Below, piece after piece: positions 1 through 64,000 of a stretch of 64,000 bases of DNA; the first letter of the stretch is position 1; every line of letters begins with the position of its first letter. The translations under genes and the position numbers were made by a program. The notes under the pieces were generated by a model. That model saw only the letters and a list, made by a program, of their open reading frames with translations. It ran no database searches and was not told where the DNA came from. Source of the stretch: Neobacillus sp. FSL H8-0543 (GTDB taxonomy: Bacteria; Bacillota; Bacilli; Bacillales; Cytobacillaceae); the NCBI RefSeq assembly GCF_038592905.1, contig NZ_CP151943.1, forward strand, positions 2,048,501 through 2,112,500, in the 5' to 3' direction.

Positions 1-297
1 TTGGTTAACTCTGTCTCTTGTTTCGAATGCATCCCCATGCTCATTTAAATAAACAATAACAACATCCGCCCCTTCTTTCGCAAAAGCAATGGCGACAGCC
101 CGGCCGATACCGCTGTCTCCTCCAGTAATGATGGCGGCTTTATTCAACAGTTTGTTGCTTCCAGTATAATAAGGATTTTCGGAGATGGGTCTTGGAATCA
201 TCAAAGATTCAATACCTGGCTGCTGGGGCTGGAATTGTGGGGGAAATGTAACAGGTACTGTTTCGCACTTTTTTACATACCCAAAATGCTGATACAT
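1..297 (-). CDS. SDR oxidoreductase, N-terminal part (cut by window edge)
   Basis: The first 99 codons of a short-chain dehydrogenase/reductase run off the left edge. A proline/glutamine-rich stretch (about residues 18-28, QPQQPGIES) precedes the Rossmann motif TGGDSGIGRAVA near residue 60 and the ADVVIVYLNE strand, which binds NAD(P). The long N-terminal extension ending in PGIES is typical of the Bacillus YdaD/YhdF/YhxC group (general stress protein 39-like), not of classical 250-residue SDRs. The start is ATG with AAGGAGG 6-7 bases upstream (about 303-310). The substrate is unknown in this family. The catalytic YxxxK lies outside the window. It is divergent from the cytochrome c gene, sharing a roughly 200-bp promoter region. 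Confidence 0.88.
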   Translation of the reverse strand, partial: MYQHFGYVKKCETVPVTFPPQFQPQQPGIESLMIPRPISENPYYTGSNKLLNKAAIITGGDSGIGRAVAIAFAKEGADVVIVYLNEHGDAFETRDRVNQ

Positions 298-496
298 AAT
301 AAAGCCTCCTTCGGTTATGTGTTATTTAGCATATTCCAAAGATTATAGGTGAATGCCTAAGTCTTACTGTTTTTGAACTTTTGATTCAATACTAGAGTTG
401 AAAAGAAACAGTGATTCGATAAGGTATATTTTTCTTGAATAGGTGGAAATTAAAGATGGCTTTTAGTAATTAATTTCCAAAGAGGAGGCAGTTGGG

Positions 497-2443
497 GTGA
501 AAATAAAAAAATGGATGTTTTGTTTGGGTGCCATTCTAGCGTTCATTTTAGCTTTAAATAAACCGGTACATGCTTTTATTCCTTCTAAAGATCAAATTGT
601 AAAACCTGATAAGGTAACATGGCAGAAGGACCAAGATCAACCTACTTTTGACCTCTGGGGAAGAACATTCTCACGTAAAGAGGCCCATGATTTAATGCAA
701 ACAGCAAAGGGAAGAGAGCTATTATCCCCTAAGAGTGGTGCTGTAAAAATTGATCAAGCTCTATTAGATTTAGGAAGAAAGTCGTTTTACGAAGAAACAT
801 TTGGAAATGAAGTCTTTTTATCCGATATTCTTGGCGCTTTTAACGGACCGCTCACAATTGAAAATTTTCAGAAAGCAATAAAAGAGTTAAACGGTAAGGG
901 AACAACGAATTTACAGGTCGAATTAGCAGAAACAGTAACGATTGGGGGAAAAACATATAAAAAAGGAACAAAAGTGGATACAGGATTTGATGTGGTAAAA
1001 GGTTCTAACGAAGTTCTTGGTTTGCCGATTGTAAGATCAGAGGGAAAGTTAAAAGTAGGACTTAGCTGTGCAGCATGCCATGCTACTGTTGATCCTATTA
1101 ATCAAAAAGTAATCGAAGGGGCTGTTAATACGGATGCTAATTTCGGACTTCTTCTTGCCTTAGGTACTAACACAACAGCTTATTTTGCGCGTACTGAAAT
1201 TGCATCTTTAAAGGATTATATGAAAAATTTAGAGAAAATGGTTGTAACGAGTGAAGGTAAAAAGGAACCCTTACCGGATTCCAAGGCATTGGAAGCGGCT
1301 GTCGATGAAAGTGTAATCAAATGGCCAAAGGGAAACTTTGATATCACCAGTGATTTTATTAGTAATCCCACTCAGATTCCGGATTCGTTCACTTTAGGGG
1401 ATCATCCATACAGCTGGAGTGGATTTGCAATGGCTGGACCGTTTAAAGGGTTAAGTACGTTAAATAATGCTGTTCATGCCCAAGGTTCTGATTTGACAAC
1501 AATTGCCGAAGCCAGTCGAGCTCTATTTGGAATCGACAAAGAGGTATATTTAGGAACCATTTTGCAGAATGCGGCGAATCCTAAATATCGGTTTGATCCG
1601 GCTAAAGGGAAAAAGCCTTCAGAATTTTTTGCACAAGTCGATCCTACCCCGGATGCTCCTGGCGTAAACAAAGCGATTAAATTACCAACCTATCCGAGGT
1701 CTTCACTTATATCACCGAATGGGCTGATCGTCAGCTCTCCAGGAACAAATGTCGGGGAACAAAACAACGGAATGTCAGCGTTTCAAAATACCCTTGTTCC
1801 TCCGAAAACACCGATTAAGATAACAGATGAGGAAAAGCAATTAGGCAAACAGGCATTTGTACGCGGGTCCTGTATAACGTGTCATGCAGGACGTTTTTAT
1901 ACCAATAATCAAATTATACCTGTGGAAAAAATCGGTACGGAACCAACGCGAGCGATTGGTCTAAGAAAAGTAGGCGAGTTTTTGACAGACCCCGTTATTT
2001 ATTCACCTGATACGCCTGTGCCTGTACCAAAAGGCGCACTATTGTTAAAAGTTCCGACTCAAGGATTAGACCCTGGGCAAATTAATCTCGCATTTGGTAT
2101 TGGAAATACAATGGGGGGCTACAAGGTCCCTAGTCTTATTGGCCTTTATTGGTCTGCGCCATATCTCCATGACGGTGGTGTCGCAGTTGGAACAAACACT
2201 AAAAGTCAATTAGGAATAGAAGGAACATTAAATAAAAATATTTTACCTGATCCGTATAACAGTTTACGCGCATTAGTTGACAAGAACTTGAGAACTCAAG
2301 TCATTAAAGCCAATCAATCTGCAGAAAGCCTAAGGAAATCAAATGTAACAGGGGAAGGACATGAATATTGGGTAGATGCTTCTACAGGTTTTTCTCAACA
2401 AGAACAAGATGCTTTGATAAAGTATTTGCTAACATTGAAGTAA
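497..2443 (+). CDS. Secreted cytochrome c family protein with two CXXCH haem motifs
   Basis: A 648-residue exported electron-transfer protein. The signal peptide is visible (KIKKW, hydrophobic run to about residue 22, then PVHAF cleavage region). Two covalent haem c sites are seen: CAACH at residues 191-195 and CITCH at 459-463. A late segment with GNTMGGYKVPSLIGLYWSAP followed by YLHDGG resembles the C-terminal half of di-haem peroxidase-like (MauG/CcpA-superfamily) proteins, where a Tyr/His near a haem matters. It has no lipobox and no membrane anchor after the signal, so the mature protein is probably outside the cytoplasmic membrane. GTG start at 497 with GAGGAGG about 10 bases upstream. 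It is a single-gene unit. The electron donor or acceptor cannot be told. Large di-haem proteins of this length are annotated vaguely in Bacillus, so the peroxidase-like call is inference. Confidence 0.85.
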   Translation: MKIKKWMFCLGAILAFILALNKPVHAFIPSKDQIVKPDKVTWQKDQDQPTFDLWGRTFSRKEAHDLMQTAKGRELLSPKSGAVKIDQALLDLGRKSFYEETFGNEVFLSDILGAFNGPLTIENFQKAIKELNGKGTTNLQVELAETVTIGGKTYKKGTKVDTGFDVVKGSNEVLGLPIVRSEGKLKVGLSCAACHATVDPINQKVIEGAVNTDANFGLLLALGTNTTAYFARTEIASLKDYMKNLEKMVVTSEGKKEPLPDSKALEAAVDESVIKWPKGNFDITSDFISNPTQIPDSFTLGDHPYSWSGFAMAGPFKGLSTLNNAVHAQGSDLTTIAEASRALFGIDKEVYLGTILQNAANPKYRFDPAKGKKPSEFFAQVDPTPDAPGVNKAIKLPTYPRSSLISPNGLIVSSPGTNVGEQNNGMSAFQNTLVPPKTPIKITDEEKQLGKQAFVRGSCITCHAGRFYTNNQIIPVEKIGTEPTRAIGLRKVGEFLTDPVIYSPDTPVPVPKGALLLKVPTQGLDPGQINLAFGIGNTMGGYKVPSLIGLYWSAPYLHDGGVAVGTNTKSQLGIEGTLNKNILPDPYNSLRALVDKNLRTQVIKANQSAESLRKSNVTGEGHEYWVDASTGFSQQEQDALIKYLLTLK

Positions 2444-2455
2444 CCCTCTTAAAGA

Positions 2456-2600
2456 CAGGCAGTTATGAGTATCCCCATAGCTAAAGCTAGGGGTTTCGAA
2501 AGAATAGGCTTAAAAAGCCCCATTGTCTTTACGTGGGCTACCACCAGTCCCGCTAATACATCAGGCAGAAGCCTTCAGCTTTACTTTTATTTTACTTTTT
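2456..2600 (-). mobile_element. IS200/IS605-type right end with terminal hairpin (possible omega-RNA region)
   Basis: Read on the minus strand, the tnpB remnant is followed by about 100 bases of noncoding sequence that ends in the hairpin CCCCTAGCTTTAGCTATGGGG (2472-2492), a subterminal hairpin of the kind recognised by Y1 transposases in IS200/IS605 elements. In intact elements this 3' region also yields the guide RNA used by TnpB. The neighbouring tnpB is truncated and no tnpA is present, so the element is dead. Confidence 0.6.
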
Positions 2601-2791
2601 ATTATGGCGATTTTTTGGGGTGCATGAAGGAAACTTTTCCTTCCAATACCTTCAAAAGCGTCCTTTTTATGTTTTCGAACAATATTTAGTGCTCCATTCA
2701 CATCTGCGTGAATTCGAATCTTCGACCCTTTTAGTTTAAGCATGGGAAAAATAAACCCCATAAAAAAATTTAGTATGTACAATGCTTTCAA
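2561..2791 (-). pseudogene. TnpB (OrfB, IS200/IS605 family) C-terminal remnant
   Basis: The 76-codon minus-strand ORF carries the last RuvC motif of TnpB, KIRIHADVNGALNIVRK, where the Asp is the third catalytic acid, followed by the usual short tail (FLHAPQKIAI). The bulk of the protein (the HTH, the first two RuvC motifs and the CXXC zinc ribbon) is missing upstream, where only an AT-rich hydrophobic reading is left. TnpB is the RNA-guided nuclease of these elements. This fragment cannot be active. It is followed on its own strand by a typical IS605 right end. Confidence 0.75.
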
Positions 2792-3117
2792 TTTCTTTCT
2801 CTCTCCTAATTCTTTGTTCTAACTTAAGAGGGTGATTGGTCGGTCAACACACTTACTTTTAATATAATAGCAAAAATTAAGAGTTTTAATAAAAAATCTC
2901 AACCTTCTAAAACACCAAATCTTAACCAAAAAACAAACAAATCTGTTGATTTGTAACACAAAAATGTTTTGATTAAAAATCTAAGTAAATTTGCCCATTT
3001 TTCCCGAAAAACCCATTATAATGATTTAGCAGCTTGCAAAACTGAGAAACTTCAAAAGGAGTGAATCATTACAAAAGTTTCATTAACATATAAGGCTGCA
3101 TACATACTAGAGCATAC
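2792..3117. other. AT-rich intergenic region, no gene seen
   Basis: About 330 bases between the tnpB remnant and the lipoprotein gene. It contains the decayed upstream part of the IS element and presumably the lipoprotein promoter. No convincing ORF, RNA or repeat was recognised. Confidence 0.5.
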
Positions 3118-3128
3118 AGGAGGCTATT

Positions 3129-4349
3129 TTGAAAAAGAAACTATACTCTATCATTCTTGTGTTCACAATTTTATTAACGGCTTGCGGAGAAGGCGAAACC
3201 AATACGGCAAAAGAAGGAGAAATACGTGGTACCTCTTACACAGATGCAGGTGAAGTCAGCGACAGCAAATGGACACAATTTGATGACCTTAATAAAGAAC
3301 TAAAATGGGGACTGACTCCTAACGAAGCGGAAGGAGTCATGGAACAAACTGGTTTTTCACGCATATATGCTTATTCGGATCAAGATGATGTCTATTATGG
3401 AAATTACCTATTAAGTCACGATACAGATGATAACCTTTATCTTCATTATGAAGGAACAGTAAGAGGAGTCCCAGTTGCAATATCATTACATTTTACTGGG
3501 AAAGTTTATTTGCAAGAGGTTCAGTACATTTTTTCCGATGAAGTGATCAATTGGCAGAGTGATGATGAGAGAGGGACATTTATAAAAGAAGTTTTTAATC
3601 ATTTTGGTGAATGTAGTAATCTGGAATCTTGCACATGGGATTCTGACGAAGAACAAATTTATTTTTCAGATTCCACTGACAGTTTCTCCATTAGTGGTTT
3701 AGGAAATCTCCCTGATAAAAAAGAAATCGAAAAAAACAAGGAAAAATTTGAAAAACAAACAGGGAAATCCGTTGAAAAAAACGATGCAGAATTCCTTGAA
3801 CACGTTGATATGTATGTGGAAAACGGCATTGAGCAAATTAAGCAACAAAACCATATGACAGATAGCTCTGCTTCTTATACACCTGGGGACTATCCAACAG
3901 CCATAGTAACAGAAATAAACGTACTCCCTGATGAGTTTCCCGAGTTAATGAAGGTAAACCAAGAATATGGTTATTCTAGAGTTGAGTTTTTCCGTTTTGA
4001 CTCTACTAGTGGGAAATGGATCATTTTCTACGAAATTCAACCTATCGAAAATTATAACAATACGGAACCTCTCATGTTTTTGGGAGTAGCTAAATTATCT
4101 GAAGATGGTTTGGATTATCCAATTGTAGGAAAATGGTCAGGCAGTGGAGGATTCTTTAGTTTCCAAATCTTTGGACCTCGCAATGAATCTTTCGGGATAG
4201 CTTTAGATAAAATCGATGAGGCTTACCCAGCTGGACATTTAGAAATTAATAATAATAATAAAAAGGTTCATATTTTGTCTGAAGGACAAGTGGTTGAAAC
4301 CATTACAGAAAATGAACTAGAATTTAAAAACGTAGGCATGCTCTACTAA
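3129..4349 (+). CDS. Lipoprotein of unknown function
   Basis: A 406-residue protein beginning with a lipoprotein signal peptide; the lipobox is LLTAC with Cys19 as the lipidated residue, so it is anchored to the outer face of the membrane. The mature part is acidic, with no further membrane segment. A Lys/Glu-rich linker (about residues 195-225) separates two beta-rich halves. I do not recognise a catalytic family. TTG start at 3129 with AGGAGG at 3118-3123. It stands alone. Confidence 0.8.
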   Translation: MKKKLYSIILVFTILLTACGEGETNTAKEGEIRGTSYTDAGEVSDSKWTQFDDLNKELKWGLTPNEAEGVMEQTGFSRIYAYSDQDDVYYGNYLLSHDTDDNLYLHYEGTVRGVPVAISLHFTGKVYLQEVQYIFSDEVINWQSDDERGTFIKEVFNHFGECSNLESCTWDSDEEQIYFSDSTDSFSISGLGNLPDKKEIEKNKEKFEKQTGKSVEKNDAEFLEHVDMYVENGIEQIKQQNHMTDSSASYTPGDYPTAIVTEINVLPDEFPELMKVNQEYGYSRVEFFRFDSTSGKWIIFYEIQPIENYNNTEPLMFLGVAKLSEDGLDYPIVGKWSGSGGFFSFQIFGPRNESFGIALDKIDEAYPAGHLEINNNNKKVHILSEGQVVETITENELEFKNVGMLY

Positions 4350-4357
4350 AAAGTTAA

Positions 4358-4633
4358 TTAACGTGGGAATAGATGGGAACGATTCATCAATTTTTTAGCT
4401 TCACCTGCAAAAGACCCACTTAAACCACTAATTTCAACAAATGATGGGTAAATGCTGTTAAAAATTGCTCCAATAATAGGTACCGCTGCACTCGAATTAA
4501 TACAAGCTTTAATTTTTCCATAAGGAGTAACGATCGGAAATCGCGAATTTACACTGTTAAAGAAATTCCAATAGTAAAAGCCTGATTTCTCAATTATAAT
4601 GCTGGGAAATTGGGCTTTTTCGTTACTCCACAA
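4358..4633 (-). CDS. Possible remnant ORF, unknown
   Basis: A 91-codon minus-strand ORF with TTG as first codon and no Shine-Dalgarno site in front. The translation has normal-looking composition (for example SSAAVPIIGAIFNS, GLSGSFAGEAKKLM) but I cannot assign it. It abuts the duplicated yvrJ segment, so it may be the 3' end of a gene truncated by that rearrangement. Equally it may be chance. Confidence 0.25.
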   Translation of the reverse strand: MWSNEKAQFPSIIIEKSGFYYWNFFNSVNSRFPIVTPYGKIKACINSSAAVPIIGAIFNSIYPSFVEISGLSGSFAGEAKKLMNRSHLFPR

Positions 4634-4730
4634 TCGGATTGTTGAATAGCATAAACTTGTTTAATGGAGTTGGAGGCCAGATTCAGGGATGGATCCGAAC
4701 TCTTTCTACGCTAGAAGAAAGGAACAAAAA

Positions 4731-4862
4731 CAGATCATTCCCTTCATAAGTAAGGTAGGATTCCCAATCGTTGTGACGCTCTACTTGCTGCATCGAATTG
4801 AATCAAAACTTGATGTCGTCGTCCAATCGATTCAGAATCTGCCTGAGCGGATGAAGGTGTAG
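4731..4862 (+). pseudogene. YvrJ-family remnant lacking its start codon
   Basis: An open frame reading QIIPFISKVGFPIVVTLYLL and on to PERMKV is nearly identical to the intact YvrJ-like protein at 40322-40456, but the bases for the initiator ATG and second codon are missing, and no other start with a ribosome site fits. The upstream hairpin at about 4663-4700 and the downstream flank to 5495 also match the 40-41 kb region. It is therefore a decayed duplicate. Confidence 0.75.
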
Positions 4863-4944
4863 AATTAATGGGACTGAAGGTTTTGCACTTACCACAGGTG
4901 ACACTAGCTAGTTGGATATCCCCTGTCCTTCGACTGGAAGTCTT

Positions 4945-5495
4945 ACCTGGTTCATCCATAGGCTGCAAATCCGAACCACTTTTCACCCATTATTACAAAA
5001 CCACCTCTCGACAAGCTTCTCAAATCAAAAATCACTCAAACCCCTTTATAACAGTAAAAACAGCAAAGCCAATCAAACGTTTAATTAGCGGAAAATATAC
5101 TAAATAATCGTTTGATTAAATACGGCCAAAACCCTTTAATTAAACGAACACAGCCCAGTTCATTAGAAAATTTCTTGTCGATGATAGGCCTCAATCTTCG
5201 ATAACAATCATCAGTATTTATTTATAAAAACTATTAACCTACAAAAACTAACACATTTTGATACTACACAAACAATTGATTAAAACCACCCAAACCACTG
5301 ATAAATAGAGAGTTTCTATTAGAAAATGCGTCGAAACATGTCCCTACTGTACGTAGCGACATTCTTCAACTCATCACCCAAAGTTCAATGAATCATGGGA
5401 GTCTCCCTGCATTCCATCTTTCCCCGCAGGTCCAAATTTTTCGATTTGGTTGATAGATGTTACTATTGGAAATTCACTAGATGGTGCCTGGCACC
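4945..5495 (+). repeat. Dispersed AT-rich repeat, copy A (full length)
   Basis: A noncoding element that begins near ACCTGGTTCATCCATAGG and ends at GGTGCCTGGCACC. Internal blocks shared by all copies are ATTATTACAAAACC, CTCTCGACAA, the palindrome region AATCAAACGTTTAATTAG / ACTAAATAATCGTTTGATTA, CTGTCGATGATAGG-like, CAAACAATTGATTAAAAC and GCGTCGAAACATGTCCC. Same orientation as every other copy in the window. Confidence 0.85.
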
Positions 5496-5504
5496 GGAAC
5501 TCGA

Positions 5505-6368
5505 TCAATTTTCTATAAAAAACATAGAAATTGCGCCTAAGCCAACATGAGTCCCAACCGATACGCCCATTTGCATAATATGGATATCTCCCGAAAAGTC
5601 AGTATCCAATAGAATTTTGGCTTTAAGATTTTCAGCAACTTTACTATCCGATGTATAACCGATGATGATAAAGTTTGTCATTTCTATATCATTTCTATTC
5701 ATAAACTCTTGAGTGTAATGCTTAAGTACTCTTTTTAATCCTCTTTCCTTTCCAACTATGGCCCCTTTTCCATCCTTCATGGACATAATTGGCTTTAACA
5801 TGAGGATTTTTCCTATTATGGCACTTGCATTAGTGAGCCTGCCACTCTTTATTAAATGATCTAAATCAACCACGGATAGGAAATGCTTTACCTTTTTCTT
5901 ATAATTTTCATTAAAAGCAATAATTTCTTCAAACGAAGCACCCTGTTCCCTCATCATCGCACTTTTCATGATTAGCCAGCCACTGCCATGACTCATACAC
6001 TTTGAATCTACCACATGCACTTTTATGGTTGATTCCGGGTTTTCCTCAAAGAAATAATCCTTGGCTAGAACGGCAGATTGGTACGCACCACTCGTTCCAC
6101 TGGACATGCATATACATAGTATTTCTTTATAACCTGCTTCAACAGCCTGTTTAATTTTTTTTAGATATTCGGCCGGACTTGGCATACCTGTAGTCGGAAA
6201 CTCGGGTAGCGCTTCCATCATTCCGTAGAACTCATCCGGTTGGATATCAACCCTGTCTCTATATATTTTCCCCTCTATGTTTATCGTGAGCGGAGCCAAG
6301 CTGATATCGTACATCTCTAGTACTTCATCAGACAAATCACATGTTGAATCAGCCTTAATTTTTATCAT
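5505..6368 (-). CDS. DegV family fatty-acid-binding protein
   Basis: A 287-residue DegV protein. These bind long-chain fatty acids and supply them to the fatty-acid kinase FakA for membrane lipid synthesis. Family features seen: KIKADSTCDL at the start, FPTTGMPSPAEY (about residues 61-72, the TSQPS-like lipid headgroup region), CMSSGTSGAYQSA near residue 93, VVDLDHLIKSGRLTNASA, and GVSVGTHVGLGA near the C-terminus. The ATG at 6368 is chosen because GGAGG sits 5 bases upstream; a TTG four codons earlier overlaps that site. Monocistronic, between repeat copies A and B. Confidence 0.93.
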   Translation of the reverse strand: MIKIKADSTCDLSDEVLEMYDISLAPLTINIEGKIYRDRVDIQPDEFYGMMEALPEFPTTGMPSPAEYLKKIKQAVEAGYKEILCICMSSGTSGAYQSAVLAKDYFFEENPESTIKVHVVDSKCMSHGSGWLIMKSAMMREQGASFEEIIAFNENYKKKVKHFLSVVDLDHLIKSGRLTNASAIIGKILMLKPIMSMKDGKGAIVGKERGLKRVLKHYTQEFMNRNDIEMTNFIIIGYTSDSKVAENLKAKILLDTDFSGDIHIMQMGVSVGTHVGLGAISMFFIEN

Positions 6369-6517
6369 AATATCCTCCAAGGCAATATAAATCTCATTTT
6401 CTATTACTATTCACTAACTAAACAAAAATAAAAGCATGATTTCATCGTACATGGAATCATGCCTTATTACTACCTGAAAAATTTTACTATCCATGCATGA
6501 ATCCCATCTGAAAACCA

Positions 6518-7036
6518 AACCCCTTTTCACCCATTATTACAAAACTTCCTCTCGACAAACTTCACGCATCAAAAACCACAAAAACCCCTTTACAACAGCA
6601 AAATCAGCAAATCCTATCAAACGTTTAATTAATCAAAATTCCAATAACTAATCGCTTGATTAAATACATCCAAAACCCTTTAGTTAAACGAACACATCCC
6701 AGTTGGTTAGAACATTTTCTGTCGATGATAGGTCTCAGCCTTTGCTAACAATCTTCAATATTAATTTATAAAAACTATTAACCTACAAAAACTAGCACAT
6801 TTTGATACTACACAAACGATTGATTAAAACTACCCCAACCATTGATAAAAAAAGAGTTTCTATTAGAAAATGCGTCGAAACATGTCCCTCCGGTACATAG
6901 CAACATTCTTCTAGCCCATCACCCAAAAGTTCAATGAAACATGGGAGTCTCCCTGCATTTCGTCTTGCCTCGGAAGTCCAAATTTTACGACTATGTTGAT
7001 AGATGTTACTATTGGAAATTCACTGGATGGTGCCTG
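6518..7036 (+). repeat. Dispersed AT-rich repeat, copy B (full length)
   Basis: Same block order as copy A, from CCTTTTCACCCATTATTAC to ACTGGATGGTGCCTG. It includes AATCAAACGTTTAATTAATC and GCGTCGAAACATGTCCC. It fills most of the 800-bp gap between degV and the sugar operon and ends about 40 bases before the operon's promoter region. Confidence 0.85.
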
Positions 7037-7119
7037 TGCGTTGCGGAGGTCTGACCTCGAAATTTTTTTTTCCCATTATTGACATTATTCGCAACATTAG
7101 GTACATTATAATTATCTTT

Positions 7120-7151
7120 TGAACAAATATTCACCATTGCACAAATGTGCA
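7120..7151 (+). promoter_or_regulatory. Twin palindromic operator in front of the SorC regulator gene
   Basis: Two related palindromes, TGAACAAATATTCA (7120-7133) and TGCACAAATGTGCA (7138-7151), lie with centres 18 bp apart, just upstream of the regulator's ribosome site. DeoR/SorC-family regulators of Bacillus bind repeated sites of this type, so autoregulation and operon control are likely. A TTGACA at 7079-7084 and a TATAAT at 7107-7112 lie just upstream, but their 22-bp spacing is too long for a standard promoter. Confidence 0.65.
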
Positions 7152-7177
7152 TTAATTAAGCTAGGGGGTGTGATTTT

Positions 7178-8131
7178 GTGGATAACGAGAGACTGAGATT
7201 ACTTGTGAAAATAAGTCAGCTTTACTATCAAGATGGGATGAACCAACAGCAAATTGCTTCCAAGTATAACATTTCGAGGTCTCAGGTTAGTCGATTTCTA
7301 TCTGCTTCTAAGGCGGAAGGCATTGTCGAGATAACGATTAGAAATCCATTTAGTGATGAAACTCTATTAGAAAACCAGCTAATGGAACTCTATAATCTGC
7401 GTGAAGTGATCGTTGTCGATACGACGGATGCTGATGACATGCTAGCTGATATGTTAATAGGCAAAGCTGCTGCAGCCTTTTTTGAAAACGTTCTCAAAGA
7501 TAATGATGTCGTTGGTGTTATGGCTGGTAAATCAATTACTGCCCTGGCAAAAGAGGTCAAGGATCCTCAGAAATCCAATGTTCATTTCGTACCGTTAGTT
7601 GGCGGTTGGGGTTCGGATGGAATGGAGTGGCACTCCAATACAAATGCTTTCTTGCTTGGAAAGAATACGAAAAATACTTATTCTGTTTTACACGCACCGG
7701 CAGTAGTACGCACTGAAAACGCGAAAGAAACACTAGTTCACGAACCGGAGATTGCCAAGTTAATCGAATTTTATTCGAAAGTGGACGTTGCTCTCGTCGG
7801 GATTGGTCAAATTTCCAAAGATGCAACACATGTGAAATCTACGAACATGTCCGAGGGAGATATTTCTGTACTAGAGAACGATGGTGCTGTAGCGAGTATA
7901 GCCACCTCTTTTATTGGTCCAACTGGTGAACAAATTTCCACCTCCTTTTCAGATAGAATGATAGGGATCAATGGAACGGATTTAAAAAATGTACCACTTG
8001 TTTTAGGAGTGGCACGTGGTGATGTCAAAACAAGGGGTATTCACGCTGCTTTAACAGGTGGATGGATCAACGTTTTGGTCACTGATATGAAAACAGCAAA
8101 AATGATTATAGATATTCAAAAAAATTCCTAG
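7178..8131 (+). CDS. SorC/DeoR-family sugar-binding transcriptional regulator
   Basis: A 317-residue regulator. An N-terminal HTH (about residues 1-55, with QIASKYNISRSQVSRFLSAS as the recognition region) is followed by the SorC effector domain, a sugar-phosphate-isomerase-like fold (VGVMAGKSITALA, VPLVGGWG, DVALVGIGQ, and the C-terminal GGWINVLVTD). SorC proteins are inactivated by a phosphorylated sugar, which fits the kinase encoded at the end of this operon. GTG start with AGGGGGTG about 7 bases upstream. Tandem palindromes directly in front suggest autoregulation. The next gene starts 13 bases downstream. Confidence 0.92.
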   Translation: MDNERLRLLVKISQLYYQDGMNQQQIASKYNISRSQVSRFLSASKAEGIVEITIRNPFSDETLLENQLMELYNLREVIVVDTTDADDMLADMLIGKAAAAFFENVLKDNDVVGVMAGKSITALAKEVKDPQKSNVHFVPLVGGWGSDGMEWHSNTNAFLLGKNTKNTYSVLHAPAVVRTENAKETLVHEPEIAKLIEFYSKVDVALVGIGQISKDATHVKSTNMSEGDISVLENDGAVASIATSFIGPTGEQISTSFSDRMIGINGTDLKNVPLVLGVARGDVKTRGIHAALTGGWINVLVTDMKTAKMIIDIQKNS

Positions 8132-8144
8132 GGGGAAAATTCAA

Positions 8145-9071
8145 ATGAAAAAAATAGTAACGTTAATCGTAGCAGTATCTCTTTTATTACTTACATTAAC
8201 TGCATGTGGTGAAAAATCAACAGGTGGCAAAGAAGACAAAAAGAAAATCGCTATCTTAACTCCATTTTTATCTTCCGTAACAACGAAACAAATGGTTGAC
8301 ACTCTCGAAAAAAGTGCAAAAGACAAAGGCTGGGATGTAAATACAATCGATACAAACGGTGATGTAGGAGCATTAGCATCGAGAATGGAAGATGTAATTT
8401 CTTCAAAAGTTAATGCAATTATCTTAGTAAGTACTGACCCGAACCAAGTAAAATCTCAAATTCAAAAAGCAAAAGAAAACAATATTTTAGTATTCGGTAG
8501 TGACTCTGCCTATATTGAAGGTATGACATTAAATGCAACAAGTGATAATACAGCAATGTCAAAAATGATTTCTGAATACTTAGTAGAACAAATCGGTGAA
8601 GAAGGAAACCTTATCGTTTTCACTCACAGACCACATCCAGGTGTTTTAAAACGTACAGAAGCTCTTGATGAACTATTGAAAAATCACCCTAATATTAATG
8701 TAATCACTGAACAAGAAATCAAAGTACCAGGTCCTATCGAAAATGCTCGTCAACAAATGGAAAACCTACTACTAGCAAATAAAGAAGACGGATCAATTAC
8801 TGCTGTATGGGCAGGTTGGGATGAGCCAGCAATCGGTGCTGCACAAGCGATTGAAGCTGCAGGTAGAGAAAATATTATCGTAACTGGTATCGACGGAAAC
8901 AGCCAAGCAGTTGAAATGATTGAAAAAGGATCTCCAATTAAAGCAACAGTTAAACAAAACTTTGATGGTATGGCTAATATTGTAATCGATCAAATGGAAA
9001 AAGCGTTTAAAGGCGAAGAAGTTGATGGTACTGAGCTTTATGCACCTGCAGAACTAATTGAAGCAAAGTAA
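8145..9071 (+). CDS. Sugar ABC transporter substrate-binding lipoprotein (RbsB type)
   Basis: A 308-residue type I periplasmic-binding fold protein anchored by a lipobox (LTLTAC, Cys21). The mature domain starts with KKIAILTPFLSS; later VWAGWDEPAIGAAQAIEAAG and IIVTGIDGN are typical of the ribose/galactose-binding family, which clamps a monosaccharide between two lobes. It delivers the substrate to the permease encoded two genes on. It has a GGGGG ribosome site. The ligand cannot be told; the TPFLSSVT and TGIDGN pocket strands resemble aldose/ketose binders only generally. Confidence 0.92.
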   Translation: MKKIVTLIVAVSLLLLTLTACGEKSTGGKEDKKKIAILTPFLSSVTTKQMVDTLEKSAKDKGWDVNTIDTNGDVGALASRMEDVISSKVNAIILVSTDPNQVKSQIQKAKENNILVFGSDSAYIEGMTLNATSDNTAMSKMISEYLVEQIGEEGNLIVFTHRPHPGVLKRTEALDELLKNHPNINVITEQEIKVPGPIENARQQMENLLLANKEDGSITAVWAGWDEPAIGAAQAIEAAGRENIIVTGIDGNSQAVEMIEKGSPIKATVKQNFDGMANIVIDQMEKAFKGEEVDGTELYAPAELIEAK

Positions 9072-9094
9072 GAATCTAAAAAGGTGGGAGTTAG

Positions 9095-10603
9095 ATGGAG
9101 TTACTTCAGATTGAAAATATCTCCAAAGTATTTGGAGGAAATAAAGCGTTAAATAACATTAATTTATCAATAGAACCAGGTGAAGTTCACGCTTTAGTTG
9201 GCGAAAATGGCGCTGGTAAATCAACTCTTATCAAAATACTAACCGGAGTTTATTCACCCACCGAAGGCAACCTCTATTGGCAAGGTAAACAAGTAAAAGT
9301 TGAAAGTCCTAAGGAAGCACAGGAACTTGGAATTAACGTTATTCATCAAGACAGACAACTCATTTCTTATTTTACCGGCTTGGAAAACCTTTATCTTAAT
9401 ACAAAATATCCGAAGAAGCTTCTCGGTATCAATTGGGCAAAAATGAAGAAAGAGGCTAATAGCTTACTTGAAAAATGGGGAATGGATATTCCCCTTTCTA
9501 TACCTGTATCAGAAATGACACCTTCTGAGAGAACGATGCTAGAAATCGCTCGCTCGATGATGTCTAACTCAAAACTATTAATCCTAGATGAGCCAACCGC
9601 TTCATTAACAGACAAAGAGTCTGAGCTGCTCTTTCAATTTATCGGCCGTTTGAAAAATGAAGGTGTAGCGATTATCTATATCTCACACCGTCTTGAAGAA
9701 GTTATGAATCTATCAGATCGTGTCACCATTTTAATGGGTGGAAAATTAATGAGGACTTTGACCAAGGAAGAAGTTACGCAGGAGCGCTTAATCTACTATA
9801 TGACGGACGGTCAGGAGACAACTGAAAAATCTGCGCGTACAAAGCCACCCGTTGGGAAATCACTCCTAAAGGTAAAAGACTTACGTACAGTCGATCATAC
9901 CGTGAAGCAAGTGAGTTTTGAATTAAACGAAGGTGAAATTGTTGGGGTATACGGCTTAGCCGGCTCTGGTAGAACGGAAACAATGGAAGCAATTTATGGC
10001 CTACGAAAAATTGAATCAGGTTCAGTAGAGCTTTTTCAACAAACGGTTTCGAATCCCACTCCTTCTTATGCAATTAATCATGGCGTTGTGTTAATTCCGG
10101 AAAATCGTCATGAAGATGCACTCATTATGAGTAATACGATTGCTGAAAATATCTCACTGCCGATTTTGCATAAAATTACGAAGAACGGAATCCTCAATAA
10201 AAAGGAAGAAGATCAATTAATAACTCGTGAAATGAAGAGATTCCAGGTAAAGGCAGTCGACAAAAACCAGACAGTTGGAGAACTAAGTGGTGGAAATCAA
10301 CAAAAGGTCGTTTTTGCAAAAGCCCTTTTATCTGAGCCATCTATTTATATATGTGATGAGCCAACACAGGCTGTTGATATCATGACACGTATTGAAATTC
10401 ATGAATTCCTACGCGGTCAAGTAAATGAAAATAAAGGCGTCATTTATGTCTCTTCCGATTTACACGAAATCTTAGAAATAAGCGATCGGATTGTTGTGTT
10501 CAGTGAAGGCAAAACAGTAGCAAATTTACCTAATAAGAATCTCAAACCTGATGACATACTAGATATTTGTTACTCATTTCATAAGGAGGTCATAAACGAA
10601 TGA
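9095..10603 (+). CDS. Sugar ABC transporter ATPase, two ABC domains (RbsA/MglA type)
   Basis: A 502-residue protein of two fused nucleotide-binding domains. Domain 1 has Walker A GENGAGKST (about residues 36-44) and Walker B LLILDEPTASL; its signature loop is diverged (SEMTPSERTMLEIARSM rather than LSGGQ). Domain 2 has a degenerate P-loop (GLAGSGRTE) and a good signature LSGGNQQKVVFAKALL with ICDEPTQAVD. This one-good, one-poor pattern is normal for the monosaccharide CUT2 family, and it drives import by the adjoining permease. It overlaps the permease gene by 4 bases (ATGA). Confidence 0.93.
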   Translation: MELLQIENISKVFGGNKALNNINLSIEPGEVHALVGENGAGKSTLIKILTGVYSPTEGNLYWQGKQVKVESPKEAQELGINVIHQDRQLISYFTGLENLYLNTKYPKKLLGINWAKMKKEANSLLEKWGMDIPLSIPVSEMTPSERTMLEIARSMMSNSKLLILDEPTASLTDKESELLFQFIGRLKNEGVAIIYISHRLEEVMNLSDRVTILMGGKLMRTLTKEEVTQERLIYYMTDGQETTEKSARTKPPVGKSLLKVKDLRTVDHTVKQVSFELNEGEIVGVYGLAGSGRTETMEAIYGLRKIESGSVELFQQTVSNPTPSYAINHGVVLIPENRHEDALIMSNTIAENISLPILHKITKNGILNKKEEDQLITREMKRFQVKAVDKNQTVGELSGGNQQKVVFAKALLSEPSIYICDEPTQAVDIMTRIEIHEFLRGQVNENKGVIYVSSDLHEILEISDRIVVFSEGKTVANLPNKNLKPDDILDICYSFHKEVINE

Positions 10604-11571
10604 TTGCGCAGACAGAAAAAAGGCAAACGAAGCTATTCAACAAGGGGATGCTTAGTACATACGGAACAATCCTGGCGGGTATCTTAATTATCATCATTTT
10701 TAGCGTATTAAGCCCCTATTCATTCGCAACGTTAGATAATTTTGTAAACATCACACGTCAAATTTCATTGCTCGTTATTATCGCAGTTGGAGCAACTCTC
10801 GTCATGTCGGTGAATGAATTTGATTTATCCATCGGGGCAATCGCAAGCTTAGGTGGCGTTGTTTCAGCGAAGCTCGCTACAGAAGGTGTACCCGTTATCT
10901 TATGTGTTCTTATTCCAGTACTAGTTGGATTTGTAGTGGGTGTCATAAATGGTGCAATCATTACTCGTTTTAACGTACTTTCATTCGTTACAACACTCGC
11001 GATGGGGACGGTTATTGGTGGATTTACATTTTGGTTCACAGGTGGATCAACTATTTTTGAAAATATTCCTGACGGCTTTAAATGGTTAGGTCAAGTGGAT
11101 GTCGCTGGCATTCCGATGCTGTCTATCATTATGGTCTTAATCGTTATTTTATTTTGGTTTGTTATGTCACAAATGGCTGTAGGTCGACGTTTTTATGCGA
11201 TTGGCGGAAACGAAAAAGCTTCAAAAGTTTCAGGTGTTCCGATCAAACGCTATAAAACTTTAACCTTTGCATTATGTGGGACGTTAGCTGCACTAACAGG
11301 TGCCCTACTTGCATCTCGTCTAGGTTCCGCACATCCTACCGGTGGTGATGGTTACTTCCTAAATGCGTATGCAGCTGTATTTTTAGGAATGACAGTTGTT
11401 CGCAGCGGCGTTCCTAATATCTTCGGAACTCTTTTTGGAGCTGCAGTATTAGGTATCCTGGCAAATGGACTTACGATCTTAGAAATCCCAACATTTTTAC
11501 AAAATGTGATTACGGGTCTAATCATTATCTTTGCATTAATCATTCAAAAGTTAGGACGTGACCATTCATGA
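10600..11571 (+). CDS. Sugar ABC transporter permease (RbsC type)
   Basis: A 323-residue membrane protein with eight to ten hydrophobic segments, belonging to the CUT2 permease family. Diagnostic stretches: LVMSVNEFDLSIGAIASLGG (first conserved loop) and the coupling region MAVGRRFYAIGGNEKASKVSGV, which contacts the ATPase. It is translationally coupled to the ATPase gene through an ATGA overlap. A single permease gene implies a homodimeric channel. Confidence 0.93.
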   Translation: MIAQTEKRQTKLFNKGMLSTYGTILAGILIIIIFSVLSPYSFATLDNFVNITRQISLLVIIAVGATLVMSVNEFDLSIGAIASLGGVVSAKLATEGVPVILCVLIPVLVGFVVGVINGAIITRFNVLSFVTTLAMGTVIGGFTFWFTGGSTIFENIPDGFKWLGQVDVAGIPMLSIIMVLIVILFWFVMSQMAVGRRFYAIGGNEKASKVSGVPIKRYKTLTFALCGTLAALTGALLASRLGSAHPTGGDGYFLNAYAAVFLGMTVVRSGVPNIFGTLFGAAVLGILANGLTILEIPTFLQNVITGLIIIFALIIQKLGRDHS

Positions 11572-11591
11572 TCACCATGGAGGAGAACAAA

Positions 11592-12344
11592 TTGAATTTG
11601 AATAAAAGGAAACAACAGACATTTTTAACTGGATACTTTGTTGGGGGCGACCCTGATATAGATACGTCTATAACCTATATAGCAGAAGCGGTACGAAATG
11701 GAATGGATGCTGTAGAGGTTGGCATTCCGAGTATGAACCCATTCTTGGAAGGTGATGTGATTACGAGAGCACATTCTCGCGCATACCCACACTTTCACGA
11801 AGCAGCTCAAATTACTTCCTTTTTACAAAAGTTAAAGGGACAGATCGATGTACCTATTTGGGCAATGGGATACTATCAAGACGTGATTCAATCAGGTTTA
11901 TATAAAGAATTAACTAAGAATCAATTAGTTGATGGTTTCATTATTCCAGATTTGCCGTTACATGAAGCATTAGCTCTGAGGAAAGAATTATCTAGTTATA
12001 ATGTGTCCGTCATTCCAGTTATTAATAACGAAATGAGCGATAGTGAGCTAGGGATCGCTTTGCAGGATGCCGATCTCGTATATTGTCAAATTTATCAAGG
12101 TAAAACGGGTACAAACATTGCGGACCTTAATGAATTACCATCCTTTTACAGACGGATCAGAAGTTTAACATACGCAATCTTAATGGCTGGCTTCGGTGTC
12201 AAAAGCGCTGTGCTTGCTGAACAAGTATGGAACTGTGGGTTCGAAGGTGTTGTCGTTGGAAGCGAGATCGTTAGATTGGTAGAAACGCAAAACCAAAACG
12301 AATTAACCTCGTTTATTCAAGAACTTTCTAAAGCAAAGAATTAA
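11592..12344 (+). CDS. Tryptophan synthase alpha-like TIM-barrel protein in a sugar operon
   Basis: About 250 residues, clearly related to TrpA, which splits indole-3-glycerol phosphate by a retro-aldol step into indole and glyceraldehyde-3-P. The general acid/base Glu is kept (VEVGIP), but the segment normally SDPLADGP is MNPFLEGD here, so the second catalytic Asp is replaced by Glu. Phosphate-binding loops remain (GKTGTN, MAGFGVKSAVLAEQ, GVVVGSEIV). No trpB or other trp gene is nearby; instead it sits between a sugar importer and an FGGY kinase, so I infer an aldolase or isomerase for a sugar phosphate. Start: TTG at 11592 preceded by GGAGGAG with 6 bases; an in-frame ATG at 11568 overlaps the permease stop but has a weak ribosome site. 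Confidence 0.82.
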   Translation: MNLNKRKQQTFLTGYFVGGDPDIDTSITYIAEAVRNGMDAVEVGIPSMNPFLEGDVITRAHSRAYPHFHEAAQITSFLQKLKGQIDVPIWAMGYYQDVIQSGLYKELTKNQLVDGFIIPDLPLHEALALRKELSSYNVSVIPVINNEMSDSELGIALQDADLVYCQIYQGKTGTNIADLNELPSFYRRIRSLTYAILMAGFGVKSAVLAEQVWNCGFEGVVVGSEIVRLVETQNQNELTSFIQELSKAKN

Positions 12345-12357
12345 AGGATGTGTAGCT

Positions 12358-13830
12358 ATGGAATATATTGCAGCATTCGATTTAGGTACAACAGCAATCA
12401 AAGGTGTGCTGTTAAGTAGAGAAGGAGATATCTATAAGGAGCATACAGTCAACCTTCACACAACATACGGCGAAAACAATGAAATGGAGCAAAATCCTGA
12501 GGAATGGTGGGCAGGAATTCAAGCCATCACTCATGAATGGTTTACGGTTCATGCGATTGCTCCTGAAGCGATCAAAGCGATTACGTTCAGTGGTCAAATG
12601 GAGGATGTCATCTTAATTCATGAAGGCGACAACACGACTCGTGCGATCCTCTACTCCGATAATCGGGCACATGAAGAAGCTCTTCGTATTAATCGGGAGC
12701 TACCTGAACTGAATAAATTGATTGGAAATGCGGTTTCACCCTCCTCTCCAATCTCAAAATTAGTTTGGCTAAACAAACATGAAATGGAACACTTGAGCGA
12801 AAACGTGCATGTTGTTTTTAGTGCGAAGGATTACATCATTTATAAGCTCACCGATGCGATTGTAACTGATTATGTAACAGGCGCAACGACTGGACTTATG
12901 AATATTAAAACAAGAACATGGATGCCAGACTTATTGAAATCGCTACAGATCGAAAATTTCATCTTACCTTCCCTTCTACCTCCAGAGGTTGAAGTAGGTA
13001 AGGTTTCACTAAAAGGCGCTTCCAGGACCGGGTTCCATATCGATACGCCTGTCCTATGTGGCGCTGGAGATGCAGGAGCAAGTACCCTTGGTGCAGGCGC
13101 AATCTCTGAGGGTGATTGTTATATGTACTTAGGAACGACAGGCTGGATTGCTGTTTCTTCCAAGGACTCTTCACCAAAAGACTCTGGGATTTTCACACTC
13201 GCACATGTCGTACCTGATTTGAACATCTCAATCGCGCCATTACTTAACATCGGCAATGTTCATCGCTGGGCAATGGAAACATTTGTAGAAGCAGATAATT
13301 ACGCCGCGTTTGAAGAGGAAGTACTCAAATCGGCACCAGGCTCAAACCATCTACTCTTCTTACCTTATTTACATGGCGAACGTTGTCCAATCCAGGACAG
13401 CGAGGCAAAAGGGGCATTCTGGGGCATTGGGCCAGAAACAAAGAAATCTGATTTAGTAAGAGCTGTGTTGGAAGGAATATGCTTTTCCCTCTTTCAAATT
13501 ACACAAATGCTCGTGCAAAAAGAAATTGGTATGATAACACTGATCGGTGGTGGCGCGAAGAGTGCTTCTTGGTGTCAGACACTAGCAGATATCACAAATA
13601 AAACCGTCCGAGTACCAGCAAATAGCGAATACCTACCGTCAATCGGTATCGGCTCAACAGCATTTGCATACTTAGGATGGATAGAGAATTCCACAGAGTT
13701 TATTGAAGAATATATAAAATCCTCAGTCTCCAAAACCTACTACCCAACTGAGGAAACCAAAGATATTTACGCAACCTTATACGAAACATTTGTGAAGCTC
13801 TACCCTGCAATGGTGGGGGTTTACAGGTAG
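12358..13830 (+). CDS. FGGY-family carbohydrate kinase (xylulokinase-like)
   Basis: A 490-residue kinase of the FGGY family. The ATPase-fold phosphate-1 motif is FDLGTTAIKGVLLS at residues 6-19; ITFSGQMEDVILI is the sugar-contact strand; CGAGDAGASTLGAG near residue 237 carries the catalytic Asp; FLPYLHGERCP and LIGGGAKSASWCQTLADI are the adenosine region. The family phosphorylates a sugar or polyol after uptake. As last gene of the operon it would make the phosphorylated substrate for the TrpA-like enzyme and probably the effector for SorC. Starts 13 bases after the TrpA-like gene. Substrate unknown; xylulose-like is only a family guess. Confidence 0.92.
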   Translation: MEYIAAFDLGTTAIKGVLLSREGDIYKEHTVNLHTTYGENNEMEQNPEEWWAGIQAITHEWFTVHAIAPEAIKAITFSGQMEDVILIHEGDNTTRAILYSDNRAHEEALRINRELPELNKLIGNAVSPSSPISKLVWLNKHEMEHLSENVHVVFSAKDYIIYKLTDAIVTDYVTGATTGLMNIKTRTWMPDLLKSLQIENFILPSLLPPEVEVGKVSLKGASRTGFHIDTPVLCGAGDAGASTLGAGAISEGDCYMYLGTTGWIAVSSKDSSPKDSGIFTLAHVVPDLNISIAPLLNIGNVHRWAMETFVEADNYAAFEEEVLKSAPGSNHLLFLPYLHGERCPIQDSEAKGAFWGIGPETKKSDLVRAVLEGICFSLFQITQMLVQKEIGMITLIGGGAKSASWCQTLADITNKTVRVPANSEYLPSIGIGSTAFAYLGWIENSTEFIEEYIKSSVSKTYYPTEETKDIYATLYETFVKLYPAMVGVYR

Positions 13831-13898
13831 GAGGGCAGGGAACACGGGGACAGTTCTTAACATAAGCACTCGGAAGCCCATCGATTTTTGTGAAGCCA

Positions 13899-14125
13899 TG
13901 AGAATTCATAGGCGGAGAATTTCCTGCTAATGTATATAGGGGAGCTTAAGAAACGGATATAAGCGGAAAAATTCCGATTAACCGCATTAAATAAGACAAA
14001 ATTCAAAGATTTGGATATTATAAACGGAAAAACTTCCCTTATTTTTAAGGAAATATGGGTATTTCACAATTTAGGCGGAATTTTACCGTTTATTTTCCAT
14101 ATACAGTGAAGTCAGCATTCAGTTA
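13899..14125 (-). repeat. 215-bp TTCCG-rich element, left inverted copy
   Basis: Noncoding element containing GGCGGAGAATTTCC, ATATAAGCGGAAAAATTCCG, GGAAATATGGGTATTTC and GGCGGAATTTTACCG. The same sequence is found inverted at 15380-15612 and in this orientation at 40058-40285. It is internally rich in short GCGGAA/TTCCG inverted repeats. Confidence 0.8.
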
Positions 14126-14288
14126 TAACAGGGCCTAACCGCTATTTTCTGTATATCAATTTGCAAGTAAAAATGTAGTGTATTTTGCTGGGGTACACTG
14201 GCTATTGTACCCCCATATTTTAATATACAAATTGCACTTCAAATTCTCCCAAAATAATTATCGAAATCCCTTTATATCAACAAAAATA

Positions 14289-14324
14289 GACCTCCAAATT
14301 ACCATACAATTTGAAGGTCATTTT
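14289..14324 (+). terminator. Intrinsic terminator downstream of the sugar operon
   Basis: Hairpin GACCTCCAAATT / AATTTGAAGGTC with a 7-base loop followed by ATTTT. It lies about 460 bases after the kinase, beyond the inserted 215-bp element, suggesting the element entered the operon's 3' untranslated region. Confidence 0.65.
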
Positions 14325-14375
14325 GCATTACATTAATAATGTCTGAGAAAGTTAACAGAACCCGTTAATGTTGTA

Positions 14376-14417
14376 AGCCCCCCTCTCCTACAGCCTCTAC
14401 AGTCAGGGGGGTTCTTT
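14376..14417 (+). terminator. GC-rich hairpin
   Basis: Stem AAGCCCCCCT / AGGGGGGTT with a 24-base loop, then CTTTCT. A second terminator-like structure between the kinase gene and the SDR gene. Confidence 0.45.
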
Positions 14418-14595
14418 CTATTTCCCCTGCCCCAAAAATACTCATCATAAAGATATTGAATTACACAACAATCAAAAGTTTTCAAAATTAGGGTTGAGCA
14501 TTTTTAATTGAAAAAATAAATGATTAAGAGTATATTTATTCTGAATTTAAAATATTTTAACTAGATAAAATATTCGAATAACGGAGGTGAACATT

Positions 14596-15348
14596 ATGGA
14601 TAGACTATCAGGAAAAGTCGCTATCATTACAGGTGGAGCAGGTGGAATTGGTAAAGTAACAGCAGAAAGATTTTTAAAAGAGGGTGCTAACGTTGTTATA
14701 GTAGACTTATTTGAAGAATCTCTTGCAAAAACGAAAGAGGAGCTCTCTTCATTTGGTGATGTACTTACTGTCCAAGCAGATGTTTCAAATGAATCGGATG
14801 TGGAAAATTACGTTAACAAAGCGATTGAACACTTTGGAAAAATTGATGTATTCTTTAATAATGCTGGTATCGAAGGCAAAGTAGCTCCTATTATGGAACA
14901 AAAAGTTGAGGATTTCGATAAAGTGCTTAGTGTCAATGTCCGCGGAGTATTTTTAGGGTTAAAATATGTTCTAGCAATAATGACTAAACAAGGATATGGC
15001 AGTGTGATCAACACTTCGTCCGTAGCCGGATTAGACGGTAGTCCTGGCGTTTCCCCCTATATTGCTTCAAAGCATGCAGTAGTCGGATTGACAAAAGCAG
15101 CAGCAATTGAAGTAGCAAGTACTGGTGTACGTGTAAACTCAATTCATCCATCACCTGTTAACACAAGAATGATGCGTTCTTTAGAAGAAGGATTAGGTAC
15201 AGAACAAGAAGTTATAGCAAAAAGGATTCCCCTAGGACGATATGGCGAATCAAGCGATATTGCTAATTTAGTTGTATTCCTTGCTTCTGATGAAAGTTCA
15301 TTTATCACGGGAGCTCAGTATAGAGTTGATGGTGGTATGGGAGCGTAA
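14596..15348 (+). CDS. SDR family oxidoreductase
   Basis: A 250-residue classical short-chain dehydrogenase. Cofactor motif TGGAGGIG near residue 12, an acidic residue after the second strand (VVIVDLFEE) suggesting NAD preference, NNAG near 87, catalytic Ser in INTSSVAG, YIASK (YxxxK) near 151, and a C-terminal ITGAQYRVDGGMGA typical of the FabG/glucose-dehydrogenase group. The ATG at 14596 is chosen because GGAGG (14583-14587) lies 8 bases upstream; a GTG three codons earlier is part of that site. The gene is bracketed by inverted copies of the 215-bp element. Substrate unknown. Confidence 0.92.
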   Translation: MDRLSGKVAIITGGAGGIGKVTAERFLKEGANVVIVDLFEESLAKTKEELSSFGDVLTVQADVSNESDVENYVNKAIEHFGKIDVFFNNAGIEGKVAPIMEQKVEDFDKVLSVNVRGVFLGLKYVLAIMTKQGYGSVINTSSVAGLDGSPGVSPYIASKHAVVGLTKAAAIEVASTGVRVNSIHPSPVNTRMMRSLEEGLGTEQEVIAKRIPLGRYGESSDIANLVVFLASDESSFITGAQYRVDGGMGA

Positions 15349-15379
15349 AGATCCATGGAGACGGTTCTGGTAGCTCTTT

Positions 15380-15612
15380 ACTAACTGAATGTTGATTTCA
15401 CTGTTTATGAAAAATAAACGGTAAAATTCCGCCTAAATTGGGAAATACCCATATTTCCTTAAAAATAAGGGGAGTTTTTCCGTTTATATTATCCAAATCT
15501 TTGGATTTTGTCTTATTTAAAGCAGTTAATCGGAATATCTCCGCTTATATCCCTTTCTTAAGCTTCCCCTATATACATTAGCAGGAAATTCTCCGCCTAT
15601 GAAATCTCATAC
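15380..15612 (+). repeat. 215-bp TTCCG-rich element, right inverted copy
   Basis: Mirror image of the 13.9-14.1 kb copy: AAACGGTAAAATTCCGCC, GGGAAATACCCATATTTCC, ATCGGAATATCTCCGC and GCAGGAAATTCTCCGCC occur in reversed order. With the left copy it flanks the SDR gene, so the intervening 1.25 kb is framed by long inverted repeats. Confidence 0.8.
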
Positions 15613-15655
15613 CTACACAATACGCAGAGCGGGGGACTGACCCCAAAATTAGTTT

Positions 15656-15690
15656 AAAAAAGACAAACTCAATAAAAATAAAGTTTGCCT
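15656..15690 (-). terminator. Terminator of the minus-strand SDR gene
   Basis: On the minus strand the stem AGGCAAACTTTA / GAGTTTGTCT is followed by TTTTTT. It lies just after the stop of the SDR gene at 15707. Confidence 0.7.
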
Positions 15691-15706
15691 TTCATCAAAT
15701 ATTAGT

Positions 15707-16468
15707 TTATTTTGTATTCGTAAATCCACCATCAATTCGAATGACTTCACCATTGATATACTGAGCTGGGCTAGTCAACAAGAATGTTACTAATTCAGCC
15801 ACTTCTTCTGCGGTACCTAAACGTTTTTGTGGAATGCCGCCTACTGCATTTTCCTTCATTGCCGGGTTATCTTCATAGAATTTTTTAACCATAGGAGTTT
15901 CTGTTGGACCTGGTGCAATCGCATTCACACGCAATCCATCCTTTGCATATTCGGCTACCAAACTTTTCGTCATACCAACAATACCGTGTTTTGTTGAAGA
16001 ATACGTAACAACGGAATCTTGTCCGATCACACCTGCACTAGATGCAGTGTTCACAATGGATCCTCCGCCATTCTTTAACATCACTTCCGCTACATAACGA
16101 ACGCCATACAGTGCACCCAGTAGATTGATACCAACAATTTTCTCGATTTCTTCGATGTTTGTATCTAAATAGAATTTTCCGCTTCCAGAAATTCCAGCAT
16201 TATTAAAGAAATAATCAATGCGGCCAAATTTATCTACAGTTTGATCAACATAATTTTTTACTTCATCTGGCTTGGAAACATCCGCTTTGACGAAAATGGA
16301 ATCTACACCTGATTGCTTTACGAGTTCAACGGTTTCGTTTCCGCCTTTTTCGTTAACGTCAACAACGACGATATTTACCCCTTCCTTTGCTAAACGTACA
16401 GCCGTTGCTTGTCCTAAACCGCTGCCGGCCCCTGTAATAATTGCAACTTTTTCAGATAATTTACCCAT
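15707..16468 (-). CDS. SDR family oxidoreductase
   Basis: A 253-residue classical SDR. Cofactor motif TGAGSGLGQ near residue 13, acidic VVVDVNEKGG, NNAGISG near 90, catalytic Ser in NTASSAGV, YSSTK near 155, and NGEVIRIDGG at the C-terminus. ATG at 16468 with GGAGG about 9 bases upstream. Only moderately similar to the SDRs at 14.6 and 16.8 kb, so the three are not recent tandem copies. It has its own terminator. Substrate unknown. Confidence 0.92.
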   Translation of the reverse strand: MGKLSEKVAIITGAGSGLGQATAVRLAKEGVNIVVVDVNEKGGNETVELVKQSGVDSIFVKADVSKPDEVKNYVDQTVDKFGRIDYFFNNAGISGSGKFYLDTNIEEIEKIVGINLLGALYGVRYVAEVMLKNGGGSIVNTASSAGVIGQDSVVTYSSTKHGIVGMTKSLVAEYAKDGLRVNAIAPGPTETPMVKKFYEDNPAMKENAVGGIPQKRLGTAEEVAELVTFLLTSPAQYINGEVIRIDGGFTNTK

Positions 16469-16603
16469 AAAAAAATTCCTCCTTTTATATATATAATTGA
16501 TACTATTAATTAAACAGTTGGTATCACTTACATTATCATTTGAAAAATTTTATATTTAATCCTTTGTTTTATCTCTCACTAACCTGCCCCGTTCGTATTA
16601 TAA

Positions 16604-16640
16604 GGTCAGCCAGAAAATATTTCTGGTTGACCATTTTTTA
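16604..16640 (+). terminator. Orphan intrinsic-terminator hairpin
   Basis: Perfect stem GGTCA(G)CCAGAAA / TTTCTGG(T)TGACC followed by ATTTTTT on the plus strand. No plus-strand gene precedes it; it lies between two minus-strand SDR genes. It may serve the SDR at 16820 bidirectionally or be left from a lost gene. Confidence 0.55.
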
Positions 16641-16819
16641 TATGGCTTTATTATAACAGTAGCCAGGGTAGAACCTACCTGCCCGTGGGGCTTGACCCCG
16701 TCAGCTAAACCGTTCGCCCCCTACTTGTAGAAACATGATTGAGGCTAGTCCACCGGTTGTAGATGTGGACTTCAAGGAATAATTTATTGGAGCCGTCATT
16801 CTTTTTTTGAATGTATTAC

Positions 16820-17569
16820 CTACAAAGACATTCCCGCATCGACAACTAGTTCTGTTCCAGTAACGCGGCGGGCTTCGTCTGATGCAAGGTAAAGCGCGGC
16901 ATTTGCAAGATCTTCCGGCTCAACGACTTCACCTAGCGGAATGGTATCAATGTACTTTTTCGCCAGTTCCTCGTTATCAAAAATAGCCTGTACCATTGGT
17001 GTCCTCGTTGTTCCAGGGATCAATGTGTTCACGCGGATTTTATCCTTGGCAAGGATGTTGGAGAATGTGTACGACATTGTGCGTACCGCACCTTTGGAAC
17101 CTGCATATCCCGGATAGTCGGTTCGTGTCATGATACTGTTGGAAGCCACGTTGATGATGCTTCCGCCTTTGTTTTCCTTCAAGTGTGCGACCGCATGCTT
17201 GACCATATAGAAAGTTCCATATGCATTGACCTTGAAAATCTTATCGAATGCCTCTGAGTTGAACTGTTCTGCTGGGTCACTTGGCCCTGCATAACCAGCA
17301 TTGTTCACCAGGATATCCAGTTTTCCGAATTTCTCGACTGCAAAGTCATTGATCTTCTTCGCACTTTCCTCCTGGGAGATATCACCAATGATGAACTCAG
17401 CTGTACCCCCAGCTTGTTCAATTGCCTGTTTTACTTGGGTTACTCCCTTGTCGCTAACATCGGCGAGAACCACCTTTGCGCCTTCTTCTGCAAAACGCTT
17501 TGCGATGGCTGCGCCAATTCCGGAACCGCTTCCAGTAACAATTGCAACTTTGTTCTCTAATCGTGCCAT
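16820..17569 (-). CDS. SDR family oxidoreductase, possibly MhqR-controlled
   Basis: A 249-residue classical SDR: TGSGSGIGAAIA near residue 12, VVLADVSDKG, NNAGYAG near 88, catalytic Ser in NVASNS, YAGSKGA near 154, TGTELVVDAGMSL at the end. ATG at 17569 is chosen because GGAGGG lies 7 bases upstream; the longer reading adds 11 residues with no ribosome site. A palindrome resembling the MhqR operator lies about 70 bases upstream and overlaps a TATACT -10 box, which would make this an electrophile/quinone-stress reductase. That is inference from one site. Confidence 0.92.
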   Translation of the reverse strand: MARLENKVAIVTGSGSGIGAAIAKRFAEEGAKVVLADVSDKGVTQVKQAIEQAGGTAEFIIGDISQEESAKKINDFAVEKFGKLDILVNNAGYAGPSDPAEQFNSEAFDKIFKVNAYGTFYMVKHAVAHLKENKGGSIINVASNSIMTRTDYPGYAGSKGAVRTMSYTFSNILAKDKIRVNTLIPGTTRTPMVQAIFDNEELAKKYIDTIPLGEVVEPEDLANAALYLASDEARRVTGTELVVDAGMSL

Positions 17570-17639
17570 TCCTATTCCCTCCATGTTCGTATTTATAGAC
17601 AAGTCTTAATGTTTTGTCTTTTTTATTTCTATTTCAGTA

Positions 17640-17657
17640 TATCTCAGTTTCGAGATA
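17640..17657 (-). promoter_or_regulatory. MhqR-like palindromic operator
   Basis: TATCTCAGTTTCGAGATA has 6-bp perfect arms (TATCTC/GAGATA), close to the known MhqR box TATCTCGAATTCGAGATA. On the minus strand it directly overlaps a TATACT -10 element for the SDR gene starting at 17569. Confidence 0.55.
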
Positions 17658-17919
17658 AACGGGTGGAATATGCTCAGCATGTTAGTGAAAAAAATAGCAC
17701 ATTATTTCAGATTTCCCGCTGAATGAAAGGGGAAAAGAGTATCTGGAATAGTGTGCTCGTTGACAGTTGTTTGAAGTTCACTAGCTTTTCACCATTACTT
17801 AAATAATCATAGAGACTGTAAAACTCACAATCTCCCAGAACTTCTCGTAGAGTGATTACAAGTATAGACCATTCACGAGTTGACCTACACCTCCCGCACG
17901 GTAAAGGCAGGCCTTTGCA

Positions 17920-18430
17920 TCACCTTATCCTAGTTCCGTACCAATCATCATCCAGCTCTTTCAGTTCAAAATTAACATTTTTATCAAAATACAATTTCAC
18001 AACCCCATCCCGACTTTGGCAGTACACGATATGATAGGTGTCCCCATACGCTTGTTCCCAATCAAATAGGAAAGCTGATGAGGATTTTTCCATCACTTTC
18101 AGCATACCTAAGATGATCTAGTTTATCCCCTGATAATTCATTAATCTGCTCAATCCTGTCCCGCAAACTCGCACTCACTTCATCATGAAACTGGTCAGGA
18201 GCAGCGTTACCACCATTTCTGTAAAGGAAGATATCCCCAGAATTACTCTGGGACCCCAGTTTGCTATCCTCAATACTCTCGACTTCATCCTTCACAGCTT
18301 CAAACAGCTCACGCTGATCTTCAAAAACCTGATAATATTCAACTGTGGATTTCATATAAGTTATTACCGACCACATGGCTATAAAGACCACTAGAACAGC
18401 AATGCTGAACCCGATGATTTTCCTTCGCAT
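17920..18430 (-). pseudogene. Membrane-anchored small protein, frameshifted
   Basis: Two overlapping minus-strand frames join into one gene. The first encodes MRRKIIGF, a membrane segment (about residues 5-25) and an outside domain as far as DGKILISFP (stop at 18062). The next frame continues with FDWEQAYGDTYHIVYCQ and ends at 17920 (TGTRIR). Removing one C from the CC near 18074 restores a continuous reading (ISFLFDWEQ) of about 169 residues. ATG at 18430 with GGAAGGTG upstream. Either a real loss-of-function frameshift or a sequencing error. Function unknown. Confidence 0.65.
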
Positions 18431-18561
18431 AGTTTTTCACCTTCCTGAAAAAATGGAATGAGAGTTACCTGAGTGAGTGTACCACTGAATGGGAGTCAGT
18501 CCCCCGCTGAATGAAAGTGGAAAAGAGTATCTGGAATATTGTGCTCGTTTACATTTATAGT

Positions 18562-19743
18562 TTATGTATTTTTCTTGGATGTAGGTTCCCACCAATCAAC
18601 TTCATCAAGTATGGAATCAAATTTAAGCAACTCAAAATCACGTGTTGAATAAAAATAATCACTTTCATCAATCGCAAAGATTTTGTTTAAATCATGGTCA
18701 TCTACTAAATAGCTATCTCTTACTGTTGCTATCAAAGGAATTGGTAAAAGGGGGTTAGCATCATACATTGGATCATATATCTTTATATATGATTTATTTG
18801 AAAGATAGATATTTCCGTATCCACCCCTAAACAAGATACCTTCCTTGCAATAATAAGATTCATCAACACTCTTATAAACGATGTTTTCGTCTTCATCTAC
18901 AATATAAGATGGTGAAAAATACTGATTCGTTTTTATAGAAATAGAATCACCTTTGTATTCATAAGAATATTGGATTTTTTCGTTTGGATAATTGATAACC
19001 GTCATAACTCTTCTGTTAAGAGAGTCATAACTGTGTTCTAGTGTATATTTGTTATCATTTGTTTTCCTTATTAAATTCCCTAAATGATCATAACTATGCT
19101 CAACTTTTTGAACTGTGTTACCTTTCAACGTAGTATGTCTATATATAATCTTATTATCATCATTGAATTTTCTAATTTCCTGCCAACCAGATGTCGCTTC
19201 TATATGAACTTCCTTTCGTTCATCATCGTACTTAAAATATAGTTTCTTCTTTTCTTCCTTAGTTTTGGATTTAAGGGTATATTCAATAGAATGTAATCTT
19301 CCATTTTCGTAGTTATAATTTAATATATTCGTGCGATTGCGTGTTAAAATTTCTTGAGAACTGAGCAAATTTTCATTATATAATTGTTTAACTATTAACT
19401 TACTATCACTAAGGTTTTCGCCAGTAAAATACAATTTTAAATTTCCATTCAAATCATATAAATAAGTATGTTTTTTATGAGTACTGAATTCATCCGATGT
19501 CGGTTCATTTATGTACTCACTAAATTCAATGAGATTATCATTTTCATCGAATTTTAAGTTTGTTCTCTTCGCACCCATGTCATTGTAATATTCAATTAAT
19601 CTCCCTTTGGAATCAAATTTGAATTTTATATCATGATTATTGAATGCTTCTTCAAAAGTCCATTCTGTGTATACCATTTTACCTTGTAATGTTTTGTATT
19701 CACTTGAATGCTTTTCCTTAATTATTTCTCTAAACCATTTCAT
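18562..19743 (-). CDS. YD-repeat (RHS-like) protein, unknown role
   Basis: A 393-residue soluble protein with degenerate YD repeats: FDSKGRLIEYY, FDENDNLIEF, YDLNGNLKLYF, YDHLGNLIRKT, YDSLNRRVMTV. These beta-hairpin repeats form shells around toxins in RHS proteins, but here there is no signal peptide, no RHS core motif and no toxin tail. The last third (VDEDENIVYKS onward) is not repeat-like. ATG start with AAAGGAGA upstream. It lies downstream of a WHH-motif nuclease on the same strand, separated by a strong hairpin. It could be an accessory or immunity-like partner; I cannot show this. Confidence 0.7.
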   Translation of the reverse strand: MKWFREIIKEKHSSEYKTLQGKMVYTEWTFEEAFNNHDIKFKFDSKGRLIEYYNDMGAKRTNLKFDENDNLIEFSEYINEPTSDEFSTHKKHTYLYDLNGNLKLYFTGENLSDSKLIVKQLYNENLLSSQEILTRNRTNILNYNYENGRLHSIEYTLKSKTKEEKKKLYFKYDDERKEVHIEATSGWQEIRKFNDDNKIIYRHTTLKGNTVQKVEHSYDHLGNLIRKTNDNKYTLEHSYDSLNRRVMTVINYPNEKIQYSYEYKGDSISIKTNQYFSPSYIVDEDENIVYKSVDESYYCKEGILFRGGYGNIYLSNKSYIKIYDPMYDANPLLPIPLIATVRDSYLVDDHDLNKIFAIDESDYFYSTRDFELLKFDSILDEVDWWEPTSKKNT

Positions 19744-19943
19744 ATTGATTCTCCTTTAGGATTAAATAGTTTCAATACTATTTATATCGACTAAAATGGA
19801 TTTGTTGTTTAAATTTTTGCAATTTATTACAAATAACTAATACCTGCCACTAGATTATATTTCGTCCTAAATTTTAGAAATTCCTCTTTAATTAACCTGG
19901 CGTTAATACAATATGAGTGGGGTTCTGACCCGAAAATCCGGAA

Positions 19944-19986
19944 AGAAGTTAAACATCTACATACAGTAGGTGTTTAACTTCTTTTT
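19944..19986. terminator. Strong bidirectional hairpin
   Basis: Stem GAAGTTAAACA.CTAC / GTAG.TGTTTAACTTC followed by TTTTTT on the plus strand and CTTTCC on the minus strand. It separates the WHH gene from the YD-repeat gene. Confidence 0.65.
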
Positions 19987-20032
19987 TCACAACATGGACT
20001 TTGTCAGTGGTATCAGAACCGCCCCTGGATCA

Positions 20033-20929
20033 CTATCGATAATCACTTCCCCCACCCCAAATAGAGCGGCCACCAGTATGTCCGGTTTGGTCATGTGTTT
20101 CTTCATCTACGAGCTGTAGGACACCTGGCTGTTCATGATGATGCCAAGTAAACCCTTCCGGTGTTCGACTGTTTAAAAGTGCTTGGACATCGTCTTGTGA
20201 TAAACCTAGTTCACGAGCAAGACCCCCACTTTCTTGAATCGCTTGGTACAAGGTTTCATTGGCAACGTTAAATTGGACGGAATCACTTTCTAAATATAAA
20301 TCTTCAGCAAGTACGACAGAAAACTCTGAATCAAAGACAGGAAACGTTCCTTCTAGTAAATCACCGTTTGGTAACTCGACCGTGTTTTCTACAAAGGCCA
20401 CTCCTGTAACAGGATGGTCATAACCGCTTAAATCAACATTCCTAGTATTCATTTCCTCGGCCTCGGCTACATCAGCTCCATCCAGTAAATCTACTACACC
20501 GATTGCAAGACTTGAAACAGCCACCACTTTACCAAGATTTTTCAGCCCATTCAATCCTTGCTTCCTATCTCCACTTCTAAAGCCTTTATATGCACTTCCA
20601 GCATTTTTAGCCGTATAAGAAATCGCTGAACCAATTCCCTGGATAGTCCGCCCAGTCGAATCCTTTAGATCATTTAGTCCCTGCTGTTTATTATGATCTT
20701 CTTTTTTAATGAGGCCATAGGTCCCTTGTACGACCCCATCTATAAATTGCCCTGCATTGTCCAAAGAGATTTTTGAAGCGGATTTAACACTTTCTCCGAC
20801 TTCCTCTATCCATTCCCCGGTTTCCTTTGATTTGCTTCCCACAACTTTGCCTGTTAACTTTACTGTGCCCCCTATTAGCTCGCCTCCAACCGTTCCCAAG
20901 CCTTTTCCTATTGAACGAAATATGCCCAT
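20033..20929 (-). CDS. WHH-motif (HNH superfamily) nuclease/toxin-like protein
   Basis: 298 residues in two parts. The N-terminal 150 are Gly/Lys/Ser-rich and amphipathic (GTVGGELIGGTVKLTGKVVG, LDNAGQFIDGVVQGTYG), ending in a hydrophobic VVAVSSLAIGVVDLL. The C-terminal 60 carry the WHH signature of polymorphic-toxin nucleases: TPEGFTWHHHEQPG, LQLVDEETHD, then TGHTGG and SIWGGG, the His/His pair and distal His being the expected metal and catalytic residues. The start at 20929 is chosen because GGGGG lies 6 bases upstream. No LXG, WXG100 or signal peptide is present and no SMI1-type immunity gene is adjacent, so the delivery route and partner are open. Confidence 0.75.
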   Translation of the reverse strand: MGIFRSIGKGLGTVGGELIGGTVKLTGKVVGSKSKETGEWIEEVGESVKSASKISLDNAGQFIDGVVQGTYGLIKKEDHNKQQGLNDLKDSTGRTIQGIGSAISYTAKNAGSAYKGFRSGDRKQGLNGLKNLGKVVAVSSLAIGVVDLLDGADVAEAEEMNTRNVDLSGYDHPVTGVAFVENTVELPNGDLLEGTFPVFDSEFSVVLAEDLYLESDSVQFNVANETLYQAIQESGGLARELGLSQDDVQALLNSRTPEGFTWHHHEQPGVLQLVDEETHDQTGHTGGRSIWGGGSDYR

Positions 20930-20997
20930 TTCCATCCCCCTATTACATTAAACAGCGGAAACCACCAGAACCTTCCACATTAGCTGCCACACCATAT

Positions 20998-21552
20998 TCA
21001 TCCCATTGTTCTACTATCCCCTTTATTACTTTCGTTTTCCTGTAGCATCCAATTCATTAGCTGCTTTCGATCAACTAACCTAACCTTATTTGAACTAGCT
21101 AGTTTTTTAGCTTGTTCGGTAAAAAAGCTATTAGTAATCACCCAGCACTCATCTGATTTGTAATGGCTTTTTGCTGTTGCTATTTCTTGTACAGCTTTTA
21201 CTCCAACATTTTTCTTATATCTTTTTGCTTGAACAATAATTTTCTTACCTTTTGTTGATAAAATTAGGTCCGCCCCATAGTCGCCACTTTCTGGTGTTAA
21301 TTGTACATAGTAGCCTTTTGCTTTTAATAAAGCCTGAAGAAATTCTTCAAACATCCGGCCTGACATTTTATCAACTTCTAAAATACCTGACTTTCTTAGT
21401 TTTTGTTCCCTCAGCACATTAACTATCAATGCAAATAATAGGGAGCCTCCAAAAAATACCATTATCCCTAAAGTTACTAAAGGTTCAGCCGTTAACATAG
21501 ACCATAGTAAGTCTAATCCCATCTTAAATGCATCAAAGAAATCCATTCCCAT
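20998..21552 (-). CDS. Membrane-anchored Mrr-type restriction endonuclease-like protein
   Basis: 184 residues: two N-terminal hydrophobic segments (about 10-30 and 30-48), then an Mrr_cat (PD-(D/E)XK) domain. Motifs seen: SGRMFEEFLQALLKAKGYYV (helix with conserved Glu), SGDYGADLIL (catalytic Asp), KIIVQAKRYKK (QxK), VQEIATAKSHYKSDECWVIT, FFTEQAKKLA. The family includes the methyl-directed Mrr and many membrane-tethered nucleases of unknown target. ATG at 21552 with AGGAG 9 bases upstream. It is upstream of the WHH gene on the same strand (68 bp gap), perhaps co-transcribed. Confidence 0.85.
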   Translation of the reverse strand: MGMDFFDAFKMGLDLLWSMLTAEPLVTLGIMVFFGGSLLFALIVNVLREQKLRKSGILEVDKMSGRMFEEFLQALLKAKGYYVQLTPESGDYGADLILSTKGKKIIVQAKRYKKNVGVKAVQEIATAKSHYKSDECWVITNSFFTEQAKKLASSNKVRLVDRKQLMNWMLQENESNKGDSRTMG

Positions 21553-21662
21553 AACACTCTACTCCTATTAATCTATTATCCGTAAAAACCCAATACTTTA
21601 CATTTTTTATTATATCAAACTATTCATCACTACCCTTCAAAACTTTAAAAAGCAATAAAATA

Positions 21663-21711
21663 ACCCACCAAGTTGCTGTATTGAAAACAATACGCTAACA
21701 CAGTGGGTTGC
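21663..21711. other. Branched inverted repeat upstream of the Mrr-like gene
   Basis: Outer arms AACCCAC / GTGGGTT enclose an inner GTATTG AAAA CAATAC stem. There is no T-tract. It could be a structured element or decayed terminator. Confidence 0.35.
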
Positions 21712-21788
21712 TCTACTTTCTCATATTCACTTTTTCTTTTTTATTGATAAGTGAAGAAAAAGGACAGGTGTTATTCATTAGAATGTGG

Positions 21789-22576
21789 ACTGGTTCATCC
21801 ATTTGCTTAGAATTTCTAAACCACTTATCACCCATTATTACAAAACTGTCTCTCGACAAACTTCTCTCCTCAAAAATCACCCAAACCCCTCTATAACAGC
21901 AAAAACAGCAAAACCAATTAAACGTTTGATTAGTGTAAAATCTACTAACTAATCGTTTGATTAAATCTGGTCATAACCCTTTTATTAAAACGAACACAGC
22001 AAGTTTGTTAGGCAAATTTCTGTCGATAATAGGTCTCAGCCTTCGACAACTATCTTCAAAATTTATCTATAAAAACTAGGAACCTACAAAAACCAATACA
22101 TTTTGATACTACACAAACGATTGATTAAAACTACCTCAACCCCCGATAAATAAAGAATTTCTATTATGATAATGCGTCGAAACCTGTCGACCGTGATACA
22201 CAGAGATCCACAACCTGCTCTTAAATTTACGATTGGTTAAAACTGCTGGATAAGGATGGCGATCTCATGTTCTACTCCGTCTAACCTTCATAAAGCACAA
22301 TAGGCAACCCATCGGGATCTGCAAAAAAGGTAAACCTCCTCTCGGTATATGGGTCAATTTGTATCCCTTCAACCTCTATCCGTTAGCCGTCAAATGCCGC
22401 ACAGCCTCATCCATATCCTCTACCGCAAACGCCAAATGCCGTAAGCCAGCTGCCTCCGGACATCTTCTATCTATCTATAAACCTATAAATCTTCGACAAA
22501 TTCCGGGTTGTGACTGACACCAAAATTCAGCTATTCATCCACCATAGTAACTGGAAATTCCCTGGATGGTGCCTGT
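21789..22576 (+). repeat. Dispersed AT-rich repeat, copy C (interrupted)
   Basis: The core runs from CTGGTTCATCCATT through TAATCGTTTGATTAAATC to GCGTCGAAACCTGTC (about 22190); the distal end GGAAATTCCCTGGATGG is found only at about 22552-22576. About 360 bases, including a decayed VOC gene, separate the two. Confidence 0.8.
22281..22463 (-). pseudogene. VOC/glyoxalase-family gene remnant
   Basis: The minus strand reads GLRHLAFAVEDMDEAVRHLTAN and, after a small deletion or frameshift, VEGIQIDPYTERRFTFF and ADPDGLPIVLYEG before a TAG. These are the two C-terminal strands of VOC metalloenzymes (lactoylglutathione lyase-like), with the metal-binding Glu region at the end. The N-terminal half is absent. 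It lies inside repeat copy C. Confidence 0.7.
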
Positions 22577-22592
22577 GAATTGCCCCCCTGGT

Positions 22593-22946
22593 CTAAAATG
22601 CATAATTAAATAACCCAAAATATAATGGGCCGAGTAAGAATATTAAGGGGATTACGAAAATCAGCAGTTTAATGGATTGAGTTTCAGCTTCATATCTTGT
22701 TTCTTCATTGAACTTTTTAAAACTAAGGATTACATCCCAAAATAAACCACATACAAATACAATTTTCCATACAAGCGGAGTAAGAATTTGATTATCCGTA
22801 ACATAACCAAATAAACCTATCCAAGTAATAAATGAAAATACAAAATCTAATTTACCCAGGTACGTTTTATTACCTCCATTTATAAGCATTCCGATCGAAG
22901 CAATTGCTAGAATCCCTAAGTAGCAAAACCAAAGAATATCCCTCAT
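22593..22946 (-). CDS. Small multi-spanning membrane protein, unknown
   Basis: 117 residues with about four hydrophobic segments (starting MRDILWFCYLGIL; later FSFITWIGLFGYV, IVFVCGLFWDVIL, LLIFVIPLIFLLG). No family recognised. The ATG at 22946 is chosen because AAAGGAGAGCAGGGGG precedes it; the longer reading starting at 23075 has no ribosome site. It lies between repeat copy C and the 52-bp tandem array. Confidence 0.65.
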   Translation of the reverse strand: MRDILWFCYLGILAIASIGMLINGGNKTYLGKLDFVFSFITWIGLFGYVTDNQILTPLVWKIVFVCGLFWDVILSFKKFNEETRYEAETQSIKLLIFVIPLIFLLGPLYFGLFNYAF

Positions 22947-23141
22947 AATCCCCCTGCTCTCCTTTATATTTTTACATATTATACCAAAAATAAGATAATA
23001 AGAATAACCTCTTAGTAGTATTACAACTAAAATAACGAGAAGCGGCAATGAAGGGATTATCACCAACAAACACAACTAACCACAGGTAACGAGGGTAGTT
23101 AAGCCCCCATTTTCATCAACAGAAACCTTCACCTGATTCAT

Positions 23142-23973
23142 CAATATGAACCTCTCTTAGTTACCTCTCCGACTGCTATCACCGAAGGTCGGGCACTATG
23201 AACCCCTCTTAGTTACCGCTCCGACTACTTTTTCTGAAGTTCGGGCACTATGAACCCCTCTTAGTTACCAATCCGACTGCTTTTTCTGAAGGTCGGTCAC
23301 TATGAACCCCTCTTAGTTACCAATCCGACTGCTTTTTCTGAAGTTCGGGCACTATGAACCCCTCTTAGTTACCAATCCGACTGCTTTTTCCGAAGTTCGG
23401 GCACTATGAACCTCTCTTAGTTACCGCTCCGGCTTCTATCACTGAAGGTAGGGCACTATGAACCTCTCTTAGTTACCTATCCGACTGCTTTTTCTGAAGG
23501 TCGGGCACTATGAACCCCTCTTAGTTACCAATCCGACTGCTTTTTCCGAAGTTCGGGCACTATGAACCTCTCTTAGTTACCGCTCCGGCTTCTATCACTG
23601 AAGGTGGGGCACTATGAACCTCTATTAGTTACCACTCCGGCTTCTATCACCGAAGTTCAAGCACTATGAACCCCTCTTAGTTACCTCTCCGACTACTATC
23701 ACCGAAGGTCGGGCACTATGAACCCCTCTTAGTTACCACTCCGGCTTCTATCACCGAAGTTCGAGCACTATGAACCCCGCTTAGTTACCGCTCCGGCTTC
23801 TATCACCGTAGGTCGGGCACTTTGAAACTCTCTTAGTTACCGCTCCGACTTCTATCACTGAAGTTCGGTCACTATGAGCCTCTATTAGTTACCGCTCCGG
23901 CTTCTTTTTCTGAAGGTCGGGCACTTTGAAACTCTCTTAGTTACCGCTCCGACTGCTTTTTCCGAAGTTTAGT
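23142..23973 (+). repeat. Tandem array: 16 units of exactly 52 bp
   Basis: Sixteen consecutive 52-bp units in perfect register with no indels. Unit landmarks: CACTATGAACC, CTCTTAGTTACC, then a variable CTCCGACT-type arm, TTTTTCT or TATCAC loop, and GAAGTTCGGG. The two arms (CCGAC(TTC) and GAAG(T)TCGG) can pair, so each unit forms a hairpin. Units differ from one another by a few substitutions. The 52-bp period shifts reading frame each unit, so it is not a protein repeat. Confidence 0.9.
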
Positions 23974-24187
23974 CAATTAATTCCTAGTAAAAAATCATAC
24001 TTTCTAATTATTTCATCGTTAATATTCGTCCTGCGTGTGCCGGACCTTTTGGTATGCGGGATATCAAAATAAGATAACTGAAAATTCACTGGATCGTGCC
24101 AGGTCTTTTGTTACATATCGCCTATGTACTTGATATATATTTAACCATATGCTAAATTAAAAGTAGAGCGTTTACAATTAAATAAAT

Positions 24188-24273
24188 GGATTGTTACTGC
24201 ATGGCAGGCAAAACCTAACTTTGTAATTGAATAACAATGGTGTTATTCTTATATACAAATTTGGGGTTTTTTT
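24188..24273 (+). promoter_or_regulatory. RAT antiterminator site overlapping a terminator (antiterminator gene leader)
   Basis: GGATTGTTACTGC and GCAGGCAAAACC (24188-24215) form the ribonucleic antiterminator recognised by BglG/SacY/LicT proteins. It overlaps the 5' arm of a terminator (AAACCTAACTTTGTA / TACAAATTTGGGGTTT then T7). Binding of the antiterminator keeps transcription going into its own gene, so it is autoregulated. Confidence 0.9.
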
Positions 24274-24324
24274 ATGCAAATTTTTAGATAAATATACATT
24301 TCTTAATTAGGGTTGAGGTGTAAA

Positions 24325-25173
24325 ATGAGGATTGAGAAGGTTTTAAATAATAATGTCGTCATGACAACAAATGAAACCAACCAAGAAATGGTCGTTATGG
24401 GCAGAGGACTAGCCTTCCAAAAAAAGGTAGGAAACACGATAGATCCATCTAAAATTGAGAAGACCTTTGTATTAAAAAAGCAAGGTGTATCAGATAAGCT
24501 TGCTAAATTACTCGAAGATACATCTGAACTATACCTGAATATTTCTGCAAAAATCTTGGATTTTGCACATTCTCAACTTCCATATAGCTTGGATGAATAT
24601 TTATACGTTGCGTTAACCGATCATATAAGCTTTGCGATAAGCCGACATAAACAGGGAATTCATTTGAAAAATCCATTGCTTTGGGAGATTCGTAAATACT
24701 ATAAGCAAGAATTCCAAATTGCCTTAAAGGCCCTCGAAATTATTGAAAAAGAAACCGATATTACCCTAGGTGAGGATGAGGCTGCATCGATTGCCCTACA
24801 TTTAGTGAATAGCCAGTTATCTGGTGAAAATATGGCAGCGGCTGTGCAAATTACCGAGATCGTTAATAACATCCTGAACATAGTAAAATACCATTTTACA
24901 ATGGAATTGGATGAAAACTCCGTTAATTATGAACGGTTTTTGACGCACCTACGCTTTTTTGCTATCCGTTCCGCGCGTAAGGAAAAATTGGAGGAAACGG
25001 TGGATCTATTCTTTTTTGAACAGATCCAATTAAAGTATCCTAATGCTTACGCTTGCACTGAGAAGATTGCGGTTTACCTAAATAATCAATTTAATTGGAG
25101 TTTAACTAAGGATGAAGAAGTCTTTTTAACCGTGCATATTCATCGAGTAACAAATCGCCAAAGGTTGAAGTAA
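24325..25173 (+). CDS. licT: BglG/LicT-family transcription antiterminator
   Basis: 282 residues: an N-terminal RNA-binding CAT domain (about 1-55, MRIEKVLNNNVVMT, GRGLAFQKKVGN), then two PTS regulation domains (about 70-170 and 180-280). PRD1 His in DHISFAISRHKQG and EDEAASIALHLVNSQ, PRD2 His in RFLTHLRFFAIR and FLTVHIHRV match the phosphorylation sites used by BglP (inhibitory) and HPr (activating). Start at 24325 (ATG AGG) chosen over an earlier TTG that is part of the ribosome site. It acts on the RATs before itself and before bglP. The symbol is by family resemblance to LicT of the bglPH system. Confidence 0.92.
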   Translation: MRIEKVLNNNVVMTTNETNQEMVVMGRGLAFQKKVGNTIDPSKIEKTFVLKKQGVSDKLAKLLEDTSELYLNISAKILDFAHSQLPYSLDEYLYVALTDHISFAISRHKQGIHLKNPLLWEIRKYYKQEFQIALKALEIIEKETDITLGEDEAASIALHLVNSQLSGENMAAAVQITEIVNNILNIVKYHFTMELDENSVNYERFLTHLRFFAIRSARKEKLEETVDLFFFEQIQLKYPNAYACTEKIAVYLNNQFNWSLTKDEEVFLTVHIHRVTNRQRLK

Positions 25174-25189
25174 ATCCCATTTAAAAACG

Positions 25190-25219
25190 TTGACAACTTA
25201 TGAAAGCGCATGCTAAAGT
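25190..25219 (+). promoter_or_regulatory. bglP promoter with overlapping CcpA (cre) site
   Basis: TTGACA (25190-25195), an 18-bp spacer and TAAAGT (25214-25219). The spacer contains TGAAAGCGCATGCT (25201-25214), a one-mismatch match to the cre consensus TGWAARCGYTWNCW. Catabolite repression of the beta-glucoside genes by steric block is expected. Confidence 0.75.
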
Positions 25220-25254
25220 GTGATTGTAAACTTAAATAATAGAACTTCTGATTA

Positions 25255-25329
25255 GGATTGTTACTGATTTTTCAGGCAAAACCTAAATTGCACCTTCATT
25301 TCATTATGACGTGCAATTTAGGTTTTTTA
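25255..25329 (+). promoter_or_regulatory. RAT antiterminator site overlapping a terminator (bglP leader, first)
   Basis: GGATTGTTACTG and CAGGCAAAACC (25255-25283) match the RAT consensus. The overlapping terminator pairs AAACCTAAATTGCA with TGCAATTTAGGTTT followed by TTTT. Confidence 0.9.
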
Positions 25330-25348
25330 TATTTTAGGAGGTGGATCT

Positions 25349-25417
25349 TTGATCACTATTCAGCAATTTAATAGTAATGTGAAGGAATGTTACCTTACTG
25401 GGCATAACCTGAATTGA
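25349..25417 (+). CDS. Possible 22-residue leader peptide between two terminators
   Basis: TTG start 7 bases after a perfect AGGAGG (25336-25341); the reading begins MITIQQFNSN and ends TGHNLN before TGA. It ends inside the 5' arm of the second bglP-leader terminator, so its translation could affect that hairpin. No homologue is known to me; it may be a relic. Confidence 0.35.
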   Translation: MITIQQFNSNVKECYLTGHNLN

Positions 25418-25466
25418 CTTTGAACACGCTATTTTCGTGTGTTTGAGATCAGTTCAGGTTTTTTAT
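25384..25466 (+). promoter_or_regulatory. Second, degenerate RAT-like/terminator module before bglP
   Basis: GGAATGTTACC and ACTGGGCATAACC are a diverged RAT; the downstream terminator pairs ACCTGAATTGA with TCAGTTCAGGT (inner ACACG/CGTGT) and ends in TTTTTT. It repeats the architecture of the preceding module, so bglP is behind two terminators in series. Confidence 0.65.
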
Positions 25467-25502
25467 TTGATAAAAAACTCTTAAAGAAAGAAGGGTCAAT
25501 AA

Positions 25503-27416
25503 ATGAAATACGAACAATTGGCAAAAGACATTATTGAAAATGTCGGCGGTAAAGAAAATGTTAACAGTGTTGTTCATTGTATTACTCGTCTGCGGTTCAA
25601 GTTAAAGGATGAAGGCAAGGCGAATACAGATGTATTAAAAAATATGGATGGCGTCGTCACCGTTATGAAAAGTGGCGGTCAATATCAAGTAGTTATCGGG
25701 AACCATGTACCTGATGTTTATAAAGCTGTTGCAGCAGAAGGTGGATTCCAGTCTTCAAGCCCAGTTGATGCTGAAGATAACAGTAAAAAAGGGAATCTAT
25801 TAAACCGCTTTATAGATATGATTTCCGGTATCTTTACTCCAATACTAGGAGTATTAGTAGCAGCTGGTATGCTTAAAGGATTTACAGCTTTGTTTGTTGC
25901 AATAAAATGGCTCGATCAACAAGGTGGAACGTATCAAATTTTAAATGCAATTGGAGACGGCCTATTCTACTTCTTACCGATTCTATTAGGTTATACGGCT
26001 ATGAAGAAGTTTGGTGGAACTCCATTCTTAGGTGTAGTTATAGCTATGGCTCTTGTTTATCCAGCGCTTGGAGCGATTCCTGGAACACATGAACCACTAT
26101 ACACATTATTTAAGGGAACAATGTTTGAATCTCCTGTGTATATTGAGTTCTTTGGTATTCCAGTGATTCTAATGACATATGCCATGTCTGTTATACCTAT
26201 TATTGTTGCAGCATTTTTTGCAGCAAAATTAGAAAAAGGTTTATCCAAAGTTATACCAGATGTCATAAAAACATTCTTCGTTCCAATGATAACAATGCTA
26301 ATTATCGTTCCTTTAACATTTATTATTATTGGTCCAATTGCAACTTGGGCAAGTCAGTTATTAGGTCAAGCAACTGTTTGGGTATATGATTTAAGTCCTG
26401 TAATTGCGGGGGCATTCCTAGGTGGATTCTGGTTAGTGTTTGTAATGTTCGGGTTACATTGGGGACTTGTTCCAGTTGCAATCAATAACTTTGCAGTTGA
26501 AGGTTTTGACCCAATCTTAGCTTTAATTTTTGTCCATTCATTTGCATTAGCAGCTTCTATTCTAGCTATTTGGATTAAAACAAAGAGCACAAAAATGAAA
26601 TCACTTAGTGCACCAGCATTTATTTCAGCTATCTTTGGTGTAACGGAGCCTGGTATGTACGGAATCGCTTTACCACTTAAGAAACCATTTATTTTCACGC
26701 TTATTTCATCAGCTATCGGTGGTGCATTACTAGGAATATTCGGTACGGTAGGTTATACAATGGCGGGTCTTGGAGTATTCCAGTGGCCAAGCTTTATTCA
26801 TCCTGAGGAAGGATTAAATACAGCATTCTTCGGTTCAATCATTGCTGCTGTAGTTGGGTCAGTCCTAGCTTTTGTATTGACCTACTTCTTCGGTGGAATT
26901 AATAAAAATCAAGAAGACACATCTGTAACAAAAGTAGCTTCAACTAAACAAAACATAAAAGCTGAAACGATCGTTAGTCCGCTAAATGGGGAAGTTAAAA
27001 ACCTAGCTGATATTAATGATGCTGCCTTTGCATCTGGTGCGCTTGGAAAAGGTGTAGCCATTGAACCGACTGAAGGTAAGATGTACGCACCTGTATCTGG
27101 TACGGTTTCAGCGTTATTCCCAACTAATCATGCAATTGGTATTACAACGGATGAAGGTGCAGAAATATTAATTCACATTGGTATGGACACTGTCCAATTA
27201 AATGGAAAATATTTTACCGCTCATACTGCACAAGGTAGTCGAGTAGAAAAAGGACAGTTACTCATAGAATTTGACGTTAAGGCCATTCAAAAAGCAGGGT
27301 TCGCTTTAACAACACCTGTATTAGTAACAAACCATCATAACTATGAGATTACACCAGCATCTGATTCAACGGTTAAGTCTCAAGAGGTATTACTGCAATT
27401 AACAGCTAAACAATAA
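25503..27416 (+). CDS. bglP: PTS beta-glucoside transporter, EIIBCA
   Basis: A 637-residue PTS permease that imports and phosphorylates aryl-beta-glucosides or cellobiose-like sugars. Domain order B-C-A: IIB (about 1-85) with phospho-Cys26 in VHCITRLRF; IIC (about 100-460) with eight or more membrane segments and GVTEPGMYGI; IIA (about 490-637) with phospho-His near 558 in EILIHIGMDTVQL and the glucose-type CRR fold (VVSPLNGEV). It also inactivates the antiterminator by phosphorylation when substrate is absent. Preceded by promoter/cre and two antitermination modules; followed by the GH1 genes. Confidence 0.95.
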   Translation: MKYEQLAKDIIENVGGKENVNSVVHCITRLRFKLKDEGKANTDVLKNMDGVVTVMKSGGQYQVVIGNHVPDVYKAVAAEGGFQSSSPVDAEDNSKKGNLLNRFIDMISGIFTPILGVLVAAGMLKGFTALFVAIKWLDQQGGTYQILNAIGDGLFYFLPILLGYTAMKKFGGTPFLGVVIAMALVYPALGAIPGTHEPLYTLFKGTMFESPVYIEFFGIPVILMTYAMSVIPIIVAAFFAAKLEKGLSKVIPDVIKTFFVPMITMLIIVPLTFIIIGPIATWASQLLGQATVWVYDLSPVIAGAFLGGFWLVFVMFGLHWGLVPVAINNFAVEGFDPILALIFVHSFALAASILAIWIKTKSTKMKSLSAPAFISAIFGVTEPGMYGIALPLKKPFIFTLISSAIGGALLGIFGTVGYTMAGLGVFQWPSFIHPEEGLNTAFFGSIIAAVVGSVLAFVLTYFFGGINKNQEDTSVTKVASTKQNIKAETIVSPLNGEVKNLADINDAAFASGALGKGVAIEPTEGKMYAPVSGTVSALFPTNHAIGITTDEGAEILIHIGMDTVQLNGKYFTAHTAQGSRVEKGQLLIEFDVKAIQKAGFALTTPVLVTNHHNYEITPASDSTVKSQEVLLQLTAKQ

Positions 27417-27440
27417 GGATGTATTTTGAAAATATAGCTT

Positions 27441-27471
27441 GGCATCCGCTTTGTTAACAAAGGTGGATGCC
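27441..27471 (+). other. Hairpin between bglP and the first GH1 gene
   Basis: GGCATCC.CTTTG / CAAAG.GGATGCC with a TTAA loop and no T-tract. It is probably an mRNA-stabilising or processing hairpin that sets different levels of transporter and hydrolase, rather than a terminator. Confidence 0.5.
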
Positions 27472-27500
27472 TTGGCTTATTCACTATTTAGGAGGAATAA

Positions 27501-28937
<1,437 letters not shown>

Positions 28938-28948
28938 GAAAATTATTG

Positions 28949-30441
<1,493 letters not shown>

Positions 30442-30481
30442 GATCCGTTCAATTTTTGTGGGGAAAATTAGTAATAACATT

Positions 30482-30521
30482 ATAAGTGGCCAAAAAGCAC
30501 GTCCATTGGTCACTTATTTTT
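30482..30521 (+). terminator. Terminator of the beta-glucoside operon
   Basis: ATAAGTGGCCAA / TTGGTCACTTAT stem followed by TTTTT. Confidence 0.75.
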
Positions 30522-30597
30522 AATGTAACAAATGAGTAAGGAGACTATGCAAAATGAAACTCATCTTTTTAGATATTGAGGACGAGGGAACCGTCAT

Positions 30598-30797
30598 CCA
30601 TTGATAAATAAAGAGTTTCTATTAGAAAATGCATCGAAACTTGTCGCCAGATACAGGACAACATATATTCTAACTCATCAGCCAAAACTCAATGAAACAT
30701 GAGAGTCTCCCTGCCTTTTATTCTCCCCGCTTGCCATTATTTTACGATTTGGGTTATAGATGTTGCAATTGGAAATTCACTGGATTGCCTGGCACCA
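30598..30797 (+). repeat. Dispersed AT-rich repeat, copy D (3' part only)
   Basis: Starts abruptly at GATAAATAAAGAGTTTC and continues through GCATCGAAACTTGTC to GGAAATTCACTGGATTGCC and GGCACC. The first 300 bases of the family are missing. Just upstream is a Met-Lys-Leu-Ile-Phe-Leu-Asp start (30554) that looks like the first codons of a HAD-type hydrolase, cut off at the repeat. Confidence 0.7.
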
Positions 30798-30799
30798 TA

Positions 30800-31613
30800 G
30801 TCCGCTAAAAATAAGACAAAAAAAAGGGTAACCAGAAAAATCTTAAAGGATTCCGTTTTCGGGTGCTTTGTTATTAAAAGACACAAGAATTGACGTATGA
30901 ATTGGCATACCTCTTTTTCTTTATTTAACAAGGTTTCTACGAAATTATCTTAACTTTGACATAGCAATTGACCATCAATATTATGATGGTCAATAAGTAT
31001 TGTACAATTAAAAAGAGGGTAAAAACCTCTGTCATTTGCAGTACCGTTTTGAGTACCAATTTTAACGACTTTTATATGCTGGTCGATAACAAGCTGCTGA
31101 TTCCTGCATCTAAAATCAAGAGGGTTCGCTCTTATCGGTTTGGGGATGAGGTTAAGCATCCGATCTGATAAATAGACGGAATAATTTCGCTTATTCAATA
31201 GATAGGATCGAAATTAGCTTAAATAGACGGAGAGATTCCGCCTATTAACTCAAAAAACGTGAAAATGGGGGATTTTGCTTTGAATAACCGGAAAACCTCC
31301 CCTTATATACCCCGAAACGAGCTCCATTCTGCATCTAACCGGAAAATCTCCGCTTATCTTACTTTTACTGGATACTGATAGAGATAAGACATCTTAAAAG
31401 GGAGTGAGTTTTATCTCAAAAATCCAAGAGAACATCATTTTGAAGCATTACAGTGAACGGTACCACAAGTAAGTGGAGTATATTTCTATAAATAAGGTTT
31501 TTGTATTCCTAATAAAGAAACTCGCCAATTATGAACGGAACCTGTTTTTAGGACCATAGTATTTACAAACGTTGATTTGTTTGTAAAGGGCCAATGCCTA
31601 TTGGCTCTTTCAG
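30800..31613. other. Gene-poor stretch with a diverged TTCCG-rich repeat
   Basis: No supportable gene. From about 31150 to 31365 the motifs AGACGGAGAGATTCCGCC, CCGGAAAACCTCCCC and CCGGAAAATCTCCGC recur, a diverged relative of the 215-bp element. A short open stretch at about 31035-31168 (FYMLVDNKLLIPASKIK) may be a gene fragment. A terminator-like hairpin sits at 31585-31610. Confidence 0.5.
31585..31610 (-). terminator. Hairpin after the TPR lipoprotein gene
   Basis: AAAG(G)GCCAAT / ATTGGC(T)CTTT immediately downstream of the minus-strand stop at 31614. Confidence 0.5.
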
Positions 31614-32867
31614 CTAATTGACTTTGATCATAAATAAATTCACATGCTCCTCCTGCTTCGTTTCCTCTACAATTTGTAATCCATTTATCTCTACCAAAGC
31701 GGAGTCCTTGAATTCTTTGTATTGTTGATCCATTATCTCATTTAAAATATCATCAACATCCGTCTTTCCAAGATCCGGATCGGAGGCCCTGATTAGTGCC
31801 ATCTTGATCAACACCTGCTGAGTGGAATTGTCCCAATCTTTTTGGCTCTGTTCCCCATCCGCCGGCATGCTTCCACGAACATACGTTACAAGGCCAACTC
31901 CATCGATTGTGCCGTTCTCATTTAAAAATCCCGACAGCATCATCTCATCGCCAACTTTAAAGGAGAACTCATTCCCATTTCTCATAAAATTGTTATCCAG
32001 GGTTATTCTTTCAAAGTCCTTTCCGAATTTTTCTCTGTATGTGTTATTGGCCGTCTGATAGACTACCTCATAGTGGGAGTTGAAGACTTCAACAAAGGCA
32101 GTCGGATCCATTCCGTTTACAAGGGAATCCACTGTTTGTTCTTCCTCTACCGGAAGAGGTTGGGGATTCAGTTCCCTCCAAAAAATAACGGGATCCTTAT
32201 TTTCTTTATACGAACTAAAGATAATATATTGCTCGTCCAAATTATATATATACCCGTCATCATTTGTTTCATCGGCACTGCCCAATCTTCCATACCACTG
32301 GGTTTCAAAAACATAGTCGTTGGGGGTGATCTTGACATACCTGAGGATATCCGAATAAAAAGTCATGAGTATATCTCCATAAGACATGACAGTCCACTTG
32401 TCATAATCGCCCTCGCTAAACTCTATATCAGGATCCGGTCTGCCTGAAAAATCGGGATCCCCCCATTTATCGATAATCTCATTTTTTGACATTAAGAGGG
32501 TAATCCCATTCATGAAGAACTTTCCGTCTGATTCCTCAAGTTTCAAATTATAAATTTGATCGGTCAGGGTTTCCTTTAACGCCAGTGCCTTTTCCCTGGC
32601 AGCCTTCTGCGCTGCCTTTGCACTTTCTTCCCGTTTAGCTATTCCAGCCTTTGCTTCATTTAATAATGTTTTTGCTTGTTTGTCGCCAGGTTTTATTTCC
32701 AGTGCCATTTTAAATGAATCAATGGCTGCCTCGAATTGGTCCATCCGCATCAGATTACTTCCGTTTCTGATATACTTTTCAAATTCCTTTGACTCATTTG
32801 ATTCTTTGCCGCAGCCCGCTAGCAACAGCAGTAAAACAAGAGTCCATCCAAGCCATTTCCTGATCAT
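31614..32867 (-). CDS. Lipoprotein with TPR segment, unknown function
   Basis: 417 residues. Lipobox LLLAGC with Cys19; a TPR-like pair (about residues 30-70, NLMRMDQFEAAIDSFKMALE and KPGDKQAKTLLNEAK), then an Ala/Lys/Glu-rich helix (about 70-105), a beta-rich middle domain with a conserved-looking WGDPDFSGRPDP, and a C-terminal domain containing SMPADGEQSQKDW. Probably on the outer face of the membrane. ATG start with AAGGGATG about 6 bases upstream. Function unknown; alone on its strand. Confidence 0.8.
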   Translation of the reverse strand: MIRKWLGWTLVLLLLLAGCGKESNESKEFEKYIRNGSNLMRMDQFEAAIDSFKMALEIKPGDKQAKTLLNEAKAGIAKREESAKAAQKAAREKALALKETLTDQIYNLKLEESDGKFFMNGITLLMSKNEIIDKWGDPDFSGRPDPDIEFSEGDYDKWTVMSYGDILMTFYSDILRYVKITPNDYVFETQWYGRLGSADETNDDGYIYNLDEQYIIFSSYKENKDPVIFWRELNPQPLPVEEEQTVDSLVNGMDPTAFVEVFNSHYEVVYQTANNTYREKFGKDFERITLDNNFMRNGNEFSFKVGDEMMLSGFLNENGTIDGVGLVTYVRGSMPADGEQSQKDWDNSTQQVLIKMALIRASDPDLGKTDVDDILNEIMDQQYKEFKDSALVEINGLQIVEETKQEEHVNLFMIKVN

Positions 32868-32886
32868 CGTATCATCCCTTTTTTGA

Positions 32887-33110
32887 AATTGGCCCGATTG
32901 TCATGTGTGCCAAGCCATTTCTAGTAAAATTCCAATATATTCAATATAGTAGAAATTACCTATTTTGTCATAGCATTTTTCTAAAATTGAAAAAGGTGAG
33001 TGCCTGAAATATTCAAGTTTCCAATACAAAACTTGATACTTTGGCTTGTTCTTTTTATGTCCTCAATTACTTATGAAGGGTTCACCACATACTAGCGGTT
33101 AGTCTCATAT
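32887..33110. other. Intergenic, nothing recognised
   Basis: Promoter region of the TPR lipoprotein on its right side; no ORF, RNA or repeat was recognised. Confidence 0.4.
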
Positions 33111-33115
33111 AAACT

Positions 33116-33150
33116 ACGAAAAAAACCTACAGAAATATCCTGTAGGTTTT
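33116..33150 (-). terminator. Intrinsic terminator after the cell-wall-binding remnant
   Basis: AAAACCTACAG / CTGTAGGTTTT stem, followed on the minus strand by TTTTTTT. Confidence 0.75.
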
Positions 33151-33160
33151 ATATAATCTT

Positions 33161-33315
33161 TTATTTAATCCAAGCTCCACTAGGTCCGATGATGTAGCTA
33201 CCTATTTTGGTATTGGCTACCATTTTACTACCACTATAGAAATAGTACCAGGTTCCCCCAATATACTCCCATCCCGTTTGCATGACTCCACCGCTATTTA
33301 GGTAGTACCAGAAGC
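33161..33315 (-). pseudogene. C-terminal fragment of a choline/cell-wall-binding repeat protein
   Basis: The minus strand reads RFWYYLNSGGVMQTGWEYIG, GTWYYFYSGSKMVANTKIG, then IIGPSGAWIK and a stop. These are two CW_binding_1 (glucan/choline-binding) repeats, as found at the C-terminus of autolysins and other surface proteins. The fragment starts abruptly at a short repeat (GGGGTCTGAGCCC) with no start codon, but it keeps its native terminator. Confidence 0.75.
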
Positions 33316-33343
33316 GGGGGTCTGAGCCCAAAATTCATTACCA

Positions 33344-34123
33344 TCAATGATTCTCATTGTATTCCCATGCATCCTCACGAATCTGTGCTTCAATCATTCT
33401 ATCTAACTCCGGATCCTGTCTAGGCGGACTATCAATATACGTAATATCGCTCTCCGGAACTAATCCAAAATAGGATAACCTTTTTCTTTCTTCTTCCAGT
33501 GTCTCGTCTTCCAAAATCATAGACACCTCTACACAGCCTATAGTTGGTATAACACGCTTTACTTTAAATGTGAAAATTTGACCTCTTTTGAAATGCATGG
33601 CAAGCAGTTCTCTCTCATGTGGCTGTACATCCAGGAATTCACCTGTTCTTGGATTTTCCAATCGGACCATTATTGTTCGATATTTTATCCATCGAGCACG
33701 AGGGGCTTCTTTATCGAATGTTTTTAAAACCTTTCCTTGTACAAGCTCCCCCTCATTGTAACGAAGGACTATTCCAGCCCTTTCTCTTTTTTCGGCAAGC
33801 CATAGCTCATTTTTTGAATCCTTCACCTTTAACTTTTCCAGTCTTCCTTTCCGTTTCTTGAGTGATTCATCATCAAGTATCATTGATAGTATGAGACCAT
33901 TTTCTCTTTGCTCATCAAATATATCAATGATTTTCACTTCAAGTATTTGACCTTCATTGATATCAGACAAGGAACACGTCATTTCTGTTTGAGGGACGTA
34001 TCCACTTTTGAGCTTTCCATCAACAAAAAATCCCATGAAAAATCGATCTTCTCTTATAAACTTAACCGTTCCACTAATTATTTTATTGATTTGATAGGGA
34101 TTATCTATTTCTTTATTCATCAT
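33344..34123 (-). CDS. Protein with S1-like OB-fold RNA-binding domains
   Basis: About 260 residues. The first S1-like domain spans roughly residues 8-85 (ISGTVKFIREDRFFMGFFV, SGYVPQTEMT, GQILEVKIIDIFDEQ, LILSMIL); the second, more diverged, about 120-215 (GELVQGKVLKTF, IMVRLENPRTGEFLDV, GQIFTFKVKRVIPTIGCVEVSMIL). Both end in the typical S1 strand LSMIL/VSMIL followed by a charged helix. Presumably binds RNA or single-stranded nucleic acid. ATG at 34123 is chosen for GGGGAGG 9 bases upstream. No partner gene nearby. Confidence 0.65.
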   Translation of the reverse strand: MMNKEIDNPYQINKIISGTVKFIREDRFFMGFFVDGKLKSGYVPQTEMTCSLSDINEGQILEVKIIDIFDEQRENGLILSMILDDESLKKRKGRLEKLKVKDSKNELWLAEKRERAGIVLRYNEGELVQGKVLKTFDKEAPRARWIKYRTIMVRLENPRTGEFLDVQPHERELLAMHFKRGQIFTFKVKRVIPTIGCVEVSMILEDETLEEERKRLSYFGLVPESDITYIDSPPRQDPELDRMIEAQIREDAWEYNENH

Positions 34124-34251
34124 ATTCGGCAACCTCCCCATAACTTGATTTTCACAACTGTCAACTGCACCAAGGCCCTATTCTATATAATTATAATCCT
34201 AATTTGAGTTATCTGGTCAAGCGGGGGACCCCAATGTCTAGACATCTGGTC

Positions 34252-34615
34252 TTATTACAATAATGCCACTCGACAAACTTCTCACCTTGAATTTCATACA
34301 AACCCCTTTATAACAGCAAAAACAGCAAATCCAATCAAACGTTTGATTAGTGGAAATTTCACTAACTAATCGTTTGATTAAATATGGCCAAAACCCTTTA
34401 ATTAAACGAACATTTTCCAGTTTGTTAGAAAAATTCCTGTCGATGATAGGTCTCAGCCTTCGATAAATTTCATCAATATTTATCTATAAGAACTAGTAAC
34501 CTACAATAATCTGCATGTTTTGATATTACACAAACGATTGATTAAAACCAACCCAACCATAGATAAATAAAGAGTTTCTATAAGAAAATGTGTCGAAACT
34601 TGTCACCCCAATACC
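34252..34615 (+). repeat. Dispersed AT-rich repeat, copy E
   Basis: From CTTATTACAATAATGCC and ACTCGACAAACTTCTC through AATCAAACGTTTGATTAG and TAATCGTTTGATTAAATATG to GTGTCGAAACTTGTCACCCC. Beyond that the sequence is homologous to the 3' part of copies A, B, D and G, but here it stays open as a reading frame on the minus strand. Confidence 0.8.
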
Positions 34616-35002
34616 TGACGGGATTTCTTCTAACTCATCACCAAGAGTTCGATGAACCATGGGAATCGCCCTGAATACCCTCTTGCCCCAACGACCCCAA
34701 AACTCTACCATTTCCTTCACATCGTTTTGATGATTCTGTAAGGGATTCTCACGGTCTGGATTACCCCCTCTATCTGGATATAAATCTTGTTGTTGCATGG
34801 ATGTATCGTTATACTCCTCATGTTCCGGATGTATATATGTATCATTTTCTTCTTCTACTGCTTCCTCACCGATAAACATCTCTTCTGGTCCACAAAAAAT
34901 TTCATAGAGGCAGCGAATATCCTGCTTAAGAATGAGTTCCGAAACATATCGAATAAGTGATGGATCCTCGACTTCTTTTAATTCAGAAATAATACAATCC
35001 AT
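34526..35002 (-). pseudogene. Truncated hypothetical protein running into repeat E
   Basis: The minus-strand frame (DCIISELKEVEDPSLIRYV... EEENDTYIHPEHEEY... EFWGRWGKRVFRAIPMVHRT... LGDELEE) has good coding character, but its first codons meet a plus-strand gene fragment head-on at about 35005 with no ribosome site, and its last 30 codons are inside the conserved repeat core (FSYRNSLFIYGW). I do not recognise the family. Probably a 5'-truncated gene whose 3' end is the ancestor of, or was captured by, the repeat. Confidence 0.45.
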
Positions 35003-35009
35003 TACTACT

Positions 35010-35414
35010 ATTGACAAATCTCTAAGAGAATTTGTTTTTAATGATAGTAAACAGGTACCTGATAATTTAAAAGTTTTTTATTGGATTTACCCATATAGCA
35101 GTACAATAATAATTAGAGATGTGGCAATGCTCAAAGTTCGTGGTAATTTTAAGGAAATAGGTATGTTTAGCTTACTAAAATATTTTCCAATAGCGTTTAT
35201 GGTTACAGATTGTGAAAAATATGAAGGATTAAGAGAGCTTACTACTTTTTGTAATAGAGATATCGATGATGAGGTCCAAATACCGATAGACGTTACAGCA
35301 CCACTAAAAGGGTACAATTGGCCAGAAATAGTAGATGATGATAATTTTCTGATGGGAGGAGGTCAATTTTTGGAAGGTGGAATTTTTGCAGTACCCAAGA
35401 ATAAAAAGCAGTAA
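35010..35414 (+). pseudogene. Hypothetical protein, 5'-truncated
   Basis: Open on the plus strand to 35414: REFVFNDSKQVPDNLKVFYW, then TIIIRDVAMLKVRGNFKEIG, LLKYFPIAFMVTD and a C-terminal FLEGGIFAVPKNKKQ. It looks like a genuine protein, but reading upstream goes straight into the antisense of the neighbouring fragment, and no start or ribosome site is seen near the junction. Unknown family. Confidence 0.5.
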
Positions 35415-35460
35415 AAGAAAGGGAACACATTCATTTATATATTTATACAACCGTTGCCAT

Positions 35461-35552
35461 CTTGATCTAAAGTAACGGGTGCGTTACTTGAAGATCTGGC
35501 TGCCATTGCGTTGGCCATTTTTTATTGAACTAAAGGCGCAGTTTAGTTTAAG
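35461..35552 (+). repeat. Cassette-border repeat R1
   Basis: About 90 bp: TCTAAAGTAACGGGTGCG left end, inner TGGCTGCCATTGCGTTGGCCA hairpin, right end TGAACTAAAGGCGCAGTTTAG. The two ends are imperfect inverted repeats of each other. Same orientation as R2-R5. Confidence 0.75.
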
Positions 35553-35560
35553 AAGAATAG

Positions 35561-35606
35561 AAAATAAAGAAGATAATTAGCTTATTATAAACAGATTATC
35601 TTCTTC
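35561..35606 (-). terminator. Terminator of ykkCD
   Basis: GAAGATAAT / ATTATCTTC stem with AAAATAAA on the plus strand (TTTATTTT after the stem on the minus strand). Confidence 0.7.
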
Positions 35607-35627
35607 ATCTAAAATTGAAAAATTCCT

Positions 35628-35942
35628 TTATGAAACGAGTTTTAATCCTATTGCTGCACCTAAAACCATTGCTATAAAAACAACTCTTCTCCAGTCTTTT
35701 GATTCACCATATAACACCATTCCTAATATTGCACCACCAGACGCACCAATCCCTGTCCATATTGCATAAGCTGTCCCCATAGGTAGTGATTTCATCGCAT
35801 AAGCTAGAAATATAAAACTTGCTCCAAATCCTAGAATTAATAGAAGTAATGATTGCCAATTCCTGTCTTTATGCAATTTATTTATCATAACAACACCAAA
35901 CATTTCAAATAGTCCTGCTAAGATTAAAGATATCCACGCCAT
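35628..35942 (-). CDS. ykkD: Guanidinium exporter subunit, SMR family
   Basis: 104 residues, four membrane helices, EmrE fold. The essential Glu of helix 1 is Glu13 (AGLFEMFGVVM); LPMGTAYAIWTGIGASGGA is the helix 3 kink region. It closely matches B. subtilis YkkD and pairs with YkkC as a heterodimer. Its ATG overlaps the ykkC stop (TAATG), so the two subunits are translationally coupled. Expression is through the guanidine-I riboswitch upstream of ykkC. Exports guanidinium in exchange for protons. Confidence 0.93.
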   Translation of the reverse strand: MAWISLILAGLFEMFGVVMINKLHKDRNWQSLLLLILGFGASFIFLAYAMKSLPMGTAYAIWTGIGASGGAILGMVLYGESKDWRRVVFIAMVLGAAIGLKLVS

Positions 35943-36283
35943 TAGGAATCAGCTCCTTCCTGGTTTTTGTCTTTTGTAACTAATTTCAAGCCAATTACTC
36001 CTGCTAATAAAAGTAAAATCAAGAGTACTTTTTCCACTTTAAATGGTTCTCCAAAGAATAGGATTTCTGAAAAGATAGTTCCTGCTGTACCTAGACCAAC
36101 AAAAACTGCATATACAGTTCCCACGGGAAGTTTTCGTCCTGCCATAATCATTACATAGAAGCTGATGATGATAGCAATAACAGTTCCAGCCCAAGTCCAA
36201 AAGTCATCCGCGTGTTTCAATCCAATAACCCAAAATACTTCAAAAAAAGCAGCAACAAATACTTTAATCCAGTCTTTATTCAT
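35942..36283 (-). CDS. ykkC: Guanidinium exporter subunit, SMR family
   Basis: 113 residues, four membrane helices. Helix 1 Glu14 in [34 protein letters not shown] in helix 3, and the characteristic C-terminal [11 protein letters not shown] all match YkkC. ATG preceded by TTGGAGGTATC. It is downstream of a guanidine-I riboswitch, which fixes the role as a guanidinium (Gdx) exporter rather than a general drug pump. Confidence 0.94.
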
Positions 36284-36321
36284 CTAAAAGATACCTCCAA
36301 TTTTATTCTTACCAAAAAAAA

Positions 36322-36446
36322 ACAAAAAAAAGCCTAAGAGATAACTGTTAAACAGTTTCTCCCAGGCTTTTATCCTTCCGTGACACAGCAAAGCTGTGAG
36401 TTTTCTCTCGGACCAGACCAACAATAAGTTACGGAACCCTAGAAAA
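36322..36446 (-). ncRNA. Guanidine-I riboswitch (ykkC leader) with terminator
   Basis: On the minus strand the conserved blocks appear in order: CTAGGGTTCCG, TGGTCTGGTCCGAGAGAAAA, ACGGAAGGATAAAAGCCTGG and GAGA, followed by a terminator whose arms AAGCCTGGGAGAAACTG / CAGTTATCTCTTAGGCTT lead into TTTTTTTT (36322-36372). The 3' aptamer strand overlaps the terminator arm, giving an ON switch: guanidinium binding prevents termination. Confidence 0.93.
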
Positions 36447-36550
36447 CATTTAAATTATACAATTACTTATATTCTACATACATCTCATATTATTTCAAGA
36501 GTTAAATTTTAGCAAAGTCTTTGGTGGTTGATAAGATTGTGAAGGAATGC

Positions 36551-36640
36551 ACTTAAACTAAAGGGAGCGATACTTGAGGAACCAGCTGCCATTTTGGTGG
36601 CTTATCTTATTGTGCTAACGGTGCAGGTTAGTTAATTTAG
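36551..36640 (+). repeat. Cassette-border repeat R2
   Basis: ACTTAAACTAAAGGGAGCG left end, inner CCAGCTGCCATTTTGGTGG hairpin, right end GTGCTAACGGTGCAGGTTAG. The best-preserved copy; preceded by GATTGTGAAGGA as in R4. Confidence 0.75.
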
Positions 36641-36769
36641 AGATAAAAGCCTTATTACAGTAATGGTTATTTTTGGAGTTGTGCAAATAGTGTATGTTAT
36701 TATTTTGGTAAGAAAAATAATTAAATTACTACATTTCAGCGTAATAACATGAAATAAGGTGGTGGAAAA

Positions 36770-37315
36770 ATGGATAATCAAATAAAATTGGCATTTGAAA
36801 AATCAAAATCGGGCGATAAAGATGAGAGTTATGAAGCCTATCAAAATATTTTAAATGCAACTGATCAACAAGTTGATTGGGCTTACGAGGTATGGAATCA
36901 ACTAATAGAGGACTTAACTCATAAAGATAACCATCAACGCTCTCGTGCAGCACAATATTTAGCCAATCTAGCTAAAAGCGACCCAGAGATGAGAATTATG
37001 AAAGATTTCCCTAAATTGTGGGAGGTAACAAAAGATGAAAAGTTTGTTACGGCTAGACATAGTCTCCAATCTATATGGAAAGTCGGAATTGCAGGTACAG
37101 CCCAAAAAGAAATGGTTATGGAGTTTATGGTTGAACGCTTTAAAAAATGTGCAGATGAAAAGAATTTTACTTTAATTCGTAATGACATTATTCAAAACAT
37201 GAAAAATTTATATGACTATTTCAATGATGAGTTTATTAAACAAACGGCTCTGGATTTAATTGATACGGTTGACGACAAAAAATACAAAAAAAAATATATG
37301 GATATATGGAAGTAG
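36770..37315 (+). CDS. All-helical hypothetical protein (HEAT-like)
   Basis: 181 residues predicted wholly helical, charged, no membrane segment or signal. Segments such as WAYEVWNQLIEDLTHKDNHQ, SRAAQYLANLAKSDPEMR and ARHSLQSIWKVGIAG look like a HEAT-type helical-repeat solenoid; the rest is coil-like. ATG with AAGGTGGTGGA upstream. It has its own 20-bp-stem terminator and sits between repeats R2 and R3. Function unknown; helical-repeat proteins mostly bind other proteins. Confidence 0.7.
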   Translation: MDNQIKLAFEKSKSGDKDESYEAYQNILNATDQQVDWAYEVWNQLIEDLTHKDNHQRSRAAQYLANLAKSDPEMRIMKDFPKLWEVTKDEKFVTARHSLQSIWKVGIAGTAQKEMVMEFMVERFKKCADEKNFTLIRNDIIQNMKNLYDYFNDEFIKQTALDLIDTVDDKKYKKKYMDIWK

Positions 37316-37326
37316 TTTAACTATTT

Positions 37327-37374
37327 AAAGATTATAAAGCTGAAGATATGAGTGTCTTCAGCTTTATAATCTTT
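37327..37374. terminator. Strong bidirectional terminator
   Basis: Perfect 20-bp stem AAAGATTATAAAGCTGAAGA and its complement around an 8-base loop. Confidence 0.85.
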
Positions 37375-37480
37375 ATTCTAGTTGTAATATACTTTTTTAA
37401 AATACAGATCTATTTATTGAATAGTACATGGATATTACTCATGCAACAACTACTTTTTCGCTACTTTGTGAAATTATACA

Positions 37481-37560
37481 CTTAAAGTAACGGGTGCAAT
37501 AGTTGAAAATAAGGGTTGCTATGATCTTCCACAATCGGGCCATTTTGTTAGATTAATAAA
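37481..37560 (+). repeat. Cassette-border repeat R3
   Basis: Left end CTTAAAGTAACGGGTGCAAT well kept; inner arms GGGTTGCTATG / GGGCCATTTTG poorly paired; right end decayed (TGTTAGATTAATAA). Confidence 0.65.
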
Positions 37561-37620
37561 TAATTTTATGAATGATACTAGAAATAAAGTTTTCCCTGAA
37601 TAGTGAGGTGAATAGAGAAA

Positions 37621-38043
37621 ATGTATGAAGAATATAGTAGACAATCTTTACCGTCAAGGAAGTATAGAGAATTGTTAGGAAGTGCAATCTGTGTTTTCAA
37701 CTCTAACAATGCATTTATCATTGAAAATATACTTAGAAATGATGAGAATAACAGGTTTCATTGGCACGAATTAATTGATTATACTTCAGGTGAACTTAGT
37801 CAACCAATAAAGGAAACTATAACTAAGTTTTCAGATACAAAAATTACTTCTCGGTTTTCTGAAGTTATTGAAATGAGGAATAGAATTATTCACAGTTTTC
37901 AAATAACTGATGATGGTAAACAGACTTTAGCTACAAAACGTAAGAACGGAGAACAGTTTATTATTACAGAGGATTACCTGTATAATTTTATTAAAAAGAA
38001 CGAAGAATTAAGTGTCCTCCTTCATGAATTTAGAGGTTATTAG
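37621..38043 (+). CDS. HEPN-like domain protein (possible RNase)
   Basis: 140 residues, mostly helical. It carries EMRNRIIHSF, an R-x4-H arrangement in the position and context typical of HEPN ribonucleases, which cut RNA in toxin-antitoxin and abortive-infection systems. Upstream helices (KYRELLGSAICVFNSNNAFI, WHELIDYTSGELS) fit the HEPN four-helix bundle. No antitoxin (MNT nucleotidyltransferase) gene is next to it. ATG with GAGGTGA 11 bases upstream. Own terminator at 38054-38091; lies between R3 and R4. Confidence 0.6.
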   Translation: MYEEYSRQSLPSRKYRELLGSAICVFNSNNAFIIENILRNDENNRFHWHELIDYTSGELSQPIKETITKFSDTKITSRFSEVIEMRNRIIHSFQITDDGKQTLATKRKNGEQFIITEDYLYNFIKKNEELSVLLHEFRGY

Positions 38044-38053
38044 TTCTATCAAG

Positions 38054-38091
38054 AAAAGGGCGCCTTTCTTGAATAAGAAGGCGTCTCTTTC
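38054..38091 (+). terminator. Terminator of the HEPN-like gene
   Basis: GGCGCCTTTCTT / AAGAAGGCGTC stem followed by TCTTTCT. Confidence 0.7.
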
Positions 38092-38166
38092 TAATCAATC
38101 AGATTTTGCAGCAACAAAATTAAATTGGAGTTATTTTAAGTTGTAGAAGAGATTGTGAAGGATTCT

Positions 38167-38220
38167 ACTTAAACTATCGGGTGCGTTTACTTAATAAGCA
38201 AAACGGGTCCATAATAAAAT
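38167..38220 (+). repeat. Cassette-border repeat R4 (truncated)
   Basis: ACTTAAACTATCGGGTGCG left end with the upstream GATTGTGAAGGATTCT shared with R2; the right half is lost. Confidence 0.6.
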
Positions 38221-38308
38221 TTGCATTTTGCATTCTCAAAAGGAAAAATACCGGTAGGCTATAACTTTTACGTTGAAACTTTATTGGCTTTATCAATTAG
38301 GAGGCAAT

Positions 38309-38461
38309 ATGAGTGTAGGTAAACAGATAATATTAAGTTTATCAATATATGCAGTATCCGCAGTAATAATAGGTGGGTTACTTTGGTATTTTAATCCTTC
38401 TCTAAATGAATATCTTAAGAGTGCAATTACTGCTTCTCCTATTTTAATATCCCTTGATTAA
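38309..38461 (+). CDS. Single-span small membrane protein
   Basis: 50 residues: MSVGKQIILSLSIYAVSAVI then a membrane segment ending in LLWYFNP. The ATG at 38309 follows AGGAGG by 5 bases, so the longer ORF from 38273 is not used. Unknown function; between R4 and R5. Confidence 0.55.
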   Translation: MSVGKQIILSLSIYAVSAVIIGGLLWYFNPSLNEYLKSAITASPILISLD

Positions 38462-38520
38462 AACAAAACACGATGATTAATATCAGGATGACTTCCTTGT
38501 TAACTAAACAAAAGATAAGG

Positions 38521-38590
38521 TTCTTACTCAGCGAACGGGTGCTTGAGTTTAACAAAGAGTCGCAGCTGCGGCTCTTTGTTAAACTAGAGG
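38521..38590 (+). repeat. Cassette-border repeat R5 with perfect hairpin
   Basis: GCGAACGGGTGCTTGAG left end, then a perfect 18-bp stem AGTTTAACAAAGAGTCGC and its complement (38546-38585). Here the inner hairpin is much stronger than in R1-R4 and could terminate transcription. Confidence 0.65.
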
Positions 38591-38668
38591 TTGAGACGTT
38601 TTAAGATTCTAAGGTAATTGAAATTTAAGGGATGTGAAACCGTTCAATCCTTTCATTATCCACCGTTT

Positions 38669-38917
38669 TTATTCATTTTTCTTTTTGGATTCAATCATAT
38701 ACCTTAGTGCAACAACATAATTTTTTACAGAGTTTTTCTTATACTGTCTTTCAATCTCAGCTAGCATAGTAGCGGTAATGGTGGATTCTCCATTGTATAT
38801 TCCTCTATTAATAAGACCGTTACCACGCCCAATATAATCTTTAATCGAGCTTTCCCCCAACTTACATACCTGCCTTAAAAACTTTTCATATTTCATTAAA
38901 AACTCTTGAATATTCAT
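38669..38917 (-). CDS. Small soluble hypothetical protein
   Basis: 82 residues, helical, basic C-terminus (NIQEFLMKYEKFLRQVC, STITATMLAEIERQYKKNS, ALRYMIESKKKNE). ATG at 38917 with TAGGAG about 12 bases upstream; a TTG four codons earlier is too close to that site. No family recognised. Next to R5, so it may be the last member of the cassette-like region, on the opposite strand. Confidence 0.5.
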   Translation of the reverse strand: MNIQEFLMKYEKFLRQVCKLGESSIKDYIGRGNGLINRGIYNGESTITATMLAEIERQYKKNSVKNYVVALRYMIESKKKNE

Positions 38918-38929
38918 TTTTAAGCTCAA

Positions 38930-39480
38930 CTCCTATCATTGATTTAATGTTAAATATATCTCTTTTCCACACTAAAAATACCCCACTGGGCTATAACATA
39001 TCCCATCAGTGGATAGAAGCATAGCGGCAAGACTGTCTATCTGTGTTCCTGCTCTGTACTCGCCAAACGGGACTCCACCCTTCCCTATATAACTATGAAG
39101 GGAAACAACCGCATCCAGAACACAAAAAAGGAACTGACTATCCTGCGTATCTTCTTGTTTTCGCAAACTCTGTATTGTTAAGAAATGTACGTAAAGTATA
39201 TGGGGGCGTTTGTGGAAAATCATAAGCCTAATTTCTCGCTAAAAATACGGAGGAATTAAGCTTTTTTATGTTTTTAGAACCTTAACGTTGTAAATGCAGT
39301 TTCCTGAAATTACCCCATTGGTTAACACGATGGCTACAAGTGGTAAATCCCATGGCAAGCCCTGGTAAAAAAGGTGGCAGAAGCGGTACATTCTTATGGC
39401 TGTAATCATCCTGGTCCCTCTAAACTATTTTTTCTCCCAACCTGTCCTTTTCACCTACTTTTATGTATATAGAAGGTGAA
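38930..39480. other. Gene-poor stretch before the DUF1659 gene
   Basis: No gene I can support. A short plus-strand stretch ending NHKPNFSLKIRRN (to about 39256) may be a gene tail. At 39446-39483 the arms CCTTTTCACCT / AGGTGAAAGG form a hairpin that reaches into the ribosome site of the next gene. Confidence 0.4.
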
Positions 39481-39494
39481 AGGAGGTGATTGAA

Positions 39495-39713
39495 ATGGCA
39501 GAAACACTTTTAGCAGAGTCGAAGCTGCGTTTGGTTTTCCAGGCAGGGATTGATGAAGATGGCAAGCCAATCCTAAAAGCCAAGACCTTTGGAAACGTCA
39601 ACAAAGCAGTAACAGCGGATCAGCTTTACCAGGTTACACAGGCAGTCGTTAGTTTATCTGGCGACGAACTTAGCGGCGCGCAACGTATGGACAGCTTGGA
39701 TCTTTTAGCGTAA
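39495..39713 (+). CDS. DUF1659 family protein
   Basis: 72 residues matching the small Bacillus DUF1659 family (LVFQAGIDEDGKPILKAKTF, NVNKAVTADQLYQV). Function unknown, always in a conserved trio with a DUF2922 gene and yvrJ, as here. The ATG at 39495 follows GGAGGTGATTGAA; the GTG three codons earlier is inside the ribosome site. First gene of the operon; a hairpin overlaps its ribosome site. Confidence 0.9.
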   Translation: MAETLLAESKLRLVFQAGIDEDGKPILKAKTFGNVNKAVTADQLYQVTQAVVSLSGDELSGAQRMDSLDLLA

Positions 39714-39750
39714 TGGTAGAAAAAATCTCAAATGATAGGAGGTGAACAAA

Positions 39751-39969
39751 ATGGCAAAAACACTAGAATTGCAGTTTGTGACCGAGGGTGGGAACAACGC
39801 TAGACTTACAGTGGATAACCCGAAGGAACCGATTGAGGAAGCTGTCGTTAAACAAGCGATGGAAGCGATTATCGCAGCTGAAGTATTCTTCACATCAGGA
39901 GGTAAATTCGTCACTGCCAAAGGAGCACGTGTCATCGAACGCAACGTAACCGATTATGAACTTGTTTAA
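39751..39969 (+). CDS. DUF2922 family protein
   Basis: 72 residues, DUF2922: AKTLELQFVTEGGNNARLTV, DNPKEPIEEAVVKQAMEAII, FFTSGGKFVTAKGARVIER. Partner of DUF1659. ATG after GGAGGTGAACAAA. Followed by a hairpin (GAGGCCGG / CCGGTCTC, 39978-40008), then the inserted 215-bp element, then yvrJ. Confidence 0.9.
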   Translation: MAKTLELQFVTEGGNNARLTVDNPKEPIEEAVVKQAMEAIIAAEVFFTSGGKFVTAKGARVIERNVTDYELV

Positions 39970-40057
39970 TAAAGTTAGAGGCCGGATTCAGCGATGGAGC
40001 CGGTCTCTTTCTACAATAAAGGCTCTGTTATTATTCATTGTTGATTTTCGTTTAGGG

Positions 40058-40285
40058 ATGAGAATTCATAAGCGGAGAATTTCCGGCTAATGTATATAGA
40101 GGAAGCTTAAGAGACAGATATAAGCGGAGATATTCCGATTAACTCCTCTAAATAAGACAAAATCCAAATATTTTGATAATATAACCGGAAAAACTTCCTC
40201 TATTTTAAAGGAAATATGGGTATTTCCCAATTTAAACGGAATTTTACCGCTTATTTTCAAATGTAGTGAAATCAACATTCAGTCA
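40058..40285 (-). repeat. 215-bp TTCCG-rich element, third copy
   Basis: Same sequence and orientation as 13899-14125 (AAGCGGAGAATTTCCGGC, AAGCGGAGATATTCCG, GGAAATATGGGTATTTCCC, CGGAATTTTACCGC). It lies between DUF2922 and yvrJ; the duplicated yvrJ segment at 4.7 kb lacks it, which marks it as an insertion. Confidence 0.8.
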
Positions 40286-40321
40286 TAACAGAGTTAAAAT
40301 AAAAGAAAGGAGAAAAAACAT

Positions 40322-40456
40322 ATGGAGCAGATCATTCCCTTCATTAGTGAAGTCGGATTCCCAATCGTTGTGACGCTCTACTTGCTGCATCGAATTGAAT
40401 CAAAACTCGATGTCGTCGTCCAATCGATTCAGAATCTACCTGAGCGGATGAAATGA
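40322..40456 (+). CDS. yvrJ: YvrJ family membrane peptide
   Basis: 44 residues: MEQIIPFISEVGFPIVVTLY then LLHRIESKLDVVVQ and IQNLPERMK. One membrane segment with a charged amphipathic tail, matching the YvrJ family. AAAGGAGAAAAAACAT precedes the ATG. Third member of the DUF1659-DUF2922-YvrJ set; its decayed duplicate is at 4731. Too short for ordinary ORF calling. Function unknown. Confidence 0.88.
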   Translation: MEQIIPFISEVGFPIVVTLYLLHRIESKLDVVVQSIQNLPERMK

Positions 40457-40539
40457 AATTAGTCGAGGTTAAGGGGTTTTGCACTAACAACAGGTGACAC
40501 AGGCAAGTTGAAATCCCCTGTTCTTCGACTGGAAGTCTT

Positions 40540-40996
40540 ACCTGGTTCATCTATAGACCGTAAATCCGGACCACTTTTTTACCCGTTATTACAAACAATC
40601 CTCTCGACAGCCTTCACGCGCCAAAAATCACTCAAACCCCTCCATAACAACAAAAACAGCAAAACTAATTAAACGTTTGATTAGCGGAAAATAGACTAAC
40701 TAATCGATTGATTAGATATATGCAAAACCCTTTAATTAAACGAACTAAGTCCAGTTTGATAGAAAAATCTCTGTCGACTATAGGTCCCATTTTTCGATAA
40801 CTTTCCTCAATATTAATCTATAAAAACTAGTAACCTACAAAAATCAACACGTTTTGATACTACACAAACGATTGATTAAAACCATCCAACCAGCGATAAA
40901 TAGAGAGTTTCTATTAGAAAATGCGTCGAAACATGTCCCTCCAGTACACAGCAAATTCTTCTAACCCAGCACCAAAAGTTCGATGAAACATGAGAA
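40540..40996 (+). repeat. Dispersed AT-rich repeat, copy F
   Basis: From ACCTGGTTCATCTATAG through AATTAAACGTTTGATTAGCG, TAATCGATTGATTAGAT and GCGTCGAAACATGTCCC to GATGAAACATGAG; the usual distal end is replaced by another short repeat (AGTGCCGAACCAAGACAG). With yvrJ it is part of the segment duplicated at 4.66-5.5 kb. Confidence 0.82.
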
Positions 40997-41067
40997 AGTG
41001 CCGAACCAAGACAGTAGAAAAAAGCCACCTGGACCTCCCCCCATCCACACACGATTAAACATAAATA

Positions 41068-41111
41068 GACCTATCTTTCTATTATTTTCATAGAAAGGAT
41101 AGGTCATTTTT
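41068..41111. terminator. Terminator of the ketohexose operon
   Basis: GACCTATC.TTTCTAT / ATAGAAAGGATAGGTC stem; TTTTT on the plus side, weaker T-tract on the minus side, directly after the operon's last stop. Confidence 0.75.
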
Positions 41112-41175
41112 GTGAAGATTGAAACTTATTCGCTTAACTTGATGGCTATGGTAAAGGCACTGGAATTTTGTCATA

Positions 41176-42968
<1,793 letters not shown>

Positions 42969-42975
42969 TTATGTT

Positions 42976-43905
42976 TTATTTAGTGAAGCCCTTTATCTCT
43001 TCGAGAGAGGTATTACCTTCCATTGGGCCTCTTTTTGTTACGGCAAGAGCCCCAGCTGTATTCGCGTACATGACCGATTGACGGAAGCTAATTCCTTTGT
43101 TCAGACAGGAAATAAATGTACCAGCAAAACAATCACCAGCCCCAGTCGGGTCCACCTCAACTACTTTCAACGGTTCCACCTTAAAAGCAGTATCCTTGCT
43201 GTATGCCCGAGTGCCTTTGCTACCGTTTTTGATAATGATATATTGGACACCCTGTTCAAGAAGAGAGGCAACCGCTTTTTCCTCATCATTCGTTCCAAGA
43301 AGAAGTTTGAGTTCATCGCCACCAGGCAGAAAGATGTCGCAGTGGCTGAGGATATATTCCAAAAACTCTTTCATGACAGGGTCTTTCAGTAGCTCCTTCC
43401 GCATATTTGGATCGAAGGAAATTTTCGTCCCTGTTTCTTTGCAGAAGCCGATTGCCTTTTTCACAGCAGCACGGAGTCCTTCAGTAAATAACGAAGTTCC
43501 CATAATATGAAAATACTTGCACTCCAGAAAATCTTCCTTCTTAATGTCATCTGGACCAATAAGAGCACAGGCAGAATCATGAATATGGTAAATGAAGTCC
43601 CGGTCTCCATCTTCCTTGTAGGTAACAAACGCTACACCCGTTGTCTTTTGTGAAGATTTTTTTATAATCGAAACATCCACACCATCTTCTTCTAGTTTAC
43701 GATAATTCAACTCTCCAAAAGCATCGGTTCCAATGGTGGAATAGATACCAGCCGTGCTGCCAATTTTTGCAGCCTGGTCTGTAAATATAGCAGGTGCGCC
43801 ACTAGGAAACGGTCCGATGAATTCACCCGTTTCATCGAACGTTTGCCCCACCTTTTTAGCCATTACTTCGACGAGGATTTCTCCTATAGTTAATATATCT
43901 GCCAT
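42976..43905 (-). CDS. PfkB-family ketohexose kinase
   Basis: 309 residues, ribokinase fold. ILTIGEILVEVMAK at the N-terminus; FPSGAPAIFTDQAAKIG sugar lid region; VEVDPTGAGDCFAGTFISCL near residue 245 with the catalytic Asp; AGALAVTKRGPME near the end. It lacks the GGKGxN motif of LacC-type kinases, so the two kinases of this operon differ in substrate: this one fits the first phosphorylation of a free sugar taken up by the ABC importer. Tagatose or a related ketohexose is an inference from the gene set. Confidence 0.9.
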   Translation of the reverse strand: MADILTIGEILVEVMAKKVGQTFDETGEFIGPFPSGAPAIFTDQAAKIGSTAGIYSTIGTDAFGELNYRKLEEDGVDVSIIKKSSQKTTGVAFVTYKEDGDRDFIYHIHDSACALIGPDDIKKEDFLECKYFHIMGTSLFTEGLRAAVKKAIGFCKETGTKISFDPNMRKELLKDPVMKEFLEYILSHCDIFLPGGDELKLLLGTNDEEKAVASLLEQGVQYIIIKNGSKGTRAYSKDTAFKVEPLKVVEVDPTGAGDCFAGTFISCLNKGISFRQSVMYANTAGALAVTKRGPMEGNTSLEEIKGFTK

Positions 43906-43917
43906 TCCTCATCCCTC

Positions 43918-44883
43918 CTACTTCCCTAGTATTCTACCTTTATTCCGGACATCTATATACACCGCTATAATGATGATGAGTCCCTTAACGATCTGTTGGT
44001 AAAAATAAGGAAGGCCAATCAAGTTCATACCATTATTAATAACACCCATAATCAAGGCACCGATAAAGGTACCAAATACTGTACCATATCCACCGGAAAG
44101 GCTCGTTCCACCAAGAACTGCAGCCGCTATGGCATCAAGTTCATACCCGCTTGCTGTATTCGGTTGTGCAGAATAGAGTCTTGATGTCAAAAGGATACCG
44201 GAAATAGCTGCCGCAACGCCTGAAATCATAAAGATCTTAGTTTGAAGGGATTTCGTATTAATGCCGACATATTCTGCTGCCGTCTTGTTTCCCCCGACCA
44301 TCTTCGCTCTTCTGCCAAATTTAGTCTTGGCTAATAGAATGTGCGAGAATATTAAGAGGACAATCACGATGATGACTGGTACTGGAATCACGTCAAATAT
44401 TTTCTTATTTCCTAAAAACAGGATGAATGAATCATCGACCCCAACCGGCTTTGCATCAGTAGTCGCGTATCCAAGCCCCCTGAAAATCCCCATAGTTGCA
44501 ACCGTTACGATAAAGGTTGGAATACGAAGACGTGCAGAAATCAGTCCGTTTGCAAACCCAGCTGCTGCTCCAACAAGAAGAGTAATTACAATGGATAGTG
44601 GTCCTCCTAGTCCCCATGAAAGTGATAGACCGAGGATAAGACCGGATAATGCAGCAATCGATCCTACCGAAAGGTCAATTTCGCCAATCATTAGTACAAA
44701 GGTCATCCCAAATGCCATGATCGCAATAATGGAAACTTGTGCTAGAACAGTTAATAGATTATTTGTATTCAAAAAGTGCGGACTTAAAATGGCAAAGAGG
44801 ATAACCAGTGCTAATAAGGCAGCAAGGACTCCTCCGTATGTCTTTATTACTTTATTGTCTTGGAAAGCTTGTTTCCACTTCAT
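43918..44883 (-). CDS. Sugar ABC transporter permease (RbsC type)
   Basis: 321 residues, eight to ten membrane segments, CUT2 family: FVLMIGEIDLSVGSIAALSG, coupling loop KTKFGRRAKMVGGNKTAAEYVGI, and LGGTSLSGGYGTVFGTFIGA. Partner of the ATPase encoded upstream. ATG with AAGGGG upstream. Clearly different from the permease at 10.6 kb, so the two importers are separate systems. Confidence 0.93.
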   Translation of the reverse strand: MKWKQAFQDNKVIKTYGGVLAALLALVILFAILSPHFLNTNNLLTVLAQVSIIAIMAFGMTFVLMIGEIDLSVGSIAALSGLILGLSLSWGLGGPLSIVITLLVGAAAGFANGLISARLRIPTFIVTVATMGIFRGLGYATTDAKPVGVDDSFILFLGNKKIFDVIPVPVIIVIVLLIFSHILLAKTKFGRRAKMVGGNKTAAEYVGINTKSLQTKIFMISGVAAAISGILLTSRLYSAQPNTASGYELDAIAAAVLGGTSLSGGYGTVFGTFIGALIMGVINNGMNLIGLPYFYQQIVKGLIIIIAVYIDVRNKGRILGK

Positions 44884-44924
44884 AGTTGAACCCCTTCCTT
44901 ATTCCTTTAAGAGGTGACATCCGT

Positions 44925-46424
44925 CTAATTGGAATTCGTTTTTGTGATATACTTCATTATTTCTTCCTGACTCGTTTGTTTTGGATCAAGTTCGACTGTC
45001 ACCTCATGATCCTTGATGACCAAGAGACGATCGGACATATTCAGAATTTCCGGTAGTTCGGAGGAAATCAAAATAATTCCCACTCCCTTAGAGGCCAGTT
45101 CAATAATTAGCTTGTAAATCTCAAATTTAGCGCCAACATCAATTCCTCGTGTTGGTTCATCTAAAATAAGAATTTCTGGTTCAATCTCAAACCATTTGGA
45201 AAGAACAATTTTTTGCTGATTCCCCCCACTTAACTTGTTAACAGTCTGATAGATACTTGGGGTCTTTATTTTAAGAGCATTCACATGATGGTTGGTAATG
45301 GTTACTTCCTTATCATGTTGGATCAGTCTGAACTTGTTCAACACTTTATCCAGGTTGGCTAGAGTGATATTTTCATGAACATTGGAGGTTAACACAAGCC
45401 CTTCATGTTTGCGATCTTCTGTAACAAAGGCGATTCGCTTTTCAATGGCCTTAAGTGGAGTATTGATATTTACACTTTTTCCATGAAGGAATAATTCTCC
45501 CCGTTCCTTCTGAAGCATTCCGAAAATTCCTTGAACAATTTCCGTTCTCCCGGAGCCCATGAGGCCGTAGAGACCAAGAATTTCACCAGGACGGAGGGAA
45601 AAGGAAACGTTATGATAACTTCCTTCTTTGTGATAATCCTTTACTTCAAGCAAGGTTTCATCACTTGTCCGCTTGAAATCCTTTGGTGGATAAACCTCTT
45701 CCATACTTCTTCCTACCATCATCGTAATCAAATCGTCAGGGGTGGTATCCTTTGTATCAACAGTGCCAATATATTTCCCATCCCGAAGGACGCTTACCGT
45801 GTCGGTAATTTCAAAAATTTCTTCCATTCGGTGTGAAATGTAGATGACTGAATTACCCTCACTTTTTAGTTTCGTGATAATACTGAAAAGTGTTTGCGTT
45901 TCCTTAGAGCTAAGGGCGGATGTCGGTTCATCCATGATAATGATTTTTGGATTAGATGAAACAGCCTTTGCAATCTCAACCATCTGCTGACTTGAAAGCG
46001 AAAGGTCCTTCACTAAGGCACTCGGCGAAATCTCGATACCAAGTTCATCGAGAAGTCTCTTTGTTTTCCGCTCCATCTCCTTATCGTCAATGAGACCAAA
46101 TTTCACAGGCTCATAGAGGGCCCAAATATTCTCCGCGACTGTCATATTCGGACTTAAGGAAAGCTCTTGATAGATAATGGATATTCCAAGTTCTCTGGCG
46201 TGCACGACATTCTGAATGTCAGTTTTTTGACCGAACAGTTCAACATGACCCCCGTCCGGAATATAAGACCCGGAGAGGATTTTCATCAGCGTTGATTTTC
46301 CAGCCCCGTTTTCTCCAAGAAGTGCTAATACTTCCCCTTCATGCAAGGAAATATTAACTCCATCGAGTGCCACCACTCCAGGGAATACTTTCTTGATTTC
46401 TTTCATTTCTAGGATGGTTCCCAT
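44925..46424 (-). CDS. Sugar ABC transporter ATPase, two ABC domains (RbsA/MglA type)
   Basis: About 499 residues. Domain 1: Walker A GENGAGKST near residue 36, signature LSLSSQQMVEIAKAV, Walker B IIIMDEPTSALS. Domain 2: degenerate GLMGSGRTE, strong signature LSGGNQQKIVLSKWF and ILILDEPTRGIDVGAK. Standard for CUT2 importers. The ATG at 46424 (MGTILEMKEI) follows AAAGGA by 10 bases; a GTG three codons upstream is inside that site. Confidence 0.93.
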   Translation of the reverse strand: MGTILEMKEIKKVFPGVVALDGVNISLHEGEVLALLGENGAGKSTLMKILSGSYIPDGGHVELFGQKTDIQNVVHARELGISIIYQELSLSPNMTVAENIWALYEPVKFGLIDDKEMERKTKRLLDELGIEISPSALVKDLSLSSQQMVEIAKAVSSNPKIIIMDEPTSALSSKETQTLFSIITKLKSEGNSVIYISHRMEEIFEITDTVSVLRDGKYIGTVDTKDTTPDDLITMMVGRSMEEVYPPKDFKRTSDETLLEVKDYHKEGSYHNVSFSLRPGEILGLYGLMGSGRTEIVQGIFGMLQKERGELFLHGKSVNINTPLKAIEKRIAFVTEDRKHEGLVLTSNVHENITLANLDKVLNKFRLIQHDKEVTITNHHVNALKIKTPSIYQTVNKLSGGNQQKIVLSKWFEIEPEILILDEPTRGIDVGAKFEIYKLIIELASKGVGIILISSELPEILNMSDRLLVIKDHEVTVELDPKQTSQEEIMKYITKTNSN

Positions 46425-46485
46425 TGGTTTCACGTCCTTTTATAAAGAGAAATGCCCTTTAGAAGCAGCATTTCCCCCAAATGGA

Positions 46486-47457
46486 TTACTCTGAAATAAT
46501 TACTTTTCCGTTTTCTACTTTTACATCCACAAATCCTTTTCCAGTCACATAAAGACCTGGAGTGATTGGCACTTCTTTTTCAACCTTTTCTCCATTTGCC
46601 AGCTTCACAGCATTTTTGACTGCTTCTTGGCCCATTTTATCAGGGAACTGAACAACTACCGCTTTAAATGTATTTTCCTCGTCAACTTTTTTCCTTGCTT
46701 CTTCCAGTCCATCAAATCCAATAACAACACCATCTACCTTGCGATCTGTCATCGCTTGGTCTGCTGAAATCGCCATATCATCACCAAATCCGAAGATACC
46801 TACCATATTCGGGTTTGCTGTCAGCATGTCTTCAGAGGCCTTTTTCGCTTCTTCTCTTGTACGTCCCGGAAGTTCCTGAACAATTTTCATATCAGGGTGA
46901 TTTAACGCATTTTCCTTAAATCCATCGATACGGTCACGAACGGATTGAACTTCAGGATACGTGGTAAGTCCCACTTCCCCTTTGCCCTCAAGATACTTAG
47001 CCATTGCTTCTGCCGCAATCATACCGCCTGAATAGTTGTCCGTTGAGATATGAGAATCCACTTCTACATCGTTCGCACTAATGTCAACGGTTACAACTGG
47101 AATACCAGCGTCTTTAGCTTTTAATACCGCTCCTTTAACACCATCTGAATCAACAGGAACCATGATGATTGCATCTACACCCTTGTTGATGAAATCCTCA
47201 ATAGAAGAGATCTGACGGTTTAAATCTTGATCAGCTATCGCAACTTCCACGTTCACTTTTTGATTACCTGCTTCTTTTTCAATTGCTTCTTTGATTGCTA
47301 CTTGGAAAGGATGGGACTGAGTAAGAAGAGAAGCACCAATGGTAATTTCATCTTTAGCATCCTTCTCTCCAGAGTTTGATGTTGAAGACTTTTCTCCACC
47401 ACAAGCTGCTAACACGATCATGCTCAAGATTATAAGTAAGGCCAACATTTTTTTCAT
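46486..47457 (-). CDS. Sugar ABC transporter substrate-binding lipoprotein
   Basis: 323 residues. Lipobox VLAAC with Cys19; mature part is a type I binding protein of the ribose/galactose group (TIGASLLTQSHPFQVAIKE, INKGVDAIIMVPVDSDGVKG, GIPVVTVDISAN, DGVVIGFDGLEEARK). Captures the sugar outside the membrane. First structural gene after the LacI regulator. ATG preceded by GAGGAGG. The ligand pocket cannot be read from sequence; ketohexose is inferred from the kinases and aldolase. Confidence 0.93.
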   Translation of the reverse strand: MKKMLALLIILSMIVLAACGGEKSSTSNSGEKDAKDEITIGASLLTQSHPFQVAIKEAIEKEAGNQKVNVEVAIADQDLNRQISSIEDFINKGVDAIIMVPVDSDGVKGAVLKAKDAGIPVVTVDISANDVEVDSHISTDNYSGGMIAAEAMAKYLEGKGEVGLTTYPEVQSVRDRIDGFKENALNHPDMKIVQELPGRTREEAKKASEDMLTANPNMVGIFGFGDDMAISADQAMTDRKVDGVVIGFDGLEEARKKVDEENTFKAVVVQFPDKMGQEAVKNAVKLANGEKVEKEVPITPGLYVTGKGFVDVKVENGKVIISE

Positions 47458-47571
47458 TTCTATTTCCTCCTCTAATCAATTAAGGTTATTTATCGAATTT
47501 CACTTTTTTCAATGTATGTACCTCAACCTGTCCCCATCCATCACCTCCTTAAAAAGCTAACCCCTGATCCA

Positions 47572-48582
47572 TTAGATAAGTCTTTTCACTGATGTGCCTG
47601 AGAGAATACTCGTCTTTAAGCGGCTTACCACGGGAAAAAACGAATAATCGTTATCAATCCGCTTCAATATAAGATGGGCAGCATGTTCGCCAATCTCCCC
47701 CATCGGCTGAAGTACGGTCGCAATGGAAGGTGTCAGCATTTGAAATACTTCAGAGTTGTCATAGCCAAAAAGAGACATTTCCTCGCCAATCTTGATTCCG
47801 TTTTCCATAAAGTATTTCACTCCGGTCAAGGTAGTTTCATAGTTTGTCGCAAAGATAGCCGTCGGTTTGTTTTCCATATTAACTAGTTTTTGGTAGGCCT
47901 CAACCCCGCTCCCTTTCCTATATTCCGCATGGACAATAAGGTCGTCATCAATGGCAATTCCATAATCACTAAGCGCCCTGATGTATCCATTCAGACGTTC
48001 GCACGCAGTATAGACATTGGATGGACCAGCGATAATGCCAATTCTGCGATGACCACAGGAAATTAATTCCTCCATCGCTCGATAGGAACCGTTTACATTA
48101 TCACAAACAACAGCATCACATTCGACATCATCAAGAAGACGGTCAATCAAAATAAGAGGAACACCCTCATCAATGATCTCTTTCACATGCTCATTCTGGT
48201 CGGAAACTGGCATCATTACGATACCGTCCACTCGTTTTTCTTTTAAGAAGCGAAGCTTTTCCTTTTCCGTATTCAGGTTGTTTCGGGCGTTACAGACAAT
48301 AAGACTATAATTCTCGTTATCTAGTATTTCTTCCATACCCTCTATGACCTGATTGGAGAAAATATCAGTAATGCTTGGAACTAATACACCGACAGTATAC
48401 GTTTTGTTTGTCTTTAATCCTCTTGCAGTTTGGTTTACTTTGTAATCTAGTTGCTGGATTGCTTCCTGGATCTTCTCTTGGTTATCTTGTTTGACTTTAT
48501 AGCCATTGAGATACCGAGAAACCGTCCCAATGGAAATCCCAGACAAGCGTGATACATCCTTTATCGTGGGCACTTGTTTCAC
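47572..48582 (-). CDS. LacI-family transcriptional regulator
   Basis: 336 residues: HTH plus hinge (about 1-60, TIKDVSRLSGISIGTVSRYL, QLDYKVNQTARGL) and a periplasmic-binding-like effector domain (VGVLVPSITDIFSN, GIVMMPVSDQ, ICDNVNGSYRAMEEL, GIIAGPSNV). Two TTGAAACGTTT palindromes lie just upstream of its own start, so it probably represses itself and the sugar operon. It is transcribed in the same direction as the operon it controls. Confidence 0.92.
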   Translation of the reverse strand: MKQVPTIKDVSRLSGISIGTVSRYLNGYKVKQDNQEKIQEAIQQLDYKVNQTARGLKTNKTYTVGVLVPSITDIFSNQVIEGMEEILDNENYSLIVCNARNNLNTEKEKLRFLKEKRVDGIVMMPVSDQNEHVKEIIDEGVPLILIDRLLDDVECDAVVCDNVNGSYRAMEELISCGHRRIGIIAGPSNVYTACERLNGYIRALSDYGIAIDDDLIVHAEYRKGSGVEAYQKLVNMENKPTAIFATNYETTLTGVKYFMENGIKIGEEMSLFGYDNSEVFQMLTPSIATVLQPMGEIGEHAAHLILKRIDNDYSFFPVVSRLKTSILSGTSVKRLI

Positions 48583-48595
48583 CTATTTCTATTTA

Positions 48596-48641
48596 TTGAA
48601 ACGTTTCAATTTTGTTTTTTAAAATAATTGAAACGTTTACA
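48596..48641 (-). promoter_or_regulatory. Pair of LacI/CcpA-type operators
   Basis: TTGAAACGTTTCAA (48596-48609) is a perfect palindrome and TTGAAACGTTTACA (48628-48641) a near copy, centres 32 bp apart, about three helical turns, so a looped or cooperative arrangement is plausible. They could be bound by the adjacent LacI protein, by CcpA, or both. Confidence 0.75.
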
Positions 48642-48865
48642 TTAGTTATTATGCAAAAAACAGAATATAATGTCAACACTATTATTCGATAAAATTTTCA
48701 CTATTTGTAAACGGTATCATAAAGGGCTTGTTGTTACAGAGTTTTAAGAGAATATTTTTCAGAATCTATTCGCTCTTTCTCCTAGAGGAAATCTCTCAAT
48801 TCGCAAAAATTTCTTCTCCAACCTGTCCTTATTACCTACTTTTATGTACATAGAAGGCATCCATT

Positions 48866-49392
48866 AGCCACGGATTTCCAAACCACTTTTCACCCATTAT
48901 TACAAAACCACCTCTCGACAAACTTCTCTCCTCAAAAGTCACTCAAACCCCTCCATAACGGCAAAAACAACAAAAACAATCAAACGTTTGATTAGCAAAA
49001 ATTTCACTAACTAATCGTTTGATTAAATACGTCCAAAACCCTTTAATTAAACGAACACAGCCCAGTTTGTTAAAAATTTTTCTGTCGATGATAGGTCTTA
49101 GCCTTCGCTAACTATCTTCAATATTAATTTATAAAAACTAGTAACCTGCAAAAATCGGCACGTTTTGATACTACACAAACGATTGATTAAAACAACACCA
49201 ACCACCCATAAATAGAGAGTTTCTATTAGAAAATGCGTCGAATCATGTTCCTTTGGTACATAGCAACTTTCTTCTACTCATAACCCAAAGCATGAGAGTC
49301 TCCCTGCATTTTATCTTCCTCGCCTGCCCAAATCTTACGAAATGGGTTATAGATGTTACTATTGGAAATTCACTGGATTGTGCCTGGCACCT
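48866..49392 (+). repeat. Dispersed AT-rich repeat, copy G (full length)
   Basis: From TTTCCAAACCACTTTTCACC to ACTGGATTGTGCCTGGCACC with all core blocks. Immediately upstream, CCAACCTGTCCTTATTACC and TTTTATGTACATAGAAGG copy the leader of the DUF1659 gene at 39.4 kb, so a yvrJ-type operon once lay here as well. Confidence 0.85.
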
Positions 49393-49438
49393 GAGTTCCC
49401 TTCAGAACTTCTCTGAGAATTTCAAGAAAAGTTTCCAT
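49370..49438 (-). pseudogene. Truncated small ORF cut by the end of repeat G
   Basis: GGAGGTGATAATC precedes an ATG reading METFLEILREVLKGTQ; six codons later it runs into the GGTGCC end of repeat G and stops. The start signals are excellent, so a small gene appears to have been truncated when the repeat arrived. Confidence 0.5.
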
Positions 49439-49668
49439 GATTATCACCTCCTCTCCTACCAAAGGAAAAGGAGATCGACACCCCGGCCACCCCAACAATA
49501 TTCAGTTGCAACTCCACTCTATCACTGTTTAACTATCTAACAACATATCAATCTTAGACAAAATCTATCAAACTTCGGGGAGTGACAGGCACCGAAAATT
49601 ATGTATCTAGTGCTGGTGCCGAACAAGACGGTAGAAAAGAGCCACTAGAACCGTCCCCCTGGCTTTGC

Positions 49669-50550
49669 CTATTTTCCAAACCTTTTTCGATATCCGCATT
49701 TTCTACATAGTTCCTCCACTGCCACTCTTTGCGAAAAACCATCTAAAAGGTTTTTTGCCCGATCCATTTCGATAATATCAGAAAATGAATGATCATTTAT
49801 ATTTCCAAGGTTGATAACTCCTTCACCATCTAGACAACAAGGAATAACCGTTCCGTTTGCTAAAATACCTGCTTGATTTCGCATGCCATAGCAGAAGCCC
49901 TTCCCATCATCTTCTTCTTCATGTAACGCAGGCCACTGAAACTCGTAATCTTGATTGATGAAGATGCGGTCTGCAATTTTCACTCCGCTTCCTGGTTCAA
50001 CCTTCTCCTCAATTTTGTAGTCTAAATCAAATTCTTTCTCAATAATTTCTAGTAATTCTCTGTTTCGTTTTCTTTCAATATTCGTCGTATTGTCTTGTGT
50101 AAGATTCCATAATCTCAGGGAAACAATCATTTCTGATTGGCTAGTTGCTTCTTTAATAAAGGAAAGGATACTTCTCACATACCCTTCCTTATCTTTAGAA
50201 CCAACATGGCCATCAAAGCTATGGAGTGAGAAATTCATTTGTCTTAGTGCAGGCTTATTTAATAATTTTTCCCTCTTTTTATTAATTAATGTTCCATTGG
50301 TTGTGATATTCACTTTAAACCCTTTTTCATGACTTAAGTCTAACAATTGATCTATTTTAGGATGGAGCAGTGGCTCACCTTTTACATGTAAATAAATATA
50401 GTCTGTGTGCGGTTTAATTTGGTCTAATCTCTTAGAAAAATCCTCCACAGAAATGAATTGCTTCTGTCGTTCTGTTGGTGGACAAAAGCTGCATGCAAGA
50501 TTACATACACTTGTAATCTCTAAGTAAAACTTCTTAAATTTTTTCACCAT
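49669..50550 (-). CDS. Radical SAM protein with SPASM-type C-terminus
   Basis: About 293 residues. The SAM-binding cluster motif is CNLACSFC (Cys16, Cys20, Cys23); HVKGEPLLHPK is the GGE-like motif, followed by NITTNGTLI. The C-terminal part has CYGMRNQAGILANGTVIPCC and CRKCGYRKR, the SPASM pattern for additional iron-sulfur clusters. Such enzymes modify peptides or sugars or mature other enzymes. No precursor peptide, sulfatase or dehydrogenase gene is adjacent, so the target is unknown. The ATG at 50550 follows GAGGAATTG. Confidence 0.9.
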   Translation of the reverse strand: MVKKFKKFYLEITSVCNLACSFCPPTERQKQFISVEDFSKRLDQIKPHTDYIYLHVKGEPLLHPKIDQLLDLSHEKGFKVNITTNGTLINKKREKLLNKPALRQMNFSLHSFDGHVGSKDKEGYVRSILSFIKEATSQSEMIVSLRLWNLTQDNTTNIERKRNRELLEIIEKEFDLDYKIEEKVEPGSGVKIADRIFINQDYEFQWPALHEEEDDGKGFCYGMRNQAGILANGTVIPCCLDGEGVINLGNINDHSFSDIIEMDRAKNLLDGFSQRVAVEELCRKCGYRKRFGK

Positions 50551-50664
50551 CAATTCCTCACTTCTTTGACTACTTAAAACAAGATAAACTATTATTCTAT
50601 CACTATTACAGCATATTGTTCATACAAAGTTCCCGGCGTAATCATTGGAAGGTGCCTGTCACTA

Positions 50665-50784
50665 GGGTTCTTGCTCTCTTTACTCGCAAAAGCATTTGGG
50701 ATGGAGATTGATGAGTTTTTTACAAATATTCAGGCAGAAATCATTTACCAATATCCTTCATACCTGATGAAAAGGAGAAAATAA
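50665..50784 (+). pseudogene. 3' remnant of an XRE-family HTH regulator
   Basis: Frame GFLLSLLAKAFGMEIDEFF and on to LMKRRK and a stop. The ALGVEIDEFF-like phrase is the usual end of the Cro/CI HTH domain. It starts directly after GGTGCCTGTCAC, the end motif of the dispersed repeats, with no start codon. Confidence 0.55.
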
Positions 50785-50788
50785 AACG

Positions 50789-50818
50789 TCCCAAATCGTA
50801 AATTACGATTTGGGATTT
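50789..50818 (+). terminator. Intrinsic terminator after the XRE remnant
   Basis: Stem TCCCAAATCGTAA / TTACGATTTGGGA with an A loop, followed by TTT. Confidence 0.7.
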
Positions 50819-50961
50819 ACTATCACTGTCACCTACATAATAGTTAAAACTCAAGTAATGAAAATATCGGTAACTTATGTGCCCCACTAACGATATAATT
50901 TAGCTTAATAGATTCTTTTACAAACAAATTAAATATGATGTTGTTGGGGTGAAGCAAGTTG

Positions 50962-51201
50962 ATGCAGAGGGTAAAAAAAATGGTAGTTTGGGAGAAATTT
51001 GTGTATAGACGCAGATGTTACTATGTGGAGATCTTTTACTTAGCCGATGGGACATATCAAGCATCTGCGGTGGCAACCACCATGCTCCACCCAGATTTCT
51101 ATAATGTGTTAGACGGGCCAACTGGGCTAGGAGTGGATGTTACGAATCCCTATAGGGCTGTTACCAGGGCGATAAAAAGCCTCAAAACTCAATATGCATA
51201 A
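50962..51201 (+). CDS. Small hypothetical protein
   Basis: About 79 residues, basic N-terminus then VWEKFVYRRRCYYVEIFYLA, GTYQASAVATTMLHPDFYNV, GLGVDVTNPYRAVTRAIKSL. Good coding character and a Gly-Pro-Thr-Gly turn; not a family I can name. ATG with GGTGAAGCAAGTTG upstream (weak site). Its 3' flank leads to repeat copy H. Confidence 0.55.
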   Translation: MQRVKKMVVWEKFVYRRRCYYVEIFYLADGTYQASAVATTMLHPDFYNVLDGPTGLGVDVTNPYRAVTRAIKSLKTQYA

Positions 51202-51344
51202 GCTAGAGTGGCAGAAGTCATATAATCTTTCCTTAGTTGATAAGGAGAGATTATGTGACTATGAAAGTTTTGAAAATCGATCAGCAGCTCTCCCTATTAA
51301 TAGAGCTGTAAACGCTAAACTACAATTAATACTTTTTAACGAAA

Positions 51345-51719
51345 CCGAACCGCTTTTCACCCATTATTACAAAACCGCCTCTCGACAAACTTCTCTCCTC
51401 AAGGTCACACAAATCCCTCTATAACAACAAAAATAATAAATCCAATCAAACGTTTGATTAACAGAATATTTATTAACTAACCGTTTGATTAAATATGGGC
51501 AAATCCCTTTTGTTAAACGAACTCGGCTAATTTTCTTGAAAGATCCTGTCGATGCCAGGACACAACTTTCGATAATGAACTCGAATATAAACCCATAAAA
51601 ACTAGTAATTTACTAATAGCAACACTTTCTGATGTTAATCAAACGATTGATTACATTCGCCCCCAATACTGATAAATAGAGAGTTTCTATCAAAAAATGT
51701 ATCATAATATGTCCCCCCG
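51345..51719 (+). repeat. Dispersed AT-rich repeat, copy H
   Basis: CCGCTTTTCACCCATTATTAC, CTCTCGACAAACTTCTC, AATCAAACGTTTGATTAACA, TAACCGTTTGATTAAATATG, CAAACGATTGATTAC and ATGTATCATAATATGTCCCC. The most diverged of the long copies; lacks the distal GGTGCC end. Confidence 0.8.
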
Positions 51720-51838
51720 ATACACAGCGACATTTCTACTATATATGGATTTTGACCGTGCCTATAGCCCATTAATCTGCAGTTAAGAATAATTGAACAA
51801 TGGAAAAACCTGCCCTCTTCCAAGAGCAGGTCTTCCAT

Positions 51839-52585
51839 TTACTTCAATATAAAAAACAAAACCATCAATACTATCGAAACTCCCTGTCCAACTGCCAGCC
51901 CAATGAGCCACTTTTTAAATAAGCCTTCCCGCTTAACTCCATCTTCAACACTCTGTTTCAACTTTTCCTGTAAATTCTTATGGTCTTGTACAAGCTGCTC
52001 ATTTATTTGCGCAAACTCAGCCTTATTTCCTTCTTCAGCCACCCCTAACTCTTGTGAAATCACACCTAAACGATCACTTACAGCCTCATACTTTACATTC
52101 ACTATTGCTGCCTGTGCATTCACAGCGTCCATAATCTGTTCCTGAAGATTCCTTAACTCTGTTGTAATCCTTTCAGTTTGCCCGACGATAAACTCCTGAT
52201 CATCCTGTTGCAATCCCTTTGCATCTGCTAGTAGCTTTTCAGTCTTCACTAGATTATCCTGATAGACTTGATTCCAGTAAGATATCTTCTTCTCAAGCAA
52301 TACGAGATGATCATCAAACCGTTCCATTCCTCGATCAAATAACTCGTTCTGAGGGACAATGACCTCTTCCTTTAACTGTTCACTCACCTGTATTGGGAAG
52401 CGTTTCATCGATTTCTGCATTTTTTCAACGGACTCGTAGACTTCATCATTTAATTCTGCAATAGTTTGTTCTCGCTCCTGAATAATCTTCTTCAGGTCAT
52501 CATAAAAAAGCTCATTATTAATTTTTTTTAATGATAGAATCGCTTTATCATATTTTTCATCGATTGTTAAATTAGAAGTACTCAT
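51839..52585 (-). CDS. Coiled-coil protein with C-terminal membrane anchor, dynamin operon
   Basis: About 248 residues: a nearly continuous helical, heptad-rich body (residues about 10-215, with IIQEREQTIAELNDEVYESV, ERFDDHLVLLEKKI, NEQLVQDHKNLQEKLKQSV) ending in one membrane segment (FKKWLIGLAVGQGVSIVLMV) at the extreme C-terminus, so it is tail-anchored with the coil in the cytoplasm. It overlaps the upstream GTPase gene by about 14-20 bases. A TTG at 52591 is an alternative start with GGAG well placed. Probably the membrane tether or adaptor for the two GTPases. Confidence 0.8.
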   Translation of the reverse strand: MSTSNLTIDEKYDKAILSLKKINNELFYDDLKKIIQEREQTIAELNDEVYESVEKMQKSMKRFPIQVSEQLKEEVIVPQNELFDRGMERFDDHLVLLEKKISYWNQVYQDNLVKTEKLLADAKGLQQDDQEFIVGQTERITTELRNLQEQIMDAVNAQAAIVNVKYEAVSDRLGVISQELGVAEEGNKAEFAQINEQLVQDHKNLQEKLKQSVEDGVKREGLFKKWLIGLAVGQGVSIVLMVLFFILK

Positions 52586-54458
52586 TACCAATGATCCTCT
52601 CCGCTTGCTTTAAAATAATTTGTCCGTACTGGTGATAGGCCCATCGCTCCACATCCGAAGCATCCTCATCAATCAACTTCTCCTCCCACCAAGACACAGC
52701 CTTCACAAACTCTTCTTTTAAAATATCATCCAATAGCTGCGGCCGCAGCAAATCCTGCTCCCAATCCCGCCTAGCTCGTTCTAGCTCTCTCTGAAGATCT
52801 GCAATTCGAGCTTCCCTTTGGATCCCCTTTTCCATTTCTTCCGTAATCTTTTCATCTATTACATCCTTGTGCTCGTTCTTTTCCGACCATAACTGCTTAA
52901 TTTCCTTTTTACCGTTGCGCTTAAACTGATTAATCTGGCTGACATAATAGTCAAAAACAATCTCGTTATTGCTCACCAGCGTATCAAGCGTAACCTGATA
53001 ATCCTCTTCAAAATTCCCCAACTTTAAATATTGATCAAGTCCCCGTCCATGCTTCAAAGAAAGACCCAAAATCGGTGGATTGGTAGTAAAATCAAACCTG
53101 ATTGTGGAATCAATGTTCTTCATTCTTCGTGTGAACTGCAGCCATATATCCGATAACTGCTTTTGATAAAAATCAAGCATTTCCATCTCAACCAATTGGA
53201 AACTTTCCATCAGCTTTGAAATTTTCCGTTCCTTAAAAATAACCTGATCCTTTTTATCAAATTCATACTTTTGATATAATAAGCAGTGGAACTTCTCTAG
53301 TTGAATCCCATTCAATCCCTTTAACTCATCTTCATAAAACACAAGTTCATCCTGTAAATAGGCAAGAGTGGAATTCAAATTTCCAAGCTTCGCTTCATCT
53401 TCTCCCCTTGTTCCTTCCACTAAGATAATCTGTTCCTCTATTCGAGTGAGATAAAGATTCTTCTGCTTGCTAATGATATGCTCCATATTTTTTATCTGCA
53501 TAATCTGGTTTTCGGGTGTTTTTACCGCCGTTAACTCGTCTAACAGCTCTAAAAATAAACACTCCATCCAAACTTTTGCCTGCTGATAAATGACATGATT
53601 CCTATCCTTTAATTCCAGCCATGTATCACCAAATTCAAGCGGATAAATCTGATTCGGTATTTCCTTTTCATTTCGCTGTAATTGATCACGGAAATTCCCT
53701 CTGAAATCTTCTAAAGTCGTAATCTCCCCTGACTCAATGGCACGTTTGACAGAAGTCGATTGCAAAGAACGCGTCAGCACCACTCGAAAGTTCTGGGGAT
53801 AGTACATCCAATCCTTCACCGTCGACCGGTCCAATTGAAACAGCCTGACAATCTTAGATGAAATTTCCATCACAAGGCAGACACTGCAAAGCGGCATATA
53901 CCTTGTTAAAATATGATCCACATATTCCTCTTCACGCTTTTCCTTTGTATCATCACCGGGAAGGTCAATGATTGAAATCGACTTACTTCTGTCCGCAAAC
54001 ACTTTATTTGTGAAAAATTGCTTAGCAATATCCAAAATGATTGGCTTATCATAGGAAACTTCTTCGTTTTCGATTTGCTGCCGAATCCGATTCAGGGCCT
54101 CTTCCAACTCCTCAAGATTCCTGCAACACACCTTTGTCTTATCAGGAAAGACCAAATAGAAATTCTCATCCTCAGAACGTTTATAAATAAAACTAGTAAT
54201 GGTAGAAGAATTCCCTTTCTTGCGCTTTCCCCTTAATGCTTTCGAAAGGGGAGCAATCTCTTCATCCCCAATCCCAAGCATCGTTAAGATTAACGTTGTC
54301 TTACCAACCTGCGTCGGTCCATATACACCAATGAGCACATGGTCCTTCTCATACTTTTGACCATCAAACCGTAGAAACCCCTCATTAAACTGGTCAATTG
54401 CTTCATATATCCATTGATTTTTATCTTCTTCAAGCCTAGTAAGCAAATCGGTGATCAT
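52572..54458 (-). CDS. Dynamin-like GTPase, second of a pair
   Basis: 628 residues. The GTPase core is N-terminal: G1/P-loop GPTQVGKTTL (about residues 47-56), a Ser/Thr-rich switch (GNSSTITSFIY) and G3 SIIDLPGDDTK near residue 175. A canonical N/TKxD is not visible (VVLTRSLQ occupies the place). The remaining 350 residues are helical and coiled (KNMEHIISKQKNLYLTRIEE, EARIADLQRELERARRDWE), as in bacterial dynamin-like stalks. No membrane segment, unlike its partner. Overlaps the upstream GTPase gene by 23 bases and the next gene by about 14-20, so translation is coupled. Confidence 0.8.
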   Translation of the reverse strand: MITDLLTRLEEDKNQWIYEAIDQFNEGFLRFDGQKYEKDHVLIGVYGPTQVGKTTLILTMLGIGDEEIAPLSKALRGKRKKGNSSTITSFIYKRSEDENFYLVFPDKTKVCCRNLEELEEALNRIRQQIENEEVSYDKPIILDIAKQFFTNKVFADRSKSISIIDLPGDDTKEKREEEYVDHILTRYMPLCSVCLVMEISSKIVRLFQLDRSTVKDWMYYPQNFRVVLTRSLQSTSVKRAIESGEITTLEDFRGNFRDQLQRNEKEIPNQIYPLEFGDTWLELKDRNHVIYQQAKVWMECLFLELLDELTAVKTPENQIMQIKNMEHIISKQKNLYLTRIEEQIILVEGTRGEDEAKLGNLNSTLAYLQDELVFYEDELKGLNGIQLEKFHCLLYQKYEFDKKDQVIFKERKISKLMESFQLVEMEMLDFYQKQLSDIWLQFTRRMKNIDSTIRFDFTTNPPILGLSLKHGRGLDQYLKLGNFEEDYQVTLDTLVSNNEIVFDYYVSQINQFKRNGKKEIKQLWSEKNEHKDVIDEKITEEMEKGIQREARIADLQRELERARRDWEQDLLRPQLLDDILKEEFVKAVSWWEEKLIDEDASDVERWAYHQYGQIILKQAERIIGNEYF

Positions 54459-56610
54459 GCCTAGTTACCTCTTTAATTAACTGTTTATTACTCTTTAAAA
54501 TACTGTTTGCCTGGTACTGAATCTTCATTAAGTCTTGATCATAACCGAGCGAAGAACGCTTCCACTCATGCTGTTCCCTAATACGCTCTTCCATCTTTTC
54601 AAAAATACTTCGTAGCACGTTACAGAAAGCTTCTGCTTGTAATTCTGGCAGATCATTAATAATTTTCCGACCAGCATTTGCCATTTGAATTTTCCGCTCA
54701 TTGTTCTGTAGCGCCTGGCGATGGACAATCTCTACTACCTTCACACCAACAAGACCGATTCCAATCACCCCGAGCAGTGCACCAGGTGAGATAGTAATTC
54801 CAACCTGTGCTAACGCAGCCGCTGCACCTCTTAATAGATCAAATTCTCCGTCCATCGCGACATCGACACCGAGAATAACCGGGATAGATGAAAGAATCAT
54901 CTTTGTTTTTGATGAAGTTAAATCTATTTTATTTTGCATATTTTCTAGCTCATTCTTTGATTTTGCTATCAACTGATCCAACTTTTCTCGGTTTCCCTCT
55001 AGGAGTTCACTTCGGTTAGGATCCAACTGTGCAGCAGCTTCAATGATTTCAGAGCTCACAAAGGATTGCTTGCCTAGCAACGAGCCAACTAAAACCAGGC
55101 TTTTCAATTCAGGCTCATCCAAGATCACCAGCTCATTAGAAGGTTCGGCAGAGAAGAATCTGTTTATCGTTTCTAGCGAATTTTGAACGCTTTTGCTTAG
55201 CTCGCCGTTCGGCTTATCCAAAGTGATTGGAAACTGCTTATTTCCCCCCTGACTGGTTTCAATCTGAGCTATTTCATCCACTAGTTGCACCTGTTTCCGT
55301 TCCGCACTCTGTTCTACACCTTGCTCAAGCAATTCAATACTACCTGTTAGGACAACAGCCATTTCTTCTGTTGGCGAGTGCGTACTTGCTTCCTGCCAAG
55401 CCTCCTCAATCTTTTCCTCAAATTTAATCGATTCTTCAAAATCGGAAGAAACAAAGAATTTCTTAACGTTATTCATCAGATTAATATTGTCCGAGACATA
55501 AGAATCAAAGCTCTTCTTAGCAGGTTCACGACGACTAATTAAAGAGTGGATTAGTTCCTTCTTCACATCACTGATATGTTTTTCATAAAGTGACTGAAAC
55601 TTTGAGAGTAATTTGCGTTCATTCGAATCCTTCAACATCGATTTGGTTAACGCACCCATCTCATATTCGTCCAAACGCTCCGTTAACTCCATCATTACAT
55701 CCGATATTTCGTCGGTGACTCCTAAGAGCACTTCTTGTTTTTTCTCTTCTATTTCTTCAGACACAAAAGCGTATTGATTGATGGCCTGTACCAGTTGTTC
55801 CATCCACGGCTCTTTATAATCCCTCGGATCTCCTGTTACAATCACCTGCTTTGCATCGACATCGAAGTCTGTTATCACTTGTTGCTTAATACTTTCATTT
55901 TCGTCTTGATTTACATCACCAAACGATAAAACATAAATCGGATCCACATCCTTAAATATCCGTTTCACCTTACGGATCATATTGGCACTCGATTCGCGAG
56001 CAAACGTATCCTTACTGAAAACCACCAAACTAGAAGACGACATATAAAGTATATGATCCAACAGTTGCTGAGATATATGAGTACTATCTTTCTCGAAACC
56101 TGGTAAAAGAATAATAGACTTGTTCGCACTTCTAAGATATTTAAAAGGGACAAAAAGCTCCAGCCAGATTGCACCCGAAGGTTCCAAAGCAGTTTGAAAA
56201 AATTCTCCCCTTTCAATTAGCTGTTTACCCATTTCATATTTACCGTCCCGATAATCAAGCCTCACCACAAAGCATTGTGGCTCCGTTATTCCCTCTTTCT
56301 CTGTAATCAATACCGGTAACTGCTCTCCTCGGCTATCATTCTCAGGTAAATACCCTAACTCCAACCCATATAAACGATTGACTAAAGTCGTTTTCCCGCT
56401 TCCTTGTTCCCCGGTAATCGTCAGTAATTGCTTATCATTTGTCAAAGAAATAAAAGCAAGCTTATTATGTATTTTCTTCAACTCTTCTAGCAGTGCTTTT
56501 CCCTTTACCGTATTCGTTACCTTCGGATCAAATGCACGGTATTCACTTAACATTACTCTCATCTTGTTATAAAGACTCTCTACTAAGAATGCATAACTCG
56601 GACTAAGCAT
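54436..56610 (-). CDS. Dynamin-like GTPase, first of a pair, with membrane hairpin
   Basis: About 724 residues. G1 GEQGSGKTTLVNRLYG near residues 67-82; G3-like LLPGFEKDSTH near 175; SFGDVNQDENE in the G4 position. A long helical region follows, and near the C-terminus a hydrophobic hairpin (LLRGAAAALAQVGITISPGA, LLGVIGIGLVGVKVVEIVH), which is where bacterial dynamin-like proteins insert into the bilayer. ATG at 56610 is chosen for AGGAG 8 bases upstream; the longer frame has no ribosome site. Heads a three-gene coupled operon. Fusion, membrane repair and phage defence are all known roles for paired bacterial dynamins; which applies is unknown. Confidence 0.8.
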   Translation of the reverse strand: MLSPSYAFLVESLYNKMRVMLSEYRAFDPKVTNTVKGKALLEELKKIHNKLAFISLTNDKQLLTITGEQGSGKTTLVNRLYGLELGYLPENDSRGEQLPVLITEKEGITEPQCFVVRLDYRDGKYEMGKQLIERGEFFQTALEPSGAIWLELFVPFKYLRSANKSIILLPGFEKDSTHISQQLLDHILYMSSSSLVVFSKDTFARESSANMIRKVKRIFKDVDPIYVLSFGDVNQDENESIKQQVITDFDVDAKQVIVTGDPRDYKEPWMEQLVQAINQYAFVSEEIEEKKQEVLLGVTDEISDVMMELTERLDEYEMGALTKSMLKDSNERKLLSKFQSLYEKHISDVKKELIHSLISRREPAKKSFDSYVSDNINLMNNVKKFFVSSDFEESIKFEEKIEEAWQEASTHSPTEEMAVVLTGSIELLEQGVEQSAERKQVQLVDEIAQIETSQGGNKQFPITLDKPNGELSKSVQNSLETINRFFSAEPSNELVILDEPELKSLVLVGSLLGKQSFVSSEIIEAAAQLDPNRSELLEGNREKLDQLIAKSKNELENMQNKIDLTSSKTKMILSSIPVILGVDVAMDGEFDLLRGAAAALAQVGITISPGALLGVIGIGLVGVKVVEIVHRQALQNNERKIQMANAGRKIINDLPELQAEAFCNVLRSIFEKMEERIREQHEWKRSSLGYDQDLMKIQYQANSILKSNKQLIKEVTRHDHRFAY

Positions 56611-56689
56611 ACATACCACTCCTATTTCACTAGATATTTCCATTTTACTACACATTCCACATGACTTCGACACTACTCTACAAGAAAAT

Positions 56690-56762
56690 CAAAACAGAGG
56701 GACGTTTCTTCTGTCTCATCACGAGGGCTCAATGAAACACGAGAAACGTCCCCCTGTCTCAT
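56690..56762. repeat. REP-like hairpin (GGGACGTTTCT / AGAAACGTCCC)
   Basis: AGAGGGACGTTTCT and AGAAACGTCCCCCTGTCTC form a long stem around GTCTCATCACGAGGGCTCAATG. It belongs with the GTCCCC/GGGGAC repeats at about 13844, 49651 and 58294. It also separates the divergent dynamin and fumC genes. Confidence 0.6.
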
Positions 56763-56899
56763 TCGATGGGGAAAAATATAACGAAATTGACTTATTTTCG
56801 GATGCTATGGATATACATATAAAGTGAAACCTCCACCTTTCAGTGAGAATTGATTACTCGTTAAGAGTGGGACAAAAGTAAATGATAGGATGGGAAAGT

Positions 56900-58279
56900 A
56901 TGGACAATTTTCGAATAGAAAAAGATACACTTGGCGAAGTTCATGTACCTAAGGAAAAATTTTGGGGGGCGCAAACACAGCGGAGCAAGGAAAATTTTAA
57001 AATAGGAACGGAAAAAATGCCTTTGGAAGTGATTTACGGTTTGGCTTTCATTAAAAAAGCAGCAGCAATCGTCAATTTCCAATTAGGTAAATTAAGTGAA
57101 GTCAAAATGAATGCCATTAAAAAAGTTTGTGATGAAATCTTAAATGGGGATTATGATGAACATTTTCCATTAGCTGTCTGGCAAACTGGCAGTGGAACAC
57201 AATCGAATATGAACGTAAACGAAGTGATTGCACATGTGGCGAATGGACGGCTAATAGCACAGGGAGAAACGGAGAAGATTCACCCAAATGACGATGTCAA
57301 CATGTCGCAAAGCTCCAATGATACGTTTCCAACTTCCATGCACATTGCGGCCTACATAAAAATAACGAAAAACCTCCTTCCCGCCATTCAAGAGTTAAAA
57401 AGCACCTTGCTTAAAAAAGAAAAGGCCTTTTCAAACATAGTCAAAATAGGAAGAACACATTTGCAGGATGCTACACCACTGACATTAGGGCAGGAAATCA
57501 GTGGTTGGAGGTTTATGCTTGAGAAGAATGAGCAAATGATCACAGAAGCAGCAAAATTTTTGCTTGATTTAGCAATTGGCGGGACAGCTGTTGGTACAGG
57601 AATGAATGCCAGTCCTCAATTTGGAGCGGATGTAGCGAAACAAGTAACGAAACTAACTGGATACCCCTTTCGCTCTTCCGATAATAAATTTCACGCCTTA
57701 ACGAGCCATGATGAAATCGTTTTTGTACACGGAGGATTAAAAGCTTTAGCAGCTGATTTACTAAAGATTGCAAATGATGTTCGCTGGCTTGCGAGTGGCC
57801 CAAGAAGTGGAATTGGTGAGATTCGCATTCCTGCTAACGAACCAGGTAGCTCCATCATGCCTGGAAAAGTAAATCCAACCCAAAGTGAAGCACTGACAAT
57901 GGTTGCATGCCAAGTATTTGGGAATGACGCCACCATCGGCTTTGCAGCAAGCCAAGGTAATTTTGAGTTAAATGTGTTTAAACCCGTTATTATTTATAAC
58001 CTCATCCAATCCATTACATTACTATCAGATGGGGTCATTTCCTTTAATCAACACTGTGCTAAAGGAATAGAAGTAAACGAAGAGGTTATTAAAGAACACG
58101 TGGAACGTTCACTTATGCTTGTAACGGCATTAAACCCTCATATCGGCTATGAAAAAGCGGCAGCCATCGCCAAACTCGCTTTCAAAGAAAACAGCAGTTT
58201 AAGGGAAGCCGCGATTCAAACAGGTTATCTATCCGCAGAGCAATTTGACCAATGGGTCAAACCAGAGAACATGGTGTGA
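56900..58279 (+). CDS. fumC: Class II fumarate hydratase
   Basis: 459 residues (usual length for CitG/FumC, 460-465). Interconverts fumarate and malate in the TCA cycle without an iron-sulfur cluster. Signatures: [46 protein letters not shown] (catalytic His) and the fumarase/aspartase signature [11 protein letters not shown]. The ATG at 56900 starts the usual MDNFRIEKD; an ATG six codons upstream is also possible. Single gene followed by a 16-bp hairpin. One of the few core-metabolism genes in this window. Confidence 0.95.
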
Positions 58280-58293
58280 TTGAAATTTAAAAA

Positions 58294-58342
58294 ATGAAAC
58301 ATGGGGACGGTTCTAGTGTGTGGCTTCGTCCCCATGTTTCAT
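58294..58342. terminator. REP-like hairpin acting as fumC terminator
   Basis: Perfect 16-bp stem ATGAAACATGGGGACG and its complement around a 17-base loop. There is no T-tract; sequence matches the family of GTCCCC-type dispersed repeats. Confidence 0.65.
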
Positions 58343-58427
58343 ATATGGTTACACTTTTCAAAAAACAAAACAATAACATGGCATTTAACCCATTCATTTA
58401 CTTGATATCACTATCACCTCCATAATA

Positions 58428-58836
58428 GGTAAATTTTCACTCTTTATTACAAAACCGCCTCTCGACAACCTTCTCACATCAAAAATCACACAAACCCCTC
58501 TATAACAGCAAAAACAGCCAATCCAATCAAACGTTTGATTAGTAAACATTTCACTAACTAATCGTTTGATTACATCCGGTCAAAACCCTTTTATTTAAAC
58601 GAACACAGCCCAGTTTGACAGACAATTCCTGTCGATGACCGGTCTCAATCTTCGACAACTATCTCCGATATTAATCTATAAAAACCATTAACCTTCTAAA
58701 ATCAACACGTTTTGATACTACACAAACGTTTGATTAAAACCACTCTAAACGTTGATAAATAGGAGTTTCTAATATAAAATGCGTCGAAATATGTCAACCA
58801 TCTCGCCTGGAAATTCTCTGGATTGTGCCTGTCACC
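58428..58836 (+). repeat. Dispersed AT-rich repeat, copy I
   Basis: TTTATTACAAAACCGCCTC, AATCAAACGTTTGATTAGTA, TAATCGTTTGATTACATC, CAAACGTTTGATTAAAAC, GCGTCGAAATATGTC, then a shortened distal end ATTCTCTGGATTGTGCC. Confidence 0.82.
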
Positions 58837-58843
58837 TAGTTCT

Positions 58844-58945
58844 TTGTATAACATGACTAATGAATAGGTACAATTAATTCTTATTTACACGGTTCCAATC
58901 AAAGAAACCAAAAGAACTTCTTGTATAACATGACTAATGAATAGG
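58844..58945 (+). repeat. 25-bp direct repeat, 77 bp apart
   Basis: TTGTATAACATGACTAATGA and the following ATAGG occur at 58844-58868 and again at 58921-58945. It lies in the 540-bp leader region of the NCS1 permease; could be a duplicated regulatory site or a small tandem duplication. Confidence 0.6.
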
Positions 58946-59002
58946 AAGAATTTCCAGTTAATTTATACAATGAATACTATAAAATTAACAACTAAAATTG
59001 TA

Positions 59003-59017
59003 TTGGAAGCGTTTCAA
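59003..59017 (+). promoter_or_regulatory. cre/LacI-type operator upstream of the permease
   Basis: TTGGAAGCGTTTCAA matches the CcpA cre consensus. It is about 370 bases before the permease start. Confidence 0.5.
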
Positions 59018-59387
59018 TTTGGAGATTGGGAAACTCGGAAATTTATTTTGAAATAATAAGGGGGGGACAAATCACCTCTGCAGTTTTTAGATTCATTAAA
59101 CACTCAGATGATACAAGCTAAATCTTAAAATGTTACCATTAGTAAGGAGATGAATAATCAAATTTTTAAGGTATTATTCACAGTATTATTTTGCAGGACG
59201 GTAAATTTTATATGCTCAGAAACAAGCAACTAAACAATAGAATGGTCTATAAAATTGGGATTTAAAAGACCCTTCCAATACTGTAGAACAAACTCTATTA
59301 GACATTCCATGGTTAGAAAAATAACAATTAAAATTTCCAAATTTCCAATTGAAATAATAAACTTTTTTTCACTAGGAGGATATATAT

Positions 59388-60689
59388 ATGTCAACCGCTG
59401 TTGATAATAAGTTATTAGATCCGGAGTTTGAACACACGCCTGTTCCACCAGAATATCGAAAAAAGTTCTCTTCTGTATCCGCAGTTTGGTACAGTTTTCC
59501 CTTGGTTTTGACAAGTGCGGTAATTGGTGGGGTTGTCACAGCGATGCTTGGATTCAAAACAGGTGTTGCTGCAATATTGACCGGTAACTTGCTATTGTGT
59601 GTCATCGTAGGTGCACTAAGCTACCTAGCAGGGAAAACTGGAGAGAATTTTGCCATCACTGCTCAAAGAACATTTGGACGATTTGGGTATTACGCAGTAT
59701 CAGGATTACTTTCTACAGTCGTAATTGGATGGTTTGCACTTATGGTAGGCCTTACCGGTGATACGATGTTTCGTTCATTCGGAGCCCCCCTATTATTGAT
59801 GACAGTCCTAGGTGGTGTTCTCTATGTTTCCGCAACCTTTATCGGGATTAAAGCATTGACCATTTTAGGATATATTGCTGCACCTATGTATCTCATACTT
59901 GGTATTATTGCAGTTGTAATCTCGATGAAAAGTGGCTCTACGGATATTTTAAATTTCAAACCGATTGCAGGTGTCGGGGCTCTATCATTTGGGGCCGCAG
60001 TCACCATGGTGTTTGCTACATTCACGGATTCCGGAACAATGACAGCCGACTTTACACGCTGGGCAAAAAATGGGCGCCAAGGATTTTTAGCAGCGTTTAC
60101 CGCCTTTCCAATTTCAAAGTTCCTAGCTGAATTGATTGGTGCCATTATTGTAGCGACTGGTGTTGTCCTAAATCCTGAGGCTACCGGCGGCGATTTTATT
60201 GGGATCTTAGCAGGGCAAGGTCCTCTCATTTCTGCCTTAGCTGTCATATTTGTATTCCTTAATCTGGGTGTTGGTTGTACTCACTGTTTGTACAATGGTG
60301 CTGTTGGCTGGTCACATATGACTGGTGGGAAAATGAGAACTTTGACAATTATACTTGGTATTATCGGTATTCTTGTTGCTCTTTCTGGAATTTGGAATGC
60401 CTTCACAACTTGGCTAAACCTTCTAGGATTAATTGTCCCGCCAATTGCGACCATTATCATTATGGACCAACTGATTTTGAAAAGAAAACCTGATGAAACA
60501 AAGAAGTGGCAGCCACTACCATTCGTTGCTTGGGGATTGGCTTCAGTTGTAGCATTAATAGTTAATGCCTATGCACCACATCTTTCAGTGGTTGTTGCTG
60601 GAATTGTTTCCTCTGCTATATTCTTTTATGTTGGTAGTCTGTTTATTACCTCTAAACCAGGAAAGAGCTTTATAAATAAAACAGCATAA
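59388..60689 (+). CDS. NCS1 family permease (cytosine/purine, CodB-like)
   Basis: 433 residues, about 12 membrane segments, APC superfamily. N-terminal VPPEYRKKFSSVSAVWYSFP and FAITAQRTFGRFGYY loop are typical of CodB-type transporters, which import a nucleobase or related heterocycle with Na+ or H+. TDSGTMTADFTRWAKNGRQG corresponds to the conserved loop of the family. No deaminase or hydantoinase gene is adjacent, so the substrate is open. ATG with AGGAGG 8 bases upstream. Own terminator downstream. Confidence 0.9.
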   Translation: MSTAVDNKLLDPEFEHTPVPPEYRKKFSSVSAVWYSFPLVLTSAVIGGVVTAMLGFKTGVAAILTGNLLLCVIVGALSYLAGKTGENFAITAQRTFGRFGYYAVSGLLSTVVIGWFALMVGLTGDTMFRSFGAPLLLMTVLGGVLYVSATFIGIKALTILGYIAAPMYLILGIIAVVISMKSGSTDILNFKPIAGVGALSFGAAVTMVFATFTDSGTMTADFTRWAKNGRQGFLAAFTAFPISKFLAELIGAIIVATGVVLNPEATGGDFIGILAGQGPLISALAVIFVFLNLGVGCTHCLYNGAVGWSHMTGGKMRTLTIILGIIGILVALSGIWNAFTTWLNLLGLIVPPIATIIIMDQLILKRKPDETKKWQPLPFVAWGLASVVALIVNAYAPHLSVVVAGIVSSAIFFYVGSLFITSKPGKSFINKTA

Positions 60690-60797
60690 GGTAATAACAA
60701 CAATTTCTCATGTGAACAAGTATACCTCACCATCACTTTATTGTAATGATCAGGTACTATGTTAATTGGAAGGTTCTAATAAAGACAATATTTAAGT

Positions 60798-60832
60798 GGC
60801 GGACTCATTTTCTTTTGAGTTCCGCCTTTTTT
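60798..60832 (+). terminator. Terminator of the NCS1 permease gene
   Basis: GGCGGACTCA / TGAGTTCCGCC stem, TTTTTT tail. Confidence 0.8.
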
Positions 60833-61061
60833 AACTGGCAGTGTTAAAGCACACTGTTGATTTTTACATTTTGTTGATAACCTGACAATCACAGCCTAAA
60901 TTAGCCATTTTTTCATGTATAACCTCATCTCTACAATCATGCTTAAATATATCATCAGTTATCACTGGTACCTGTTCCTTTCCAGAGTCGGGAAATTTTG
61001 TATAAACTCATTGGATGGTACCTGGCACCAATGTCCCTTTCGGCCAAAAACTCTACCATGT

Positions 61062-61147
61062 TCCTCTATACTCCGAACTACTTTCCACTACTTATTACAA
61101 AACCGCCACTCGGCAAACTTCTCTCCACAAAAACCACTCAACCCCCT
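61062..61147 (+). repeat. Dispersed AT-rich repeat, copy J (5' fragment)
   Basis: CACTACTTATTACAAAACCG, CACTCGGCAAACTTCTCTCC, CAACCCCCTCTAT, then an abrupt switch into the 52-bp tandem array. The distal GGATGGTGCCAGGCACC appears only after the array (61730-61745). Confidence 0.7.
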
Positions 61148-61719
61148 CTATGAAAGACATCTTGCTCAGTTTTTCCAATAGAGTTGGCCTTCATCGAACT
61201 TATGAAAGACATCTTGCTCGGTTTTTCCAACAGAGTTGGCCTTCATCGAACTTATGAAGGACATCTTGCTCGGTTTTTCCAACGGAGTTGGCCTTCATCA
61301 AGGTTATGAAGGACATCTTGCTCAGTTTTTCCAACAGAGTTGGCCTTCATCAAGGTTATGAAGGACATCTTGCTCGGTTTTTCCAACAGAGTTGGCCCTC
61401 ATCAAGGTTATGAAGGACATCTTGCTCGGTTTTTCCAACGGAGTTGGCCTTCATCAAGGTTATGAAGGACATCTTGCTCGGTTTTTCCAACGGAGTTGGC
61501 CTTCATCGAACTTATGAAGGGCATCTTGCTCGGTTCTTCCAACAGAGTTGGCCTTCATCAAGGTTATGAAGGACATCTTGCTCGGTTTTTCCAACGGAGT
61601 TGGTCTTCATCAAGGTTATGAAGGACATCTTGCTTGGTTTTTCCAACAGAGTTGGCCTTCATCGAACTTATGAAGGACATCTTGCTCGGTTCTTCCAACG
61701 GAGTTGGCCTTCATCGAAC
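61148..61719 (+). repeat. Tandem array: 11 units of exactly 52 bp
   Basis: Unit landmarks ATGAAGGACATCTTGCTCGG, TTTTTCCAACAGAGTTGG, CCTTCATC(GAAC or AAGG)TT. Eleven units in exact 52-bp register. Inside each unit CCAAC AGA GTTGG is a perfect hairpin and ATGAAGG / CCTTCAT an outer arm. Sequence is unrelated to the array at 23.1 kb, but the period is identical. It occupies the middle of repeat copy J. Confidence 0.9.
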
Positions 61720-61931
61720 TTATCGATTGGATGGTGCCAGGCACCTAATCTCGCTTTCCAATCAACGGATATACAATATAAACCATTCAACTATTCCATT
61801 ATCTGTGTTATAGTCAAATACTGACTTCTAACAATTAAGTGAACGAATATAAAAATATTTCCTATACAAAAGGCTGTTTTCCTAAAAGATTGTTGTTTTT
61901 TAGAGGGTAATTTATTTAAATAGCTAAACTA

Positions 61932-62049
61932 GCAGTTGATATACACGAAGACTCCTGCTCAGAAGAGCAAGTCACGGGAGACCCCGCAGGAGTGAAGCGA
62001 CGAGGAGGCTCCCGGACTGCCCGCGGAAAGCGAAGTGTATATCAACTGC
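61932..62049 (+). repeat. 118-bp inverted-repeat-bounded Bacillus dispersed element
   Basis: Outer arms GCAGTTGATATACAC / GTGTATATCAACTGC enclose CGAAGACTCCTGC, GGGAGACCCCGCAGGAG, GACGAGGAGGCTCCCGG and CCCGCGGAAAGCGAAG, a GC-rich structured core of the kind scattered widely in Bacillaceae genomes. No ORF. It sits 70 bases before the ABC-F gene. Confidence 0.75.
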
Positions 62050-62120
62050 GGTGGTATTAGCAACAAACTTTACGAAAACAGCTAAACAAAATAAATAGAA
62101 ATGTAAATGAGGTCGAATAG

Positions 62121-63677
62121 ATGAGTATATTAACGGTTAAAGACCTAAACCACGGATTTGGCGATCGTACGATCTTTGATAATGTCTCCTTCCGCTTATT
62201 AAAAGGAGAACATATCGCTTTAATTGGGGCAAACGGTGAAGGTAAATCGACGTTTATGAATATCATTACAGGACAACTTCAGCCTGATGATGGAAAAGTA
62301 GAGTGGGCTAAGAATCAACGAGTTGGTTATCTTGATCAACACACTGTTTTACAACAGGGACTGACAATCCGTAACGTACTAAATACAGCTTTTCAATATC
62401 TCTTTGACGTCGAATCGAATATTAATACCATTTATGAAAAAATAGCTGACGTAACACCTGAAGAAATGGAAAAGTTGTTAGATGAAGTTGGTACATTACA
62501 AGATATATTAACAAATAATGATTTTTATATTATTGATGCTAAAGTAGAAGAAGTGGCACGGGGACTTGGTCTTGATGATATAGGATTAGAAAAAGATGTT
62601 CATGAGTTAAGCGGTGGGCAAAGAACAAAGGTTTTATTAGCCAAGCTTTTACTTGAGAAGCCAGATATTCTTCTTTTAGATGAGCCTACAAACTATTTAG
62701 ACGAACAACATATTGAGTGGTTAAGACGTTACCTACAAGAATACGAAAATGCCTTTTTATTGATTTCTCATGACATGCCATTTCTTAATAGCGTAGTAAA
62801 TGTCATCTACCATTTGGAAAATAAAGAATTAAATCGCTACATCGGTGATTACAACAATTTCCTTATTGTCTATGAAGCTAAAAAAATACAAGTTGAAGCA
62901 GCTTTTAAGCGACAACAATCAGAGATTTCTAATTTAAAGGATTTTGTAGCTCGTAATAAGGCAAGGGCCTCTACTAGTAGCCTGGCCATGTCCAGACAGA
63001 AAAAACTCGATAAAATGGATGTTATTGAATTAGCACAGGAACGACCAAAACCTGATTTCAACTTTAAAGAAGCAAGAACCTCTGGTAAATTAATTTTTGA
63101 GACGAAAGAATTTGTCATTGGTTACGAAGAGCCACTATCAAAACCGTTAAATCTTTATATAGAGCGTGGACAAAAAGTGGCCTTAGTTGGTGCCAATGGG
63201 ATCGGTAAGACGACACTCCTTCGTAGCATGCTTGGAGAAATAAGATCTCTTTCTGGTACACTTGAACGTGGTGAACACCAGTATATTGGCTATTTTGAAC
63301 AAGAAGTGAAAACGGAAAATCAAAACACGTGCATCGAAGAAATCTGGAATGAGTTTCCTCATTTAAGCCAAGGACAGGTACGCGCTGCTCTTGCAAGATG
63401 TGGTTTAACTAGAAAACACATTGAAAGTAAAATATCGGTTTTAAGTGGTGGAGAGAAAGCGAAAGTCCGGTTATGCAAGCTCCTTAACCAAGAAAGCAAT
63501 ATCCTTATTTTCGATGAGCCAACCAACCATTTGGATATAGATGCAAAAACTGAGCTTAAACGAGCTTTGAAATCGTATAAGGGAAGCATGCTCCTTATCT
63601 CTCATGAACCTGAGTTTTACCAAGACGTGGTAACAGATATTTGGGACGTAGAATCATGGACAACTAAAGCTTTATAG
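62121..63677 (+). CDS. ABC-F family ATPase (ribosome-associated type)
   Basis: 518 residues, two ABC domains in tandem and no membrane segments, the ABC-F layout. Domain 1: GANGEGKST, LSGGQRTKVLLAKLLLE, ILLLDEPTNYLD. Linker helices (about 240-300, KRQQSEISNLKDFVARNKAR) form the P-site tRNA interaction motif. Domain 2: GANGIGKTT, LSGGEKAKVRLCKLL, ILIFDEPTNHLD. These proteins act on stalled ribosomes or protect them from antibiotics; the resistance type cannot be separated from housekeeping types by eye. ATG with GAGGTCG upstream. Confidence 0.9.
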   Translation: MSILTVKDLNHGFGDRTIFDNVSFRLLKGEHIALIGANGEGKSTFMNIITGQLQPDDGKVEWAKNQRVGYLDQHTVLQQGLTIRNVLNTAFQYLFDVESNINTIYEKIADVTPEEMEKLLDEVGTLQDILTNNDFYIIDAKVEEVARGLGLDDIGLEKDVHELSGGQRTKVLLAKLLLEKPDILLLDEPTNYLDEQHIEWLRRYLQEYENAFLLISHDMPFLNSVVNVIYHLENKELNRYIGDYNNFLIVYEAKKIQVEAAFKRQQSEISNLKDFVARNKARASTSSLAMSRQKKLDKMDVIELAQERPKPDFNFKEARTSGKLIFETKEFVIGYEEPLSKPLNLYIERGQKVALVGANGIGKTTLLRSMLGEIRSLSGTLERGEHQYIGYFEQEVKTENQNTCIEEIWNEFPHLSQGQVRAALARCGLTRKHIESKISVLSGGEKAKVRLCKLLNQESNILIFDEPTNHLDIDAKTELKRALKSYKGSMLLISHEPEFYQDVVTDIWDVESWTTKAL

Positions 63678-63680
63678 ATA

Positions 63681-63722
63681 AAAGGGGTCTTTTACTTGTA
63701 AAACCAGTCAGCCCCTTTAAAA
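63681..63722 (+). terminator. Hairpin after the ABC-F gene
   Basis: AAAGGGG / CCCCTTT arms separated by 24 bases; weak T-tract. Confidence 0.4.
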
Positions 63723-63759
63723 TCGTTCCTCTAGATAGTGGATTAAACCAAAAGAATGT

Positions 63760-63850
63760 ATCTTCTTGACTTCTCCCCATGCATAAATGCAGGGGATTTT
63801 TTTTACTTCATCAAAGCCGCCCTTCAGCCGCTACAACCATTAGGCTAACC
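63760..63850 (+). mobile_element. Possible IS200/IS605-type terminal sequence
   Basis: CTTCTCCCCATGCATAAATG then CAGGGGATTTTTTTT: a CCCC...GGGG subterminal hairpin like the IS200/IS605 ends, comparable in form to the one at 2472-2492. No transposase is visible before the window ends. Confidence 0.4.
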
Positions 63851-63965
63851 TGAGCACTCGGATCCCCTTACAACAGTACACGATATCCAGTTATTAGATA
63901 ATTTTATATTCACTGGATGGTGCCTGCGGCTTATCTCTTTGCACCATAGCCACACTTCCCACGAA

Positions 63966-64000
63966 AGTTTCACTTATCTACTATTCTACAAATCTCGACA
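63966..64000 (+). repeat. Start of a further dispersed AT-rich repeat copy (cut by window edge)
   Basis: GTTTCACTTATCTACTATTC then TACAAATCTCGACA aligns with the first block of copies A-I. It is preceded at 63893-63914 by another repeat's distal end (ATTCACTGGATGGTGCC). Confidence 0.45.

Follow-up and report, generated by a model that had tools for sequence, protein, structure and literature searches.

Five copies of a repeat, all on the plus strand, lie between positions 35466 and 38590 of the window (the whole 64-kb stretch of Neobacillus sp. FSL H8-0543 DNA analysed here) and separate small gene units. An earlier note on this DNA, made from the letters alone, had recognised the same five copies and put their spacing at about 1090, 920, 690 and 355 bp, close to the 1086, 929, 687 and 358 bp that we measured. 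Allowing at most two mismatches, AACTAACGGGTGC matches eight times in the 64-kb window, where 0.84 matches are expected, and none of 100 shuffles gave eight; five of these matches are the repeat copies, and the one at 38055 is not a copy. Every copy contains a short predicted recombination site, termed L, with the layout CTTAAACTAAC-GGGTGC-arm. In copies 1 and 2, L is followed by a terminator hairpin of ~60 nt and then by a second site, R, which reads ..AACTAAC-GG(G)GCAG-GTTAGTTGAAG. The earlier note had given both of these copies a right end GAACTAA; R sites are present in both, but that end begins GTGCTAAC in copy 2. A clear R half is absent from copies 3–5.

We scored the sites with position weight matrices derived from 37 full copies in the fetched loci, including window copies 1 and 2; four of these 37 copies recur in 2 of the 78 integrase loci described below. 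L1 (35466..35493, plus strand, as are all sites and terminators given here) consists of the left arm TCTAAAGTAAC, the spacer GGGTGC from 35477 and the right arm GTTACTTGAAG, and scores 32.4 bits. It is followed by L2 (36552..36579, core 36563, 36.0 bits), L3 (37481..37508, core 37492, 43.1 bits), L4 (38168..38195, core 38179, 28.3 bits) and L5 (38526..38553, core 38537, 25.0 bits). R1 (35524..35552, core 35535) and R2 (36609..36637, core 36620) reach 38.5 and 40.9 bits, and the reversed window, used as a control, gives two matches of at least 8 bits with the L and R matrices. From the sequence, terminator unit T1 spans the interval between the L1 and R1 cores (35477..35534) and T2 occupies 36563..36619; the last terminator unit (38537..38590) has a hairpin at 38546-38585 with an inverted repeat of 95%, and ends in a decayed R of 9.8 bits at 38589. 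The window array is probably a small, decaying remnant. Its own genome has further site arrays elsewhere, and the integrase copies located in that genome are all broken. The gene to the left of the array occurs only in its own genome among 61 genomes of the genus, so that no empty locus can be demonstrated.

Unit A (35535..36562), which is transcribed against the array, holds a ykkCD-type SMR pair and a guanidine-I riboswitch, in agreement with the call made from the letters. On the minus strand are a ykkD-like SMR efflux subunit of 104 aa (35628..35942; Pfam Multi_Drug_Res, E 1.2e-27), a ykkC-like subunit of 113 aa (35942..36283; Multi_Drug_Res, E 3.8e-21) and the riboswitch (36357..36453; Rfam RF00442, 83.4 bits). 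The stretch 35514-36478 matches Psychrobacillus sp. NEAU-3TGS (locus L090, 3640-4610) at 86% identity, with a riboswitch of 84.2 bits there; the match stops 85 bp before the L2 core. Unit B (36620..37491, plus strand) contains a helical ORF of 181 aa (36770-37315) and is found, over 36537-37510, at 89% identity and with different neighbours in N. niacini AT2.8 (locus L019, 5090-6051). Unit C (37492..38178, plus strand) has an ORF of 140 aa (37621-38043) with an RNRIIH motif; the HEPN likeness proposed earlier does correspond to a Pfam match, but a weak one (E 0.009, under Pfam's cut-off), and the unit has no tblastn match among the fetched loci. Unit D (38179..38536, plus strand), with a one-span membrane ORF of 62 aa (38273-38461), recurs over 38166-38548 at 86% identity in a second array of its own genome (locus L031, 15623-16032). 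Three of the four window units (A, B and D) are thus present elsewhere as units with differing neighbours.

Distribution of the sites

The earlier note had suggested following the borders across relatives. Arrays of sites in one orientation occur in 189 of 299 sampled Bacillales genomes and in 79 of 116 genera. Around 78 integrase loci (1.34 Mb in total) we found 501 L and 600 R matches of at least 14 bits, compared with 1 L and 0 R in the same DNA reversed. Among the 73 of 78 candidate elements that were aligned, the repeat interior is variable and the core sites are strongly conserved. Sites are also frequent in genomes without the integrase (141 of 246), and phage records yielded seven weak, partial matches. 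The scan of cargo ORFs covered 139 of 624. Apparently, this is a widespread and previously undescribed cassette system of Bacillus relatives.

The linked recombinase

Inside the arrays of relatives lies a tyrosine recombinase of ~280 aa that is XerA-like and not an IntI, and 957 of 974 site matches around the 78 loci (~98%, palindromic twins left out) are on the strand opposite to it. Of the 78 loci, 50 have an L site no more than 140 bp from the integrase stop, 41 have an R site no more than 160 bp from its start, and 30 have both. At the 14-bit threshold the near-gene L is missing from 28 and the near-gene R from 37 of the 78 loci; six loci lie less than 200 bp from a contig end, and some sites, for example in L048, are evidently decayed and fall short of 14 bits. 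In the order sample, 22 genomes contain an integrase match of at least 73% identity, and all of them have sites, counting the window's own genome with its broken copies. For a second integrase subfamily (63-67% identity), sites are either on the strand of the integrase itself or absent from its vicinity. The gene is core-bounded in many genera, and its motif residues are invariant across 15 aligned sequences.

The best curated family for the recombinase is the XerA-type NF040815, at 210 bits against a cut-off of 220. In a small tree with moderate support, the recombinase family (90/98) groups with two XerA proteins at 88/91 and with two further XerA-like proteins at 92/96. The IntI model TIGR02249 gives 93 bits, with a cut-off of 265; a 42-residue stretch at residue 195 of IntI1 from R388 is absent from the recombinase, and the two share 26% identity. 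The predicted structure is poor (mean pLDDT 66, pTM 0.41). Among 61 genomes of the genus none has an IntI above the TIGR02249 cut-off, one staying below it at 134 bits, a count that stands without a positive control since 14 control genomes also gave 0. The earlier statement that no IntI is present agrees with this count. A linked tyrosine recombinase, which the same note proposed to look for, does exist: the XerA-like protein in the arrays of relatives, with broken copies in the window's own genome.

Exchange of single units

To follow single units, we compared unit pairs and alignment ends in all loci except L001-L008, L015-L017, L032, L036 and L041, which are short or duplicate. There are 48 cargo-labelled unit pairs of at least 80% identity, three of which are integrase and one of which lies at a contig edge. 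The remaining 44 pairs, corresponding to 38 distinct unit families, have no homologous flank in 38 cases, one in five and two in one. These pairs support the idea, put forward in the earlier note, of a system that collects cassettes, each single-gene unit being enclosed by borders. In their longest ORFs, none of the 38 families has a Pfam transposase match and one has a reverse transcriptase. Among the alignments listed, homology ends either at the core or within ~20-50 bp of it, through the shared repeat, and a gene unit can have different terminators beside it in different places. The breaks are concentrated at the core, TAAC|GGG: in a count free of unit bias, alignment ends lie within 30 bp of a core in 368 of 775 cases for cargo and 388 of 589 for integrase, compared with 538 of 6820 random positions (unit labels here precede the reassignment of the three cargo pairs to integrase). 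One unit of 393 bp is present at 98-99% identity in three genera. Identical terminator interiors are rare: in the 229 L-to-R units of 45-80 nt, whose layout T1 shares, seven sequences occur at more than one location, which gives no support for terminators moving on their own.

In Neobacillus sp. DY30, two integrase platforms differ by a core-bounded 1269 bp at the integrase-proximal R site, and the spacer accompanies the right-hand unit; this clean pair was used for the crossover because a spacer-type count over unit pairs is too crude. The cat gene of pC194 and the staphylococcal dfrK each lie between sites of the same type, and in the dfrK region shared by pKKS627 and pKKS966 the single difference is a core-to-core stretch of 511 bp. 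We also considered apmA of pKKS49 as a further cassette and rejected it, as it has no site of at least 10 bits. Differences between genomes therefore do fall at border boundaries, as seen in the unit pairs, DY30, the two pKKS plasmids and the alignment ends.

Discussion

The genomes compared show directly that the sites exist and form arrays, that the enzyme is linked to them and that single units are exchanged at the cores. We consider it likely that the small array in the window is made up of mobile gene cassettes and belongs to a Bacillales-wide system with its own XerA-like recombinase and exchange at double-stranded dif-like sites. Each border would be such a site, with two arms of ~11 bp and a spacer of 6-7 bp, and of one of two kinds, L (spacer GGGTGC) or R (spacer GG(G)GCAG). 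In the aligned copies L reads 11-6-11 and R has arms around a 6-7 bp spacer, the arm length being taken from the dyad and the likeness to dif being one of layout. A dedicated XerA-like tyrosine recombinase would act on two sites at a time, with strand exchange at their TAAC|GGG edges, and core-to-core units, carrying a gene, a ~60 bp terminator or the recombinase itself, would be excised and re-inserted in a fixed orientation, entering at the R site immediately upstream of the recombinase gene. Catalysis by this enzyme, circular intermediates and recombination of double rather than folded strands are what we infer from these patterns. The loci without a near-gene L or R, the second integrase subfamily and the many sites in genomes that lack the integrase weigh against this view. 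L and R also differ in their spacers, and such a difference is not usual where Xer enzymes exchange both strands completely.

That difference in spacers, the spacer in DY30 that moves with one side only, as expected for single-strand exchange, and the complementarity of the left arm of L and the right arm of R (mean 7.2 of 11 pairs) would all suit the same cassette system with an enzyme that acts on a folded single strand, the L-terminator-R hairpin, like IntI on attC. Yet over 229 elements the outer stem is without coevolution (7.223 pairs vs. 7.212 with shuffled partners, z 0.20) and the z of 1.29 for the inner stem is reached by 108 of 1000 shuffles. RNAalifold finds 0 consensus pairs in 73 copies, a weak argument since it misses the terminators too. 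Sequence conservation of the cores is strong, and among the alignments listed the terminators next to a gene unit vary. The attC-like fold that the earlier note had thought worth looking for left no conserved sign in RNAalifold or stem coevolution, and we regard a folded substrate as unlikely. Still less probable is that host XerC/XerD (CodV/RipX) moves the cassettes, as for the Acinetobacter dif modules, and that the XerA-like gene is a passenger: the 11-6-11 geometry of L and the many sites in genomes without the linked enzyme would agree with this, but not the core-bounded gene with invariant motif residues, nor the sites in 22 of 22 genomes with close copies of it.

A true integron or CALIN with a divergent IntI would explain the single small genes in one orientation, the hairpin borders and an integrase reading against the array, but seems very improbable given the 93 bits with TIGR02249, the 0 of 61 genus genomes above its cut-off (with 134 bits in one that stays under it), and the 26% identity to IntI1, whose 42-residue stretch the enzyme lacks. 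Membership among integrons is refuted by the lack of an IntI and of an IntI-type insert, and the attC/IntI analogy of the earlier note, taken as membership, falls with the XerA-like enzyme, the missing insert and the lack of a conserved attC-like fold sign. We give the least credence to borders that are a MITE or plain terminators, with gene differences caused by ordinary recombination. Of the 229 L-to-R units, 197 do have a run of T in their 3' portion, which points to terminators, but terminators only would leave the breaks at the cores unexplained. Against a MITE, the interior is not conserved and the core sites are, the exchanged DNA lies between elements, homology between genomes sits between sites and tends to end there, and ~98% of sites share one orientation. 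The earlier note had named exactly this outcome, with differences off the borders, as contradicting its idea, and the data showed otherwise.

For the cassette system we lean, if only slightly, towards a broader view: a third independent kind of cassette capture, with a XerA-like enzyme, two dif-like sites and units that carry a gene, a terminator or the recombinase and move separately, serving as a main accessory-gene channel across Bacillaceae and Planococcaceae and as a source of resistance genes, such as cat (pC194) and dfrK, for staphylococcal plasmids. If true, Bacillales would have a large cassette economy of their own, outside the design of integron software, and the arrays of tiny unrelated genes in their genomes would be readily explained. 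It would also offer a testable source of staphylococcal resistance genes and a recombinase whose sites are short and defined, and it would provide a natural example in which to ask why systems of gene cassettes keep arising.

Among known systems, XerA-type recombinases (NF040815) are the best curated match and the neighbours in the tree, although the enzyme described here stays below the family cut-off and is placed within cassette arrays. The excerpted account of the Acinetobacter pdif/dif modules (PMC6449649) describes 28-bp 11-6-11 sites around accessory gene modules, a cargo like that found here and a layout like the one read from the dyad of L; a reference title in it has pdif site pairs inversely oriented, whereas our sites are direct-oriented (957 of 974 one way), form long arrays and come with their own linked recombinase gene. 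With integrons the system shares one-orientation arrays of small single-gene cassettes, hairpin-bearing borders, an integrase transcribed against the array, arrays without one and, apparently, entry beside the integrase; an attI-like feature may be seen in the R core near the integrase start (41 of 78 loci, within 160 bp) and the one clean insertion there. It differs in that its core sites are of two dif-like kinds, where integrons have a single folded attC, in keeping gene, terminator and integrase in separate core-to-core units, and in an enzyme without the IntI-specific insertion in the catalytic domain, which, in the excerpt of PMC8138268, is needed for integron function. The excerpted IntegronFinder 2.0 report (PMC9024848) gives a single complete integron (Limnochorda pilosa) and a few CALINs in Firmicutes; the system described here is common in a phylum where integrons are reported to be very rare.

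Repeat architecture and the linked recombinase

The five repeat copies that the earlier note had described in the window array (35466-38590) are real: they share one strand, have the spacing reported there and stand far above chance. Their border consensus recurs in relatives, as a search of 30 genomes (the window's own and 29 relatives) with AAACTAACGGGTGC, 1 mismatch allowed, gave up to 69 copies per genome and at least five in 12 of 17 same-genus relatives, against at most three in any of the 30 for the reversed pattern. Genomic copies are grouped in one-orientation arrays with ~1 kb between copies. As derived from 37 copies, the full form comprises core site L (CTTAAACTAAC-GGGTGC-right arm), then a terminator hairpin, then core site R (CTTnTTnAACTAAC-GG(G)GCAG-GTTAGTTGAAGAAG); the terminator unit spans ~60 nt from core to core, with a T run within the 3' part of 197 of 229 units. 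Just after the R cores of several units (loci L045, L048, L009 and L011) there is a recurring start, GCATTCCTGTAATGA(A/G)TGAAAATG. A lone R-type core (26.3 bits) lies distant from the array at window position 16590, minus strand.

A linked tyrosine recombinase, for which the earlier note had proposed a search, is present in arrays of relatives: PF00589 matches within arrays led to a 281-aa protein (L016:4488-5333, minus strand). Scanning a species-genome collection for this integrase gave 499 relatives, and the best 80 of these yielded 78 loci spread over many Bacillaceae and Planococcaceae genera. The 1.34 Mb around them contains 501 L and 600 R sites at 14 bits or more, against 1 and 0 once the sequence is reversed; two of the scored loci, L042 and L051, include 4 of the 37 training copies. 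Near the integrase, L is found in 50 of the 78 loci, R in 41 and both in 30, frequently with L ~67 bp beyond the integrase stop and R ~76 bp ahead of its start. The strand opposite the integrase carries 957 of 974 site matches, a count in which a single core can match both matrices. A second integrase subfamily (63-67% identity) has a different site arrangement; of seven loci read at 11 bits, three have nearby sites on the integrase's own strand and four show none, L143 in this comparison belonging to subfamily 1.

Distribution and cargo

A sequence-only L-terminator-R model (R1), with at most ~14 candidates scored per genome, matched 189 of 299 genomes and 79 of 116 genera of the order; in a class sample it matched 45 of 299 genomes, 16 inside the same order and 29 outside, with one strong family outside. 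Comparing lists, such sites occur in 48 of the 53 genomes of the order sample that have the integrase at E 1e-80 vs. 141 of the 246 that do not, and in all 22 genomes with an integrase match of at least 73% identity. The R site had no match in 20,395 E. coli records.

Among 676 gene units, 624 gave ORFs (median 156 aa), 533 running along the array and 91 against it; of the rest, 12 were set aside for overlapping the integrase and 40 contained no ORF reaching 60 aa. Pfam and PADLOC scans covered 139 of these cargo ORFs and matched 80 Pfam families, the commonest being GNAT acetyltransferases (7), DUF3231 (4) and the immunity proteins SUKH (2) and Imm26 (2), and four PADLOC families with a single member each.

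Resistance genes are also bracketed by core sites. Consensus oligos match at least 80 plasmid records for R and 51 for L. On pC194, cat (1260-1907) is flanked by R at 1970 (37 bits) and L at 1098 (33 bits), both on the other strand; on pKKS627 (L120), R cores at 2449 (26 bits) and 3015 (49 bits) flank dfrK, and R at 3392 (27 bits) and L at 3861 (25 bits) flank a MazG ORF, with reversed controls for both plasmids below 2 bits. The dfrK segment is common to pKKS966 and pKKS627 (98% identity), but pKKS966 is without the 511-bp stretch from core 3350 to core 3861, and the two matches on either side of it abut there. We rejected apmA of pKKS49 as a further bracketed resistance gene, as no site there reaches 10 bits. 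Plasmid pNY3A (CP079755.1) of the gammaproteobacterium Klebsiella grimontii has one bracketed hypothetical gene (L122 3015-3641). Published cat primers contain the cores, which the available parts of the papers give as plain primers (PMC2440758, PMC4403831).

Movement of single gene units

Core-to-core units comprise 407 RL (median 642 nt), 401 LR (median 60), 201 RR and 215 LL. Among them, 551 pairs from different loci are homologous across more than 85% of both members, and 130 of these reach at least 80% identity: 82 integrase and 48 labelled cargo, of which three proved to be integrase on recheck. For the remaining 45 cargo pairs, homologous flanks are found on neither side in 38, the left only in 3, the right only in 2 and both in 1, with one at a contig edge; because this test begins 35 bp outside the unit, a shared 60-bp terminator may escape notice, e.g. 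in L021/L028. The 82 integrase-labelled pairs gave neither in 78, right only in 3 and one edge. With unit bias removed, 47% of the alignment ends for cargo and 66% of those for integrase fall no more than 30 bp from a core, vs. 8% of random positions; among the alignments listed, ends lie at TAAC|GGG or inside the shared repeat past it. A 393-bp unit is common to Gracilibacillus, Virgibacillus and Paucisalibacillus at 98.0-99.5% identity. The proposal that single-gene units are exchanged at the borders is supported by 38 of 44 testable cargo pairs and by the clustering of ends at cores; on these comparisons, gene units move singly. The 44 pairs represent 38 unit families, whose longest ORFs include one Pfam reverse transcriptase match and no Pfam transposase, so that self-moving insertion sequences fail to explain single-unit exchange.

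Three of the window's units have counterparts with other neighbours. Unit A (ykkCD with a guanidine-I riboswitch) recurs in Psychrobacillus, with one end of the match at the R1 core and the other 85 bp short of the L2 core; unit B recurs in N. niacini AT2.8 and unit D in another array of the window's own genome, both with match ends at the cores. Unit C had no counterpart among the fetched loci. PF00589 and integrase searches of this genome found no intact recombinase of the array family, and the copies located at four places are interrupted or partial; the array in the window seems to be a remnant that lacks a working enzyme of its own. Beyond it, window 39416-40018 holds two small genes (75 aa each) with, among the matches listed, copies of 94-96% at G000:C1:2025451 and 2129169 in the same genome. 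Window 40020-40293, which takes most of the genus-search matches listed, is part of a dispersed repeat (~83-94% identity) with several copies in many of 61 genus genomes.

Proposed recombination mechanism and relation to known systems

Neobacillus sp. DY30 has two array platforms with recombinase units 92% alike. One carries an extra core-bounded 1269 bp between the recombinase-side R site, which in the other platform (L048) is under threshold yet readable, and a segment 99% identical in both. Since the spacer stays with the right-hand unit, the exchange is placed at the spacer's left edge. We favour recombination at double-stranded core sites, because L can be read, in our own analysis, as an 11-6-11 layout and the enzyme is Xer-type. 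The difference between L and R spacers and the one-sided DY30 crossover leave room for single-strand exchange. The attC-like fold for which the earlier note had proposed a check did not emerge: no consensus fold was found by a method that misses the terminators too, and coevolution of stem partners across 229 elements was not significant (outer z 0.20, inner z 1.29).

Searches of open-licence PMC papers, with passages of PMC9024848, PMC8138268, PMC2440758, PMC4403831, PMC6449649 and PMC6157413, brought up no account of such a cassette system; their scope takes in few subscription papers and no preprints.

The top curated families for the recombinase are XerA (210 bits, cut-off 220), XerD (196) and XerC (195). 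Residues R139, H229, R232, H255 and Y264 (numbering of alignment A1), which we take to be catalytic, show no variation among 15 aligned sequences. An AlphaFold2 model of the enzyme was of too low quality to be used. In a 28-row tree, whose root is merely drawn and in which IntI1 is a very long branch, the family is one group (90/98) that joins, with moderate support, two XerA proteins (88/91) and next two more XerA-like proteins (92/96), one of them from the window's own genome. The integron integrase model scores 93 bits (cut-off 265), and IntI1 of R388 has 26% identity and a 42-residue stretch missing from the array recombinase. Sequences resembling group II intron 5' ends begin at or near cores or terminator units (L025:2648, L123:7053, L015:18008 and L004:1775), much as group IIC introns are associated with attC sites.
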